From the NCBI GenBank assembly GCA_944324835.1, contig CALUXV010000007.1, positions 1 through 52,429 on the forward strand: 52,429 nt of DNA, written 5' to 3'. A program made the translations under genes and the position numbers. Of this stretch, positions 1-52,429 are shown in pieces (within the stretch, counting starts at the first letter, position 1; every line of letters begins with the position of its first letter). Below the pieces are notes generated by a model that was given only the letters and a program-made list of their open reading frames with translations, had not been told where the DNA came from and did no database searches. The stretch is from Candidatus Gastranaerophilales bacterium (GTDB lineage: Bacteria > Cyanobacteriota > Vampirovibrionia > Gastranaerophilales > Gastranaerophilaceae).

Positions 1-6
1 TGATAA

Positions 7-161
7 GTGAACAGTGATTAGTGAGGAGTGATTAGACGTTATAATCAAGTGGGCACACTGGTAAGAACCTGAAGGGGGAAATGGATTGTGAAAGCCACAA
101 TTCAGGTTTTCCCGCTTGATTAAAAATTCAGGTTGACAAATATTTTGATAATTAATTAAGT
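7..161. repeat. Nested palindromic repeat, copy 1
   Basis: This 155-bp unit recurs 181 bp later with five substitutions and no indels. It folds as a nested palindrome. The outer arm TAATCAAGTGGG (42-53) pairs with CCCGCTTGATTA (111-122) through one G-T wobble. The middle arm AACCTGAA (66-73) pairs with TTCAGGTT (101-108). The inner arm ATTGTG (85-90) pairs with CACAAT (96-101) around a 5-nt loop. The left flank is built of degenerate GTGATTA-like octamers. It has no coding potential or transposase. It could be a MITE-like or REP-like element, or a structured RNA. Confidence 0.8.
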
Positions 162-187
162 GACTGGGTGACTAAGTGATTAAGCGG

Positions 188-342
188 GTGAACAGTGATT
201 AGTGAGGAGTGAATAGACGTTATAATCAAGTGGCCACACTGGTAAGAACCTGAAGGGGTAAATGGATTGTGAAAGCTACAATTCAGGCTTTCCCGCTTGA
301 TTAAAAATTCAGGTTGACAAATATTTTGATAATTAATTAAGT
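188..342. repeat. Nested palindromic repeat, copy 2
   Basis: This is the second copy of the 155-bp unit, about 97% identical to copy 1. The five differences are T to A in the left flank, G to C at the end of the outer stem, G to T in the G-run, C to T in the inner stem (leaving a G-T wobble) and T to C in the middle stem (leaving one mismatch). The inner and outer stems therefore remain foldable. The 26-bp spacer between copies (162-187) contains further GTGACTA/GTGATTA octamers. Confidence 0.8.
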
Positions 343-360
343 CGTAGGGTAGCCTGCAGG

Positions 361-386
361 TTGTGGTAAATTAAAATTTACCACAA
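361..386. repeat. Perfect 12-bp inverted repeat
   Basis: TTGTGGTAAATT, two bases, then AATTTACCACAA form a perfect palindrome. A third arm TTTACCAC lies at 430-437 and is followed by CCTAC at 440-444, which pairs with GTAGG at 344-348. Alternative hairpins can therefore form across 344-444. It lies in non-coding DNA between the long repeat and the first gene. Function unknown; it may be part of the same repeat-rich island. Confidence 0.6.
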
Positions 387-547
387 CAAAAATGTTTCAA
401 TGAATTTAAATGATGCGGGAAATCCCAGATTTACCACATCCTACTTTTCTTCTTTCATAAAAATTTGTTAAATCAGGCTTTTATCAAAAAGATTGGTGTA
501 ATTTTGATGATAAGAATAAGATTAATAATCTAAATTTTGAATAATTT

Positions 548-574
548 GGTGGGCACGCTTATGCTTTGCCCACC
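548..574. repeat. Short palindromic repeat of the GGTGGGCA type
   Basis: GGTGGGCA (548-555) and TGCCCACC (567-574) are perfect inverted arms around an 11-nt loop. CTAC follows the right arm. From memory, palindromes of this GTAGGGTGGGC kind are scattered through unrelated bacterial genomes; I could not check this. The rest of 343-777 is AT-rich and without ORFs, and ends in the promoter of the first gene. Confidence 0.5.
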
Positions 575-730
575 CTACAACTTAAATTCAACGAAAGCCG
601 TATTCCTTATATTGTAAATATCACAATCTATAGCAACATTTCCGATGATTTTTACAACCTGATAAAAAAAGACTTAATTAAATTATGAATTAAACAGAGA
701 GACAAAAGGTCCCTAATAATAAAAAACAAT

Positions 731-759
731 TTGCCTCAATTTAATTATTATGCGATAAT
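731..759 (+). promoter_or_regulatory. Promoter of the 778 gene
   Basis: TTGCCT (731-736), a 17-bp spacer and GATAAT (754-759) form a good sigma-70-type promoter just upstream of the first gene. A Shine-Dalgarno-like GAGGTGA lies at 767-773, four bases before the ATG at 778. Confidence 0.55.
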
Positions 760-777
760 TAAACCCGAGGTGAGAAG

Positions 778-1260
778 ATGAATATTTTATTAGTTAAACA
801 AGCCGCTCTTTTTAGTGCTTTAATCGGTGGGATTATCGGAATTGTTACTTTAATTCCATATATTGGTTCAATTGCATTTATGGCATTAATTTTATTTTTG
901 TCAGCAATAGTTATTGTTTATTTCAAAAAGAATAATCTTATTGGTATAATTGATATGAGAGAAGGTGCAATACTTGGAGCCGTTGTTGGTTTTGCTTCTT
1001 TTATTGCATTCTCCATTGTTTATACTCCTCTTAGTATAATTATAGGTCTAATTACTGCAAAATTTTATATGGGAAGAGTTCTTTTACAATTTCTCACAAC
1101 TTTCGGCGGATTTTTTGTACTAATATCACTTTTGTTATTTATTGCATTTATATCTGCTCTTATGAATGCTTTTTCCGGCATTGTAACAGCATACGTTTAT
1201 GAACTGCTTTCCGGGCTAAAAAAAGCAGAAAATGAAAATATAGATTTTGAAATTAAATAA
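778..1260 (+). CDS. Hypothetical integral membrane protein
   Basis: This 160-residue, strongly hydrophobic protein has four or five likely membrane segments (about 10-30, 32-49, 62-95 and 108-140) and a charged cytosolic tail rich in Lys, Glu and Asn. I see no catalytic motif and do not recognise the family. The ATG has a good ribosome site (GAGGTGA) and a nearby promoter, so expression is plausible. mtnA follows almost directly, so the two are probably co-transcribed, but nothing in the protein links it to methionine salvage. Confidence 0.8.
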   Translation: MNILLVKQAALFSALIGGIIGIVTLIPYIGSIAFMALILFLSAIVIVYFKKNNLIGIIDMREGAILGAVVGFASFIAFSIVYTPLSIIIGLITAKFYMGRVLLQFLTTFGGFFVLISLLLFIAFISALMNAFSGIVTAYVYELLSGLKKAENENIDFEIK

Positions 1261-1271
1261 AGGTGAAAAAA

Positions 1272-2345
1272 GTGGAATTTAAATCAAAAATAAGAACAAT
1301 TCAATGGATTAACAATGTTTCAAGAATGGTTGATCAAACTAAATTTCCTGAAGAGTATGTATATGTAGATATCAAAACGGGACAGGAAATGTATGATGCA
1401 ATCAAAACTATGATTGTTAGAGGTGCTCCGGCTATAGGTATTGCAGGTGCACACGGTGTGGTATTATATGCACAAGAACTCCAAAAAGAGAATCTTTCTT
1501 TTGAAGAATTTAAAACAAAATTACTTGAAAAATCTAATTATCTGGCTTCATCCAGACCAACAGCCGTAAACCTTATGTGGGCGGTTGAACAGCAAAAAAA
1601 CTTAATTAAAAACAGCAATTCTGATATTGATGCTTTAATAAATGATTTAACAAATCAAGCAGTCAGAATGGAAAACGAAGATATTGAAATAAACAAAGCA
1701 ATCGGGCGATATGGTGCTGAAGTTGTACCTAAAGGGGCAACAATTCTTACCCATTGTAATGCGGGAGCTCTTGCGACAGTCGGATATGGAACAGCACTAG
1801 GAGTTGTACGTTCTGCATTCGCTAACGACAATACAATTCAAGTTTTTGCGGATGAAACAAGACCCAGACAACAAGGTGCTCGTATTACAACGCTAGAACT
1901 TACGATGGATGGTATTCCAACAACATTGATAACTGACGGTATGTGTTCATACTTTATGAAAAAAGGTATGATTGATATGGTTGTTGTAGGTGCAGACAGA
2001 ATTGCAGCAAATGGTGATACCGCAAATAAAATTGGAACTTATACCGTTGCAATTGCAGCAAAATATCATAATATTCCATTCTATATTGCAGCTCCTCTAT
2101 CTACAATTGACACTTCTATCAAATCAGGAACCGAGATTCCGATTGAAGAACGCTCTCATGATGAAGTTACACATATCAACGGAAAAACTATTTGTGCCGA
2201 AGGAGTAAATATTATTAATCCGGGATTTGATGTTACTCCACATGAACTTATTACAGGAATTATTACAGAAGTTGGAATATTAAGACCTGATTATAATTCA
2301 TCAATACAAGAGGCATTTGAAAAAAAATCTCCAATCTTCGTATAA
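1272..2345 (+). CDS. mtnA: S-methyl-5-thioribose-1-phosphate isomerase
   Basis: MtnA converts methylthioribose-1-phosphate to methylthioribulose-1-phosphate in the methionine salvage pathway (cytosol). The RGAPAIGIAGAHG motif lies near residue 50. The catalytic Cys is in THCNAGALATVGYG and the catalytic Asp in GADRIAANGD (Cys165 and Asp245 when numbered from the upstream GTG). I place the start at the GTG at 1272, because AGGTGA at 1261-1266 is well spaced for it. An in-frame GTG at 1263 overlaps that ribosome site and adds three residues. At about 357 residues the length is typical. No other salvage gene is in the window. The family also contains eIF2B-related ribose-1,5-bisphosphate isomerases, but the N-terminal region fits MtnA. 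Confidence 0.95.
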   Translation: MEFKSKIRTIQWINNVSRMVDQTKFPEEYVYVDIKTGQEMYDAIKTMIVRGAPAIGIAGAHGVVLYAQELQKENLSFEEFKTKLLEKSNYLASSRPTAVNLMWAVEQQKNLIKNSNSDIDALINDLTNQAVRMENEDIEINKAIGRYGAEVVPKGATILTHCNAGALATVGYGTALGVVRSAFANDNTIQVFADETRPRQQGARITTLELTMDGIPTTLITDGMCSYFMKKGMIDMVVVGADRIAANGDTANKIGTYTVAIAAKYHNIPFYIAAPLSTIDTSIKSGTEIPIEERSHDEVTHINGKTICAEGVNIINPGFDVTPHELITGIITEVGILRPDYNSSIQEAFEKKSPIFV

Positions 2346-2354
2346 AAAGAAACC

Positions 2355-2392
2355 CCCTTTAATATTAATTAAATAATTGATATTAAAAGAGG
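2355..2392 (+). other. Long AU-rich hairpin between mtnA and lptF
   Basis: CTTTAATATTAATT (2357-2370) pairs with AATTGATATTAAAAG (2375-2389) around a 4-nt loop, extended by C-G pairs with bulges. No T-tract follows, so a classical terminator is unlikely. It may protect the mtnA 3' end or be a leader structure for the next gene. Confidence 0.35.
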
Positions 2393-2505
2393 CTAGAGCG
2401 ATGAGGATTTACAAGTTTATATTAACCTGTTTTTGAGATATAACATTGTATATTGGGAGTAAAATTTGAAATAAAAAACTGTACAGAATAACTAGGAATA
2501 CGCAG

Positions 2506-3627
2506 ATGAAAGTACGCAAAAAACTATTAAATTTAAAATTGCTTGATAAGTATATCCTTAAACAAGTAATAGAAATGTTTATTATGGGAGTACTTGTATT
2601 CACCTCAATTATTTTTGCATCAGATACTTTTATCACTTTAATAAAACAAATTGCAAAGTATGGTATTCCTTTTAGAATTGCATTTATTTTAGTAATTTTA
2701 AGCCTGCCATCAGTTTTTGTAATGACAATACCAATGGGAATACTTTTATCTACAGTTATGACTCTTAACAAATTAAGTTTAGATTCAGAATTAACTGTTA
2801 TGAGGGCTTGCGGTATAGGATTTAACCGTATTGCAAAACCGGTATTTATATTTGCTATAATTATGGCCATCGTCAGTTTTACAATAAATGAAACGGTAGT
2901 TCCGGTTATGACGAAACAATCAAAAGATTTAGCACTATGGTCATTTTCACAAAAAAATGTACCGGACGGCAAACACAATTTTACATTTGAAGAAACAAGC
3001 GACAACGGCAGCTTAAAAAGATTATTCTACGTTGAATACTGTGAGAAAAAACGCCTGCATAATATAACCGTACTGGATATGTCCAAAAATGATACAATTC
3101 ACGTACTTCAAGCCAAAGAAGGCGGCACATCTCCTGACGGCTGGATATTTAACAACGGTATTGTATATACAATTGCTGATAGAGGAAAAGTTCTTAATTC
3201 GACGTTCTTTGGAGAATCTGTTGCACAATTTGGGGTTGACTTAAAAAAAGAAATGAATAAAAACCTTGCAAATGAACGGAATTTCATGCAGCTGGCAAAC
3301 TATCTTAAAGTTACCAAAGGAATTGAAGAAGATAAAAAACGAAGTTTACAGATTAATTTATATGATAAAATAGCACTCCCATTAACGACAATAGTTCTTG
3401 TATTAATAGGTATTCCTTTAGCTATTACACCTCCAAGAGTCCGCTATAACAGAGGTTTTTTATTCAGCATTTTGATAATATTTGCATATTATCTGATACG
3501 TGCATTATCAATCTCTTTTGGAGAAGCAGGAACTCTTCCGGCTTTTATTGCAGCATTTTTACCAAATATAGTACTAACAATAGCCGGTACCGCATTATAT
3601 TATAGAAAAGTATTTACAATAACATAA
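2506..3627 (+). CDS. LptF/LptG family LPS export permease
   Basis: This 373-residue YjgP/YjgQ-family protein would be the inner-membrane permease that, with LptB, extracts LPS and passes it to the periplasmic bridge. Membrane segments lie near residues 22-42, 55-85 and 100-125. A hydrophilic periplasmic domain (about 130-280) follows, then three C-terminal membrane segments (about 285-370), which is the family layout. The motif LLDKYILKQ at the start is typical. AGGA at 2494 precedes the ATG. Cyanobacteria, as I recall, carry one such permease rather than an F/G pair, so I do not choose between lptF and lptG. It fits the lpx genes at 44-47 kb. Confidence 0.9.
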   Translation: MKVRKKLLNLKLLDKYILKQVIEMFIMGVLVFTSIIFASDTFITLIKQIAKYGIPFRIAFILVILSLPSVFVMTIPMGILLSTVMTLNKLSLDSELTVMRACGIGFNRIAKPVFIFAIIMAIVSFTINETVVPVMTKQSKDLALWSFSQKNVPDGKHNFTFEETSDNGSLKRLFYVEYCEKKRLHNITVLDMSKNDTIHVLQAKEGGTSPDGWIFNNGIVYTIADRGKVLNSTFFGESVAQFGVDLKKEMNKNLANERNFMQLANYLKVTKGIEEDKKRSLQINLYDKIALPLTTIVLVLIGIPLAITPPRVRYNRGFLFSILIIFAYYLIRALSISFGEAGTLPAFIAAFLPNIVLTIAGTALYYRKVFTIT

Positions 3628-3640
3628 AATAAATTTAGAG

Positions 3641-4687
3641 TTATTTGTCAATTTCATATAGAATCTTTAAAAAAGTTTCATCACTTGTACCTGAAATTAA
3701 AGGTTTTGGAATAAATTTTTCTTTATATTTTTCTATTGCATATTGATCAGTCATACCTGATATATAATCTGTTACAAGGCGTTGAATTTTAGCCTCATCA
3801 TCAGTATGCTGTCTTAAAACATCTGAATAATATTCAAATAATGTTTTTATAATATGTCGTGCTTTTCCTTCTTCAGTTTTGGCAGGAGAATCTATATATA
3901 TATTGTCAAACATCCATTTTCTGAGTTTTGTCGTCATATTCCAACATTCTTCTTCCATTGAAACTACAGGTTTATCAATAGAATTGTTAATAACTGCTGA
4001 TATCATTTTGCTCAATCTGACAGATGGAATCGATGTAAAATACTCTTTGCAGTCATCCGGCAAGTCACTTTCAGCAATAATTCCGGCTCTGATTGAATCT
4101 TCAATATCATGGTTAATATATGCTATTTTATCAGCATATTGCACAATTTGGGCTTCCGGAGTTTTAGGCTTGAACCCCCAGGTATGCGTCAGAATACCAT
4201 CAATTGTTTCCTGACAGAGATTCATATCTTCAATAACTTCAACAACCCTGACACTTTGGATATTATGATGGAAACCGCCTTTAACAAGTTCATTTAATAC
4301 ACCTTCGCCGCAATGACCAAATGGAGTATGTCCCAAATCGTGCCCTAAAGAAATAGCTTCTACTAAATCCTCATTCAAATCTAATGCTCTGGCTATAGTT
4401 CTGCCGATTTGAGAAACTTCTAATGTATGTGTTAAACGGGTTCTAAAGTGGTCATCAAACGGAGCCAAAAACACCTGAGTCTTATGTTTTAAGCGTCTGA
4501 AAGATTTTGAATGTAAAATTCTGTCTCTATCTCGCTGAAAATCAGTTCTTAGTTCTGACTCTTTTTCTTCTCTTTTTCTACCTTTTGAAAATCGGCTTTT
4601 TGTAGCAAATTCACTTAGAGTATCAATTTCTCTCTGTTCTAATTTAAATTTAATTGTTTCAGTAGTTCTCATACCTTTATTATACAT
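3641..4687 (-). CDS. dgt: dGTPase-like HD-domain triphosphohydrolase
   Basis: This belongs to the deoxyguanosinetriphosphate triphosphohydrolase-like family, which removes triphosphate from dNTPs. The Dgt signature HSKSFRRLKHKTQVF lies at residues 59-73. Metal-binding HD-domain residues are His87 (RTRLTHTLE), His116-Asp117 (LGHDLGHTPFGH) and a later His-Asp (NHDIEDSI). At 348 residues it matches the shorter dGTPase-like proteins of many bacteria. The start is uncertain: the ATG at 4687 has no ribosome site, while the ATG at 4672 has AAAGG only one base upstream. A promoter-like TATAAT lies on top of the first ATG, which favours the later start. It is transcribed toward the convergent lptF/G gene. 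Confidence 0.92.
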   Translation of the reverse strand: MYNKGMRTTETIKFKLEQREIDTLSEFATKSRFSKGRKREEKESELRTDFQRDRDRILHSKSFRRLKHKTQVFLAPFDDHFRTRLTHTLEVSQIGRTIARALDLNEDLVEAISLGHDLGHTPFGHCGEGVLNELVKGGFHHNIQSVRVVEVIEDMNLCQETIDGILTHTWGFKPKTPEAQIVQYADKIAYINHDIEDSIRAGIIAESDLPDDCKEYFTSIPSVRLSKMISAVINNSIDKPVVSMEEECWNMTTKLRKWMFDNIYIDSPAKTEEGKARHIIKTLFEYYSDVLRQHTDDEAKIQRLVTDYISGMTDQYAIEKYKEKFIPKPLISGTSDETFLKILYEIDK

Positions 4688-4777
4688 AAAATATAATTAT
4701 TTCAACAGTTTGAAGAGTTCAAAAACCGCTTGAATATTGGTTTCGAATCTTAAACACTAGTCAAAATTTAAAAACCA

Positions 4778-4786
4778 TGCTATAAT
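4778..4786 (+). promoter_or_regulatory. Extended -10 promoter of rpsA
   Basis: TGCTATAAT is an extended -10 element 35 bp before the rpsA ATG. The -35 region is poor, as is usual for TGn-type promoters. The ribosome site is weak (AAGGGC about 12 bases before the ATG), as is common for S1 genes. Confidence 0.55.
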
Positions 4787-4820
4787 TAAGATATCTGTAA
4801 TATATAATAAGGGCATAAAG

Positions 4821-5894
4821 ATGGAAAAGACATACACAGATAAGGATTTCGAGTCTTTATTAGACAATTATGACTACAAGTTCAAAAAAGGCGATTTAGT
4901 CAAAGGAGTAGTTTTGGGTTATGAATCTGATACTGCACTTGTTGACATTGGTGCAAAAGCTGCAGCAATTGTTCCGGCTAAAGAAGCTTCTGTAGATTAT
5001 GACGCAAAAATTCAAGAAGTTCTTGAGAAAAACAAAGAATATGAATTTTTAATAATTTCCGACGTTGATGAAAATGGGCAATTTTGGCTTTCTAGAAAGA
5101 AAGTTGATTTAGTTTATTCTTGGAAAGAACTGGAAAAACTAAAAGAAGCAGACGAAGTAATAAGCGGCAAAATTGTTCAGGTTGTTAAAGGCGGATTACT
5201 TGTAGATATTGTTGGTATACGTGGTTTTGTTCCATCAAGCCAAATTCAAGAAAAAGAAACAAGATATTCTATCGGAGATAAGATTGAAGTTAAGATTTTG
5301 ACATTAGAAGAAGATCAAAATAATTTAGTCTTATCCAACAAAAAAGTATATAGTGACTCTATTGAATCCGCTAAAAAAGTTGTATTTAGTCAGGTCGAAG
5401 TTGGACAAATAGTCAAGGGAACCGTTGTCCGAATTGCCTCATTTGGGGCCTTTGTTGATATTGGCGGAGTAGATTGTTTATTGCCATTATCGCAAATATC
5501 CTGGAAATGGGTAGAACATCCAACAGATTTATTAAAAATAGGTGAAACAATTGAAGTTGCCATTTTTGATATTGATAAAGAAAAACAAAGAATTACATTA
5601 AGTCTGAAAAATGTAACAGAAGATCCTTGGGTCGGTGTCACTAATGAATTAAAAGAAGGTGACATACGGGAAGGAGAAGTTACAAGGCTGAAAAATTTTG
5701 GGGCTTTCGTTGAAGTTTATCCCGGAGTTGAAGCTTTATTACCGCATACTGAAGTTGTAGAATATCAAAATGCAAATAATACAATTTTAGAAGTTGGGAA
5801 TAAAATTAATGTCGTAATTATTAAGTTTAATCCGGAAGATAAACGTATTTCTCTTGGAATTCCTCCTAAAGAAGAAACTCAAGCTGACGAATAG
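4821..5894 (+). CDS. rpsA: 30S ribosomal protein S1
   Basis: S1 binds mRNA on the 30S subunit and helps initiation on weak ribosome sites. Four S1 OB-fold domains are visible at about residues 22-94, 110-174, 193-263 and 278-347. Domains 3 and 4 have the canonical FGAFVDIGG/FGAFVEVYPG pattern and look like the RNA-binding ones. At 357 residues with four domains it is shorter than the six-domain proteobacterial S1 and similar in size to cyanobacterial S1. It has its own promoter. Its last 29 bp overlap the 3' end of the convergent maf gene. Confidence 0.95.
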   Translation: MEKTYTDKDFESLLDNYDYKFKKGDLVKGVVLGYESDTALVDIGAKAAAIVPAKEASVDYDAKIQEVLEKNKEYEFLIISDVDENGQFWLSRKKVDLVYSWKELEKLKEADEVISGKIVQVVKGGLLVDIVGIRGFVPSSQIQEKETRYSIGDKIEVKILTLEEDQNNLVLSNKKVYSDSIESAKKVVFSQVEVGQIVKGTVVRIASFGAFVDIGGVDCLLPLSQISWKWVEHPTDLLKIGETIEVAIFDIDKEKQRITLSLKNVTEDPWVGVTNELKEGDIREGEVTRLKNFGAFVEVYPGVEALLPHTEVVEYQNANNTILEVGNKINVVIIKFNPEDKRISLGIPPKEETQADE

Positions 5895-6441
5895 CAGAAA
5901 TTACAGCATCAGAAGATAAACCTATTACATTTTCGGTATCTCCTCTGACTTGTTTTACAAAACCTTTAGGCAGTTCTTGAATACCGTATGCACCAGCTTT
6001 ATCAAAAGGCTTGTAATTATTTATATAATTATCTATCATTTTATCAGTCAGATGGTTAAATTCCACTTTGGTTACAGTTGATTTGAGTATATATTTTTTT
6101 GTTTCAAAATCAATAAGGCACAGACTGGTAACAACATCATGACTTTTCCCGCTTAAAGATTTTAAAGTCTTAAAGGCGTCATCATAATCAACCGGTTTTG
6201 TTAGAATAATATTATCTAAAACAACAACAGTATCTGCACTTAGTATAAAACATGGTTCTTTAACATTATTTATTGCACCAAGAGCTTTATTATAAGCAAG
6301 CGTTTCAATTTTTTCATAAGAAAAAACTTTATCATTTAATTCTTCTTTATAATCAGAATCTATGATAGAAAACTGAATACCGGCATGTTCCAGGATATAT
6401 TTTCTTCTTGGAGATTTTGATGCCAAAAATAACTTTTTCAT
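5866..6441 (-). CDS. maf: Maf-family nucleotide pyrophosphatase
   Basis: Maf/YhdE-type enzymes hydrolyse non-canonical or modified nucleoside triphosphates (m5UTP, dTTP and similar) to the monophosphate. The protein (191 aa) begins LFLASKSPRRKYILE, the family's SxSPRR signature at residues 8-13. Asp70 lies in LSADTVVVLD, the catalytic acid region. KAGAYGIQE near residue 150 is also typical. It is the last gene of a pth-TPR-maf block, 5 bp after the TPR gene. Its stop lies inside the rpsA 3' end. Confidence 0.93.
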   Translation of the reverse strand: MKKLFLASKSPRRKYILEHAGIQFSIIDSDYKEELNDKVFSYEKIETLAYNKALGAINNVKEPCFILSADTVVVLDNIILTKPVDYDDAFKTLKSLSGKSHDVVTSLCLIDFETKKYILKSTVTKVEFNHLTDKMIDNYINNYKPFDKAGAYGIQELPKGFVKQVRGDTENVIGLSSDAVISAIRQLEFLL

Positions 6442-6446
6442 AATTT

Positions 6447-7724
6447 TTAACCCATAGTTCCTCTAAAAAGTTTTTTAATAAAATCTAAAGGCGAAGACGG
6501 ATTATTTATTTTATCAACAATCCTGTTGTAATTTTCTTTGATAAATGAATTATTAGGATCAATTGCTTTTAGTTTATCCATATAGCTAACCATCTCATTG
6601 TAATCTCCAATTCGTTCTCTAAATTCTGCAAGCTTTTGAAGTGCTTTTTTACTATTTGGATTAAGATCAAGAAGTCTTTCATAAAATTCGATTGAATGAT
6701 TTTTATCCGTTGTATCTAATATATCCGCAATTGTTGTTACTAATTCAATATTTGTATTATCTAACTGGTATGCAATCATATATTCATTCATAGCAACATC
6801 TTTATCACCTTTTAGATTATTGAATTTTGCCCAATTTACGTGAGATGAAAACTCATCACCTTGTTTTTCATATATTAATGCTCGCATTTGATAGGTTACC
6901 GGAGAATTAGGTTCAAATTTTGCATATTCTTCAACTTCATCGAGTGCTTTCTGAAAATCATTAGTTTGAAAATAATACTGAGCAAGTAGTGAATGAAATT
7001 TTGCATTTTTTGTATACTTTGAACGTAAAGAATCCATTAATGAATAAGCTTCTTCATTTTTTCCCATATCCATCAAACAACGAATTTTTAAAAGTTCATC
7101 TTTAGTCAATTCTATTGCTTTTTGCGGGTCATCTGCTTTTATATATAGTTTAGCAAGTTCTTCATTAACAGAATCAAAACCTCTTTCTTTAGCTTTATTT
7201 AATGTGTCAATCGCACTTTCGACAAAACCGGTTCTTGAATATATATTTGCAAGATTAATAAACACATTTTCATAATCATAATGAGAATCAATAAGCTTTA
7301 AATATTCATCTATTGCCTGATTTTCTTTGTTTACACCATCAAATAAGGTTGCAAGAATATATCGTGCAGAATTTGCATCCTGTTCGTTATCAGCTTTTTC
7401 AACCGCTTTTTTATAATCATTTATCGCATGTTCAAATTGTTGCTGCAGAACATGTATTTCGCCTTTACAAACATAATACTTGTATCGGTTTGTTTCTGCA
7501 CAAATATCCATTAATTGTTCATAAGCCATTAAATTTTTTGAATCGAGTTTAACAATTTCTGTATAATACTGCTCGGCCTCATCTTTTCTATCCAATATTG
7601 ATGCAATATGGCCCAAACGCTCTAATATGTGAGTATTTTTAGGGTTATTTGAATACATTTTTTTGTATTCTTCATAAGCTAATTCGTATTGACCATTTTC
7701 TTCTAATTGTTCTGCTGTCGGCAT
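6447..7724 (-). CDS. TPR-repeat protein
   Basis: This 425-residue soluble protein is made almost entirely of tetratricopeptide repeats, about ten to eleven units of 34 residues. It has recurrent A-x-x-x-Y-x-x-x-L-x-x-x-P patterns (for example AEQYYTEIVKLDSKNL and ALDEVEEYAKFEPNSP). It has no signal peptide, membrane segment or enzymatic motif. TPR arrays are protein-binding scaffolds and the partner cannot be told from sequence. GAGGA lies 8 bases before the ATG. It sits between pth and maf with short gaps, so it is co-transcribed with housekeeping genes. Confidence 0.88.
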   Translation of the reverse strand: MPTAEQLEENGQYELAYEEYKKMYSNNPKNTHILERLGHIASILDRKDEAEQYYTEIVKLDSKNLMAYEQLMDICAETNRYKYYVCKGEIHVLQQQFEHAINDYKKAVEKADNEQDANSARYILATLFDGVNKENQAIDEYLKLIDSHYDYENVFINLANIYSRTGFVESAIDTLNKAKERGFDSVNEELAKLYIKADDPQKAIELTKDELLKIRCLMDMGKNEEAYSLMDSLRSKYTKNAKFHSLLAQYYFQTNDFQKALDEVEEYAKFEPNSPVTYQMRALIYEKQGDEFSSHVNWAKFNNLKGDKDVAMNEYMIAYQLDNTNIELVTTIADILDTTDKNHSIEFYERLLDLNPNSKKALQKLAEFRERIGDYNEMVSYMDKLKAIDPNNSFIKENYNRIVDKINNPSSPLDFIKKLFRGTMG

Positions 7725-7739
7725 ATATAAATCCTCATA

Positions 7740-8297
7740 TTAATTGTACTTATTCTGCGTTTTTTCTATTCCGTTTGCAAAGTAATATTCTATTGCTTCT
7801 GCGGAATTTTGTATAACTTTTTTTAAATCATCAAGTTGTTCTTGCCCGAAGTTTTGAAGAACAAATGCTTCAGATGGGATTCCCGGCTGCGGTCCTATTC
7901 CTATTTTTAATCTGGAAAACTTATTTGTTCCAAGGTGCTGAATAACAGATTTTATTCCGTTGTGTCCGCCATCCGAACCTGAACCTCTGAATCTTATTTT
8001 ACCTAAATCAAGGGACAAATCATCATAAACAACCAGAGTATTTTCTATATCAATTTTATAATAATCAATCACAGCTCTTATTGCTTCTCCTGAAAGGTTC
8101 ATATAAGTCGTTGGTTTAATAAGAATTGTATCTTCATTATTAATTTTAATTTTAGTAATCAAAGATTTAAGTTTTGAGTTTTCTTTAAATGATTCGTTTT
8201 GCTGCATGGCAATATAATCTATAACCATAAACCCCGCATTATGCCGTGTAAATGCGTATTTCGTTCCTACATTACCTAATCCGATTATAAGATTCAT
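7740..8297 (-). CDS. pth: Peptidyl-tRNA hydrolase
   Basis: Pth releases tRNA from peptidyl-tRNA dropped by the ribosome. The key residues map onto the E. coli enzyme with an offset of one: Asn9 (GLGNVG), catalytic His19 (TRHNAGF), Asn67 (YMNLSG), Asp92 (VVYDDLSLDLG) and Asn113 (GGHNGIKS). At 185 residues the length is standard. AGGATGG precedes the ATG. It is the first gene of the pth-TPR-maf block, divergent from the HTH gene at 8441. Confidence 0.97.
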   Translation of the reverse strand: MNLIIGLGNVGTKYAFTRHNAGFMVIDYIAMQQNESFKENSKLKSLITKIKINNEDTILIKPTTYMNLSGEAIRAVIDYYKIDIENTLVVYDDLSLDLGKIRFRGSGSDGGHNGIKSVIQHLGTNKFSRLKIGIGPQPGIPSEAFVLQNFGQEQLDDLKKVIQNSAEAIEYYFANGIEKTQNKYN

Positions 8298-8408
8298 TAT
8301 CCATCCTAACTTAATAAAATAATAAACTCTATATATAAAATTTTAAACCAAATAAAGATTACCGTGTTGATTATCCTATTTGTGCTTAACAAAAAGATAA
8401 AAATGACA

Positions 8409-8420
8409 AAAACTAGTTTT
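8409..8420. promoter_or_regulatory. Palindrome upstream of the HTH gene
   Basis: AAAACTAGTTTT is a perfect 12-bp palindrome 20 bp before the ATG of the HTH protein. It lies in the divergent region with pth. Its place makes it a candidate operator for autoregulation; this is inference only. Confidence 0.35.
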
Positions 8421-8440
8421 AGAAAAGAAAGGATAAAATT

Positions 8441-9010
8441 ATGAAAGAAAAAGTGAAAGAAAATAAAAACATAAAACACAAAAGTTCAGAAAAATTATCG
8501 ATGTTTTTGGAAGAAAACGATTTACACAAAAAGGATTTTGCAGAGATGATAGGAGTAACCCTATCTTATGTCTATAACTTAATTGATGATACAATACCAT
8601 TTTCAACAAGAGGAACAACATTAGAAAGAATTTCAACGGTTATGGAAGTTGAACCTGAAGAATTTGAAGAATACAGAATACCGCAAGAACCAATTCTTAT
8701 AGATGAATCCGTAGAATATTTAAAGAACACTTTAAAGAAAAAGAAAATGAGTATCGTTAATTTTTTAAAAGCATTCCCTCGAAAAAAACGTATAGATATT
8801 GTCGATATATTAAGAGGAGCACTTCCGATGCCTTTAGATTATAAAGAATTGAGCGCAATCGGAAAAGTCGCAGGACTTGATAAAGAAAAAATTTATTCAA
8901 TTTGGGAAAACAGATTAAGACAAGTATTAGAATCAAACGGAATGAATATCTATTCCAACTCTGAACTTGTTAAAGCGATGCTTGATTGTGCAAAAAAATA
9001 TACAGAATAA
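8441..9010 (+). CDS. XRE-like helix-turn-helix protein
   Basis: This is a 189-residue putative DNA-binding protein. After a very Lys-rich tail (1-15), residues 16-70 fit an XRE/Cro-type fold (KLSMFLEENDLHKKDFAEMI, then GVTLSYVYNLID as turn and recognition helix). A second helical segment around 85-185 contains a basic patch (FPRKKR) and could be another DNA-binding or dimerisation domain. AAAGGA precedes the ATG. It is monocistronic: a strong hairpin follows. The specific target is unknown. Confidence 0.8.
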   Translation: MKEKVKENKNIKHKSSEKLSMFLEENDLHKKDFAEMIGVTLSYVYNLIDDTIPFSTRGTTLERISTVMEVEPEEFEEYRIPQEPILIDESVEYLKNTLKKKKMSIVNFLKAFPRKKRIDIVDILRGALPMPLDYKELSAIGKVAGLDKEKIYSIWENRLRQVLESNGMNIYSNSELVKAMLDCAKKYTE

Positions 9011-9048
9011 TTATATAAGCGGGATTACTTTATCCCGCTTATATAATT
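9009..9048 (+). terminator. Perfect 17-bp hairpin after the HTH gene
   Basis: AATTATATAAGCGGGAT (9009-9025), a 6-nt loop and ATCCCGCTTATATAATT (9032-9048) form a perfect 17-bp stem beginning at the stop codon. No clear T-run follows, but the AT-rich stem base may serve for termination. It could also be a protein-binding palindrome. Confidence 0.5.
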
Positions 9049-9180
9049 GACAAAAGCACTTATGTAAACTTTTGTTATTAAATAGCAAATTTTATCTTTG
9101 ATTTGGTTTATACTAATACAACCTAAAACGTAGATAAATAGTATGAAAATACTAACAAAATGAATAAGTGAAAGTGATAA

Positions 9181-9603
9181 ATGATAAAAACATTTGTTCA
9201 AAATATTGGTAAAATTAATCACACCAACAAAACAAATAATACTAAACAAGATAAAAAAATATTGCCCGAACAATACACCATAACAAATTATGCTGCATTA
9301 TTAGGCGGAAGTGTAGGTTTAGTAGATGGTTTTGCGACTCTTTATTGCGCAAAAAAAGATTTAAAAACTACTTTAAATCTTTTTAAAAAAGCTTCATTTG
9401 CGGATAAAAGATTAATGGTAAAAAATTTACTGGAAAATGGTAAAACTGTTAATGACTTTAAAAAGTATACTAATACGATTTTTAACAAATCTATTCCAAA
9501 AGCCATGCTCAAACGTGGAATAATATATGGTAGTATCGGAGCTGTAGCAGGTTTTGCAGCAGATATTTATAAAAAAAATATCAATATACATAATAAAAAA
9601 TAA
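9181..9603 (+). CDS. Small two-segment membrane protein
   Basis: This 140-residue protein has an Asn/Lys/Thr-rich N-terminus and two Gly/Ala-rich hydrophobic segments: about 37-56 (NYAALLGGSVGLVDGFATLY) and 113-130 (RGIIYGSIGAVAGFAADI). A charged linker with a KKASFADKRLMVKNLLENG helix separates them. It is not a family I know. Its small two-segment, glycine-rich layout resembles the 41445 gene. It lies 11 bp upstream of the putative metalloprotease gene and is probably co-transcribed, so it may be its membrane partner; that is inference. Confidence 0.7.
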   Translation: MIKTFVQNIGKINHTNKTNNTKQDKKILPEQYTITNYAALLGGSVGLVDGFATLYCAKKDLKTTLNLFKKASFADKRLMVKNLLENGKTVNDFKKYTNTIFNKSIPKAMLKRGIIYGSIGAVAGFAADIYKKNINIHNKK

Positions 9604-9614
9604 AGGACTATTTA

Positions 9615-10703
9615 ATGAGGTTAAATTTCAATACAAATGGACATTGCCTTATAAGTAAACAATCCGGGATAAAACTTTCTTCCCAACTCACAAAAATTAA
9701 GCATCCTCAAAGAGCAAAGAGCTATGATATTGTTGAAATCGGCCATAATTTTAATCCAAAAGAATTTAATACAAAAATAATAACATTTAGGGATAAAAAC
9801 GGTAAAATTCTACAGCGTAATATTACTAAAAAAACTCCGGATGAAGTTATTGAAACAAAGAAAAATTACAAAGAATATTCTGCTGCATACATCGAAGACC
9901 CGACAGATGTATTTAAAGATTTGAAAATTCTTGGAAGAAAAATAAGTAGTATCACCAAGAAAAACAATAAATACTTTTCTAAATCAGAAGAAATACAAAC
10001 AAGTCCAGCGGATAAACATATCGTAACAATCTCTAAAATAGACACATTTTCTACCGGATTTTCCGGGGTAGAAACAGAAAATCAATCTATTTATGAATAT
10101 CAAAAAGGGAATAAAAAAGGATATTCAATTCAAAATTATATTCGAAATAATCACTCAGGAATATTTAAATTTGGAGATTTTAAAACAAAATTTGAGAATA
10201 TGTATAACTCTTCTATGAATGATAAATATGATTTTTTACATATTTATCCTTTTAAACAGTTTAAAAGAATTGCTCCATATATGATTGAAAATCCTATTCA
10301 TAAACCTCCATTTACAACAATAAAATGGTATAGTAAATATTCTCACCCTGATGATGAAACTATTAGTTTTGGATTTTTTAACGGGAAAGTAAACTTGAAC
10401 AGCAGAACTTTGATTACCAAAGAAGATATTGTAAGAACTACAGCACACGAAAAAGAACACGCATATCAAAAAATGCAAAGAAGTAAACCAATCGACGAAC
10501 ATACGGAAGAAATTAAGAAGAATATATCTGCTTATAATAATTACGTCCCTGCTAATAAAAATTATGAAGAATACCGGAGTAATTATAACGAAATAAAAGC
10601 AAGAGAAGCAGGAGAACTTGCATTGAAAGAATATAATACTTCGCTTGACGATTTAAAAGATGAATTTATGTATGCACCAAATTACCAATTTGGAGAATAC
10701 TAA
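9615..10703 (+). CDS. Putative zinc metalloprotease (HEXXH)
   Basis: This 362-residue hypothetical protein has a credible zincin motif HEKEH at residues 278-282, inside a helix-like TTAHEKEHAYQKMQ. REAGELALKEY at 330-340 could supply a downstream Glu ligand (Glu331 or Glu334). It has no classical signal peptide; the N-terminus MRLNFNTN carries the short N-F-x-x-N motif shared with other proteins here. Residues 30-260 are Lys/Tyr-rich and unfamiliar. AAAGGA lies 8 bases before the ATG. It is co-transcribed with the 9181 membrane protein. The protease call rests on the motif alone. Confidence 0.6.
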   Translation: MRLNFNTNGHCLISKQSGIKLSSQLTKIKHPQRAKSYDIVEIGHNFNPKEFNTKIITFRDKNGKILQRNITKKTPDEVIETKKNYKEYSAAYIEDPTDVFKDLKILGRKISSITKKNNKYFSKSEEIQTSPADKHIVTISKIDTFSTGFSGVETENQSIYEYQKGNKKGYSIQNYIRNNHSGIFKFGDFKTKFENMYNSSMNDKYDFLHIYPFKQFKRIAPYMIENPIHKPPFTTIKWYSKYSHPDDETISFGFFNGKVNLNSRTLITKEDIVRTTAHEKEHAYQKMQRSKPIDEHTEEIKKNISAYNNYVPANKNYEEYRSNYNEIKAREAGELALKEYNTSLDDLKDEFMYAPNYQFGEY

Positions 10704-10723
10704 ATTACCTTTTAATAAGTATT

Positions 10724-11347
10724 TCATTTTTCTAAAAATTCAAAAATCTTTTTAATTTTAGGGTATAAAGAATCAATGCTTTCATCTTCGTCCATCTCCA
10801 GAGTAATTATTGGAATATTTCTTTCCACACCGGCATAAGTTCCAAAACTACCCGGAGTCGGATAACCGATACTTGCTTCAACAGGATAGTTGATTATTTT
10901 GGAAATCTCCTCTGAAAATTCACGGGCAGGGCCGTCATAATTGACAATCTTGTATGGAGTATGCAGAGTCAAAATTACAGAAGGTTTGTACTCGTCTATA
11001 ACCTCTATCAAAAATTTTGTTTCAATTTCACTTGCAGGAGAATCTCCTCCGTAGTACTTATCTTTTTTTGAATGCTCCCAATTTTTTGTCGGGAAATTTC
11101 TGTTGATATCAACACCATTTGAATTTGTACGTGTACCTAATATTTTTCCATCCGGATTCAAACAGGGGATAAATAACATGCCAGTATCTTCAACATCATT
11201 TATATATCGATTAATAAGTTCTTCCCCTTGCGGTTCGTCTCCATGAACAACACCTATAATCAAAGGCGGATTATTAGAGAATGAACCCCCGAGTAACAGG
11301 AGTTCATTCTTATTATGTGTTAATTGAGTTTTTAATATTTTGTACAC
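10724..11347 (-). CDS. M14-family zinc carboxypeptidase/amidase, MpaA-like
   Basis: This 207-residue compact M14-fold enzyme has zinc ligands His35 and Glu38 (VVHGDEPQGEE) and His129 (LTLHTPY). Substrate residues Asn82-Arg83 lie in GVDINRNFP, and the catalytic Glu184 in ITLEMDED. Size and the HGDEP/DINRNFP combination resemble murein tripeptide amidase A, which cleaves gamma-D-Glu-meso-DAP bonds of recycled peptidoglycan. A deacylase such as succinylglutamate desuccinylase is less likely. The start is GTG. It lies 58 bp downstream of the PrsA-like gene on the same strand and may end the murA-mfd operon. Confidence 0.82.
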   Translation of the reverse strand: MYKILKTQLTHNKNELLLLGGSFSNNPPLIIGVVHGDEPQGEELINRYINDVEDTGMLFIPCLNPDGKILGTRTNSNGVDINRNFPTKNWEHSKKDKYYGGDSPASEIETKFLIEVIDEYKPSVILTLHTPYKIVNYDGPAREFSEEISKIINYPVEASIGYPTPGSFGTYAGVERNIPIITLEMDEDESIDSLYPKIKKIFEFLEK

Positions 11348-11405
11348 TGTATTTTCTCTTATTTTACTCTGCTCTTACAAAGTATCTTAATTTTAATAAC
11401 ATTTT

Positions 11406-12551
11406 CTATTTTTTTTGTGCACCTGCAGAGAATTTTTCCGGATTAACAGCTTCTGCAGCCTGTTGTTTTTGTTTTGCCATATCCTTTAATCGTTCTTGAA
11501 TTTTAACAGGATTATAACTTTCGTTTACATATTCAATCTTCGCACTTGCTTTCAATTGATTAATCAGTTTTTCTAAAATAACCATTTGTTTTTGAGTTTG
11601 AAGATACAATTTGATTTGTTCTTTGACCTTGATAAACGGTTCTTGCCCTGCAGCCATTCTGTCTGTTACTTTGATAATGTGGAATCCAAACTGAGTCTGA
11701 ATAACAGGGCTGATTGTATTTGGCTGCTGTTTGAAAGCTTGTGTTGCAAACGGTTCTACCATATCAGATTTAGCAAAGAACCCTATATCACCGCCGTTTT
11801 TAGCAGATGTTGTATCATCTGATTTTGCTCTTGCAACTTTTTCAAACTCATCAGGCATATTCTTGATAGATTTTTCTATTTCCAGAGCTTTTGTATATCT
11901 TGCTTGCATTTCTGCCGCAACTTTTTCTTTCAAAACAGTATCCGAAAGATTTTTATTTTCAGGTTTTGATTTGATTTGTTGAGCAATTTCCATTGGATTT
12001 GCCATAATCAATATGTGAGATGCTCTGACTCTGTCAGGATATGTGAATTTTTTTGTATTCTTCTTGTAGAAAACTTCTGCTTCATGGTCTGAAATTTTAA
12101 CGTTTTCTATCATATTAACAAGTTTTTTAACTTTAACTTCTTCTTTTAAATCTTTTTTAAACTGTTCATTAGAAACTCCATTGCGTTTTAATATTGCATT
12201 GAATTGTTCTTTTGAACCGACTTTATCAATCATAACTTTTAATTCGTTATTTAAATCAGAATTAGAAACTTTTATATGTCTTTTTTCAATTTCTTGATCG
12301 ACAAGTTTTTTTACAACTAATTCGTTAACAACTTTGTCTTTTAACATTAAGTACATAAAATTGTTATCATCTTGAGGTACTTGAATATTTAGCTGCTTAA
12401 GCATGCCGTCACTGGCAACTTTCTTATATGCAGTATCAAACTGTGATTGAGTAATAGGCTCATTATTAACTTTGATAATAACATCTTTTTTAGCCACACA
12501 ACCTGTAAACAGGAACATAGATGCTAACATTGTTACAAAAACTCTCTTCAT
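11406..12551 (-). CDS. PrsA/SurA-like peptidylprolyl isomerase lipoprotein
   Basis: This 381-residue envelope foldase has a signal peptide (1-17) ending in a lipobox, LFTGC with Cys18, so it should be a lipoprotein. A SurA/PrsA-type chaperone region (about 25-165) follows, starting with KVNNEPITQSQFDTAY. A parvulin (PpiC) domain at about 175-310 includes ASHILI, GGDIGFF and FGFHIIKV. The C-terminal helix is Gln/Lys-rich. It should help fold proteins crossing the periplasm. It starts 4 bp after the mfd stop, so the two are co-transcribed. Confidence 0.92.
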   Translation of the reverse strand: MKRVFVTMLASMFLFTGCVAKKDVIIKVNNEPITQSQFDTAYKKVASDGMLKQLNIQVPQDDNNFMYLMLKDKVVNELVVKKLVDQEIEKRHIKVSNSDLNNELKVMIDKVGSKEQFNAILKRNGVSNEQFKKDLKEEVKVKKLVNMIENVKISDHEAEVFYKKNTKKFTYPDRVRASHILIMANPMEIAQQIKSKPENKNLSDTVLKEKVAAEMQARYTKALEIEKSIKNMPDEFEKVARAKSDDTTSAKNGGDIGFFAKSDMVEPFATQAFKQQPNTISPVIQTQFGFHIIKVTDRMAAGQEPFIKVKEQIKLYLQTQKQMVILEKLINQLKASAKIEYVNESYNPVKIQERLKDMAKQKQQAAEAVNPEKFSAGAQKK

Positions 12552-12555
12552 TTAA

Positions 12556-15500
12556 TTACCCTCTTGTTTCATATTCGTAACTGATTTTGTCTATATTATA
12601 GAACAAATCATATAATAAATTAAATAGTTCGTTAAAATTCATAACAGAATTATTTATCAAAAGTATTGATGCTGCACCCTCTGTCGAATTAGGGGCTGGC
12701 GTCCACTGAATATTTTTTGTTATTGTCCTTGAAAGTTTAGTTTGTAATATTCTCCATTCTTCTTTTCTAAATGGAGTATAAACTCTTATATTATTCATTG
12801 TTTCACGAATCAATGTAATACCAACTTTGGTTGCCATTAATCTAATTTGAACAAGTTTAATCAAATTATCAACTTCTTCCGGAATTTTTGAGAATCTGTC
12901 TTTCCATTCAGATACTATATAATTTAGTTCTGTTTCGTTATGTACATCCGCCAGACGTTTATATTCAATCATTTTTTGTTCTTTTGAACCGACCCAATCT
13001 TCCGGAATGAATGCTGTTACATTTATATCAACTATAGTCGGCTGTTTCAATTCAACCTTTTGTCCTTGAAGTTCTTGAACGGTTTCCTCCAATAGCTGGC
13101 AATATGTATCAAAACCGACATTTACCATATGCCCATGTTGTTTTGTACCTAAAATATTTCCGACTCCTCTTATTTCAACATCACGCATTGCAATCTGATA
13201 TCCGCTGCCGAGAGTCGTAAATTCTTTAATTGCGGAAAGTCTTTGCATTGCTTCTTTTGTTATATTCTTATTAGGTTTATATAGGCAATAGCAATACGCC
13301 TGACGTTCTGACCGGCCAACACGGCCTCTTAACTGATAAAGCTGTGCAAGCCCGAACCTATCCGCATCATGGATTAGCATTGTATTTGCATTTGGTATAT
13401 CAAGCCCATTTTCGATAATTGTAGTGCACAATAGAACATCGTATTCATGATTTGCAAATCCGATTATAACTTCTTCCAGTTCTTTTTCTGACAACTGCCC
13501 GTGACCTATCGCAATTCTTGCATTTGGAACAAGTTCTTTAAGTTTTAATCGGAATTCTTCAATTGTCTCAACCCGATTGTACAAATAATAGACCTGTCCG
13601 TCTCTGTCTAGTTCGTGCACAATCGCATTTTTTACAATATTATCGTTGTAAACTCCGACAAACGTCCTGATTGGAAGTCTGTTTTTAGGCGGAGTATTAA
13701 TAACTGACATATCTTTAATACCTGATAATGACATATAAAGAGTTCTCGGAATCGGTGTTGCGGACATCGATATTATATCAATATTTTCTCTAAATTCTTT
13801 CAATTTTTCTTTGTGTCTGACACCAAATCTATGTTCCTCATCAATAACAAGAAGTCCTAAATCTTTAAATATAACACCGTCCTGCAGCAGTCTATGGGTA
13901 CCTACAACAACATCGCAGCTCCCTAATGCCATATTTTTTAACGTTTCTTTTTGTTCTTTAGAGGTTCTGAACCGGCATAACAGTTCAACATTAACACCGT
14001 ATGGCTTGAACCTTTCAGAAATTGTTTGATAATGCTGCAGAGCCAGAATGGTTGTCGGAACAATCACTGCAACCTGTTTTCCGGAGGCAACAGCTTTGAA
14101 TATACCACGCATGGCAACTTCTGTTTTACCGAATCCGACATCTCCGCAGATAAGTCTATCCATTGGATTAGATGATTCCATATCCGCTTTTATTTCGTTT
14201 ATTGCACGCATTTGATCAGGCGTTTCGGTGTATTCAAACGCATCTTCCATTTCAATCTGCCATGCAGTATCAGGTTCAAATGCAATACCTTCCTGCATTT
14301 TTCTTCTTGCATACAATCTCAATAAATCATAAGCAACTTTTTCAACTTCTTTTTTGACTCTGGATTTTGTTTTTTCCCAATCAGATCCACCCATTCTGGA
14401 AAGTTTAGGTTTTGCGGCACCTGCACCTCTATACCGGCATAAAAGGTTTATCTGTTCTGCCGGAATATGAAGTCTGTCCTTTTGTGCGTACTCTATTGTC
14501 AAATAATCTTTTAACTGGCCGTCCAACTCCTGCTGGGTCAAACCGATATAAATTCCTACCCCGTGTACGGAATGAACTACATATTCCCCTTCTTTTATAT
14601 CGTTAATACTCTCAATATACTCTGCTTTTGCCTTATATGATGTTCGTTTTGTCGATGTAACTTCTTTATTTCGTTTATTAAAAAGTTCTCTATCAGTAAG
14701 CAGAATAAATTTTGCATCTTCAATTATCGTTCCGTTTGAGGAAATGTTGTTTGCATAACTTACATCAAAAATTTCATATCTGGAAAGAATTTCTTTAACA
14801 CGTTCGGGATAATCCGTTGCTATAACAATCTCATATCCCTTATGAGATTTTATAAATTCCGCAACATCATCCATATTTGCATTAAAGTTTTTTACAACCT
14901 GAGCATTAAAATCAATAATCTCATCAAATTCGCTATCAATAAAATTATTTAGTTCTATCCGCTGGTGACGAATAACTTTTGCTATGAAATTATTATACGG
15001 TACATGATTTATATCTCTCAACGGATAAATAAGTTCTGTTTTTATATTTTCATCAATCTGTTTTTCATATCCGTCCTCTATAAACTGATACTTTGCTGTA
15101 ATTTCTGATTTTTCATCAAATACAAGAATATAATCGTCAAAATAATCAAGAATGTTTTCTAAATCATTATTAAAATAACTCTGATAAACTTCAACCCCTT
15201 CAAAATATCTTTCTTCAGTAAATTTATCGGCAAGTTCTTTAGGAAAATCTTTTGGCGGATTATCGGGAAGGATAAACTTATAAACAGGCATGATATCTAT
15301 GCTTTTAATTTTTTCTATGGATTTTTGAGTTTCTCTATCAAAATACCTGATATCAACAATTTCATCCCCCCAAAACTCTATTCTTACAGGATTTTCTTTT
15401 AGAGTATAAATATCTGCGATATCGCCTCTGATACTAAATTCTGAGATATCACTCACCATAGTTGAACGTTTATAACCAAGATTCATCAATTTATTGAGCA

Positions 15501-15912
15501 AATCTTTTTGAGTAATCTCATCCCCGATTTTTAAGGTAAAACTGTTTTTTTTGAAAAAACTTTTTGACGGGAATTTTTCTAACAAAGCTTTAATCGGCAC
15601 AATCATAACATTTGCAGGATTCATCAAAAGATTAACCTGAGAGGAATAATCATACACATTCAAAGGAACTGTTTCATACATAGATGAATTCTGGTAAGGA
15701 AAAATTTCAGAGCGCAGTTCAAAAAAAGACTTTAAATCACTCTGGTATTTCAATGCAGCCTGTTCGGTTGATGTTATGAATAGAACTTTTTTCTCTAGCT
15801 TTTGAGCCGTTTCACTCACAAGCAAAAGTCTCAAAAAAGTTGTTAATCCGGTTACAACAAAAGATTTTGAGTGTTTTACATTACTATTGAATTCAGAAAA
15901 ATCAATATTCAT
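12556..15912 (-). CDS. mfd: Transcription-repair coupling factor
   Basis: Mfd removes RNA polymerase stalled at DNA damage and recruits UvrA. The 1118 residues show the N-terminal UvrB-like region, then the RNAP-interacting module near 440-510 (EYVVHSVHGVGIYIG). The helicase core follows: Walker A GDVGFGKTE near 590, DEEH box (LVIDEEHRFG) near 690, SATPIPRTL near 715, motif V (TTIIENGLDIP) and RGRVGR near 865. A C-terminal TRCF domain ends the protein. Its ATG overlaps the upstream stop as TAATG, so translation is coupled to the 110-aa protein and to murA. Confidence 0.97.
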   Translation of the reverse strand: MNIDFSEFNSNVKHSKSFVVTGLTTFLRLLLVSETAQKLEKKVLFITSTEQAALKYQSDLKSFFELRSEIFPYQNSSMYETVPLNVYDYSSQVNLLMNPANVMIVPIKALLEKFPSKSFFKKNSFTLKIGDEITQKDLLNKLMNLGYKRSTMVSDISEFSIRGDIADIYTLKENPVRIEFWGDEIVDIRYFDRETQKSIEKIKSIDIMPVYKFILPDNPPKDFPKELADKFTEERYFEGVEVYQSYFNNDLENILDYFDDYILVFDEKSEITAKYQFIEDGYEKQIDENIKTELIYPLRDINHVPYNNFIAKVIRHQRIELNNFIDSEFDEIIDFNAQVVKNFNANMDDVAEFIKSHKGYEIVIATDYPERVKEILSRYEIFDVSYANNISSNGTIIEDAKFILLTDRELFNKRNKEVTSTKRTSYKAKAEYIESINDIKEGEYVVHSVHGVGIYIGLTQQELDGQLKDYLTIEYAQKDRLHIPAEQINLLCRYRGAGAAKPKLSRMGGSDWEKTKSRVKKEVEKVAYDLLRLYARRKMQEGIAFEPDTAWQIEMEDAFEYTETPDQMRAINEIKADMESSNPMDRLICGDVGFGKTEVAMRGIFKAVASGKQVAVIVPTTILALQHYQTISERFKPYGVNVELLCRFRTSKEQKETLKNMALGSCDVVVGTHRLLQDGVIFKDLGLLVIDEEHRFGVRHKEKLKEFRENIDIISMSATPIPRTLYMSLSGIKDMSVINTPPKNRLPIRTFVGVYNDNIVKNAIVHELDRDGQVYYLYNRVETIEEFRLKLKELVPNARIAIGHGQLSEKELEEVIIGFANHEYDVLLCTTIIENGLDIPNANTMLIHDADRFGLAQLYQLRGRVGRSERQAYCYCLYKPNKNITKEAMQRLSAIKEFTTLGSGYQIAMRDVEIRGVGNILGTKQHGHMVNVGFDTYCQLLEETVQELQGQKVELKQPTIVDINVTAFIPEDWVGSKEQKMIEYKRLADVHNETELNYIVSEWKDRFSKIPEEVDNLIKLVQIRLMATKVGITLIRETMNNIRVYTPFRKEEWRILQTKLSRTITKNIQWTPAPNSTEGAASILLINNSVMNFNELFNLLYDLFYNIDKISYEYETRG

Positions 15913-16244
15913 TATTCTTGATTTTGGCTTTCGTAATCAATACCCATTTTCTTTAGAGTAGATATAAAACGTTCAGCACAAGCTTTTTGAACATCCGGCG
16001 GTACAACTCTCAAGATTTCAACAGTTTTTGAAATTGTAGGATTTTTATCGTACCAGCGGCATCCGTTAATAGGTTTGACCAGTTCATAAAACCTGTCAAT
16101 CGCCTCTTTAGATACTTGTTCTTCCAATTTTGCAAGAAATAATTCAGCTTGCTCCATTAATTCATCTTGATAATTTTTTAAAAGCTCTATAACCTCTAAT
16201 AACTTAGGGTCATGATCGTACCATCTTTTATACACGGGACTCAT
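15912..16244 (-). CDS. Small protein with two RWYD repeats
   Basis: This 110-residue charged soluble protein contains an internal duplication. RWYDHDPKLLEVIELL begins at residue 7 and CRWYDKNPTISKTVEILR at residue 62, each followed by a helical stretch. I do not recognise a named family. Its start overlaps the 3' end of murA by 17 bp and its stop overlaps the mfd start by one base. It is therefore tightly translated between a wall-synthesis enzyme and a repair factor. Function unknown. Confidence 0.8.
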   Translation of the reverse strand: MSPVYKRWYDHDPKLLEVIELLKNYQDELMEQAELFLAKLEEQVSKEAIDRFYELVKPINGCRWYDKNPTISKTVEILRVVPPDVQKACAERFISTLKKMGIDYESQNQE

Positions 16245-17541
16245 TCTTTAACCCTTTCACATTTTCGGTTTCGTCATTATATCTGATAATATTAGCACCT
16301 AATGCTGCCAATTTTTTATCAAAGTTTTCGTAACCTCTGTCTATATGATGTAAATTTTCAACAATAGATGTTCCATCAGCCATAATAGCTGCTACAACTA
16401 ATGATGCACCGGCTCTCAAATCACTTGCAGAAACGGTTGCTCCTGTAAGTTTTTTTACACCTTTTATAATTGCATGATTTCTATCTTGATGAATATCAGC
16501 ACCCATTCTCAAAAGGTGAGGAACCTGCATAAACCTGTTTTCATACAAACTTTCCGTAATAATACCTACCCCGTTTGCAGTTGTCAATAATGCCATTGCC
16601 ATAGATTGTAAGTCAGTTGGAAATCCCGGATACGGCTGTGTTACAAAGTTTATTGAGTTTAATCTGTTTTTACAGGAAACTTCAATTGCAGTCGGTTCAA
16701 TAAGTTTTATACTTGCACCCATTTTGATTAATTTGTCTGTAAAAAATGTCAGGTGTGCAGGAAATACATTTCTTATTATTGCTTTACCTTTAGATGCAAC
16801 AACTGCACTCATAAATGTTCCTGCTTCAATTCTGTCCGGAATAGTCGTATATTCAATCGGGTGTAAATCTGATTGTTTTACTCCGTTAATAACAATTTCA
16901 GATGTACCGGCGCCATTGACATCAGCCCCCATTGTATTTAAAAAGTTTGCTAAATCAATAATTTCCGGTTCCTGTGCAGCGTTTTGAATTCTTGTAGAAC
17001 CTTCTGCCAATATTGCCGCAAGCATTAAATTTTCTGTTGCTCCAACTGACGGAATATCTAGATAAATATCAGTTCCGACAAGTCTTGGAGCTTTAGCATG
17101 TACATAACCGTTTTCTATTTTTATTTTTGCACCAAGAGCCTCTAAACCTTTAATATGAAAATCGACTCTTCTTTCACCGATTGCACATCCTCCCGGTAAT
17201 GCAACAATGGCCTCTTTACAGCGGGAAACAAGAGCACCCAAGATTATAAATGAAGCTCTCATTTTGCTGACATACTCATATTTTGCAGTAACAGATGTTA
17301 TATTGGTTGCATCAATTGTTACAGATTTTTCAGTTTTATCATGAGAAGTTTTAACACCAAGTCCGTTTATAACTTCCAGCATAATACCGACATCAGTTAA
17401 ATCCGGAACATTATAAATTTTTGATTCACCTTTTGCAAGCACCGCTGATGCCATCAATTTTAAGACAGCATTTTTTGCACCGCCAATATTAACTTCACCC
17501 TTTAATTGAGTACCGCCTTGTATCTTATACTTATCTGCCAA
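16228..17541 (-). CDS. murA: UDP-N-acetylglucosamine 1-carboxyvinyltransferase
   Basis: MurA transfers enolpyruvate from PEP to UDP-GlcNAc, the first committed step of peptidoglycan synthesis (fosfomycin target). Lys23-Asn24 lie in GGAKNAVLK. The catalytic Cys119 lies in PGGCAIGERRVDFH, so the fosfomycin-sensitive Cys form is present. PYPGFPTDLQS is also canonical. At 437 residues the length is a little above the usual. The start is TTG, with GGAG five bases upstream. It is the first gene of the murA-mfd-prsA block, behind a good promoter. Confidence 0.96.
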   Translation of the reverse strand: MADKYKIQGGTQLKGEVNIGGAKNAVLKLMASAVLAKGESKIYNVPDLTDVGIMLEVINGLGVKTSHDKTEKSVTIDATNITSVTAKYEYVSKMRASFIILGALVSRCKEAIVALPGGCAIGERRVDFHIKGLEALGAKIKIENGYVHAKAPRLVGTDIYLDIPSVGATENLMLAAILAEGSTRIQNAAQEPEIIDLANFLNTMGADVNGAGTSEIVINGVKQSDLHPIEYTTIPDRIEAGTFMSAVVASKGKAIIRNVFPAHLTFFTDKLIKMGASIKLIEPTAIEVSCKNRLNSINFVTQPYPGFPTDLQSMAMALLTTANGVGIITESLYENRFMQVPHLLRMGADIHQDRNHAIIKGVKKLTGATVSASDLRAGASLVVAAIMADGTSIVENLHHIDRGYENFDKKLAALGANIIRYNDETENVKGLKNESRV

Positions 17542-17573
17542 AACTGCTCCAATCTACATTAATTCTTAATATA

Positions 17574-17602
17574 ATCATACAATCTACAAAAAAACTTGTA
17601 AA
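17574..17602 (-). promoter_or_regulatory. Promoter of the murA operon
   Basis: Reading the minus strand, TTTACA (17602-17597), exactly 17 bp and TATGAT (17579-17574) form a sigma-70-type promoter. It lies 33 bp upstream of the murA TTG codon and just downstream of the preceding gene's terminator. Confidence 0.65.
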
Positions 17603-17633
17603 GAGTGTAACGTTCTTTTAATATATAATTTCT

Positions 17634-17662
17634 AAAAAAAGTGCGGCTTAAGCGCCGCACTT
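17634..17662 (-). terminator. Intrinsic terminator of the 17708 gene
   Basis: On the minus strand AAGTGCGGC, a 6-nt loop and GCCGCACTT are followed by a run of T. This is a textbook Rho-independent terminator and separates the acidic hypothetical gene from the murA operon. A second small hairpin (GCAGCG/CGCTGC, 17701-17716) spans the gene's stop codon. Confidence 0.9.
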
Positions 17663-17707
17663 CGTAATCTTACTATCTTTTCCCTAATTTCCCGCAAGGA
17701 GCAGCGT

Positions 17708-18250
17708 TTACGCTGCGAACAATACTTCCATAAATGCATCGAATAATTTAGGACTCCCAAGCCCTTCAATGCCATCTTCTGATGCTTCAGTATTTCTTGC
17801 AATATCAATATCACGGCCTTCAGCAATAGTTTTGTCTGTGTAGAATTTAACACCATCTGTATCTGCATCAGAGATTTCAGCCATTTCTTCAAGTTCTTTT
17901 GGTTGTTTTATACTTCCAACCTTACCTAAGTTTCCTAAAGTTTTTACAGGTTTTTCTGCAATTAACTGATTAACTCTTGATATATTTAAATCCGGATCAT
18001 CTAACAAAGCCGTTAATTCTTCAATTGACACTTCATTTTGTACATTATTTTTAGCATCAGTTTTCTTTACAAAGCTGTCGCCAATAGGATCTGATACACT
18101 TGCTAATTCAGATTTAAATGTTGATTGAATATTCTTTGCTTCATTAACTTCTGACTGAGTATCAATTTTGTTATTTTGTGTTTCTAAATTTGCTGCACGT
18201 CTCATTTCAGACAAAAAAGCATTTTTAAATCCGTTGATATCGAACCCCAT
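17708..18250 (-). CDS. Acidic hypothetical protein
   Basis: This 180-residue soluble protein is rich in Asp, Glu, Asn and Ser, with no membrane segment, signal peptide or catalytic motif. It begins MGFDINGFKNAFLSEMRRA, a possible amphipathic helix. Low-complexity, probably disordered sequence follows, with a short hydrophobic C-terminus (KLFDAFMEVLFAA). The ribosome site is strong (AAAGGAG) and it has its own terminator, so it is likely well expressed. It is divergent from the calpain-like gene. I do not recognise the family. Confidence 0.75.
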   Translation of the reverse strand: MGFDINGFKNAFLSEMRRAANLETQNNKIDTQSEVNEAKNIQSTFKSELASVSDPIGDSFVKKTDAKNNVQNEVSIEELTALLDDPDLNISRVNQLIAEKPVKTLGNLGKVGSIKQPKELEEMAEISDADTDGVKFYTDKTIAEGRDIDIARNTEASEDGIEGLGSPKLFDAFMEVLFAA

Positions 18251-18339
18251 TTTATATTCTCCTTTAAAATCCTAATTATTTATTTCTTATGTATATATAA
18301 AGTATATATTTAAACAAAAATTGCCTTTTATTTTTTCAT

Positions 18340-18365
18340 TTGTTAAGAAAATTTAACAATATAAT
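18340..18365 (+). promoter_or_regulatory. Inverted repeat and -10 box before the calpain-like gene
   Basis: TTGTTAA (18340-18346) and TTAACAA (18353-18359) are inverted and abut TATAAT at 18360-18365 in the 220-bp divergent region. A regulator bound here could control the protease gene, which would then have a leader of about 100 nt. A second weaker candidate (TTTACA, 16 bp, TATCAG) lies closer to the start. Confidence 0.35.
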
Positions 18366-18470
18366 AAATCAAATGATTAACATCTGTAACAAAATTGGAA
18401 AATTAACTAAAGAAATACATCGTTTACACCGTATCACTTAAATGTATCAGTACTGAAATGGGAATTTTTA

Positions 18471-20492
18471 ATGGGATTATCGTCATCTCAAGCACGATTG
18501 CTATCCTTAACAAGCAGGATGCATGACATAGAGTATAAAGCTCAAAAGCTTGAAGCACAAAAACTTCAAATGGCTAATGAATCGACTCATGTTTATCGGG
18601 AATATGAGAATGCGCTTAATATGACAAAAATCCAGTATAAAACAATCGGAGCAGATGGCTCTGCCGAATTTCTTGATGCTACTTTTAACTCTCTTTGCAT
18701 GTTTAATAATACAGGAGCCGGACAATACGCTTTAGCTGATACAGATTCCGGTTTTATATATGTTCCTCAAAATATTGCTGATACATTTGATAATACAGCT
18801 TCCGGAGAAGATTTCGCTTTAAAATTATCCGGACTTAACACGATTCCTGACGGAGCAATTACTACAACAGGAGATTTAAAACCTGTTGATCCTGATAAAA
18901 ATGGTAATATTTCACTAAACAGAGGTCAAAAGACCAATGCTAAGATTGGTACAACACCTATTACACTAACATTAACAAATCCTTTAGGAGGAAACAATTA
19001 TACATACACAATTTCTTCAGCAGCTGATACAAATGCATCTTTTGAATTTTTACAAAACGGAAGATTAGTTATTAAAGGTGACGGTTTAAAAATAGATGCC
19101 TCCACAAGTAGTGCTCAAAATGATGATATTATTCTTTTGGGAAGTAATAATACCTTAAATACTAACGGCGGCAATGATATTGTCAGGCTAGGTGTCGTAT
19201 TAGGTTTTACAGGCAATTATTTTACCAGAAGTTCAAATAATACAATTAATACCGGTGCCGGAAATGATTATATTTCATCCTACGGGTATAACAATATAAT
19301 TGACGGAGGTTCCGGAACTGATTCATATATGCGTGTTGCCGGAGTTCCGACATCAATAACCGGAGTCGAAGAAACGTTTTCCAAAACAGGAGGTTCTATT
19401 GACGGGAAAGACGGCTGGGCAACTCAAGGAAGTCTTGGAGATTGCCGATACTTATCTTTGATAAACAGTTTAACGCTTAATAATAAGAGCACTGCACCAT
19501 ATTTTTCAATAACACAATCTGGAGACTCTTATACCGTAACTTTCAAAAATTATACTGGCGGGAATAATAAAATAACTGTAAAACAAGCAGATATAGACGC
19601 TGCCGGTTATGCTCAAGGAGATTTAGATTTAAGAGTTTCTGAATATGCTCTCAACCAATTAATGAAACAAAATGGAGATGGAGATTTATCAAACTGTACC
19701 TGGAACAAACTATCAGAATATGTACTTGGGAACAGTAAAATGGGAGTTTATGGCAATTCATCAACAAAATTTAATGAAATATGGAATGCTTACAAATCCG
19801 GCAAAATTAATAATGTACTTGTTTCAACCAGCAGTACTTCAAATACCGCAGAAGGTATTGTTAATAACCATGCTTATACCGTTAAAAATGCCACATCTGA
19901 TTACGTAGAATTAATAAATCCGTGGGATGATAAGGATGTATTAAAAATCCCTATGAGTGAGTTTTTCAAATATTTCAATAATATAGCTGTATTTGGCAGT
20001 TCTGAATATAATACCGGATATATATATACTAATGGAGGAATATCAAATTCTTCTTCAGTAGTTAATGTTTACGCCGGTGATCCTCAAACTGATTTAGCAA
20101 AATATAACTATTATATCAGACTATATAATGCAATAATAGAAGCCGGCGGATATACAACTGTCTCTGATGATATGTTAAACAGCACTAACTGGCTGTCCAA
20201 TATGATAAACGGAGGTTTTGTATATATTAAAGCAGTTGACTATCAAGGTGAATGGTATGATACGAATGTTGCGACAAATACAAGTTTACAAGAAATATCT
20301 GATGAAACAGCACTGAAAAAAGCGGAAGCAAAATACGAAGCTGATATGAGAAAAATTGATGCTAAAGATAAAAAATATGATACAGACTTAGCAGCACTTG
20401 AACAAGAAAGAAACGCAATTAAAACCGAAATAGATACATTACAAACTGTTGCAAAAGATAATGTTGACAGAACGTTTAAATTGTTCAGTTAG
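18471..20492 (+). CDS. Calpain-like cysteine protease with RTX-like repeats
   Basis: This 673-residue protein has several recognisable modules. (1) An N-terminal helical module begins MGLSSSQARLLSLTSR (1-75), of a kind I remember from other hypothetical proteins of this lineage. (2) A beta-rich region (130-215) follows. (3) RTX-like calcium-binding turns at 230-285 include NTNGGNDIVRLG, NTGAGNDYI and IIDGGSGTDSY. (4) A calpain (C2) catalytic domain has Gln319 and Cys325 in TQGSLGDCRYLSLI, His467 in NNHAYTVKN and Asn483 in LINPWDD, the full Gln/Cys/His/Asn set. (5) A C-terminal coiled coil (605-673) ends NVDRTFKLFS. There is no classical signal peptide. It is probably a secreted or surface protease, possibly calcium-dependent; the substrate is unknown. 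Confidence 0.8.
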   Translation: MGLSSSQARLLSLTSRMHDIEYKAQKLEAQKLQMANESTHVYREYENALNMTKIQYKTIGADGSAEFLDATFNSLCMFNNTGAGQYALADTDSGFIYVPQNIADTFDNTASGEDFALKLSGLNTIPDGAITTTGDLKPVDPDKNGNISLNRGQKTNAKIGTTPITLTLTNPLGGNNYTYTISSAADTNASFEFLQNGRLVIKGDGLKIDASTSSAQNDDIILLGSNNTLNTNGGNDIVRLGVVLGFTGNYFTRSSNNTINTGAGNDYISSYGYNNIIDGGSGTDSYMRVAGVPTSITGVEETFSKTGGSIDGKDGWATQGSLGDCRYLSLINSLTLNNKSTAPYFSITQSGDSYTVTFKNYTGGNNKITVKQADIDAAGYAQGDLDLRVSEYALNQLMKQNGDGDLSNCTWNKLSEYVLGNSKMGVYGNSSTKFNEIWNAYKSGKINNVLVSTSSTSNTAEGIVNNHAYTVKNATSDYVELINPWDDKDVLKIPMSEFFKYFNNIAVFGSSEYNTGYIYTNGGISNSSSVVNVYAGDPQTDLAKYNYYIRLYNAIIEAGGYTTVSDDMLNSTNWLSNMINGGFVYIKAVDYQGEWYDTNVATNTSLQEISDETALKKAEAKYEADMRKIDAKDKKYDTDLAALEQERNAIKTEIDTLQTVAKDNVDRTFKLFS

Positions 20493-20529
20493 TAGCTATT
20501 TAATCTTATTTGAGATACAATCAACTGGT

Positions 20530-22170
20530 ATGGTATCAGACACAAAAACAAAACTAATCAGCGGGGCAAAATTATTCATCGACTTTCTTATATCTGAAGG
20601 AGTTGATAAAATCTTTGGCTATCCCGGTGCTGCTGTTCTTCCGATATACGATGAACTCGGCAAACAAAATAAAATTACCCACTATCTTTGCCGGCATGAA
20701 CAGGCTGCAGTGCATATGGCAGAAGGATATGCGAGGGTAAGCAGAAAACCGGGAGTTGTATTAGTAACCTCAGGCCCCGGCGCAACCAACACTCTGACAG
20801 GTATTGTAAATGCGTATTCCGATAAATCTCCTCTTGTTATTATTGCTGGTCAATGCGAAGAATTAGGCTGTAATAATTTTCAAGAAGCAGATATGATATC
20901 TATTACAAAATCCTGCACAAAAAATAATTACTTAATTAATTCATCATCCGATATTCTGCCGGTTTTAAAAGATGCATTCAAAACAGCACAAACAGCTCCT
21001 AAAGGCCCGGTTGTTATATCTGTACCAAAAAGTATTTTAATTAAAGAATTTGAATCAAAAACAATAGAAAAAACTTTTGTTCCCAAACTCAATGTAGAAA
21101 CAAATCAATCAAATATTATAAGAATACTTGATTCTATAAAACATTCAAAGAAACCCGCTATTTTAGTAGGAGGCGGCAGCTATGAATCTTCATCATTAAT
21201 ACGTGAATTGGTACATATTTCAAACATGCCGGTTATTCATACACTTATGGGAAAAGGTATCGTAGAAGATTTATCACTCGGAATGATTGGCGTAAACGGT
21301 TCTAATCTTGCAAATTCAATTATTGAAGAATCAGATTTGCTGCTCGTATTAGGCTCTCGATTAGATAGCAGAATAACCGGCGGTTCTGATAAGCTTTTTA
21401 AAAATACAAAGATTATTAACATAAATCTTGAAAATAATACATCTCCGAATATTGAAATAACACAAGAAATAATAGGAGATTTAAAAGTAATACTTCAACA
21501 GTTACTTCTGTATATCAAATCTCAAAATATAATGTTTCATATTAAATTTGACTGGATAGATAAAATTGAACACTTAAAAAACATATATTCAAATGAGAAT
21601 TTAAGTGTAATATCATCCGTTGATAACAGACTTGTAACAGAAAATGTTTTAAGTATAATTCACGAATATACTCAAAAATATAACCCGATTGTAACAACAG
21701 ATGTCGGCCAGCATCAAATTCTCGCAAGTAAAATTTTTGAATCCAAAACTCCGTATAATTTTTTGACATCAGGCGGTTTGGGAGCTATGGGATTTGGATT
21801 TCCTGCAGCAATCGGCGCATATATAGCAAAACCTGATTCTCTGATACTAAATATAACCGGTGACGGCTCTTTTCAGATGAATATGCAGGAATTAGGAACT
21901 TGTCTTGAATACAAAATTCCTGTCAAAATTCTTATTATGAATAATTCATCACTGGGGCTTGTAAAACAGGCACAAAAACACTACTACGGCGGAAGAATTT
22001 ATCAATCTGATATGATTAATCCTGACTTTGTACAAATTGCATCTGCTTATGGAATTAAAGGTGTAACAATCAGAACGGTCGACGAATTAAAATCTGCATT
22101 AGATAAATACATTACCCAAAATATTCCTGTAGTATTTGATATTCATACAGTTAACTTTGAACTTGTTTAA
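20530..22170 (+). CDS. Acetolactate synthase large-subunit-like ThDP enzyme
   Basis: This 546-residue thiamine-diphosphate enzyme closely follows the acetohydroxyacid synthase pattern. It has FGYPGAAVLPIYDEL, catalytic Glu in CRHEQAAVHMAEGYAR, SGPGATNTLTGI, FQEADMISITKSC, and the ThDP/Mg motif GDGSFQMNMQELG...NNSS near residue 440. It should condense two pyruvates (or pyruvate and 2-oxobutyrate) for branched-chain amino acids. I place the start at the ATG at 20530. An in-frame upstream extension to 20449 lies inside the calpain-like gene and has no family resemblance. No ilvN or ilvC is nearby, so a catabolic or other ThDP role is possible. Its end overlaps the convergent exporter gene by 4 bp. 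Confidence 0.85.
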   Translation: MVSDTKTKLISGAKLFIDFLISEGVDKIFGYPGAAVLPIYDELGKQNKITHYLCRHEQAAVHMAEGYARVSRKPGVVLVTSGPGATNTLTGIVNAYSDKSPLVIIAGQCEELGCNNFQEADMISITKSCTKNNYLINSSSDILPVLKDAFKTAQTAPKGPVVISVPKSILIKEFESKTIEKTFVPKLNVETNQSNIIRILDSIKHSKKPAILVGGGSYESSSLIRELVHISNMPVIHTLMGKGIVEDLSLGMIGVNGSNLANSIIEESDLLLVLGSRLDSRITGGSDKLFKNTKIININLENNTSPNIEITQEIIGDLKVILQQLLLYIKSQNIMFHIKFDWIDKIEHLKNIYSNENLSVISSVDNRLVTENVLSIIHEYTQKYNPIVTTDVGQHQILASKIFESKTPYNFLTSGGLGAMGFGFPAAIGAYIAKPDSLILNITGDGSFQMNMQELGTCLEYKIPVKILIMNNSSLGLVKQAQKHYYGGRIYQSDMINPDFVQIASAYGIKGVTIRTVDELKSALDKYITQNIPVVFDIHTVNFELV

Positions 22171-23762
22171 TCAATATTTATATGATTTGCTTCTATTTTT
22201 TTCATAAGTGCTTTAGGTGAACGAACTAAAAACATTAATGGTAAAATAGCAAACGATGCAACAGCAAACCATCTGAAGGTATCAATATATGCCCACAAAT
22301 GAGATTGTTGTACAAGTTGTTGATAAGTTTGAGTCATTGCCATATATGTTGCGGTTGCATGATCTGTCATTCCTGAAAATGAACCGGTCATTGCTTGTAT
22401 TCTTTCAACAAATACAGAATTAGTATCTCTGAGTTTTCCGACAAGCATATACTGGTGAATTTGTGAAAATCTTGAAACGCAGGTTGTAACAATAGATGTC
22501 CCGATTGCGGCACCTATATTTTTAAACAGGTTTTGTACCCCGCTGGCATTTGTCAATTGTTCATTACGCAGAGTACAACAAGAGAGGTTAATTAAAGGAA
22601 CCAGAGCCATTACCATCCCCATACCGAACAAGAAGTTTGGCAGTGCAATATTTGCAAGAGCAATTTGCAGGTTAATTTCTCCGAATGCTAAACTTCCTGC
22701 TCCAAGAATCAGTAAACCTACTACAACAATAGGTTTTTCTCCAACGATAGGTGTTATAGTTGCATTGATAATAGTTGCAACAAGACATCCTGCCCCCCGG
22801 GGAACCATTGATAAACCGCTCAGGAATGATGTATAACCCATCATCTGTTGCAACATTGAAGGCAGCATTGCAGCTGATCCCATCATTGCTCCCATAAGGA
22901 AAACCTGAATAATTGTTCCGAATAAATAGTTTTTGTCTTTCAAAATTTCTAAATCGACAAGCGCATTTTTCTTATTAACTACCTGTGAAATTATAAATAA
23001 TAAGAATGCAGTCATTGAAATCCCGAAAGTCCAGCAGATCCATGTTGCACCAAACCAATCTGCATCGTTTCCTTTATCTAGGAATACTTGAAAAGCTACA
23101 AGCCATATAGTTAAGAAAAAGAATCCTATATAATCCATCGTAACATTTTTTTGTTTTCTGGCGTAAGGAGGTTCTTCCAAAAGGCTCGGAGCTATTGATA
23201 ATACAAATATCCCGAAAGGTATATTAATAAAATAAATGAACGGCCAGGACCAATTTTCTGTAATCCAGCCGCCTAATGCAGGCCCTACAATCGGCGCAAC
23301 AATTACACCTAAACCAAATAAGGCCATAGCTTGTGCACGTTGTTTCAGAGGAAAACTTTCAAGCATAATAGCCTGGGTCAAAGGCAGAATCCCGCCACCG
23401 CCGAGACCTTGTAAAAATCGGGATATAATCATCATTCCGATAGAATTTGATATACCGCATAGAAATGAAGCAACAGTGAAAAGAAGTAAACTGAACATAA
23501 AGTAATTATTTCTTCCCATTAACTTGCAAAAGAAGTCACTGGTTGTAATAATAATACCGCTAGCAATAAGGTAACTTGTAATAACCCAGGTAGATTCCGT
23601 GTGACTGACTGAGAAACTTCCTGCCATATATGGTAATGCAACGTTAGAAATAGTTTCATCCAACGCATACATAAATACAGCAATCATCAAAGGTGCTGCA
23701 ATCAACCAAGGGTTTTTACTCGGTTTCCATTCTTCTGACGTTATAACTGCTTCTTCACTCAT
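22167..23762 (-). CDS. DHA2-family (EmrB/QacA-type) drug exporter
   Basis: This is a 531-residue, probably 14-segment major facilitator of the DHA2 drug:H+ antiporter family. Visible signatures are LDETISNVALPYMAGSF near residue 30, LGGGGILPLTQAI, and motif C with GVIVAPIVGPALGGWI, followed by SWPFIYFINIPFG. EmrB-type pumps usually work with a periplasmic EmrA adaptor; none is in the window. It lies 15 bp downstream of the MarR gene, so efflux is probably induced by compounds sensed by that regulator. Confidence 0.93.
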   Translation of the reverse strand: MSEEAVITSEEWKPSKNPWLIAAPLMIAVFMYALDETISNVALPYMAGSFSVSHTESTWVITSYLIASGIIITTSDFFCKLMGRNNYFMFSLLLFTVASFLCGISNSIGMMIISRFLQGLGGGGILPLTQAIMLESFPLKQRAQAMALFGLGVIVAPIVGPALGGWITENWSWPFIYFINIPFGIFVLSIAPSLLEEPPYARKQKNVTMDYIGFFFLTIWLVAFQVFLDKGNDADWFGATWICWTFGISMTAFLLFIISQVVNKKNALVDLEILKDKNYLFGTIIQVFLMGAMMGSAAMLPSMLQQMMGYTSFLSGLSMVPRGAGCLVATIINATITPIVGEKPIVVVGLLILGAGSLAFGEINLQIALANIALPNFLFGMGMVMALVPLINLSCCTLRNEQLTNASGVQNLFKNIGAAIGTSIVTTCVSRFSQIHQYMLVGKLRDTNSVFVERIQAMTGSFSGMTDHATATYMAMTQTYQQLVQQSHLWAYIDTFRWFAVASFAILPLMFLVRSPKALMKKIEANHINID

Positions 23763-23777
23763 TATTTATAATCCTTA

Positions 23778-24242
23778 TTAATTAAACGAAATATTTTCTT
23801 CTTCTGTCAAAACTTTTCTTAATTTCTTCAATTCTTCTTTTAATTCAAGCATTTTTTCTTTCGAAAATTTTTCATCAATTTTCTCTGCAAATTTGTCAAG
23901 TTTTATTCTTATTTCATTATAAGTTTTCTTACCTAAATCTGTCATAACAGGAATTTTAACCATTCTTGAATTTTTTGTATCGTATAATCTTGTAATCAAA
24001 CCTTTTTCTTCTAAAGAATCAAGAAATTTACCGGTGTGAGCCTTTCCTTTTAAAGTTGCATTTGCAAGTTCTATCTGAGAAAGATTTTTATTGCAGTCAA
24101 TCATATCAAGAATTACAAACTCATCTGTAGTAATTCCGATATTATTTTTTTCAAACCATCTTTTAAATACTTCGTGACTCACCCTTGATATGAGTTCTAT
24201 TTCATAACCTAATGAATCAATAAAATGTTCTACAAACTTCAT
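23778..24242 (-). CDS. MarR-family transcriptional regulator
   Basis: This 154-residue winged-helix repressor has the DNA-binding core QIELANATLKGKAHTGKFLDSLEEKGLI and a wing (RLYDTKNSRMVKIPVMTDLGK). I choose the ATG at 24242 because GGGAGG lies directly upstream and the protein then begins MKFVEHFIDSLG, as is normal for the family. A reading frame open to 24320 would cover the promoter and operator. It heads a two-gene operon with the drug exporter and very likely represses both. Confidence 0.9.
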   Translation of the reverse strand: MKFVEHFIDSLGYEIELISRVSHEVFKRWFEKNNIGITTDEFVILDMIDCNKNLSQIELANATLKGKAHTGKFLDSLEEKGLITRLYDTKNSRMVKIPVMTDLGKKTYNEIRIKLDKFAEKIDEKFSKEKMLELKEELKKLRKVLTEEENISFN

Positions 24243-24272
24243 CTTTCCTCCCATTAGTAGAAATATATACGA

Positions 24273-24286
24273 GTAGAATTTTCTAC
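24273..24286. promoter_or_regulatory. Candidate MarR operator
   Basis: GTAGAA, TT, TTCTAC form an inverted repeat just downstream of the -10 box of the marR-exporter promoter. It overlaps the expected transcription start. A further direct half-site GTAGAA lies at 24257-24262. The position is ideal for autorepression. Confidence 0.6.
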
Positions 24287-24287
24287 C

Positions 24288-24316
24288 AATGTAGCAAGAA
24301 AATTTTTCTTTGTCAA
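24288..24316 (-). promoter_or_regulatory. Promoter of the marR-exporter operon
   Basis: On the minus strand TTGACA (24316-24311), exactly 17 bp and TACATT (24293-24288) form a near-consensus sigma-70 promoter. The candidate MarR operator follows at once. Confidence 0.75.
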
Positions 24317-24340
24317 ACAAAACTGCCGGAATCGGGATTA

Positions 24341-24598
24341 TTAATAATCATAATAATAGACACCTGTATAACCAAAATGTCTTAATTTTTCACTTTCGAA
24401 CAGTCCCATATTCCGTCTTCTGATTTCTTCCTGCTGTTCAAACTGCTGCTGCCTGTTTTGCATAACTTTATTTTGATAAGCCTGCTGTCTATCATAATAG
24501 CGCTGTCGTTGCTGCTGGAATAACTGCATTTGAGAATTATAATCAGCAAAAGCCGGACAAGCAATTAGTATACCAAATAATATCAATATTTTTTTCAT
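24341..24598 (-). CDS. Small secreted Gln/Arg-rich protein
   Basis: This 85-residue protein has a clear signal peptide (KKILILFGILIACPAFA, cleavage before Asp19). The mature chain is dominated by Gln, Arg and Tyr (QQRQRYYDRQQAYQ) and ends in a Tyr-rich tail, YTGVYYYDY. It is probably a helical periplasmic or surface protein; no family is recognised. It lies 11 bp after the SIMPL gene with an AGGT ribosome site, so both are exported products of one operon. Confidence 0.75.
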   Translation of the reverse strand: MKKILILFGILIACPAFADYNSQMQLFQQQRQRYYDRQQAYQNKVMQNRQQQFEQQEEIRRRNMGLFESEKLRHFGYTGVYYYDY

Positions 24599-24609
24599 AC
24601 TATTATTAC

Positions 24610-25359
24610 CTATTTTATTGTGAATGTAACATTCACTACAGCGTTAATCTTTTTATCTTTAGCACTCGTATTATAAATACCGTAGTCTGATACATCTGTA
24701 GAATTTTTTGCAACTATTTGAAATACACCCATTTTAGCAGATGTCATAGCACCAATATGACCGCCGGTACTTTCAACCATGCTTTTTGCTCTTTGTTTTG
24801 CATCCTTAGTTGCTAAAGCGAGCATTTCAACTTTCAAATTATCAAGGTTTGAAACATAATATTCAACAGCATTAGATGATAGGACAACATTTTTATTTAT
24901 TAAGCTGCCGGCATTTTGGGACATATTAGTTATCGCCTCAACGTTAGAAGATGAAACTTCCACATTTTGAGAAATATTATATCCATCTATATCATTTGAT
25001 TCATAGCCGTTTGACAATTTTTTATATAAAGGGAATGAAGATACAGGAGCAAACTTAATATCTTCTTCTTTCATTCCGCAGGAAATTAAATACTCTTTAA
25101 CAACTTTTTTATTAGATTCTATTTGAGAATATCCGGATTTTAAATCCTTGCATCTGACAGAATAATAACCTTTCCAGACTGCAACATCAGATATGATATC
25201 TTTAGATGCAGAACCTGTAACTGTAATTGTATGATTCTGCAACTTTTGATATGCAACAACTGCATGTGAAAATATAAATGTCGATAATATTGCACCTAAT
25301 GCTATTATTAAACCTAATAATATAATCTGATAATCTTTTATTTCTCTAATATTTTTCAC
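24610..25359 (-). CDS. SIMPL-domain (DUF541/YggE-like) protein
   Basis: This 249-residue protein has an N-terminal membrane anchor (about 12-34) followed by a SIMPL domain in the periplasm. It begins ITVTGSASKDIISDVAVW, and ends with the usual DAKQRAKSMVESTGG and VNVTFTIK strands. SIMPL proteins are linked to envelope stress and oxidative protection, but their biochemistry is unclear. The start is GTG, with GAGAGGTG just upstream. It is followed by the 85-aa secreted protein. Confidence 0.87.
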   Translation of the reverse strand: MKNIREIKDYQIILLGLIIALGAILSTFIFSHAVVAYQKLQNHTITVTGSASKDIISDVAVWKGYYSVRCKDLKSGYSQIESNKKVVKEYLISCGMKEEDIKFAPVSSFPLYKKLSNGYESNDIDGYNISQNVEVSSSNVEAITNMSQNAGSLINKNVVLSSNAVEYYVSNLDNLKVEMLALATKDAKQRAKSMVESTGGHIGAMTSAKMGVFQIVAKNSTDVSDYGIYNTSAKDKKINAVVNVTFTIK

Positions 25360-25423
25360 GTCACACCTCTCAGCCTATAACTTTTTTATTATAGCCGATT
25401 ATAAAAATTAATACCAGTATTTA

Positions 25424-25666
25424 TTATAAATTCATAGACTGGACTCTGACTCCGTCTAATCGGGATAAATCCCGGGAAAGTTCAGATGTAATGGAATCAT
25501 CAACTATTTCAAGCAAAATAATCCCCCAGTTTGCACAAACATAACTGCAGGTTGAATGTAAACCAATTCTGGTTTTTATAGAACAGCCGAATTTTGAAAT
25601 TATATTCTGAAACTCGTTTGAATTTTCCATTCTATTAGATAATTTTACACCAATTATTGTTGTCAT
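25424..25666 (-). CDS. ACT-like small protein, possible hydrogenase-system regulator
   Basis: This 80-residue protein has an ACT-like beta-alpha-beta pattern: TTIIGVKLSNR, a helix, GIILLEIVDDS and ELSRDLSRLDGVRVQSM at the end. The C-terminal L-x-G-V-x-V-x-S pattern and length recall the TM1266-type 'iron-only hydrogenase system regulator' proteins of anaerobes. No hydrogenase gene is in the window, so the role stays tentative. No ribosome site is visible, and an AT-rich -10-like TATTAT lies just upstream of the ATG. Confidence 0.6.
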   Translation of the reverse strand: MTTIIGVKLSNRMENSNEFQNIISKFGCSIKTRIGLHSTCSYVCANWGIILLEIVDDSITSELSRDLSRLDGVRVQSMNL

Positions 25667-25781
25667 ATTGATATAATAAATTCATTAAATTATAAATACT
25701 ATTCCCCGGTCAGATAATTAATTTGTAATATTGAAATACATAATATTAGCAAAATTTTTCTTTATGGTTTTTAATAAAAAT

Positions 25782-26330
25782 ATGAACCAAATAAATTTTA
25801 CAGCAAATTATATAAATTCAATAAAAATAAAAAAATTAGAAGGAGAAAAATATAAGCCATTTGAAGTCTCGCTTGCAGAATTAAATCTAAACAACAAAAA
25901 AGATATATTTTCGCTAAAGGAAACTTCAAGCAATTGGGGCGAATGTTTTGCAGAAGACATATACATAAATTCTTGCAAACCAAAAAATTCCGAATATAAA
26001 AATCATGTTTACGCTCTTACCACGCAAAAAGATAATTTTGAGACATTAAAACCTAATAATATTTTAGGTCTGGTAGAATTTCACGAAAAGAAGGATAACA
26101 CTAATAAAATAGAATTTTTACAAGTACAGCCGGACTATGTTGCCTGCCAATTTGGACGCCCATTATTTAAAAAAATTGGTTCTGCGATAATTAAATCTCT
26201 AAAAAATTTATATCCTGATAAACCTATAAAACTTCATTCCGTTGCAGATGCTAAGACATTTTATCAAAAACACCAGTTTGTAAAAGACAAATCTTCATTT
26301 GATAATCTGGACTTAATCTGGAACGGGTAG
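25782..26330 (+). CDS. GNAT-like protein, tandem copy 1
   Basis: This protein of about 182 residues begins MNQINFTANYINS and shares its N-terminal pattern with the next gene. The C-terminal half looks like an acetyltransferase: strand IEFLQVQPDYV, acetyl-CoA-loop-like helix KKIGSAIIKSLKNLYPD, strand IKLHSVADA, and the GNAT-typical FYQKHQF. I use the ATG at 25782 because its N-terminus aligns with the paralogue; upstream TTG/ATG codons are also in frame. No ribosome site is visible. Substrate unknown. Confidence 0.65.
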   Translation: MNQINFTANYINSIKIKKLEGEKYKPFEVSLAELNLNNKKDIFSLKETSSNWGECFAEDIYINSCKPKNSEYKNHVYALTTQKDNFETLKPNNILGLVEFHEKKDNTNKIEFLQVQPDYVACQFGRPLFKKIGSAIIKSLKNLYPDKPIKLHSVADAKTFYQKHQFVKDKSSFDNLDLIWNG

Positions 26331-26361
26331 CAAAAAATATTTTTATATGTTTTGTTTAAAT

Positions 26362-26976
26362 ATGACATCTATAAATTTTAAAGCCAACTATTTAAACTCC
26401 GCAAGAGTACAAAAGTATCAAAATTCTGAATACAGACCATTTGATGCGTCTTTTGTAAAAGTAGATTTAAACAACCAGCAAGACTTAGATGCACTTAAAT
26501 CGACCGCAATAGAGTGGGGAGAAACAGCTTTTTCATCCCCAATTTATTCAGCAGCAAGTGGAGATTCAAAACTCGAAAAGCCGGGAAATCGTCATTTTTA
26601 TATTTTAACTTCACAAAAAAATTCATTTGATAAACTTAATCCTGATACTATTCTGGGAATGGCTGAAATAGATAAACTATCTGAAACAAATTCTCTTGAA
26701 TATTTGCAAGTCAATCCTAAATACATAACATCACATAAGAAAAAAACAGTTATTGATAAATGCCTTGACATAATATTTAAACCGAAAGAAGAAACAAAAG
26801 TTATACCTGAATATAAACAGATAGGCTCCGCAATATTAAACTCCCTGAAATCTATATTTTCTGATAAACCAATGATTTTATTAACTGTTCCTGAAGCAAA
26901 AAAATTCTATAAAAAGAACGGTTTTGTACAAGAATCCATTATTAATCCTTATGGATTAATATGGAAAAGAAAATAA
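26362..26976 (+). CDS. GNAT-like protein, tandem copy 2
   Basis: This protein of about 204 residues is a diverged paralogue of the preceding gene. MTSINFKANYLNS aligns with MNQINFTANYINS, then P-F-[ED]-x-S, L-N-N, and W-G-E. The C-terminal half again fits GNAT (QIGSAILNSLKSIFSDKP and KFYKKNGFVQES). It has an extra Lys-rich insertion (about 132-150, HKKKTVIDKC). An in-frame ATG at 26347 adds five residues. Clear tandem duplication followed by divergence. Confidence 0.65.
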   Translation: MTSINFKANYLNSARVQKYQNSEYRPFDASFVKVDLNNQQDLDALKSTAIEWGETAFSSPIYSAASGDSKLEKPGNRHFYILTSQKNSFDKLNPDTILGMAEIDKLSETNSLEYLQVNPKYITSHKKKTVIDKCLDIIFKPKEETKVIPEYKQIGSAILNSLKSIFSDKPMILLTVPEAKKFYKKNGFVQESIINPYGLIWKRK

Positions 26977-27001
26977 TTACTAGAAAATATATTAAATAGT
27001 A

Positions 27002-27030
27002 TTTACTTTTTTAATTTCCTATGCTATCAT
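27002..27030 (+). promoter_or_regulatory. Promoter of the 64-aa gene
   Basis: TTTACT (27002-27007), a 17-bp spacer and TATCAT (27025-27030) with an extended TGC form a good promoter 37 bp before the small ORF. Confidence 0.55.
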
Positions 27031-27066
27031 TAATGTGTTCAAATATTTAAAACTTGAGGGAGAAAA

Positions 27067-27261
27067 ATGGAAGAAAAACTTATAAATATAAGTGCACAAT
27101 TAAATATAGTAGAGAGTTTATCAAGAATCCTACTTGAAATAATTCAAGATGGCGAAAATCTTAAAAAGGCTGATACTAACAATCTTTCACGTATTATACT
27201 AAATGAAATTATTAAAATAAAAAACAATATAAATGAACTAGAAGTTGAAATGGGAATATAA
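27067..27261 (+). CDS. Small helical hypothetical protein
   Basis: This 64-residue all-helical protein has heptad-like hydrophobic spacing and is acidic overall. It has no membrane segment. It begins with a strong ribosome site (GAGGGAG) and has its own promoter, so it is very likely real despite its size. It ends 3 bp from the convergent HEAT-protein gene. Function unknown; a small regulatory or dimeric coiled-coil protein would fit. Confidence 0.7.
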   Translation: MEEKLINISAQLNIVESLSRILLEIIQDGENLKKADTNNLSRIILNEIIKIKNNINELEVEMGI

Positions 27262-27264
27262 GTA

Positions 27265-28434
27265 CTACAATGCAACTGCAACAGCACGAATATTTTCATC
27301 CGTTATATTATTAAGTCCCTGCTGCTTATATTCGTCAGTCAACTTGTCCATAGATTTTAAAATACTCATTGCTTTTAAAATAACCGTCTGATTATCTCCA
27401 CTTAAAAGAGATGCAATACTATCAGAATCCTTTATCAAATCCATTACAAAGAATATAAAATCACTTTCTTCATAAAGTTCTTCATAAAGAAATGAAGTAT
27501 ATTTATTCACATTAATTGTATTTAAAAGAATATTTATATCATTAACTTCATTTTTTGTATTTTTATCTTCATCAAACAAATATTCTTCATTTTCAACAAA
27601 AAGATTAAATTTTTCTTTTGCCAGTATTAATGCAGTTGCAATTGGGCCTGATGGAGATGCTTTCATTAATGAGTCAATAAATCCATAGAATTCATAATCA
27701 ATAATTTGAGATACCGGTATTAACTCAACAAGGCCATTTAAAATATAACAAAATGCAAGTATAGCATCATCATTTAATTCTGTATTCAGCATAGACGCTA
27801 AAGACGAAAGATATGGAATTTCGCCTGCAATATTTTCAGCCATGCCTGAATTTTTCATTGCATCAAATAAACTTTTAACAGCACTAACATCTTGATAATT
27901 AACCAGAAATTTTACAGCTGCATATTGTTCAAAACTGTCTTTTGATTTTAGTTTTTCAATTGCTTGATTATAAGATTGTTTATCATTTAATTTTGAAAGC
28001 GCTCTGGCACAATTTACAGCTAAATCAGGATTTTGAGAATATGCATTGTGTCTTAAATCTTCAAGCGCAGATTCATTTTTTATATAAGAAAAGAAACTTG
28101 CAGCATAAGTTTTTTCCGGCTCTTCACCGTATTTTAATAAATCAAGCATTTTTTGAACATCTGTTTCATCTGCATATTGTGCTAACGTCGATGAGATAAA
28201 ATCATCATAATACGGAGAATAAACTTTTAAAAATTGATAAAGATTTTTATAGTTTGATTTATTACAAGCTTTTGCAAGTCTTTGAGCAACATTCTGTTTT
28301 ACAAAATCAAATAAGAAATCATCTCTCGAAACAAGTTCAGAGAATAATTCAACATCAGATGTATTAATGATACGTTCTGCAACAGGTTCATAACCTTTCG
28401 GGTCTTTTCCTGTCAAATTTTTAATCAAATCCAT
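27265..28434 (-). CDS. HEAT-repeat-like protein
   Basis: This protein of about 389 residues is built of helical pairs resembling HEAT/ARM repeats (for example YAASFFSYIKNESALEDLRH and AVNCARALSKLNDKQSY). The repeats are less regular toward the C-terminus. No signal or membrane segment is seen. It is likely a protein-protein interaction scaffold. I use the ATG at 28434; a TTG two codons upstream (28440) abuts the previous stop. It is probably co-transcribed with the DprA-like gene. Confidence 0.78.
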   Translation of the reverse strand: MDLIKNLTGKDPKGYEPVAERIINTSDVELFSELVSRDDFLFDFVKQNVAQRLAKACNKSNYKNLYQFLKVYSPYYDDFISSTLAQYADETDVQKMLDLLKYGEEPEKTYAASFFSYIKNESALEDLRHNAYSQNPDLAVNCARALSKLNDKQSYNQAIEKLKSKDSFEQYAAVKFLVNYQDVSAVKSLFDAMKNSGMAENIAGEIPYLSSLASMLNTELNDDAILAFCYILNGLVELIPVSQIIDYEFYGFIDSLMKASPSGPIATALILAKEKFNLFVENEEYLFDEDKNTKNEVNDINILLNTINVNKYTSFLYEELYEESDFIFFVMDLIKDSDSIASLLSGDNQTVILKAMSILKSMDKLTDEYKQQGLNNITDENIRAVAVAL

Positions 28435-28440
28435 AGTCAA

Positions 28441-29025
28441 TTAATCTAAGTAAAATACTGTAACAACTTTGTGACCTTCTTCTGCATATTCAACAGCAGT
28501 ATGTAAGGTCTTACTTGTATGTGACAAGAAACAGATTAACTGATTACAATCATCAATAATCTCTCTGTTGCAAACTCTTGATGCATCAGCAAGTGTCATC
28601 ATTGCTCTATCAGCATGTTCAACAATATTAGGGACACCAATTAGTTGGTCTTGTACATCACTAGGCTGCTGACCAATGGTCTGCGGCAAAATAACTTTTA
28701 ATTTTTGCGGATTTGCCTTCATAGCACCTCTAATAGCTGCAGCATTTGTCCCATAAGAACCGCCGGATGTAATAATTGTATTCCCCTGCCCTACAAGAGC
28801 AGTAGTTAGCGTTTCAATCATTTGCTGGTGAGTAATAGCAAGGTTTCTAGAACCGATAATTGCAATACGTTTAGCAGGTTGCTTAATAGTTGCCAATTCC
28901 ATTGATAATTCATCAACGGTATCAGGAGATGAATCCCCGGCATCTAATTTATCGTCAATTGGAACCATAATAGATGCTGCTTGATTTTCATTGTTATTAT
29001 CTGCTAAATTCATAATATCTGACAT
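28441..29025 (-). CDS. DprA/SLOG Rossmann-fold protein
   Basis: This 194-residue protein has a disordered acidic N-terminus (1-55) and one Rossmann-like SLOG domain: RIAIIGSRN, TIITSGGSYGTNAAAIRGA and HKVVTVFYLD. These are the nucleotide or ligand-binding loops of DprA/LOG-type proteins. It lacks the SAM and C-terminal winged-helix domains of a full DprA, so a role in loading RecA on incoming DNA is doubtful. The ATG at 29025 follows AAGGTGG; an upstream GTG (29034) overlaps that site. Confidence 0.8.
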   Translation of the reverse strand: MSDIMNLADNNNENQAASIMVPIDDKLDAGDSSPDTVDELSMELATIKQPAKRIAIIGSRNLAITHQQMIETLTTALVGQGNTIITSGGSYGTNAAAIRGAMKANPQKLKVILPQTIGQQPSDVQDQLIGVPNIVEHADRAMMTLADASRVCNREIIDDCNQLICFLSHTSKTLHTAVEYAEEGHKVVTVFYLD

Positions 29026-29106
29026 TCTTTCCACCTTCTAATTGCAATGTACATTCTTTTCGTGTATGGTAATAATATCATAAAACTTTGATTTTGGAAA
29101 TAGGGG

Positions 29107-31656
29107 ATGGAAAATTTATTAGAGAATCTAAATGAACAGCAGGTTGAGTCTGTTAAAACAACCAAAGGGGCTTTGTTAATACTGGCCGGTGCAGGCAGCG
29201 GTAAAACAAAGGTTTTAACTTCTCGTATTGCTTATATGATTAAAAATGGTGCTAGAGCACATAATATTCTGGCTGTTACATTTACAAACAAAGCAGCAAA
29301 AGAAATGAAAGAACGTCTTTCTGCAATATTAGGAGAAGATGTTGTAAGGTATATGTGGGTTGGAACTTTCCATAGCATATGCGGTCGAATTTTAAGACAA
29401 GACATTGATAAATACGCATTTCAATCAGGTAAATCCCTAGATAAGAATTTCACAATATATGATGAACAAGATTCTATTGCGGTAATAAAACAGGCAATAA
29501 AAAAATTAAACCTTGATGACAAAACATACCAGCCTAAACTTGTCAAAGCAGTTATTTCCAATGCAAAAAATAAAATGCAGGATGCATATTCTTTTGCAAC
29601 GTTTGCCAGAGATTTTAAATCCCAAAGAATTGCTCAGGTTTTTGAAGAATATGAAAATACTCTCAACAACAATAATGCAATAGATTTTGATGATATGCTG
29701 ATGCTCTGTGTAAAATTACTTGAACAAAATCCGGAAGTCAGACAAAAATACTATTCAAAATTTGAACACATTCTTGTAGATGAGTTTCAAGACACGAACC
29801 AGGCGCAATATAATTTAATAAGAGCGTTATATACAAATTACCAGCCGGAAGAAAGTATTCCTGAATCACGCTCTTTGTGTGTTGTTGGAGATGTAGACCA
29901 ATCAATTTACAGCTGGCGTGGTGCCGATTTTAAAATTATTCTGAATTTCCAAAATGATTTTAAAAAGTGTAAACTAATAAAACTTGAACAAAACTATCGT
30001 TCAACAGCTTGCATATTAAAAGCCGCAAACGCAATCATCGAAAACAATGAAGAACGTGTTGACAAAGTTCTTTATTCAAACAAAGGCGATGGAGAAAAAA
30101 TCACATATTACGAAGCAGATGATGAAGCGGATGAGGCTAATTTTATAACCTCAACCATCAAAAGAACTTCCGCAAATTATAATCAGTTTGCAATTTTATA
30201 TCGAACAAATGCTCAATCCCGTGCGTTAGAAGAAGCGTGTATTGCAGCAGGAATTCCATACAAAATATACGGAGGTTTAAAATTCTACGATAGAAAAGAA
30301 ATTAAAGATGCAATTGCATATTTAAAACTCATTTACAACCCGAATGATTCACAAAGTTTCAGACGTATAGTAAATGTTCCTAAACGCTCTATCGGAGAAA
30401 CGACCCTCAAACATTTGCAAGAATTTGCAGACAGTAATGATATTAGTCTTTTTGAAGCAGTTGAAAGAATAGAAGACTGTAGCGCAATAACTCCAAAAAC
30501 CCGCTCAAAACTTATTGAATTTGGAAAATTAATCGGAAATTTCAAAGCTGTTGTGAATAATTATCCGCTGCACGAATTCATTGGACTTGTAATAGAAAAA
30601 AGCGGGTATATAAGAGAGTTGCAGGAAGACGGTTCTGAAGAAGAACTTGCAAGAATAGAAAACTTACAGGAACTTGTAAACGTTGCAAGTGAGTTTGAAC
30701 CGGAAGATGAAAATAACAGACTCGGCGAATTTCTTGCACAAGTTGCACTTGTTTCTGATATCGACGGGATGGAAGAAATCAGTAACAATGTTACCTTGAT
30801 GACACTTCATTCTGCAAAAGGCCTGGAATTTCCGACAGTATTTCTGGCAGGGTTAGAAGAAGGAATATTCCCGCATTCCAGAACGTTCAATTCTATGTCT
30901 GAATTAGAAGAAGAACGCCGTTTGATGTATGTCGGTGTTACCCGTGCGGAAGAAAAATTATATATAACATCTGCAAAACGCAGACAAATGTGGGGTGAAT
31001 ACAAATACTATAATCCAAGCCGCTTTATTGAAGAAATACCGCCTCAACTCTTGGATTCCTTCTCTTCAAACGGAGAATATTCATCAGAAAGAACATTTAG
31101 AAGTGCAGTTAATAAACTTCGCTCTAATACAACTTCTTCGATTCCAAAATCAACATCTATCCCATCCGGGAGTTTCGGAACAGGTTTTGTTGCACCAAAA
31201 GGAGTGCAATCGTTAGGAAATCCTCAAAGAAAATCCGGAACAGGCTTTGGTTCTGATTTTGTTGCACCTAAAGGTATCAATGGTTTAAGCAACCATCCGA
31301 AACGCACACCTCAAAGAACAATTCTTGTAAAAAGTCAAAAGAATAAAGAACGTGCGGCACAGAGAGCAGAAGAAAGTGCAAAAAAATTCTTTGAAAACAA
31401 TTCTATTAAAAGAATGCTTGAAGAAAAACGTAAACAAGAAGCAATGCAGGCACAAATAGATAAAGAACGAGAAGAAAAACAAGCACAAATTGATTATTTC
31501 TTTAATGTCGGCGAACGAGTTTTCCATGAAAAACTCGGTGTCGGACATATTATGGATGTTGCACAAATTGGCGATAGTACAATGTATACGATAGATTTTG
31601 GTAAAATGGGTAAAAAAGCTATGGATGCCGCATATGCACACCTTAAGAAATTTTAA
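29107..31656 (+). CDS. pcrA: UvrD/PcrA-type 3'-5' DNA helicase
   Basis: This superfamily 1A helicase (849 aa) acts in repair and replication. Motifs in order are Q-motif LNEQQVESV, Walker A AGAGSGKT (27-34), VDEFQDTNQ (about 224), GDVDQSIYSWRGAD, QNYRS, TLHSAKGLEFPTVF and VGVTRAEEKLY. The C-terminus ends in a Tudor-like RNAP-binding domain (ERVFHEKLGVGHIMDVA...), as in PcrA. Between them, near 688-735, two copies of a GTGF...FVAPKG...L.N motif occur, followed by a Lys/Glu/Gln coiled coil. That linker is unusual. It ends at a bidirectional terminator. Confidence 0.95.
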   Translation: MENLLENLNEQQVESVKTTKGALLILAGAGSGKTKVLTSRIAYMIKNGARAHNILAVTFTNKAAKEMKERLSAILGEDVVRYMWVGTFHSICGRILRQDIDKYAFQSGKSLDKNFTIYDEQDSIAVIKQAIKKLNLDDKTYQPKLVKAVISNAKNKMQDAYSFATFARDFKSQRIAQVFEEYENTLNNNNAIDFDDMLMLCVKLLEQNPEVRQKYYSKFEHILVDEFQDTNQAQYNLIRALYTNYQPEESIPESRSLCVVGDVDQSIYSWRGADFKIILNFQNDFKKCKLIKLEQNYRSTACILKAANAIIENNEERVDKVLYSNKGDGEKITYYEADDEADEANFITSTIKRTSANYNQFAILYRTNAQSRALEEACIAAGIPYKIYGGLKFYDRKEIKDAIAYLKLIYNPNDSQSFRRIVNVPKRSIGETTLKHLQEFADSNDISLFEAVERIEDCSAITPKTRSKLIEFGKLIGNFKAVVNNYPLHEFIGLVIEKSGYIRELQEDGSEEELARIENLQELVNVASEFEPEDENNRLGEFLAQVALVSDIDGMEEISNNVTLMTLHSAKGLEFPTVFLAGLEEGIFPHSRTFNSMSELEEERRLMYVGVTRAEEKLYITSAKRRQMWGEYKYYNPSRFIEEIPPQLLDSFSSNGEYSSERTFRSAVNKLRSNTTSSIPKSTSIPSGSFGTGFVAPKGVQSLGNPQRKSGTGFGSDFVAPKGINGLSNHPKRTPQRTILVKSQKNKERAAQRAEESAKKFFENNSIKRMLEEKRKQEAMQAQIDKEREEKQAQIDYFFNVGERVFHEKLGVGHIMDVAQIGDSTMYTIDFGKMGKKAMDAAYAHLKKF

Positions 31657-31671
31657 GCAATTAAAAATAAA

Positions 31672-31705
31672 AAAAATAGGATAACTTTTTAGTTATCCTA
31701 TTTTT
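31672..31705 (+). terminator. Bidirectional terminator after pcrA
   Basis: AAAAATAGGATAAC (31672-31685), a 6-nt loop and GTTATCCTATTTTT (31692-31705), continuing into ATTT, form a perfect stem with T-runs on both strands. It serves pcrA (+) and the convergent HEAT gene (-). Confidence 0.9.
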
Positions 31706-31722
31706 ATTTCTACAAAATTGTA

Positions 31723-32580
31723 CTAAACTGAAGCAGTTGCTTTCTTTTGAACAGAAGCACCCGGAATAGACTGCCAGTTTGCAGCCATAATCTTTTTGAA
31801 AGATTTAAGTGCAGTATCTTCAAGTTCGCCAAGTTCTTCAGCTTCCATTATCAATTCTCTTAGAGGAAGTAATGCTCTTTGATCTCTAAGAACCCCAAGA
31901 GCTGCAGCAGCACCTGCTCTAACTAATTCATTTTCAGAACGGTTTTTCATTACTTCAATCAATGCAGGAACAGCTTTTGTATCATTTAATTTACCTAAAG
32001 AAGTTACTGCATAAATTCTAACATTAACCCATTCATCATAAAGCATATTAATAATATGATCAACAGCCTTTTTATCTCCGATTTCGCCTAATGCTCTTGT
32101 AGCATCACAACGAACGTTAACTTTTTCGTGATTTAATGAACCAATTAAAGCATCTGTTGCAACATCGCCGATTTCAATTAAAGCATCTGTAGCTGTAATA
32201 CAAACTTGAGGATTTTCATCATTTAATGCTTCAACTAAAGGTTCAACAACAATCTTGCCGCCTAAACGTCCTAAAGCACGAGCAGCACGAACTCTTACGT
32301 CTACGTTACGGTCTTCACGTAATGATTCAATTAAGAATTCAGTTGCTTTTGTATCACCCAATTCTCCTAAAGCTCTTGCAGCATATAATCTAACAGAGCC
32401 GTTTTTATCGTTTCTTAATACATCAATTAATGGTTCAACAGCTTTAGAATCGCCTAACTCACCTAAAATTCTAGCGGCGTTATATCTAACTTTTTCAGAA
32501 CTACTTGTTTTTAAATCTGATAATAATTCGTCAAAAGATTTTTTGCTTTGTTTTTTCTTACCGATAACTGATATTGTCAT
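31723..32580 (-). CDS. PBS-lyase-type HEAT-repeat protein
   Basis: This 285-residue protein consists of seven to eight regular HEAT repeats of about 31 residues, each like VRLYAARALGELGDTKA followed by a L-I-x-x-L-x-D helix. This is the pattern of phycobilisome-lyase (CpcE/NblB) HEAT proteins. No lyase substrate is expected here, so a scaffold role is more likely. GGAGG lies 7 bases before the ATG. The 300-bp region upstream (32581-32881) is very AT-rich and shows no gene or clear element. Confidence 0.88.
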   Translation of the reverse strand: MTISVIGKKKQSKKSFDELLSDLKTSSSEKVRYNAARILGELGDSKAVEPLIDVLRNDKNGSVRLYAARALGELGDTKATEFLIESLREDRNVDVRVRAARALGRLGGKIVVEPLVEALNDENPQVCITATDALIEIGDVATDALIGSLNHEKVNVRCDATRALGEIGDKKAVDHIINMLYDEWVNVRIYAVTSLGKLNDTKAVPALIEVMKNRSENELVRAGAAAALGVLRDQRALLPLRELIMEAEELGELEDTALKSFKKIMAANWQSIPGASVQKKATASV

Positions 32581-32881
32581 TACATAACCTCCGACATATA
32601 AACTTTAATTTCTTCACACTCTTATATAAAAATTTTGAGTTTAAAATAATTGCTTTTTTTCTTTGGTTTATTAAGTTTTGTTTACAATGTTATTAAATTG
32701 TTACTCGATAAAGGGTAAAACCTACACTTTATTTTCTGCGTACTAATAATATAACATATCTTTTATTTTTCTTCATAATTTTGTATATAAAATAATATTT
32801 TTTTATAAACTTTTTTTAACATAATCATTAAAAAGCCGACTATGACTACATTTTATTTTTTATTTTTATACATTATTATTA

Positions 32882-34561
32882 CTATCCAGGGATAGTAATA
32901 ATAAATTTACTACCCTTATTTAGTTTACTTTTAACTTCTATTTTTCCATTGTGCTTTGCAATAATTTTTGAAGAAATAGCTAACCCCAATCCTGTTCCGA
33001 CTCCAACTCCTTTTGTTGTATAACCTGCTAAAAATATCTTATCGACATCTTTTATTCCGCATCCGGTATCTTCGATAGATATTATTAATTTATTATCTTC
33101 AAATTTTGTTGTAATTGTAATTATTCCATTACCTTTAATTGCTTGACAGGCATTGATTAGTATATTCATAAATACTTGATTTAGCATATTAGGATAACAT
33201 TTAATCAGAGGTATTTCTCCATAATGTTTTATAATTTGTATTCTTTTTTTAGTTTCGTGTCTTATTAAATCTAAAGTTAAATCTAACTCTTTGTTAATAT
33301 TTGCTTCTTGTAATTCCGCCTCATCAAGGCGAACAAATTTTTTAAGTGAAATAACAAGATGGTTTATTCTTTGTATTGCCTCTTTATCTGTTACGTTGAT
33401 ATCTGATAAAATCTCTGCAACCTGAGGATTATCTACTTTTTTTATTAATTTTGTAAATATTTCGTTGTTTGATTTTATTGACGCAACAGGGGTATTAATT
33501 TCGTGGGCAACACCTGCTATTAACTGACCCAGCGAAGCCATTTTTTCCGAATTAATCAACTGAATTTGTGTATCTTTTAATTCTTTTAGTGTTGCTTTCA
33601 ATTCTTTTACTGTTTCCAAATTCTTTTTATATAATTTTGCGTGAACAATTGCAGTACCAAGCTGAGAAGATATGCTCTCAAGAATATCAATTTCTTCTCC
33701 CAGTTCTCTTTTTTGCCGTGATAATAAAACAACAATACCTAAAAGTTCATTTGTATGATAAATAGGAACGATAATCCGCTGCACAGATTCCTTATACGGT
33801 TCGGCCTCCTGATACTCTTTTATACATCTTGAATATGATATTTTATTATTTTTAATTTGTTTTAATACTAAACTATCATATGTAATAATATTATTTATAT
33901 TTATTTTTTTTATAGAATGAATAATTTTAAAAGTTTTTTTTTCGTTTGTTGCATAATATGCATTAAAAGCCCCGAACATAAAAGCTAATTCTTTAAGTGT
34001 AGGCTTAATAATACTAGGCAAATCTATCGACTCTCTTATAATATTAGAAATTTTATTAATCAAAGCCATTTTTATAGCCTGCGCCTGCGCTTTTTGCTTA
34101 ATATGCAGTAAATCTTGATTTTCATTTTTTAATTTATTAATTTGATTTTCAAGAAAATTATAACTATTTTCTAATAAATTTAACTTAACCTGAGCCGAAA
34201 CATCCGTAAAAAATATAATAGTATACTTTCCTCTTTTAACAGTATTTATATCATAATAAGAAAATTCATTTTGCTTATATTGATATGAAATATGTGCAAC
34301 AAAACTTTCTTTTGAGCGGACCGCTTGTATAATTGGAGAATGAACCTCTGTATCTTCAGAATCAAGCGGACAAATTTCATAATTTATTTTATGTAAAAAT
34401 TTTTTTAAATTTTTAAAATCTTGAAAAGAACGATTAAATAAGTTGTTTTTATAGACAAGCTCAATGTCATTATTAACAACTAATACAGGGCTATTAAATT
34501 TATTAAAAAGCTCAAATTTTTCCACGCATTCATTATATCTTCTTTTTGTAAACGATTGCAA
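32882..34561 (-). CDS. Soluble GAF-domain sensor histidine kinase
   Basis: This protein of about 559 residues has an N-terminal PAS-like region (17-125), a coiled coil (130-165), a GAF domain (170-305) and a second coiled coil. A HisKA domain carries the phospho-accepting His353 in GVAHEINTPVA. A HATPase_c domain has the N-box MNILINACQAI, EDTGCGI and GTGLGLAIS. It has no membrane segment, so it senses a cytosolic signal. The start is uncertain: TTG at 34561 or GTG at 34525, neither with a good ribosome site. No receiver-domain gene lies nearby; the divergent gene has an OmpR-like DNA-binding domain without a receiver. Confidence 0.9.
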   Translation of the reverse strand: MQSFTKRRYNECVEKFELFNKFNSPVLVVNNDIELVYKNNLFNRSFQDFKNLKKFLHKINYEICPLDSEDTEVHSPIIQAVRSKESFVAHISYQYKQNEFSYYDINTVKRGKYTIIFFTDVSAQVKLNLLENSYNFLENQINKLKNENQDLLHIKQKAQAQAIKMALINKISNIIRESIDLPSIIKPTLKELAFMFGAFNAYYATNEKKTFKIIHSIKKININNIITYDSLVLKQIKNNKISYSRCIKEYQEAEPYKESVQRIIVPIYHTNELLGIVVLLSRQKRELGEEIDILESISSQLGTAIVHAKLYKKNLETVKELKATLKELKDTQIQLINSEKMASLGQLIAGVAHEINTPVASIKSNNEIFTKLIKKVDNPQVAEILSDINVTDKEAIQRINHLVISLKKFVRLDEAELQEANINKELDLTLDLIRHETKKRIQIIKHYGEIPLIKCYPNMLNQVFMNILINACQAIKGNGIITITTKFEDNKLIISIEDTGCGIKDVDKIFLAGYTTKGVGVGTGLGLAISSKIIAKHNGKIEVKSKLNKGSKFIITIPG

Positions 34562-34659
34562 ATAAAAATTTACATCTTGAAATATTTTAGTTCAATAAAA
34601 AAAATTTATGTTACATTAGTAATTGTCAAAAGAAATGGGATTAGAAATAGGAGATTCTA

Positions 34660-35268
34660 ATGGCGGAGTATTTAAGTAAGGAAGAGATAAAGCAGTGGAG
34701 AAGTTCTTTAGAAAAAATCACTCTAGAAGAATTTGCTGCAAGATTAGGTAAAGTTGTTGCGGATTCAAGACCAACAAATGATCTTGTTGATAAAGTTATG
34801 AATGGAACAACTTCGTCCAATAATGAAGTTCTAAAGAACAGAAGGACTGAAAACTTATCTAGTATAGCAGAACGTGCATTTGAAAGAGAAAGACAACTAT
34901 CACATACGCCATTCTCCTTTAAGGCACCTGTTGAAAATAACAATATAAATGAAGTTAAACAAGTTGCCAACACCTCATCTAAAAATGAAATTGTTGAAAA
35001 AATTGTTAAACGACAAGAAATAGAATCCAACGATAATTTAAGAGAAGAAGTTAACATTGTTTTAAAGAAAAATTTAACAGACAGAGAACAAATTGTCTTT
35101 GATTATTTCTTAAATCATAGAAACACAACTGTTTATGCTAAAGATTTGGCTGCACTATTAAATTTACCAAGAGACTACATTTATAAGTATATTAAAAATT
35201 TACGTGCAAAAATTGAAGGCGACAAGCTTAAAAATGCTGAACGCGGCGGTTTTATTTTAACAGATTAA
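34660..35268 (+). CDS. Winged-helix DNA-binding protein (OmpR-type C-terminus, no receiver)
   Basis: This 202-residue protein has an N-terminal third that is charged and probably flexible. Residues 135-202 fit a winged helix: LTDREQIVFDYFLNHRN, then LAALLNLPRDYIYKYIKNLRAKI, and a wing ERGGFIL. The ending recalls OmpR/PhoB C-terminal domains (LRxKI ... GxGY.L). There is no phospho-acceptor receiver domain. AGGAG precedes the ATG. It is the first gene of an operon with the DUF262-like gene (6-bp gap) and is divergent from the histidine kinase. Confidence 0.75.
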   Translation: MAEYLSKEEIKQWRSSLEKITLEEFAARLGKVVADSRPTNDLVDKVMNGTTSSNNEVLKNRRTENLSSIAERAFERERQLSHTPFSFKAPVENNNINEVKQVANTSSKNEIVEKIVKRQEIESNDNLREEVNIVLKKNLTDREQIVFDYFLNHRNTTVYAKDLAALLNLPRDYIYKYIKNLRAKIEGDKLKNAERGGFILTD

Positions 35269-35274
35269 GGTCAT

Positions 35275-36417
35275 ATGTTACATACTGGAATATTAGATTT
35301 TTTAATGAGCAAAGCTCATAATATATCTGTATTGAATTGTTCAAGCAATTTTGAATATACTGATGATTTGTTTGAAATGATTCTAACTGGCAAGTATTGT
35401 GACTCTGATATAGACTTAGGCATTTTATATGTAAGAAGATTAGCCGATTATCACTATCTGCTGGTAGATGGGAAGCGCCGGCTTATATCTTTTATACTAA
35501 TAATCAAAGCAATTGCGGATTATTATGCAGATTTATCTCCGGAAGATGCTTTTCTGCAACATCCTGTTCAGACAGATTGTTTAAAAGTTTTATCCATGCT
35601 AAAAATTCGTCTTTTTGGACTTGAAAAAACAGTATACGATAAAATTATTAATAATGAACCAATATCTTATAATGAAAAACAAACTGAATTATACAGGACC
35701 TTAAATTTATTCAGAGAAAATATCAAATATTTAGATTTTGATGTTGAACAGTTTTATGAACTTCTTTTACGGCTAAAAGTAAATATTGTATTTTTGAATG
35801 ATTCTGATGAACGGGAAATATTCTGTACGTTGAATAAAAGTTTAAGACCGTTAAATCAATTAATGTTAATTAAATCATATCTTGCAGAATTAAACTGTGC
35901 AGAATTTGTTAATGAACTATATTTTCTTTTTGGTTATAAAGAAGAAATTTTTGTTTCATTTTTCAAAGCGTATTTATCTCCAAAATTTAATCGAATAATA
36001 TCAGATGATAATTCTGTATATGATTATTTTGTTAAATATATTGACATGGTAAGAAAATTTCAGGACTTCAAAGCTATTTTAGCCAGTATTACTAAAACGG
36101 CAAAAATTTATAAAAAAATGTACAATGCAGATTTTATGGATACTGAAATGCGCAATATGTTTATCAAAATAATTTCTAATGATGGACGTGATACATTCTC
36201 ATATCTATTAGAACTTTGTGAAGATTATGAAAACAAATATTTATCAAAAGAAACTTTCTTAGAAGTATGTAATATTATTTATACATACATTTGGGAACGA
36301 AACAAAAAAACATCCCATGTTAATGAAAATATAGACTTTTCTAAAATGGTACATGAATTAAATAAAGTAATTTATGATGAGCATGCAGCTAATGAAGGGA
36401 ATAAAGGTAACCAGTAA
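35275..36417 (+). CDS. DUF262 (GmrSD N-terminal)-like protein
   Basis: This 380-residue protein has an N-terminal half that follows the DUF262/ParB-like pattern. YLLVDGKRRLISFILIIKA (61-79) stands in the place of the usual VIDGQQRLTTL nucleotide-binding/catalytic motif, with Gln-Gln changed to Lys-Arg. REIFCTLNKSLRPLNQLMLI (180-199) matches the F-x-x-L/I-N...L...D/L-I-K element. No HNH/DUF1524 nuclease domain is visible in the remaining 180 helical residues. It is therefore not a complete GmrSD-type restriction enzyme. It may be a regulator or an orphan NTP-binding protein. Confidence 0.65.
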   Translation: MLHTGILDFLMSKAHNISVLNCSSNFEYTDDLFEMILTGKYCDSDIDLGILYVRRLADYHYLLVDGKRRLISFILIIKAIADYYADLSPEDAFLQHPVQTDCLKVLSMLKIRLFGLEKTVYDKIINNEPISYNEKQTELYRTLNLFRENIKYLDFDVEQFYELLLRLKVNIVFLNDSDEREIFCTLNKSLRPLNQLMLIKSYLAELNCAEFVNELYFLFGYKEEIFVSFFKAYLSPKFNRIISDDNSVYDYFVKYIDMVRKFQDFKAILASITKTAKIYKKMYNADFMDTEMRNMFIKIISNDGRDTFSYLLELCEDYENKYLSKETFLEVCNIIYTYIWERNKKTSHVNENIDFSKMVHELNKVIYDEHAANEGNKGNQ

Positions 36418-36418
36418 A

Positions 36419-36910
36419 TTATAAATTAAAATCCCCATTTTTCTTTATATGTTCAACTAAACCGCCATCATTCAATAGTTTTATCATAACCGGAGGCAAT
36501 GGCTCAATTTGTGTAATAGTACCTTTGGTTTCGTTTTTTATAATTCCTTTTTCAATATCTAAATCTAAACTATCACCTGCATCAATTCCATCAGTATCAC
36601 ACTCTATTGCCAATAAACCAATATTGATGGCATTACGATAAAATATTCTTGCAAACGATTTTGCAAGAACCGCCCCAACGCCGGCAAGTTTGATAATTTG
36701 CGGAGCGTGTTCTCTTGATGAACCTAACCCAAAGTTGTTTCCTGCAACTACAAAATCACCTTTATTCATTGCAGATGCGAAGTTTGGATCTGCATCTTCA
36801 AGAACATGTTTTGCAAATTCCGGCAGATTTGACCGCAAGTGAAATAATCTTCCAGGCGCAATATGGTCTGTTGAAATATTATCTCCGAATTTAAAAGCTT
36901 TTCCCTTCAT
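36419..36910 (-). CDS. leuD: 3-isopropylmalate dehydratase small subunit (LeuD-like)
   Basis: This 163-residue aconitase-swivel protein has STDHIAPGR, GNNFGLGSSREHA and FYRNAINIGL, all family signatures. It would pair with LeuC to isomerise isopropylmalate in leucine synthesis. The short length is that of the archaeal/thermophile-type small subunit shared with homoaconitase (HacB). The specificity loop reads FHLRS at 23-27; from memory, YLRT marks homoaconitase and YLVY-like loops isopropylmalate enzymes, so the exact substrate is open. No leuC, leuA or leuB is in the window. Confidence 0.85.
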   Translation of the reverse strand: MKGKAFKFGDNISTDHIAPGRLFHLRSNLPEFAKHVLEDADPNFASAMNKGDFVVAGNNFGLGSSREHAPQIIKLAGVGAVLAKSFARIFYRNAINIGLLAIECDTDGIDAGDSLDLDIEKGIIKNETKGTITQIEPLPPVMIKLLNDGGLVEHIKKNGDFNL

Positions 36911-36923
36911 AATATCTCCTTTT

Positions 36924-37841
36924 CTAATGTCCGCTTTTCAGAACTTGCAAATTTCTTGTTTCAGATATTTCATGTCTGGCATCTCGAATTATTTTTCGAT
37001 TTTCATCTGACAAACTCAATCCATTACATAACCTGTCAATAAATCCTGTATTGAGTTTAACTGCTTTATCCAATGCTCCTAATTCTTCCAGCACATCTTT
37101 TATTTCAGAAAATTTATAACCGAAAGAATGTTTAGATTGATAAACCATTGTCTCGCCGGATTCTGCAGTAATCGGTTCACCGCCGAGTTCAAAATGAAGT
37201 TTAAATATTGATTTTAAATCCTGCAGTTCTGACTGCATTGTTTGAACACTTTGTTGTATTCGAAGGAACCGTTCAAATAAATAATCAATATTTTCAAGTT
37301 GTTTTGTCTGCCAATCATATTTTTGGAGGTATAATTTTTTTAATTTTGGATAAGCTAATGCCAACCCAATTGCATCAGCCATTGCTCTATGATGATTTTC
37401 CAATTCAACATGAAATTTTTCGGTTAGAGCTGCAAGACCGTGCGATTCCAAATCCGGGCAAATTTCTTTAAACATTTGCTGAGAATCTATTCTTTCGTTT
37501 TCAAATTTTTTCTTAAATACACGTTTACAAGCTTCATTTATAAATGAATAATCAAAGATTGCATTGTGAGCAACTATTGGAGCATCTCCAATAAACTCAA
37601 GAATGTCCCCTAAGACTTCTTTTTCGGTAGGAGCATCAGCAACCATTTCTTCCGTAATTCCGTGTATTGCCATGCTTGATTTTCTAATATGCTGTTCCGG
37701 ATTAATTAAAGTTTGATAAGTTTTTTTTATTTTCCCGTTTTCCAGTCTGACAGCTGCAAATTCAATAATTCTCTCTTTGGTATAATCTAAACCGGTAGTT
37801 TCAGTATCTAATACTATTTCAACAACTTTTTTCCTTGGCAT
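36924..37841 (-). CDS. DEDDh 3'-5' exonuclease (DnaQ/PolC-type)
   Basis: This 305-residue protein has an N-terminal exonuclease domain: ExoI VLDTETTGLD (11-20), ExoII VAHNAIFDYSF (about 90) and ExoIII HHRAMADA (about 150). This is the DEDDh set of the DNA polymerase III epsilon/PolC family. The C-terminal 130 residues contain a helical region and do not match a polymerase, so it may be a free-standing proofreader or a repair/RNA exonuclease. It lies 13 bp upstream of leuD on the same strand. Confidence 0.9.
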   Translation of the reverse strand: MPRKKVVEIVLDTETTGLDYTKERIIEFAAVRLENGKIKKTYQTLINPEQHIRKSSMAIHGITEEMVADAPTEKEVLGDILEFIGDAPIVAHNAIFDYSFINEACKRVFKKKFENERIDSQQMFKEICPDLESHGLAALTEKFHVELENHHRAMADAIGLALAYPKLKKLYLQKYDWQTKQLENIDYLFERFLRIQQSVQTMQSELQDLKSIFKLHFELGGEPITAESGETMVYQSKHSFGYKFSEIKDVLEELGALDKAVKLNTGFIDRLCNGLSLSDENRKIIRDARHEISETRNLQVLKSGH

Positions 37842-37885
37842 TTTTTAAATTTTCCTCGTAAAATATGAGTATAAAAATTTACTCT

Positions 37886-37921
37886 TTTACATAATAGCAT
37901 GAAAAAAATATATATGCTATT
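37886..37921 (+). promoter_or_regulatory. trxA promoter with inverted repeat
   Basis: TTTACA (37886-37891), 17 bp and TATATA (37909-37914) form the likely promoter. AATAGCAT (37893-37900) and ATGCTATT (37914-37921) are inverted around the -10 region, so a regulator could bind over the promoter. Confidence 0.5.
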
Positions 37922-37957
37922 ATTGAATAAGGTTGCGTTAGTTTAAGGAGACATTTT

Positions 37958-38275
37958 ATGGCTATTGATGTTAATGTAGATAATTTAGAAACAGAAGTTT
38001 TACAATCCGATGGAGTCGTTGTTGCAGATTTTTGGGCGCCTTGGTGCGGGCCTTGCAGAAAATTAAGCCCGGTTTTGGATGATATAGAACAATCATTTGA
38101 AGGTAAAATCAAATTGGTAAAAATTAATGCTGATGAAAATTTAGAAATTATGAAAAAGTTTTCAGTAAGCGGTTTACCATCTTTACTTGTGTTTAAAAAT
38201 GGAGAAGCCGTAGAAAGAATGGCTGGCTTAATACCTAAATCTTCAATTATTAATAATATTGAAAAGCACATATAA
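37958..38275 (+). CDS. trxA: Thioredoxin
   Basis: This is a 105-residue canonical thioredoxin. The active site is WCGPC with Cys30 and Cys33 inside DFWAPWCGPCRKL. The buried Asp24 and the cis-Pro loop (SGLPSLLVF) are present. It reduces protein disulfides in the cytosol with electrons from thioredoxin reductase (not in the window). AAGGAG precedes the ATG. purB follows after 9 bp, so the two probably share the trxA promoter. Confidence 0.96.
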   Translation: MAIDVNVDNLETEVLQSDGVVVADFWAPWCGPCRKLSPVLDDIEQSFEGKIKLVKINADENLEIMKKFSVSGLPSLLVFKNGEAVERMAGLIPKSSIINNIEKHI

Positions 38276-38284
38276 AGGTTTTTT

Positions 38285-39580
38285 ATGATTGATAGATATT
38301 CTTTACCTGAGATAAGTGAAATATGGACTTTGCAGTCAAAATTTAGTTATTATTTACGTGTAGAGCTTGCCGTTTGCGAGGCTTACGCTAAGCTGGGAAA
38401 AATACCTCAGGAAGATTTGTTAAAGATAAAATCTTTTGCTTCTTTTAATTTAAAAAGAATTGAAGAAATTGAAGCAGAAGTTCATCATGATGTTATTGCA
38501 TTTTTAACAAATGTAAATGAGAGTGTCGGAGAAGAACTTGCCAAGTATATACATATGGGTTTAACAAGTTCAGATGTAATTGATACCGCTTTTGCTCTGC
38601 AGATAGCAGATTCATCCCAAATAATAGATGAAAAATACAGAACATTGTTAGATACAATGCGCAATATGGCTGCTAAATATAAACATACGGTTTGTATCGG
38701 ACGCTCTCATGGTATTCATGCCGAAGTTATGACATTTGGGGTGAAAGTTTTAAGCTGGCTTGATATATTTGAGAGAGTATACAGAAAGTTCCGTTATTCT
38801 GTTGATAATATAAAAGTCGGTCAAATTTCTGGCCCTGTCGGAACATACAGTAACCTTCCAATGGAGGTAGAAAAATTAACATGTGAAATTTTGAAATTAA
38901 AACCGGCACGAATTTCAACACAAATTATAGCCAGAGATATTCATGCTGATTATCTTCAAACCCTTTCTTTAATCGCATCAGTTGTAGAACAAATTGCTGT
39001 TGAAATCAGACATCTTCAAAGAACAGAAGTGAGAGAGGTTGAGGAAGGTTTTTCTAAAAATCAAAAAGGTTCTTCCGCTATGCCGCACAAAAAGAATCCG
39101 GTTTTATGTGAAAATTTATGCGGATTAGCACGAATTGTCAGAGCAAATGCAATAGCGGCAATGGAAAATATTGCTCTATGGCATGAAAGAGATATTTCTC
39201 ATAGTTCGGCTGAGCGTATCATTTTCCCGGACTCTTTAGAGTTAATTGATTTTATGCTGGCACGTTTGAATAAAGTATTGTCTAATCTGGTTATAAAAGA
39301 AGAGAATATGGAAAAGAATACAAATCTGTTCGGCGGAATTGTTTATTCTCAAAAAGTTTTGCTAAAAATGGTTGATAAAGGCTTAACCAGAGAAGATGCA
39401 TATAGAATTGTCCAAAAACATGCATTAGATGCATTTGAAAATAACGGCGATTTCAGAAAAAATCTGGAATCTGATAATGAAGTGCTAAAAATTCTTTCAA
39501 CAGAAGAAATTGAAGAATGTTTTAACAAAGAAGATTATCTGAAAAATATTGATAATATGTTTGCGAAATTTGATATTTAA
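38285..39580 (+). CDS. purB: Adenylosuccinate lyase
   Basis: PurB cleaves SAICAR and adenylosuccinate, releasing fumarate, in purine synthesis. The 431 residues include GLTSSDVIDT, a conserved GRSHGIHAEV His region, and the family signature GSSAMPHKKNP near 262-272, which carries the mobile catalytic Ser loop. The length is typical of the Bacillus/cyanobacterial type. AAGG lies upstream of the ATG. It overlaps the convergent 594-aa gene by 4 bp. Confidence 0.96.
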   Translation: MIDRYSLPEISEIWTLQSKFSYYLRVELAVCEAYAKLGKIPQEDLLKIKSFASFNLKRIEEIEAEVHHDVIAFLTNVNESVGEELAKYIHMGLTSSDVIDTAFALQIADSSQIIDEKYRTLLDTMRNMAAKYKHTVCIGRSHGIHAEVMTFGVKVLSWLDIFERVYRKFRYSVDNIKVGQISGPVGTYSNLPMEVEKLTCEILKLKPARISTQIIARDIHADYLQTLSLIASVVEQIAVEIRHLQRTEVREVEEGFSKNQKGSSAMPHKKNPVLCENLCGLARIVRANAIAAMENIALWHERDISHSSAERIIFPDSLELIDFMLARLNKVLSNLVIKEENMEKNTNLFGGIVYSQKVLLKMVDKGLTREDAYRIVQKHALDAFENNGDFRKNLESDNEVLKILSTEEIEECFNKEDYLKNIDNMFAKFDI

Positions 39581-41361
39581 TCCTTTTCGGCAAGTAGGTC
39601 TTCTGTTAAGTTTGCTATTTCTTTTGGTGATTTATATAAGGTTTTAATGTTTGATAATGCAAATAATGTTGAATCCAGTTTATTATTATTTCTGCGATAG
39701 TTGAGATTGTGGAATAATGCTATGTTAGCTGCGAATTCAGAATTGTTGTCAGGAGCCATATAAGGAAATATCAAACAGTATCTTGATTCTTCCCAACCTG
39801 TTTTTCCAAGAGATTTTTCAAGTAATTTTTTAGATTTTAATTCAACATTATTATTCCAATTATTTTCATTTGAATTATTTTTTATAATAATATCCTGATT
39901 TTGACGTTTTCTTTTATTAATTTGTGCATCAATTTTTCCTTCTGCATAATCGGAAATATAAAGTGCGGCAAAGATTATATTATTATTATTTTGTTTAGCA
40001 TTAATACTATTTACTGAATATTCGAAATTTGCATCATCTAAAAAAGAATTCCCTGATAAGGAGCAATCATCTAACAGAACCAGAACTTTATTTTGAAAAT
40101 GAAGTACATTTGTAAAATGTGGATTCTTTAACGTTATAAATTTTTCTTTTGGAATATTATTTATTTTTTGATATTGATAATCAATTAAATCATAGCTTTT
40201 AGAGTGGTTTGGTATAATATATATAATATCTTCCGATTTTTTACCTAAGCTTTTGGCTGTTTTGATTATTTTTGAATGAATTTCTTTTAAATCTTTTGAA
40301 ATTCTTTCAGGAGAATAGTTTTCAAGAGAATTTTCAAGATATGTTGCAAGTCCGTCTTTTGCTTCAACTTGGTCGTCAACATTCTTAAATTTTTTCATAA
40401 CTGTTGCATCTATAAGTTTATTGAGTTCATCTCTTGACATTTGTTCAGGACGAAGCTGGTTATAAATATTTTCTACTGACGGTTTATTTTCATTTTTAAT
40501 TATAATTGGCTCTATTCCCAGTTTTTCGCACCTATCAAGTATCTCTTTATCAACAGCTTTGGATACCGGCATGTTGTATTCTTTGGCTTTGTTTAGTAAA
40601 TCAATTGTTGTTTCTTTAAGCGGTTTACTTCTGTCAATAAAGCTTATCCCATTTTCAAAACCTGACAAAACAAAGAATTTAGCATTTTTCCATTTTTTTA
40701 AATCTTCTATTGCTTCAGGAGAGTCTTTCTTTAGTTGTTCTAAGTCTTTTAATTTGTTATCATCTAAGAAAATTGCAAAATTATATGGTTCTACTTCATA
40801 TAATTCTTTTTGGTTAAAAAGATAATTCATTGCAGAATTTAAACCAAAATTTTCAGAAAACGCCTTTTTAAACGTTTTATTTGCTATAAAGAATTTAAAC
40901 ATGCAACTATTATTGAATATTCTTCCCGCTTCATTATTTTGCAAAGCTTCACCTATTTTATCAATACTTCTGATATTCCCGAATTGTGTTATCAATTGCA
41001 TTGCACCTACTGCTTCTGTTTTTGAAAATTCAGTTGTCTCTGCAATTTCATTTATAGTAGATTCTATTTCTTCTTTACTTATTTCATTAAGTTTTGATTG
41101 ATAATTTTCACAAACAGAGTCAAGTGTTTTGACCGTAGAATCTTTAAACGGCGGTCTTTCTGCTCTGCTAAAGTTTCCTAAAAAATATACTGCAGGGTAG
41201 CTGAAAGTTCCTGACGACATTTTGTTGACAGGAATTGAAATTTTAGAATTTTGAATTTGATTTTGTTTGGCTTGATACTGCCCGACTTTTAATGGAGAGA
41301 TTGTTAACATATTCGTATTATTGAAAACACCTAAATCTGAAATTTTATGTATTTGAAACAA
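39577..41361 (-). CDS. Large hypothetical with phosphoribosyltransferase-like motif
   Basis: This 594-residue soluble protein is Lys- and Asn-rich. Near residues 420-440, VLVLLDDCSLSGNSF resembles the PRPP-binding loop of type I phosphoribosyltransferases (V-V-D-D-x-x-T-G-x-S/T). It is preceded by a strand-rich IIYIIPNHSKSYD segment. The N-terminal part (1-120) begins with a long polar leader containing YFLGNFSR, then helical segments. I do not recognise the full architecture. The PRTase reading is from motif only; the T-G position is S-G here. Confidence 0.65.
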   Translation of the reverse strand: MFQIHKISDLGVFNNTNMLTISPLKVGQYQAKQNQIQNSKISIPVNKMSSGTFSYPAVYFLGNFSRAERPPFKDSTVKTLDSVCENYQSKLNEISKEEIESTINEIAETTEFSKTEAVGAMQLITQFGNIRSIDKIGEALQNNEAGRIFNNSCMFKFFIANKTFKKAFSENFGLNSAMNYLFNQKELYEVEPYNFAIFLDDNKLKDLEQLKKDSPEAIEDLKKWKNAKFFVLSGFENGISFIDRSKPLKETTIDLLNKAKEYNMPVSKAVDKEILDRCEKLGIEPIIIKNENKPSVENIYNQLRPEQMSRDELNKLIDATVMKKFKNVDDQVEAKDGLATYLENSLENYSPERISKDLKEIHSKIIKTAKSLGKKSEDIIYIIPNHSKSYDLIDYQYQKINNIPKEKFITLKNPHFTNVLHFQNKVLVLLDDCSLSGNSFLDDANFEYSVNSINAKQNNNNIIFAALYISDYAEGKIDAQINKRKRQNQDIIIKNNSNENNWNNNVELKSKKLLEKSLGKTGWEESRYCLIFPYMAPDNNSEFAANIALFHNLNYRRNNNKLDSTLFALSNIKTLYKSPKEIANLTEDLLAEKD

Positions 41362-41444
41362 AATGTAATAAAACTTTAAAAACTAACAATTTTTGTTATG
41401 ATTAAGTTTTATAATATTGTACGTGTAGAAAGTTAAAGGTTTTT

Positions 41445-41765
41445 ATGATTTCAGCTTTAAATTTTCCAACAAAGAACATAACATTTGGAGAAAATAACCA
41501 ACAAATAAAAAAAACTCCAAGCGATAAAACATTAAGCGGAGTTCCTTTAAGAGGAACTAAACGCTTGAACTATTCACCTGCTGCTATTGGCGCAATAAAC
41601 GGTTTTTGCTGGTTTGGAGTCGGTATGGTATTTGGTAAATTATACTCAAAAATCTTTAAAGCCAAAGCAAATACCAAATTATCATTAGCATTACAGGGTG
41701 CATTTGGTTTATTCATGGGTTATCGGGCTTATAAAGTTGCTAAAAATGAAAATAAACAAGCGTAA
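41445..41765 (+). CDS. Small two-segment membrane protein with N-F motif
   Basis: This 106-residue protein begins MISALNFPTKNITFGEN, which carries the N-F-x-x-[NK] motif seen in other hypotheticals of the window. A polar Lys/Ser/Thr-rich stretch follows. Two Gly/Phe-rich hydrophobic segments follow at about 50-68 (IGAINGFCWFGVGMVFGKLY) and 79-96 (LSLALQGAFGLFMGYRAY). TATAAT lies about 35 bp before the ATG, with AAAGG as ribosome site. Not a family I know; possibly a holin-like or scaffold membrane protein, but this is speculation. Confidence 0.72.
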   Translation: MISALNFPTKNITFGENNQQIKKTPSDKTLSGVPLRGTKRLNYSPAAIGAINGFCWFGVGMVFGKLYSKIFKAKANTKLSLALQGAFGLFMGYRAYKVAKNENKQA

Positions 41766-41847
41766 TATTTTTAACAAAATCTTTTAAATTTATTTATCTT
41801 GTGTAATACTGGGTAAAATAAAGGCATATTTTGAAGAGGTAATAATC

Positions 41848-42600
41848 ATGATAAAAGTTGCAGTTTGCGGTTCAAACGGCAAAATAGGGATGGAAGTTGT
41901 AAAAGCAGTAAGTAACGACAATGAATTGGAACTTGTTGCTAAAATTGATATAAATAATGGACAATTTTCTTCAATTGAAGAAGCTTCAAAAGAATGTAAA
42001 ATAGATGTGTTAGTCGATTTTACCCAACCCCAAAGCATTTATCAAAATGCTCTTTACTGTTTAAATCATAATATCAATATAGTTATTGGTACAACCGGAC
42101 TTTCTGATGATGAAATCGCAAACTTAAAAAAACTATCGGAAGAAAATAAAGTATCGTGTTTTATAGCGCCAAATTTTTCAACCGGTGCCGTTCTTATGAT
42201 GATGTTTGCAAAGCAGGCTGCCAAATATTTTGATAATGCAGAAATAATAGAACTCCATCATAATCAAAAGAAAGATGCACCATCAGGAACTGCGATAAAA
42301 ACAGCGTTGATGATGTCAGAGGCTAACCCTGATTTCACAACCGGAAATTGTCCTGAAACAGAAACCATAAAAGGTTCAAGAGGCGGAACATCATATTCAA
42401 ATATTCACATTCATTCTGTTAGAATGCCCGGATATATTGCATCTCAAGAAGTCTTGTTTGGTTCATCCGGCCAGACCTTTAAAATCCGCCACGATTCAAT
42501 GAATAGAGAATGTTACATGCCGGGAGTGTTAATGGCAGTAAAGCATGTTGTGAAAAAGCCTGAGTTTGTTTACGGGTTAGAAAATATTATGGAAGGTTAG
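41848..42600 (+). CDS. dapB: 4-hydroxy-tetrahydrodipicolinate reductase
   Basis: DapB reduces the cyclic intermediate with NAD(P)H on the way to DAP and lysine. The 250 residues include the Rossmann loop VCGSNGKIGMEV (7-18), GTTGLSDDE, and the catalytic ELHHNQKKDAPSGTA (about 135-149, His-His and Lys). GAGGTAAT precedes the ATG. It is 15 bp upstream of asd, forming a DAP/lysine branch operon that supplies peptidoglycan. Confidence 0.96.
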   Translation: MIKVAVCGSNGKIGMEVVKAVSNDNELELVAKIDINNGQFSSIEEASKECKIDVLVDFTQPQSIYQNALYCLNHNINIVIGTTGLSDDEIANLKKLSEENKVSCFIAPNFSTGAVLMMMFAKQAAKYFDNAEIIELHHNQKKDAPSGTAIKTALMMSEANPDFTTGNCPETETIKGSRGGTSYSNIHIHSVRMPGYIASQEVLFGSSGQTFKIRHDSMNRECYMPGVLMAVKHVVKKPEFVYGLENIMEG

Positions 42601-42615
42601 ATAAGGAAAAAGAGA

Positions 42616-43641
42616 ATGAGAAAACCAAGAATTGCAATATTGGGAGCTACAGGAGTTGTAGGCCGAGAAATCACAAAAATTACTGAAGAATTGGAAATTG
42701 AATACGAAAGTATAAAATTCTTATCAAGTGCAAAAAGCGCCGGCAGTAAAATAACTTTTAAAGGCGAAGAATATACGGTAGAAGAAGCTACACCGGATTC
42801 TTTTAACGGTATTGATATTGTAATGGCATCAGCAGGCGGTTCAACGAGTAAGTTATTTGCTCCTGAAATTGTAAAACGCGGCGGTTTGATTATTGATAAC
42901 TCAAGTGCTTTTAGAATGGACAAAGATGTTCCATTGGTAATTGCTTATGTAAATGATGAAGACCTAAAAAAACATAAAGGTATTATTGCAAATCCAAATT
43001 GCTCTACATCTCAATTAATGTTAGTATTACACCCGCTTCAAAAAAGAGCTAAAATAAACAGATTAATTGTATCAACATATCAAGCAGTAAGCGGCGCAGG
43101 ATTAGCAGCAATTAACGAATTAAAAGAAGATACAATTGCGAATCTTGAAGGAAAAAGTTTTGAAAACAAATGTTTCAAAAAACCAATTTCTTTTAACGTA
43201 ATCCCGCAAATAGATGTATTTTGTGAAAATGGTTATACAAAAGAAGAAATGAAAGTTGTAAATGAAACAAAGAAAATATTGCATCTTCCGGAAGATACAC
43301 CGATTTCTTGTACAGCTGCAAGAGTTCCTGTATTTAACGGTCATTCTGAAGCTGTAGATATTGAATTTGATTCCTCTGTTACACCGGAAGAAGTAAGAGA
43401 AATTTTAAAAGATTCATTTGGTGTTGTTGTAATAGATAATCCTGATAATTTTGAATACCCGACAACTCGTGATGCAAGCGGGGAAAACCCTGTTTACGTC
43501 GGCAGAATCAGAAAGAATCTTGCATTCAAAAATGGGATTTCTCTTTGGTGTGTTGCAGATAATTTGAGAATCGGAGCAGCATTAAATACGGTAAGAATTT
43601 GTAAAAAAGTTATAGAAATGGGACTATATGGAGGTAGATAA
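42616..43641 (+). CDS. asd: Aspartate-semialdehyde dehydrogenase
   Basis: Asd converts aspartyl phosphate to the semialdehyde, feeding DAP, lysine, threonine and methionine. The nucleotide loop GATGVVGREI is at 10-19. The catalytic Cys129 lies in NPNCSTSQ, followed by the substrate-binding VSTYQAVSGAG. SCTAARVPVFNGHSE near 235 carries the catalytic His. At 341 residues the length is normal. It is co-transcribed with dapB and runs directly into the 76-aa gene. Confidence 0.97.
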   Translation: MRKPRIAILGATGVVGREITKITEELEIEYESIKFLSSAKSAGSKITFKGEEYTVEEATPDSFNGIDIVMASAGGSTSKLFAPEIVKRGGLIIDNSSAFRMDKDVPLVIAYVNDEDLKKHKGIIANPNCSTSQLMLVLHPLQKRAKINRLIVSTYQAVSGAGLAAINELKEDTIANLEGKSFENKCFKKPISFNVIPQIDVFCENGYTKEEMKVVNETKKILHLPEDTPISCTAARVPVFNGHSEAVDIEFDSSVTPEEVREILKDSFGVVVIDNPDNFEYPTTRDASGENPVYVGRIRKNLAFKNGISLWCVADNLRIGAALNTVRICKKVIEMGLYGGR

Positions 43642-43872
43642 ATGAATAAAGGTATTTCTCCCGTCGGTATAAATTTTAGAGCAAATAAAAAAACAGCAGG
43701 AAAAATTGTTAAAAGCTCAATCGATGCATATTATGATAGAGAATTAGCACATATTAAAAAACAAAAGCTTGAAAAAGATGTATTTCAAAAACTTGATCCT
43801 GGTTTTCAAATGGAATCAACAAAAAACAAAATACAAATTACAATAGAAAATATGTTAGGGAAAAAAGAGTAG
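43642..43872 (+). CDS. Small basic protein with INFRAN motif
   Basis: This 76-residue protein has its ATG immediately after the asd stop codon, with GGAGG in the asd tail as ribosome site, so translation is coupled. It begins MNKGISPVGINFRANKK, then a Lys-rich helix (YYDRELAHIKKQKLEKD) and another short helix. It has no membrane segment or known domain. The I-N-F-x-A-N block is identical in form to that of the GNAT-like pair, although the rest of the protein is unrelated. Confidence 0.72.
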   Translation: MNKGISPVGINFRANKKTAGKIVKSSIDAYYDRELAHIKKQKLEKDVFQKLDPGFQMESTKNKIQITIENMLGKKE

Positions 43873-43966
43873 TTATTTATTACTTTTTGTTAAATAACTA
43901 GTACCGTTATATACGTATTTAAGGTAAAATACATGTGTATATCGGGTATACAACAAGAAGTAGAAG

Positions 43967-44440
43967 ATGGGTCAGATATTAAACAGAAAAAATATATCAG
44001 AGTTTGTAGCCAAATTACATAAAGCTGGCAAAACTGTTGTAACAACAAATGGTTGTTTTGATATTTTGCATGTTGGCCATGTTAGATATCTGCAAAAATC
44101 AAAAAGTTTTGGAGATTATCTAATTGTCCTTCTAAATTCTGATAAATCTGTTAAGTCTATAAAAGGAGATGATAGACCTATCAATAATGAAATGGATAGA
44201 GCAGAAGTTTTGTGTGCTCTAAATTGTGTAGATTTTGTGGTATTATTTGATGAAACATCACCGGCATCACTACTTGATGAAATAAAATCAGATGTATACA
44301 CTAAAGGGGCAGATTATACGATGGAAACACTGCCTGAGAGAGATATAATGATTAAGAACGGAACAAAAGTTGAATTTATAGAATTTGTTCAGGGAAAATC
44401 AACAACAAATATAATCAATAAAATTAATAATAAGGAGTAA
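43967..44440 (+). CDS. hldE: D-glycero-D-manno-heptose 1-phosphate adenylyltransferase
   Basis: This 157-residue nucleotidyltransferase has TNGCFDILHVGHVRYL (28-42, with the HxGH motif at His35 and His38) and KGADYTMETLPE near 110. It corresponds to the C-terminal (RfaE2) domain of HldE, without the kinase domain. It makes ADP-heptose precursor for the LPS inner core. The gene lies 3 bp before lpxD, which supports the LPS role. The kinase and other heptose genes must be elsewhere. Confidence 0.92.
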   Translation: MGQILNRKNISEFVAKLHKAGKTVVTTNGCFDILHVGHVRYLQKSKSFGDYLIVLLNSDKSVKSIKGDDRPINNEMDRAEVLCALNCVDFVVLFDETSPASLLDEIKSDVYTKGADYTMETLPERDIMIKNGTKVEFIEFVQGKSTTNIINKINNKE

Positions 44441-44443
44441 TCT

Positions 44444-45541
44444 ATGAAGTCTTTTACATTAGAACAAATTGCACAAATAACCGGAGGGTTGTTATCAAAA
44501 GCACAAGATGTAGTTATAACAAAAATTGCACCACCAATACTTGCAGATGAAAGCACATTGGCATTAGCATTGGGGGAAGAAGAAATTGCAAACTTATCAA
44601 CATCAAAGGCAAAAGCTGCATTAGTTCCTTTGGGTGTAAATATTGACGGTTACTCAACAATAGAAGTTGAACGTCCTCGTTTGGCAATGATGAAACTTAT
44701 TACTCTATTTTATACAGCACCTGAAACAAATACAGGAGTTCACCCGACAGCGGTTGTTCATCCGGAAGCAAAATTGGGCCAAAATGTTTCAATCGGACCT
44801 AATGCAGTGGTTGCAAAAGGTGCAGTAATAGGTGATAATACAACAATCATGGCAAATTGCTATGTCGGAAACTATGCAAATATTGGTTCTGAATGTTTCT
44901 TCCATCCCGGAGTAAATATCGGCGATAGAGTTCAAGTAGGGAATAAAGTTATTCTTCATCACGGCGTTTCACTCGGTGCTGACGGGTTCAGTTTTGTTAC
45001 GGAAAATCCTAACAATATTGAACAGGCAAGAAAAGACGGCGAAATCAAGGACAGCGATGCTGAACATGTTATATTCAAAATCAATTCAATCGGCTCTGTT
45101 ATAATCGGTAACAATGTTGAAATTGGTGCTAATACTGCAATAGATAGAGGTACTATTGAAAATACAACAATTGGTGATAATACAAAAATTGATGACCTTG
45201 TAATGATTGGCCACAATTGTAAAATCGGTAAAGGCTGTATGATTGTATCTCAAGTAGGTATTGCAGGCAGCTGCGTAATCGGTGACAGAGTAGTTATTGC
45301 AGGTCAAGCAGGTCTTGCGGATCATATTAAAATCGGCAGTGATTCAATTATTGCTGCCAAAGCCGGTATTACAAAGAGTTTCCCTGAAAAATCAATTGTT
45401 GTAGGTGCTCCGGCTGTTCCAAGAAAAGAATTTATTAAACAATTAAAGATTATGAAAGATGCGGGAGAATTGATTAATAAGTTCAAAAAATATGAACCGT
45501 TATTAAATTCGTTTGAAGAACATCAATTGGATCCGGTGTAG
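44444..45541 (+). CDS. lpxD: UDP-3-O-acylglucosamine N-acyltransferase
   Basis: LpxD adds the second acyl chain in lipid A synthesis. The 365 residues have the N-terminal LpxD domain (1-105). A left-handed beta-helix of hexapeptide repeats follows (about 108-320, patterns such as IGPNAVVAKGAVIGDN and ANCYVGNYANIGSE). It includes FHPGVNIGDRVQVG and the catalytic His region HHGVSLGADGFSF. A C-terminal helix closes the trimer. AAGGAG precedes the ATG. lpxC begins one base after its stop. Confidence 0.95.
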   Translation: MKSFTLEQIAQITGGLLSKAQDVVITKIAPPILADESTLALALGEEEIANLSTSKAKAALVPLGVNIDGYSTIEVERPRLAMMKLITLFYTAPETNTGVHPTAVVHPEAKLGQNVSIGPNAVVAKGAVIGDNTTIMANCYVGNYANIGSECFFHPGVNIGDRVQVGNKVILHHGVSLGADGFSFVTENPNNIEQARKDGEIKDSDAEHVIFKINSIGSVIIGNNVEIGANTAIDRGTIENTTIGDNTKIDDLVMIGHNCKIGKGCMIVSQVGIAGSCVIGDRVVIAGQAGLADHIKIGSDSIIAAKAGITKSFPEKSIVVGAPAVPRKEFIKQLKIMKDAGELINKFKKYEPLLNSFEEHQLDPV

Positions 45542-45542
45542 T

Positions 45543-46385
45543 ATGGTAACAACATTATTAAAAGAAGTTAAAATATCAGGCAACACTCTGATGAAAAATT
45601 ATGAATGTGAGGTTGTCGTAAAACCTTCAGAATCAGGTAAAATACGTTTTTTTGTAGATGGTGCTGATAATGGTTTTGAAGCGTGTGTAGATAATGTCAT
45701 AGCAACAGATCATTGCGTTGTCTTAGGCAGCAAAGATCAAAGAACACTACTTGGCGGATATAAATATCAGGTAATGTTATGCGAACATTTTATGGCTGCC
45801 TGTGCAATTCTCGGGATAAATTCTATTGATGTATATATTTCAAAACCTGAATTTCCGGTTCTTGATGGAAGTTCAAAAGTTTGGATTAACTTATTCAAAG
45901 AAGCAGGTATCACAAGAAAAAAACAACAATTTTATACAGTAAGCGAACCTGTATATTATTTAAATGGCAAGACAAGTTTAGTTGTTCTTCCGGACAAAGA
46001 ATTAACCTTGTCTTATGCTGTTAACTATAATCATCCGGATTTAATCCGCCAGTGGACAGCATTAGATACAAAAAATTTAGATGAAATAATAGAAGCAAGA
46101 ACTTTTGGTTTTTATAGAGATTTAAAAAAATTCCAATTATTAGGTTTTGCACGAGGAGTAAATGTTGATAATACTCTTGGCTTGATGGATGATGGAACAT
46201 ATTCTTCTGCATTGAGAAGTGATAAAGAACCTATTAAACACAAGATTCTTGATTTATTTGGAGATTTCTATTTAACCGGTGTATCAATACTTGATATGAA
46301 AGCACAAATTTTAGTAAAAGAAGCCGGACATACGGTACACGTAAAAGTTGCAAAAGAATTAAAAAATAAATTAATAAAAATATAA
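45543..46385 (+). CDS. lpxC: UDP-3-O-acyl-N-acetylglucosamine deacetylase
   Basis: LpxC is the zinc deacetylase and committed step of lipid A synthesis. Catalytic Glu81 and zinc ligand His82 lie in CEHFMAACAILG. The other ligands, His233 and Asp237, lie in HKILDLFGDFYL, and His263 in KEAGHTVHV. LDGSS follows PEFPV, as in the family. I start at the ATG at 45543; a reading frame extending to 45513 lies inside lpxD. At 280 residues it is near the cyanobacterial length. It is followed by fabZ after 13 bp. Confidence 0.95.
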   Translation: MVTTLLKEVKISGNTLMKNYECEVVVKPSESGKIRFFVDGADNGFEACVDNVIATDHCVVLGSKDQRTLLGGYKYQVMLCEHFMAACAILGINSIDVYISKPEFPVLDGSSKVWINLFKEAGITRKKQQFYTVSEPVYYLNGKTSLVVLPDKELTLSYAVNYNHPDLIRQWTALDTKNLDEIIEARTFGFYRDLKKFQLLGFARGVNVDNTLGLMDDGTYSSALRSDKEPIKHKILDLFGDFYLTGVSILDMKAQILVKEAGHTVHVKVAKELKNKLIKI

Positions 46386-46398
46386 AAGGAGAGAAACA

Positions 46399-46854
46399 AT
46401 GGTAGAAGCTAGTCAAGAAGAGAAAAAATTAAGTTTTGATATAATGGAAATAATGGATATGATACCTCACAGATATCCGTTTTTATTAGTAGATAAAGTA
46501 ACTGAATGTGTTCCGGGTAAATACGCAAAAGGCTATAAAAATCTCTCAATGAATGAAGAATTTTTCCAAGGACATTTTCCGGGAAATCCTGTAATGCCTG
46601 GTGTTTTACAAATAGAAGCTATGGCCCAATGTTCAGCACCGATTCTTTATACACTAGATGAATATAAAAATAAATTAACTCTTTTTGCTGGTGTTGATAA
46701 TGTAAGATTTAAAGGTATTGTTAGACCTGGTGACAGATTAGATATGGAAATAGAACTTACAAAATTAAAAGGCCCTATCTGCAAATCTCATGGCAAAGGC
46801 TACGTTGACGGGAAATTGGTAGTAGAAGCAGATATGACATTGGCAATGAAATAA
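46399..46854 (+). CDS. fabZ: 3-hydroxyacyl-ACP dehydratase
   Basis: FabZ dehydrates hydroxyacyl-ACP in fatty acid synthesis and competes with lipid A for this pool. The hot-dog fold protein (151 aa) has catalytic His24 in IPHRYPFLLVD and Glu73 in GHFPGNPVMPGVLQIEAMAQ. AAGGAGAG precedes the ATG. lpxC-fabZ order is common in LPS-producing bacteria and cyanobacteria; lpxA normally follows but here a terminator does. Confidence 0.96.
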   Translation: MVEASQEEKKLSFDIMEIMDMIPHRYPFLLVDKVTECVPGKYAKGYKNLSMNEEFFQGHFPGNPVMPGVLQIEAMAQCSAPILYTLDEYKNKLTLFAGVDNVRFKGIVRPGDRLDMEIELTKLKGPICKSHGKGYVDGKLVVEADMTLAMK

Positions 46855-46866
46855 ATATTTTTTAAA

Positions 46867-46918
46867 ATTTAAATTAAAAGGTTCAGTATTAATCAATACT
46901 GGCCTTTTTAATTTAAAT
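46867..46918 (+). terminator. Bidirectional terminator after fabZ
   Basis: The flanks ATTTAAATTAAAAGG and CCTTTTTAATTTAAAT pair, with the inner stem CAGTATT, 4-nt loop, AATACTG. The T-run after CC ends the hldE-lpxD-lpxC-fabZ transcript. The symmetrical A/T flanks can also serve the convergent permease gene. Confidence 0.85.
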
Positions 46919-46934
46919 ACTCATTATTCCCGAC

Positions 46935-47741
46935 TTATTCCTTAACGGCGCCTTTTAAAATATCATTTATAATATACTTCTTTTCAAGAAGAAATATTAG
47001 AATTGTAGGAACAGCACAAACAACAGAACAGGCAAACAAATCACCCCACATTGTAATTTCACGGTAACTTCCCTTAAATATTGCCAATCCCAAAGGTAAT
47101 GTTCGCATTGATTCGGAATTTGTTACAATCAAAGGCCAGATAAAACTGTTCCACGAGGTTATAAAAGTAAATATCGCAAGTGTTGCAATCGCCGGAACCG
47201 CCAGCGGCATCGCTATTTTAAAAAACATCTGAATACGGTTGCAACCATCTATTATTGCAGCATCTTCAAGTTCTTTTGAAAAACCTAAAAAATACTGGCG
47301 CATCATAAATACACCAAAGCCGCCAAAAATTCCCGGAAGTATAAGTGCCTGATAAGTATCAACAAGATGCAATTCCCGCATCAGAAAAAATAAAGGTACA
47401 ATATTTACCTGAGGTGGTATAAACATGGTGATAAGAAAAGTAAAAAATATTATATCACGCCCTTTAAAATTCATTCTTGCAAATGCGTAACCGGCAAGAG
47501 TAGAAAATAATACCTGAAATATAGTTGTAAAAACGGATACAACCAAACTGTTTATAAAATATCTTGTTATAGGAATCGATTTAAATACATTACAATAATT
47601 AGCACCTGTTATCATAAAATTTGAAAAAGAAAGATTATTCTCTTTTGATAAAGATAACAATATCATCACTATAAACGGAAATAACATACCAATAGCCGTT
47701 AAAATTAATATTGTGTGTAATAGAAATTTCTTTTTAAACAT
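46935..47741 (-). CDS. Carbohydrate ABC transporter permease (MalG-type)
   Basis: This 268-residue permease has six membrane segments. The EAA loop reads LEDAAIIDGCNRIQMFFKIAMP near residue 165, the signature that contacts the ATPase. It belongs to the MalG/UgpE/AraQ group of sugar importers. Neither the partner permease, the binding protein nor the ATPase is in the window, so it is an orphan locally. No ribosome site is visible before its ATG. Confidence 0.9.
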   Translation of the reverse strand: MFKKKFLLHTILILTAIGMLFPFIVMILLSLSKENNLSFSNFMITGANYCNVFKSIPITRYFINSLVVSVFTTIFQVLFSTLAGYAFARMNFKGRDIIFFTFLITMFIPPQVNIVPLFFLMRELHLVDTYQALILPGIFGGFGVFMMRQYFLGFSKELEDAAIIDGCNRIQMFFKIAMPLAVPAIATLAIFTFITSWNSFIWPLIVTNSESMRTLPLGLAIFKGSYREITMWGDLFACSVVCAVPTILIFLLEKKYIINDILKGAVKE

Positions 47742-47800
47742 AGAAAAATTTTAACATAATTCTAATATTAATACTTGATTTTCTTGAAAATTAATTAATA

Positions 47801-47813
47801 TATAATATATCCA
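47801..47813 (+). promoter_or_regulatory. TATAAT placed for a leaderless transcript
   Basis: TATAAT at 47801-47806 lies only seven bases before the ATG at 47814. The predicted transcription start therefore falls at or next to the start codon, and no ribosome site exists. A leaderless mRNA is likely, although the -35 region is weak. Confidence 0.4.
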
Positions 47814-48395
47814 ATGAAAAAATTACTAACAATACTTTTTATAATATTTATAGGAATATTCCAAACGGCATCAGCAGACCCTGAACTCCGTGACTATGAT
47901 GGAATAGAAGTTCCTGCCGGAACATTTATCCAAGTTATATCGATGCAGGAATTTTCAACATTGAATTCCGATGAAAAAACACCGCTAAAATTTGTGGCAA
48001 CAAATGATACGTATTTATTTGAAACCAATGTAATTCCTAAAGGTACTATGTTTATAGGGAAAATAGAAAAGAAAAATGAGCCAATAATTGGTACAAATGC
48101 ATCTATGGTTGTAAGAATCACCAAAATGCGATATGAAGATGGATATGAAAACCCATTATATGGATATATATATACAAATAACGGTTGTTTAATTGGAGGT
48201 GAAATGACGGCTCCTGCAACGTACGATAAAATCCCTCATTACCATAAAGGAATTTGCCGCCATTACGTTGGTGTATTAAGATGGGTTCCGGGCCCGACTC
48301 GTGCAATGGGAGAACATACCTGTGTCGCTTCAGGAGCACAATTGTTAATATTACTGAAAGGCCCGGCATACATAACTCATTCAATAAACGAATAA
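47814..48395 (+). CDS. Secreted periplasmic protein, VirB10/TrbI-like strands
   Basis: This 193-residue protein has a signal peptide (MKKLLTILFIIFIGIFQTASA, cleavage before Asp22). The mature part has EVPAGTFIQVISMQE, later VIPKGTMFIGKIEKK, and closes with QLLILLKGP. This VPAGT...IPKGT...G pattern recalls the C-terminal beta-barrel of TrbI/VirB10 and related DUFs. The next gene has the same pattern, so the two are distant paralogues. Three late Cys residues may form disulfides. Function unknown, but the placement before tonB-exbBD suggests an envelope role. Confidence 0.75.
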   Translation: MKKLLTILFIIFIGIFQTASADPELRDYDGIEVPAGTFIQVISMQEFSTLNSDEKTPLKFVATNDTYLFETNVIPKGTMFIGKIEKKNEPIIGTNASMVVRITKMRYEDGYENPLYGYIYTNNGCLIGGEMTAPATYDKIPHYHKGICRHYVGVLRWVPGPTRAMGEHTCVASGAQLLILLKGPAYITHSINE

Positions 48396-48465
48396 ATTTA
48401 TAAAGTTATAATAAAATATTGGAATTCAACATAATTATACTATTCATCTGCTATATATCAAAAGA

Positions 48466-48493
48466 TTGACATTCTTCTGATAAATAATACAAT
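48466..48493 (+). promoter_or_regulatory. Promoter of the 48515 gene
   Basis: TTGACA (48466-48471), a 16-bp spacer and TACAAT (48488-48493) form a near-consensus promoter. AAAGGAGGAG follows, a very strong ribosome site. Confidence 0.75.
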
Positions 48494-48514
48494 ATTATAA
48501 AGGAGGAGAGTTCT

Positions 48515-49270
48515 ATGAAGAAAAAAATAAGTATTTTATTAATAACATCATTTTTAACTATGACAACAGGTATTGCAGCTCCTAATTACAATTACAAAAG
48601 CGGCGCACAAAATCCTGTATACCAACAATCATACTACCCTGCTCCAATTAATCGAACTTACAATAATTATAACAGCACTTTAAAAGGACGTGTAGTCACA
48701 GTACCGTCAGGTCAAACTATGCCGGGATATGTTTCAACAACAATAAGTTCTGCAAACGCATCTACAGGACAGCTGGTACAAATTTCTCTGGGTTCTGATT
48801 TTTGCTACAACGGAAATATGATTGCACCTGCAGGCAGTACGGTAATCGGAACCGTTATAGAAGCTCGTAAAGCTAAAAGAGGCAGCATGAACGGCCGCTT
48901 AGGCATCAGATTTAACCAAATTATTACACCTTACGGCTTACAAATTCCTATTTCTGCAGTGATAAAAACTTCCGACAATTCAGGAATATTAGTTGGCGGA
49001 ACAAAAATGGATGTTGCAAAAGATTACGCTAAAGATGCGGTTGGCGGCGCTGCAGTTGGCGCTTTATCAGGACTTGTATTTGGTGCTCTTGCAGGCGGTA
49101 ATATCGGACGAGGAGCAGCTTTAGGAACGGCAGTCGGAGCAGGCGGCGGAGTTGTTAAATCTGTTATTGATAAAGGAGACGATGTAGAAATCCCAGCCGG
49201 TGCATCGCTGGAACTTGTTCTCACTCAACCTATAACAGTTGCTCCTTCATCATACGACTATGAGGAGTAG
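48515..49270 (+). CDS. Secreted protein with TrbI/VirB10-like domain and glycine-zipper
   Basis: This 251-residue protein has a signal peptide (about 1-22). A Tyr/Asn-rich linker (YNYKSG...NNYNSTL) follows. A beta domain then spans about 55-165 (VTVPSGQTMPGYVSTTI, later IAPAGSTVIGTVIEA). A Gly/Ala-rich glycine-zipper segment at about 172-215 (GGAAVGALSGLVFGALAGG) may insert in the outer membrane. A closing VEIPAGASLELVLTQPI strand completes the fold. The strong promoter and ribosome site suggest high expression. It sits 78 bp upstream of tonB. Confidence 0.78.
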   Translation: MKKKISILLITSFLTMTTGIAAPNYNYKSGAQNPVYQQSYYPAPINRTYNNYNSTLKGRVVTVPSGQTMPGYVSTTISSANASTGQLVQISLGSDFCYNGNMIAPAGSTVIGTVIEARKAKRGSMNGRLGIRFNQIITPYGLQIPISAVIKTSDNSGILVGGTKMDVAKDYAKDAVGGAAVGALSGLVFGALAGGNIGRGAALGTAVGAGGGVVKSVIDKGDDVEIPAGASLELVLTQPITVAPSSYDYEE

Positions 49271-49299
49271 CTAATAAGGTTAAAACAATTAGAGGATAC

Positions 49300-49324
49300 T
49301 CTTAAATAATATTTAAGATACAAT
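49300..49324 (+). promoter_or_regulatory. Inverted repeat and -10 of the tonB operon
   Basis: TCTTAAAT, three bases, ATTTAAGA (49300-49318) form a perfect 8-bp inverted repeat immediately followed by TACAAT (49319-49324). No good -35 is present, so the repeat may bind an activator or a repressor such as a metal regulator. The sequence is not a clear Fur box. Confidence 0.45.
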
Positions 49325-49348
49325 TATTTACAAGAAAAAGAATAAAAA

Positions 49349-50542
49349 ATGGCATTATTAGGTAACAAATACAATTTTATAGATGACGATGAACAAGAAG
49401 ATGAGGTTTATACACTTCCTGCCGTTGTAAGAAAAAATGATGAGGGAATAAACTTTAAAGATTCTCTTGCAATGTCTACAGTACTGCATCCTTTAACGGT
49501 TATGCTGGTATGGATGTTCATATTTATTGCAGGTATTCTCGGAATCAAATTTGTTATGTTTGATAAACCTCATATGACCAAGGATATTGAATTTGTACTT
49601 GTCGACAAGGAAGCAATGCCTAGGGATATGAATACCAGAAACAGAGCTGATATGAATTCTCGTTCAGGCGGCATTAATGACCCTAAAAAACCGGTGTCAC
49701 TTCCATCAGCAGCACCTTCAAAGCCTTCAAAACCGTCATCTTCAAGCAGTTCTCTGCAAAAAATGATTCAAAAACAGCAAAAACAAATTCAAAGAGAACA
49801 AAAACAGGTAATAAAACAACAGAGAGTACAACAAAGACAACAGGCATCTAAAGCTCCTGCCCGCAGACAGCCAAGTCCGGCACCGAGACCTTCAGCACAA
49901 AGACCTGCTGCACCTAGTGTTGCACCAAGCACAAGACCTGTTGCAGCCCCGCCAAAGGTTGCAATAAGACCGTCAACACCATTCTCTGTACCTGTTCCGT
50001 CAGGACTCCCTGCTGCAAAATCTTTATCAACAGGACCTGTTGGCGGAACATCAAGCAGTGCATCAAAAGCTAAATCCGGCGGATATTCTTCAGGCGGAAG
50101 CAGTGCAGGAAGATATGCACCTGCACCATCTCTTGCACCGTCCCGCAGCGGCGGTTCTGGCCAACTGGCAAGAGGTTCAGGCGGCTCCGCAGGTAACGTT
50201 GGAAACCCTGGCGGCGGCGGAGGCAGACCGGGTATTGATGCAATCAGAGAGCCTGATTTCGGCCCTTATATGAGAGAGTTACAAAGAAGAATAAAACTCA
50301 ATTGGAACCCGCCAAAAGGTAACGAAAGTAAAAGAGTTGTATTATTATTCAAGATTGCTAAAAGCGGCAGAATGCTATCCTGCAGAGTTTTAAAATCTTC
50401 AGGATTACCGGCGGCCGATCAGGCAGCATTGAGAGCTGTAGAATTAACAGCACCGTTCAGACCGCTGCCACCGGAATTTAGAGGACAAAGTATAGACATA
50501 CAGTTTACGTTTGATTACAACGTATTTGGAGCAAGATATTAA
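49349..50542 (+). CDS. TonB/TolA-type energy transducer
   Basis: This 397-residue protein has an acidic cytosolic tail (1-38), then one membrane segment (about 47-70). Ser43 and His47 in STVLHPLT match the S-x-x-x-H motif that lets TonB contact ExbB-ExbD. A long Pro/Ser/Gln/Gly-rich periplasmic spacer (110-300) follows. The C-terminal TonB domain (about 300-397) includes VVLLFKIAKSGRMLSCRV and ELTAPFRPLPPEF. That domain is also TolA-like. Gly/Ala/Pro codons make this gene more G+C-rich than its neighbours. It heads a four-gene operon with exbB and two exbD genes. Confidence 0.9.
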   Translation: MALLGNKYNFIDDDEQEDEVYTLPAVVRKNDEGINFKDSLAMSTVLHPLTVMLVWMFIFIAGILGIKFVMFDKPHMTKDIEFVLVDKEAMPRDMNTRNRADMNSRSGGINDPKKPVSLPSAAPSKPSKPSSSSSSLQKMIQKQQKQIQREQKQVIKQQRVQQRQQASKAPARRQPSPAPRPSAQRPAAPSVAPSTRPVAAPPKVAIRPSTPFSVPVPSGLPAAKSLSTGPVGGTSSSASKAKSGGYSSGGSSAGRYAPAPSLAPSRSGGSGQLARGSGGSAGNVGNPGGGGGRPGIDAIREPDFGPYMRELQRRIKLNWNPPKGNESKRVVLLFKIAKSGRMLSCRVLKSSGLPAADQAALRAVELTAPFRPLPPEFRGQSIDIQFTFDYNVFGARY

Positions 50543-50573
50543 CAAAAGAGATATATAGAAAGAGGATAAAATT

Positions 50574-51221
50574 ATGGATTTATTATTACATTCAATTCAA
50601 TTGGACTGGCCGGTATTATTACCGATTCTAATCTGTTCAATTCTGACAATTGCAGCAGCTATAAACAGAGTTTCGTTCTATAACAAGAACAAACGTGACG
50701 TTGTTCAATTTATTCCGAAACTTCAAAAAGAATTAGCTAAAAACAATCTTGTCGGCGCTCAAAATCTTGCAATCCAATGCGGCGGCGTTATCGGCGAAGT
50801 TACGGAAGAAGCTGTCAGAATATTCTCTGAACAAAAAAGCGGTTTCTCTCGCTCTTTTGATATTGCTGCAAGCCTTGCTTCAAGAAAACTTGAAAACCAT
50901 TTAACAATCTTAGGTACAATCGGCGGCGTTGCACCATTCTTAGGGTTGTTTGGTACTGTTGTCAGAATCCTTTATACATTCCAGGATTTGGCAACTCAAG
51001 GGAACCAATCTGCTGCAGTTGCAATGGGTATCGGTTCTGCATTGATAGCAACAGCATTCGGTCTTGGAGTTGCGATTGTTGCGGTTATCTGCTTCAACTC
51101 ATTCCAGGCAATCGTTAAAAGATTTGAAGACGATTTCCAATTAATCAAATTATTATTCTTGAGTTTTGTTGATTCAGAAGATGAAACAAACACCGGTAAA
51201 TCTCAAAGTATAGCATTATAA
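50574..51221 (+). CDS. exbB: ExbB/TolQ-type proton channel
   Basis: This 215-residue MotA/TolQ/ExbB-family protein has three membrane segments (about 15-34, 113-138 and 148-175). The conserved LTILGTIGGVAPFLGLFGTV and GIGSALIATAFGLGVAI carry the pore residues, including the Thr/Gly pattern. With the ExbD pair it converts proton motive force to movement of the TonB/TolA protein. It starts 31 bp after tonB, behind AGAGGAT. Confidence 0.93.
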   Translation: MDLLLHSIQLDWPVLLPILICSILTIAAAINRVSFYNKNKRDVVQFIPKLQKELAKNNLVGAQNLAIQCGGVIGEVTEEAVRIFSEQKSGFSRSFDIAASLASRKLENHLTILGTIGGVAPFLGLFGTVVRILYTFQDLATQGNQSAAVAMGIGSALIATAFGLGVAIVAVICFNSFQAIVKRFEDDFQLIKLLFLSFVDSEDETNTGKSQSIAL

Positions 51222-51241
51222 ATTTATAGGAAAATACCAAA

Positions 51242-51727
51242 ATGGGAATGAAAACAGGCAAAGGCAAAAATGCCATGTTTACAGAAATCAATATAACACC
51301 TTTGACAGATATCTTTCTGGTACTGTTAATCATTATGATGGTTGTTGCACCGACATTCCAATCAGTCGACAATTCGATTACCGTACCTGAAATAAACAGC
51401 GGTGTTTCAATTGAGCAGAAGAATGCTACAGTGTCTGTTACCCAGAGCGGTGCAATGTTTTTGAATGATACAAAAGTAAATCCTGATAATCTGGCATCTG
51501 CATTAATTGAATTAAAACCAAAACTAGAAAAAAAAGAAGTTGTTGTAAAAGCTGATGAACGTGTAAAAAGTGCAGAAATCATGAAAATAATGAATGCGGC
51601 ACAGGAGGCTGAATACAAAAAACTAATCGTTGCAGGTGAACCGTTGAATAAAAAAGCACAAAAAGTTCTTGAACAGCAAAGTGATATTATAGAACAAAAT
51701 CAAGAACAACTGGAAGGAGGTTACTAA
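51242..51727 (+). CDS. exbD: ExbD/TolR biopolymer transport protein
   Basis: This 161-residue protein has a short cytosolic start and a single membrane segment. The essential Asp23 lies in ITPLTDIFLVLLIIMMV. A periplasmic domain (about 45-140) follows, with an added Glu/Gln-rich coiled tail of about 20 residues. Its stop overlaps the next ATG by one base (TAATG), so the two exbD genes are translationally coupled. Confidence 0.93.
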   Translation: MGMKTGKGKNAMFTEINITPLTDIFLVLLIIMMVVAPTFQSVDNSITVPEINSGVSIEQKNATVSVTQSGAMFLNDTKVNPDNLASALIELKPKLEKKEVVVKADERVKSAEIMKIMNAAQEAEYKKLIVAGEPLNKKAQKVLEQQSDIIEQNQEQLEGGY

Positions 51728-52104
51728 TGAGAGATTCTTTTAATGAGATTAACATTACACCTCTAACGGATATTTTTCTTGTTCTTTTAATTATCATGAT
51801 GGTTATAGCACCGTTACTTGACCAGCAAGGGCTTAATTTGACTGTTCCGGAAAACGTTCAGGCCGAAAATGTAAAAGAAGCCAAAACAATTAATTTTGTA
51901 GTTACAAACGACAATAAATTTTTACTTAACGGCCAAGAAGTAACTGCCGACAATTTAGAAACAGTAATTGCAGACCAGGCTAAAACTCTTACCGACGGAT
52001 TATTAATCCAATCAGACCCTGAAGCTACTCACGGTGCTGTTGTTAAACTTATGGACTCTGCAAGAAATGCAGGAGTAACAAATATTTCTGTTGTAGGTTT
52101 ATAG
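51727..52104 (+). CDS. exbD: Second ExbD/TolR protein
   Basis: This 125-residue paralogue of the previous gene begins FNEINITPLTDIFLVLLI with Asp14 in the membrane segment. It lacks the C-terminal tail. Two ExbD proteins with one ExbB suggest a heteromeric ExbD pair, as known in some TonB systems. AAGGAGG in the preceding gene is its ribosome site. I see no terminator after it. Confidence 0.92.
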   Translation: MRDSFNEINITPLTDIFLVLLIIMMVIAPLLDQQGLNLTVPENVQAENVKEAKTINFVVTNDNKFLLNGQEVTADNLETVIADQAKTLTDGLLIQSDPEATHGAVVKLMDSARNAGVTNISVVGL

Positions 52105-52223
52105 GGCTGGGAATAAAAGGTATATTGCAGACTTGAGTTTCTTAACTGCAGATATTAGCGGATTTGTTTGTAAAGCTATATTTAACATTTTACATTATTA
52201 TACAATATTATAATAATATTATT

Positions 52224-52382
52224 ATGAAAACAGTATTTGCCCTCAATAAGATATTATTAAATAATTTTTTTAAATTTGATTTAACAAATACCTGCAAGCT
52301 TGTACTGTTATCTCTTGTGGACTGTTATAATCTAAACAAATATGTATTTCCTAAACAAGAAAATTCTCTAATTTTTATATAA
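52224..52382 (+). CDS. Possible HTH_36-type fragment at window edge
   Basis: This 52-residue ORF begins MKTVFALNKI. LTNTCKLVLLSLVDCYNLN, then YVFPKQ, resembles the start of HTH_36-type winged helices found in replication initiators and phage proteins. The frame stops at 52382, where a fuller domain should continue; another frame stays open to the window end. It may be a frameshifted remnant or a sequencing error. No ribosome site is present. The rest of 52105-52429 is AT-rich and shows nothing else I can name. Confidence 0.35.
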   Translation: MKTVFALNKILLNNFFKFDLTNTCKLVLLSLVDCYNLNKYVFPKQENSLIFI

Positions 52383-52429
52383 TAAATATAAAAGAAATTC
52401 TTAATAAGGTACAAATTGATATTTCTAAA

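What the first reader, a model, noticed from the sequence alone, without database searches (positions are those of the whole stretch)
32882..36417. Receiver-less signalling neighbourhood: soluble kinase, OmpR-like wHTH and DUF262-like protein
A GAF histidine kinase lies divergent from a winged-helix protein that ends like OmpR but has no receiver domain. The latter is in an operon with a DUF262-like protein whose DGQQRL motif reads DGKRRL and which lacks the HNH nuclease domain. DUF262 proteins usually belong to anti-phage restriction (GmrSD-type). Here the combination could be a defence-derived or repurposed regulatory system.
Basis: partly seen in the sequence, partly recalled or inferred. 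Interest (0 to 1): 0.5.

Follow-up and report, generated by a model that had tools for sequence, protein, structure and literature searches.

The report
Disarmed defence protein beside regulator gene
In a gut bacterium related to cyanobacteria, a protein descended from a virus-fighting DNA-cutting enzyme has lost its blade and part of its target sensor but keeps a possible nucleotide-binding motif, and its gene sits right behind that of a core DNA-binding regulator, so it may have been turned into a regulatory part.

Summary
In detail: a histidine kinase (32882-34561, -), a 202-aa winged-helix (wHTH) protein without receiver (34660-35268, +) and a 380-aa DUF262 protein without HNH (35275-36417, +) are there. 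The nearest named relative is Candidatus Gastranaerophilales.

Two of the three belong together. In the window's family, every orthologue of the DUF262 gene that still has its N-terminal domain directly follows the wHTH gene (14 of 14 genomes in one sample, 13 of 13 in another; 8 genera). On a UvrD tree this arose once and was later lost in some lines. The kinase usually pairs with a HEAT-repeat gene and meets the wHTH in only 4 genera.

Relatives form a stripping series. Unlinked copies in sister families lack HNH but keep the GmrS motifs QR, DGQQR and FxxxN (6 of 6 keep QR). Linked copies lost QR (0 of 22) yet keep DGxxR and [FY]xxxN (22 of 22). A third group keeps only the helical C-terminal half, under purifying selection. 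The wHTH is an order-wide core protein with its own conserved promoter element.

Best reading: a GmrSD-type restriction protein domesticated as a partner of the wHTH, perhaps gated by nucleotide. Ancestry, operon and motif losses are shown; partnership and switch are inferred.

The parts
34660..35268 (+). wHTH protein, 202 aa: conserved N-terminal ~45 residues (YLSKEEIKQWRSSLEKITLEEFAARLGK), variable charged linker, C-terminal winged-helix-like domain; no receiver
   Evidence: found in 141 of 146 genomes of the order sample
35275..36417 (+). DUF262 (GmrSD_N) protein, 380 aa, without HNH; follows the wHTH gene by 6 bp
   Evidence: Pfam PF03235 E 5.7e-9 above cut-off; PADLOC Orf5 PDLC02693 E 7.3e-19, residues 60-344; VIA-align to DndI 9jfl Z 13.3 and SspE 6jiv Z 10.2
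35332..35346 (+). place of the lost P-x-Y-Q-R cavity motif (residues 20-24 read LNCSS)
   Evidence: alignment with HNH-bearing relatives; QR pair in 0 of 22 linked, 6 of 6 unlinked canonical and 2 of 2 HNH-bearing proteins
35467..35481 (+). retained DGxxR motif (D65-G-K-R-R69), place of the NTP-binding DGQQR of GmrS/SspE/DndI
   Evidence: 22 of 22 linked orthologues keep DGxxR; function of the motif from passages of PMC4619093, PMC13251355, PMC11662687
35821..35835 (+). retained FxxxN motif (F183-C-T-L-N187)
   Evidence: [FY]xxxN in 22 of 22 linked, 6 of 6 canonical
35845..36414 (+). helical C-terminal half (about residue 191 on), the part that survives alone in other genera
   Evidence: C-only ORFs in 19 of 146 genomes; no N-domain remnant in 12 of 12 loci tested; model pLDDT mostly 75-94 for residues 191-340
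34566..34589 (+). 24-bp conserved element upstream of the wHTH gene; can be read as two ACRTYWTG-like half-sites 10 bp apart
   Evidence: scored above the 99.9th percentile of shuffles in 28 of 34 f1 genomes, 0 of 14 outside f1; one copy at the wHTH gene in 16 of 16 chosen genomes, elsewhere at control level
34612..34617 (+). possible extended -10 (TGT-TACATT) of the wHTH promoter
   Evidence: read from the sequence; not tested
32882..34561 (-). orphan histidine kinase (likely start 34525); neighbour, probably not a member of the pair
31723..32580 (-). HEAT-repeat protein, the kinase's recurrent neighbour
   Evidence: Pfam HEAT_2 E 2.3e-46; next to the kinase in 13 of 20 further genomes

Best explanation
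The pair 34660-36417 is an operon of a lineage-core winged-helix DNA-binding protein and a domesticated, disarmed GmrSD-type restriction protein. Steps shown: the DUF262 protein descends from the GmrS-linker half of a DUF262-HNH defence protein; HNH is gone in all orthologues of this subfamily; the QR pair of the modified-DNA cavity is gone in the copies linked to the wHTH, while the DGxxR and [FY]xxxN motifs stay; the gene has sat behind the wHTH gene since one ancestor and is under purifying selection. Steps inferred: the DUF262 protein binds the wHTH (or the wHTH on DNA) through its helical C-terminal half, and the retained DGxxR pocket binds an NTP so that nucleotide binding changes the wHTH's DNA binding; the wHTH controls its own operon through the 34566-34589 element. 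It would then work like a nucleotide-gated ParB-fold co-regulator (as DndB or VirB are described) instead of a nuclease.
For: GmrSD_N above Pfam cut-off and PADLOC Orf5 match that covers only positions 63-359 of a 543-residue model. Relatives with HNH exist and show the full layout. Motif census: QR 0/22 linked, 6/6 unlinked canonical, 2/2 HNH-bearing; DGxxR and [FY]xxxN 22/22. Linkage 14/14 and 13/13; linked clade of 25 genomes on a UvrD tree with support 1.0, with loss in G010 and in an 11-genome clade. Between the window and G031 or G032 the pair stays while the other flanking genes differ. dN/dS 0.03-0.26 over 21 pairs in the genus, C half lower in 20 of 21 and tied in 1 (dS mostly above 1). 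C-only proteins under purifying selection (six usable pairs 0.018-0.258). wHTH promoter element. In SspE and DndI the Arg of DGQQR is needed for NTP hydrolysis, and P/Y/Q of the cavity motif lie in the modified-DNA sensor (passages); GxxR is the phosphate motif of the ParB fold and DndB is described as an ATP-dependent repressor (passages).
Against: No contact between the two proteins was shown; the wHTH model is unusable (pLDDT 48) and no complex could be modelled. The wHTH occurs in most genomes without the DUF262 gene (52 of 58 against 24 of 58), so it can work alone, and the gene was lost at least twice. C-only and canonical relatives are not beside the wHTH gene. Between genera the N half of linked copies is as well conserved as the C half (31.5 against 31.7% identity), which does not suit a decaying N half and leaves open a function I have not thought of. 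The promoter element is absent in all 4 C-only genomes and has no enriched second copies (82 hits against 130 for the control), so no regulon came out. Nucleotide binding is a motif argument; both Q residues are gone in most linked copies.
Confidence: 0.4

Rival explanations
1. The DUF262 protein is still a defence protein without HNH, like the DUF262 parts of Menshen, Dazbog or PD-T4-2, and the wHTH controls its expression.
For: DUF262 genes without DUF1524 take part in such systems (passages of PMC10952713); canonical unlinked relatives keep all three GmrS motifs; a transcription factor before a defence gene is a common layout (recalled).
Against: The cavity's QR pair is lost in 22 of 22 linked copies; the wHTH is an order-wide core gene usually without DUF262; no second defence gene was seen beside the pair in the window, neighbours being HEAT, Aconitase_C and exonuclease-type genes, though PADLOC was run only on the two proteins and six relatives; inheritance looks vertical with losses.
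Confidence: 0.2
2. The DUF262 protein has taken on some other structural or adaptor task, and sits behind the wHTH gene only to share its promoter.
For: The helical half alone persists, unlinked, in 19 of 146 genomes under purifying selection, so its task does not need the neighbour; in three f6 genomes the full copy is followed by a nucleotide-kinase-like gene.
Against: In f1 each N-domain-bearing orthologue stays behind the wHTH gene across 8 genera although flanks change.
Confidence: 0.28
3. Three-gene signalling module: the orphan kinase phosphorylates or otherwise drives the wHTH or DUF262 protein.
For: Divergent kinase in g1, G022, G030 and G010; kinase has no receiver partner beside it in the window.
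Against: Kinase is elsewhere in the other genera, even in linked G031 and G032, and recurs with the HEAT gene (13 of 20); the wHTH has no receiver domain.
Confidence: 0.07
4. Decaying pseudogene that hitch-hikes behind a core gene.
For: Repeated loss, loss of motifs and of HNH.
Against: Open frames in the linked relatives apart from contig cuts, dN/dS well below 1, DGxxR in 22 of 22.
Confidence: 0.05

Closest known systems
GmrSD / Type IV restriction proteins (Pfam GmrSD_N PF03235 plus GmrSD_C PF07510)
   Same: DUF262 domain, DGxxR and FxxxN, helical stretch after DUF262
   Different: no HNH domain, no QR pair, operon with a core wHTH gene, vertical inheritance in one order
SspE and DndI (phosphorothioate-sensing DUF262-HNH nickases; PDB 6jiv, 9jfl)
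   Same: fold of DUF262 plus helical region by VIA-align (Z 10.2 and 13.3)
   Different: no nuclease part; residues of the PT-sensing cavity (P, Y, Q) replaced; no ssp or dnd genes seen in the window neighbourhood
PADLOC Orf5 (PDLC02693)
   Same: best defence model, E 7.3e-19
   Different: match stops at position 359 of 543, before the HNH part
DUF262 proteins without DUF1524 in Menshen, Dazbog, PD-T4-2
   Same: DUF262 without HNH (described in PMC10952713, passages)
   Different: those act with nuclease or other defence partners; here the partner gene is a wHTH core gene; direct sequence comparison not made
DndB and VirB (ParB-fold, nucleotide-dependent transcription regulators)
   Same: proposed way of working: ParB-fold nucleotide pocket that controls transcription (PMC12704722, passages)
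   Different: single chains of other ParB-fold branches; here pocket and DNA-binding domain would be on two proteins
OmpR/PhoB response regulators
   Same: weak likeness of the C-terminal winged helix
   Different: no receiver; unique conserved N-terminal motif and variable linker

Membership tests
GmrSD Type IV restriction enzyme | DUF262 (GmrSD_N) domain | tested here: met
   PF03235 36.8 bits, cut-off 33.2; two linked relatives, G031 and G032, fall below cut-off (32.1 and 24.2 bits)
GmrSD Type IV restriction enzyme | QR pair | tested here: not met
   0 of 22 linked proteins
GmrSD Type IV restriction enzyme | (I/V)DGQQR motif | tested here: not met
   reads VDGKRR here; only DGxxR is kept, in 22 of 22 linked proteins
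GmrSD Type IV restriction enzyme | FxxxN motif | tested here: met
   FCTLN; [FY]xxxN in 22 of 22
GmrSD Type IV restriction enzyme | HNH (DUF1524, GmrSD_C) nuclease domain, same or neighbouring chain | tested here: not met
   no hit in the 380-aa protein nor in the eight other window proteins scanned
GmrSD Type IV restriction enzyme | place in a defence island or mobile element | tested here: inconclusive
   nine window proteins scanned with Pfam show no second defence gene; PADLOC not run on the neighbours
ParB/Srx-fold NTP-binding protein | GxxR phosphate motif | tested here: met
   G66-K-R-R69; motif definition from passages of PMC12704722
ParB/Srx-fold NTP-binding protein | NTP binding or hydrolysis | not testable with these tools
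   needs protein
OmpR/PhoB response regulator | receiver domain | tested here: not met
   no receiver family in the window protein or among the 16 families matched by 35 orthologues
OmpR/PhoB response regulator | Trans_reg_C winged helix | tested here: inconclusive
   window protein E 0.2; 23 of 35 orthologues E<=0.01, best 5.8e-5
Menshen / Dazbog / PD-T4-2 DUF262 component | orthology to the DUF262 component and presence of partner genes | not tested
   no comparison with these proteins was made
Two-component system with the divergent kinase | stable gene pair with its regulator | tested here: not met
   kinase adjacent to wHTH in 4 genera only; HEAT gene is its recurrent neighbour

The most novel reading that the evidence does not exclude
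A phage-defence restriction protein was stripped step by step (nuclease, then modified-DNA sensor, in a side branch the whole N-terminal domain) and domesticated inside one bacterial order as a nucleotide-gated partner of a lineage-specific core transcription factor. That would be a defence-to-regulation conversion caught with living intermediates: HNH-less canonical copies, linked QR-less copies and C-terminal-only copies.
Probability: 0.33. Interest if true: 0.65.

Novelty: new variant of a known kind. Interest (0 to 1): 0.45.

Why it matters
If true, it shows how a restriction enzyme can be turned into a housekeeping part while keeping its nucleotide pocket, with intermediates in sister families that can be expressed and compared. 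It would also give a first handle on a wHTH protein that is core to a whole order of gut bacteria, matches no curated family above cut-off in the window copy, and whose targets are unknown.

Tried and rejected
Fold of the wHTH: AlphaFold2 with three near-identical sequences gave pLDDT 48, so no fold search was made with it. Fold of the DUF262 protein: model pLDDT 69.6, residues 1-31 and 34-46 under 50; Foldseek gave nothing at E<=0.001 (62 matches up to E 10, top ones unrelated); VIA-align second look put DndI and SspE first (Z 13.3, rmsd 11.1; Z 10.2, rmsd 19.0), though its notes warn that mostly helical models can reach such Z values. PDB sequence search with the window protein alone gave nothing useful; the family profile gave DUF262 proteins (9jfl E 2.8e-18, SspE 6jiv E 6.3e-9).

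Regulon search: the 18-bp core with up to 3 mismatches gave 82 hits in 10 genomes against 130 for the reversed control, so no regulon can be claimed. Shared k-mers upstream of the wHTH gene were close to shuffles at 7 and 8 bases and above the mean but near the maximum of shuffles at 9 (17 against a maximum of 14). The PWM was trained on the sites it scores, so its 28 of 34 is partly circular; the strict pattern is the better test, but its 16 genomes were picked because I had seen the element there.

Kinase as partner: rejected for lack of linkage. Pseudogene: disfavoured. Frameshifted N domain in C-only genes: rejected for 12 loci (controls 4 of 4); the other C-only genomes were not tested. 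Weak A1 hits to other DUF262 proteins (for example two short ones in G074, E 4e-8 and 4e-6, and many 500-800-residue ones) were set aside as other subfamilies; my linkage counts concern matches better than E 1e-60, without the HNH-bearing G077. Rows dropped in the motif census: G001 and G011 (cut by contig ends; both lack QR and keep DGxxR), L056 and L057 (same contigs as G004 and G007).

Papers: four searches with DUF262 together with regulator, wHTH or repurposing terms, or the order's name and two more with the order's name listed no paper on such a pair; this says nothing about papers outside that library. Only passages were seen of PMC4619093, PMC10952713, PMC13251355, PMC12704722 and PMC11662687; all others only as search listings.
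Full report
What is there. The three genes are as described. The kinase has HisKA and HATPase_c above cut-off and a sub-threshold GAF; its likely start is GTG 34525. The wHTH protein (202 aa) has no receiver. The DUF262 protein (380 aa) passes Pfam's cut-off for GmrSD_N and has no HNH. It starts 6 bp after the wHTH stop. The closest named relative is a MAG called Candidatus Gastranaerophilales (DUF262 protein 91% identical). The window's genome holds one copy.

Who belongs to whom. In 58 relatives the wHTH is found in 52 and the DUF262 protein in 24. Of the 24, 14 have it on the same strand directly behind the wHTH gene (eight of the window's genus, G001 and G011 cut by contig ends, plus G018, G022, G030, G031, G032), 6 have a full copy in families f5-f7 on a contig other than the wHTH gene's (in G050, 66% complete, no wHTH was found), and 4 have only the C-terminal half, on another contig. 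In an order sample of 146 genomes the wHTH is found in 141. With the family profile, 63 have some DUF262 match, but many are distant DUF262 proteins, often with long frames. At E below 1e-60 there are 20 genomes: 13 in family f1, all 13 adjacent to the wHTH gene; 6 in f5-f7, unlinked; and G077, which carries GmrSD_C and is set aside. Nineteen further genomes have C-only copies, all on a contig other than the wHTH gene's. The two samples overlap. Linked genera: g1, g5, g12, g16, g24, g25, g26, g47. The gap varies from a few bases to about 270. In a phylum sample of 244, all 108 wHTH matches fall in the order and none of the other 136 genomes matches.

History. A UvrD tree of 44 genomes groups 25 genomes, among them all 13 linked ones that it holds, with support 1.0. 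Inside it the gene is missing in G010 and in a clade of 11 genomes (support 1.0). The four C-only genomes group together with support 0.80 only. So the link most likely arose once and was kept while flanking genes changed: between the window and G031 or G032 the pair is what stays. UvrD stands in for a species tree; one gene is not proof.

Stripping series. The f5-f7 copies have no HNH but keep the three GmrS motifs, with an aromatic residue before QR in 6 of 6. Linked copies: QR 0 of 22, DGxxR 22 of 22, [FY]xxxN 22 of 22. Passages of PMC4619093 name these motifs and assign DGQQR to NTP binding; passages of PMC13251355 place P, Y and Q of the cavity motif in the phosphorothioate sensor of SspE and show that the Arg of DGQQR is needed for GTP hydrolysis; PMC11662687 shows the same Arg matters in DndI. 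The C-only copies show no N-domain remnant in 12 of 12 loci tested.

Selection. In the genus, dN/dS of the DUF262 gene is 0.03-0.26 over 21 pairs, the C half lower in 20 and tied in 1, but dS is mostly above 1 and two C-half values are saturated. For the C-only genes six usable pairs give 0.018-0.258 and all 25 finite values of 36 pairs lie within 0.018-0.258. In linked genus g25, 15 finite values of 28 pairs give 0.049-0.262; g47 gave none. Against a simple story of N-half decay, N and C halves are equally conserved between linked genera (31.5 and 31.7%).

Structure. The model of the DUF262 protein is moderate (pLDDT 69.6). VIA-align sets DndI (Z 13.3, 326 residues) and SspE (Z 10.2, 306 residues) ahead of the rest, while Foldseek itself finds nothing significant. 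A profile search of PDB sequences gives DndI at 2.8e-18. I take DUF262 ancestry as shown on sequence, with the model as weak support.

The wHTH and its promoter. The N-terminal 45 residues and the C-terminal domain are strongly conserved over the order, the linker is not. A 24-bp element lies mostly 86-117 bp before the start in 28 of 34 f1 genomes (range 69-135), in 0 of 14 others and in 0 of the 4 C-only genomes. With a strict pattern it occurs once at the wHTH gene in 16 of 16 chosen genomes, with 7 further hits against 9 for the reversed control; a looser search shows no enrichment. It can be read as two half-sites 10 bp apart before a possible extended -10, as OmpR/PhoB-type activators like (recalled); I did not test that reading. 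Private autoregulation is my inference.

The kinase. A strong match exists in 52 of 58 genomes, next to the wHTH gene only in g1 (7 of 8 genomes; in G007 the contig ends), G022, G030 and G010. Around 20 further kinase copies that I picked, the HEAT gene follows in 13, and in 5 others the kinase follows a run of three other genes. So the kinase is a neighbour, not a member.

Mechanism. I commit to: disarmed GmrSD-type protein as partner of the wHTH, binding through its helical half and gated by a nucleotide in the DGxxR pocket. Shown: ancestry, loss of HNH and QR, retention of DGxxR and [FY]xxxN, operon layout and its single origin, purifying selection. Inferred: protein contact, nucleotide binding, effect on transcription. 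PMC12704722 (passages) describes GxxR as the phosphate motif of the ParB fold, varied NTP use, and DndB as an ATP-dependent repressor, which makes the inferred way of working plausible without making this protein a member of those families.

Noticed in passing
window 34566-34589: Conserved 24-bp element private to the wHTH promoter within family f1; no enriched second copies in the genomes searched.
   Followed up: partly
window 31723-34561: Kinase and HEAT-repeat gene form a recurrent pair over the order, also away from the wHTH gene (13 of 20 further genomes).
   Followed up: partly
L111-L114, L136, L138-L145: C-terminal-only DUF262 descendants of 211-240 aa, a family of their own under purifying selection, with no Pfam hit above cut-off in the two scanned.
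   Followed up: partly
L106, L109, L115: In three f6 genomes the full unlinked DUF262 gene is followed by a small nucleotide- or phosphomevalonate-kinase-like gene.
   Followed up: no
window 39577-41361; L057 5015-8403: 594-aa protein without clear Pfam hit; the relative L057 has two adjacent copies of 553 and 575 aa. A stretch LDDCSLSG looks like a phosphoribosyltransferase motif (recalled, not tested).
   Followed up: no
window 27265-29034: A HEAT-like 391-aa protein and a DprA/SLOG-like 197-aa protein lie end to end on the minus strand.
   Followed up: no
L070, L074, L077, L078, L081, L086: Where the DUF262 gene was lost, the wHTH gene often follows two tandem copies of a thymidylate-kinase-like gene (name read from the sequence, not from a family search).
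   Followed up: no
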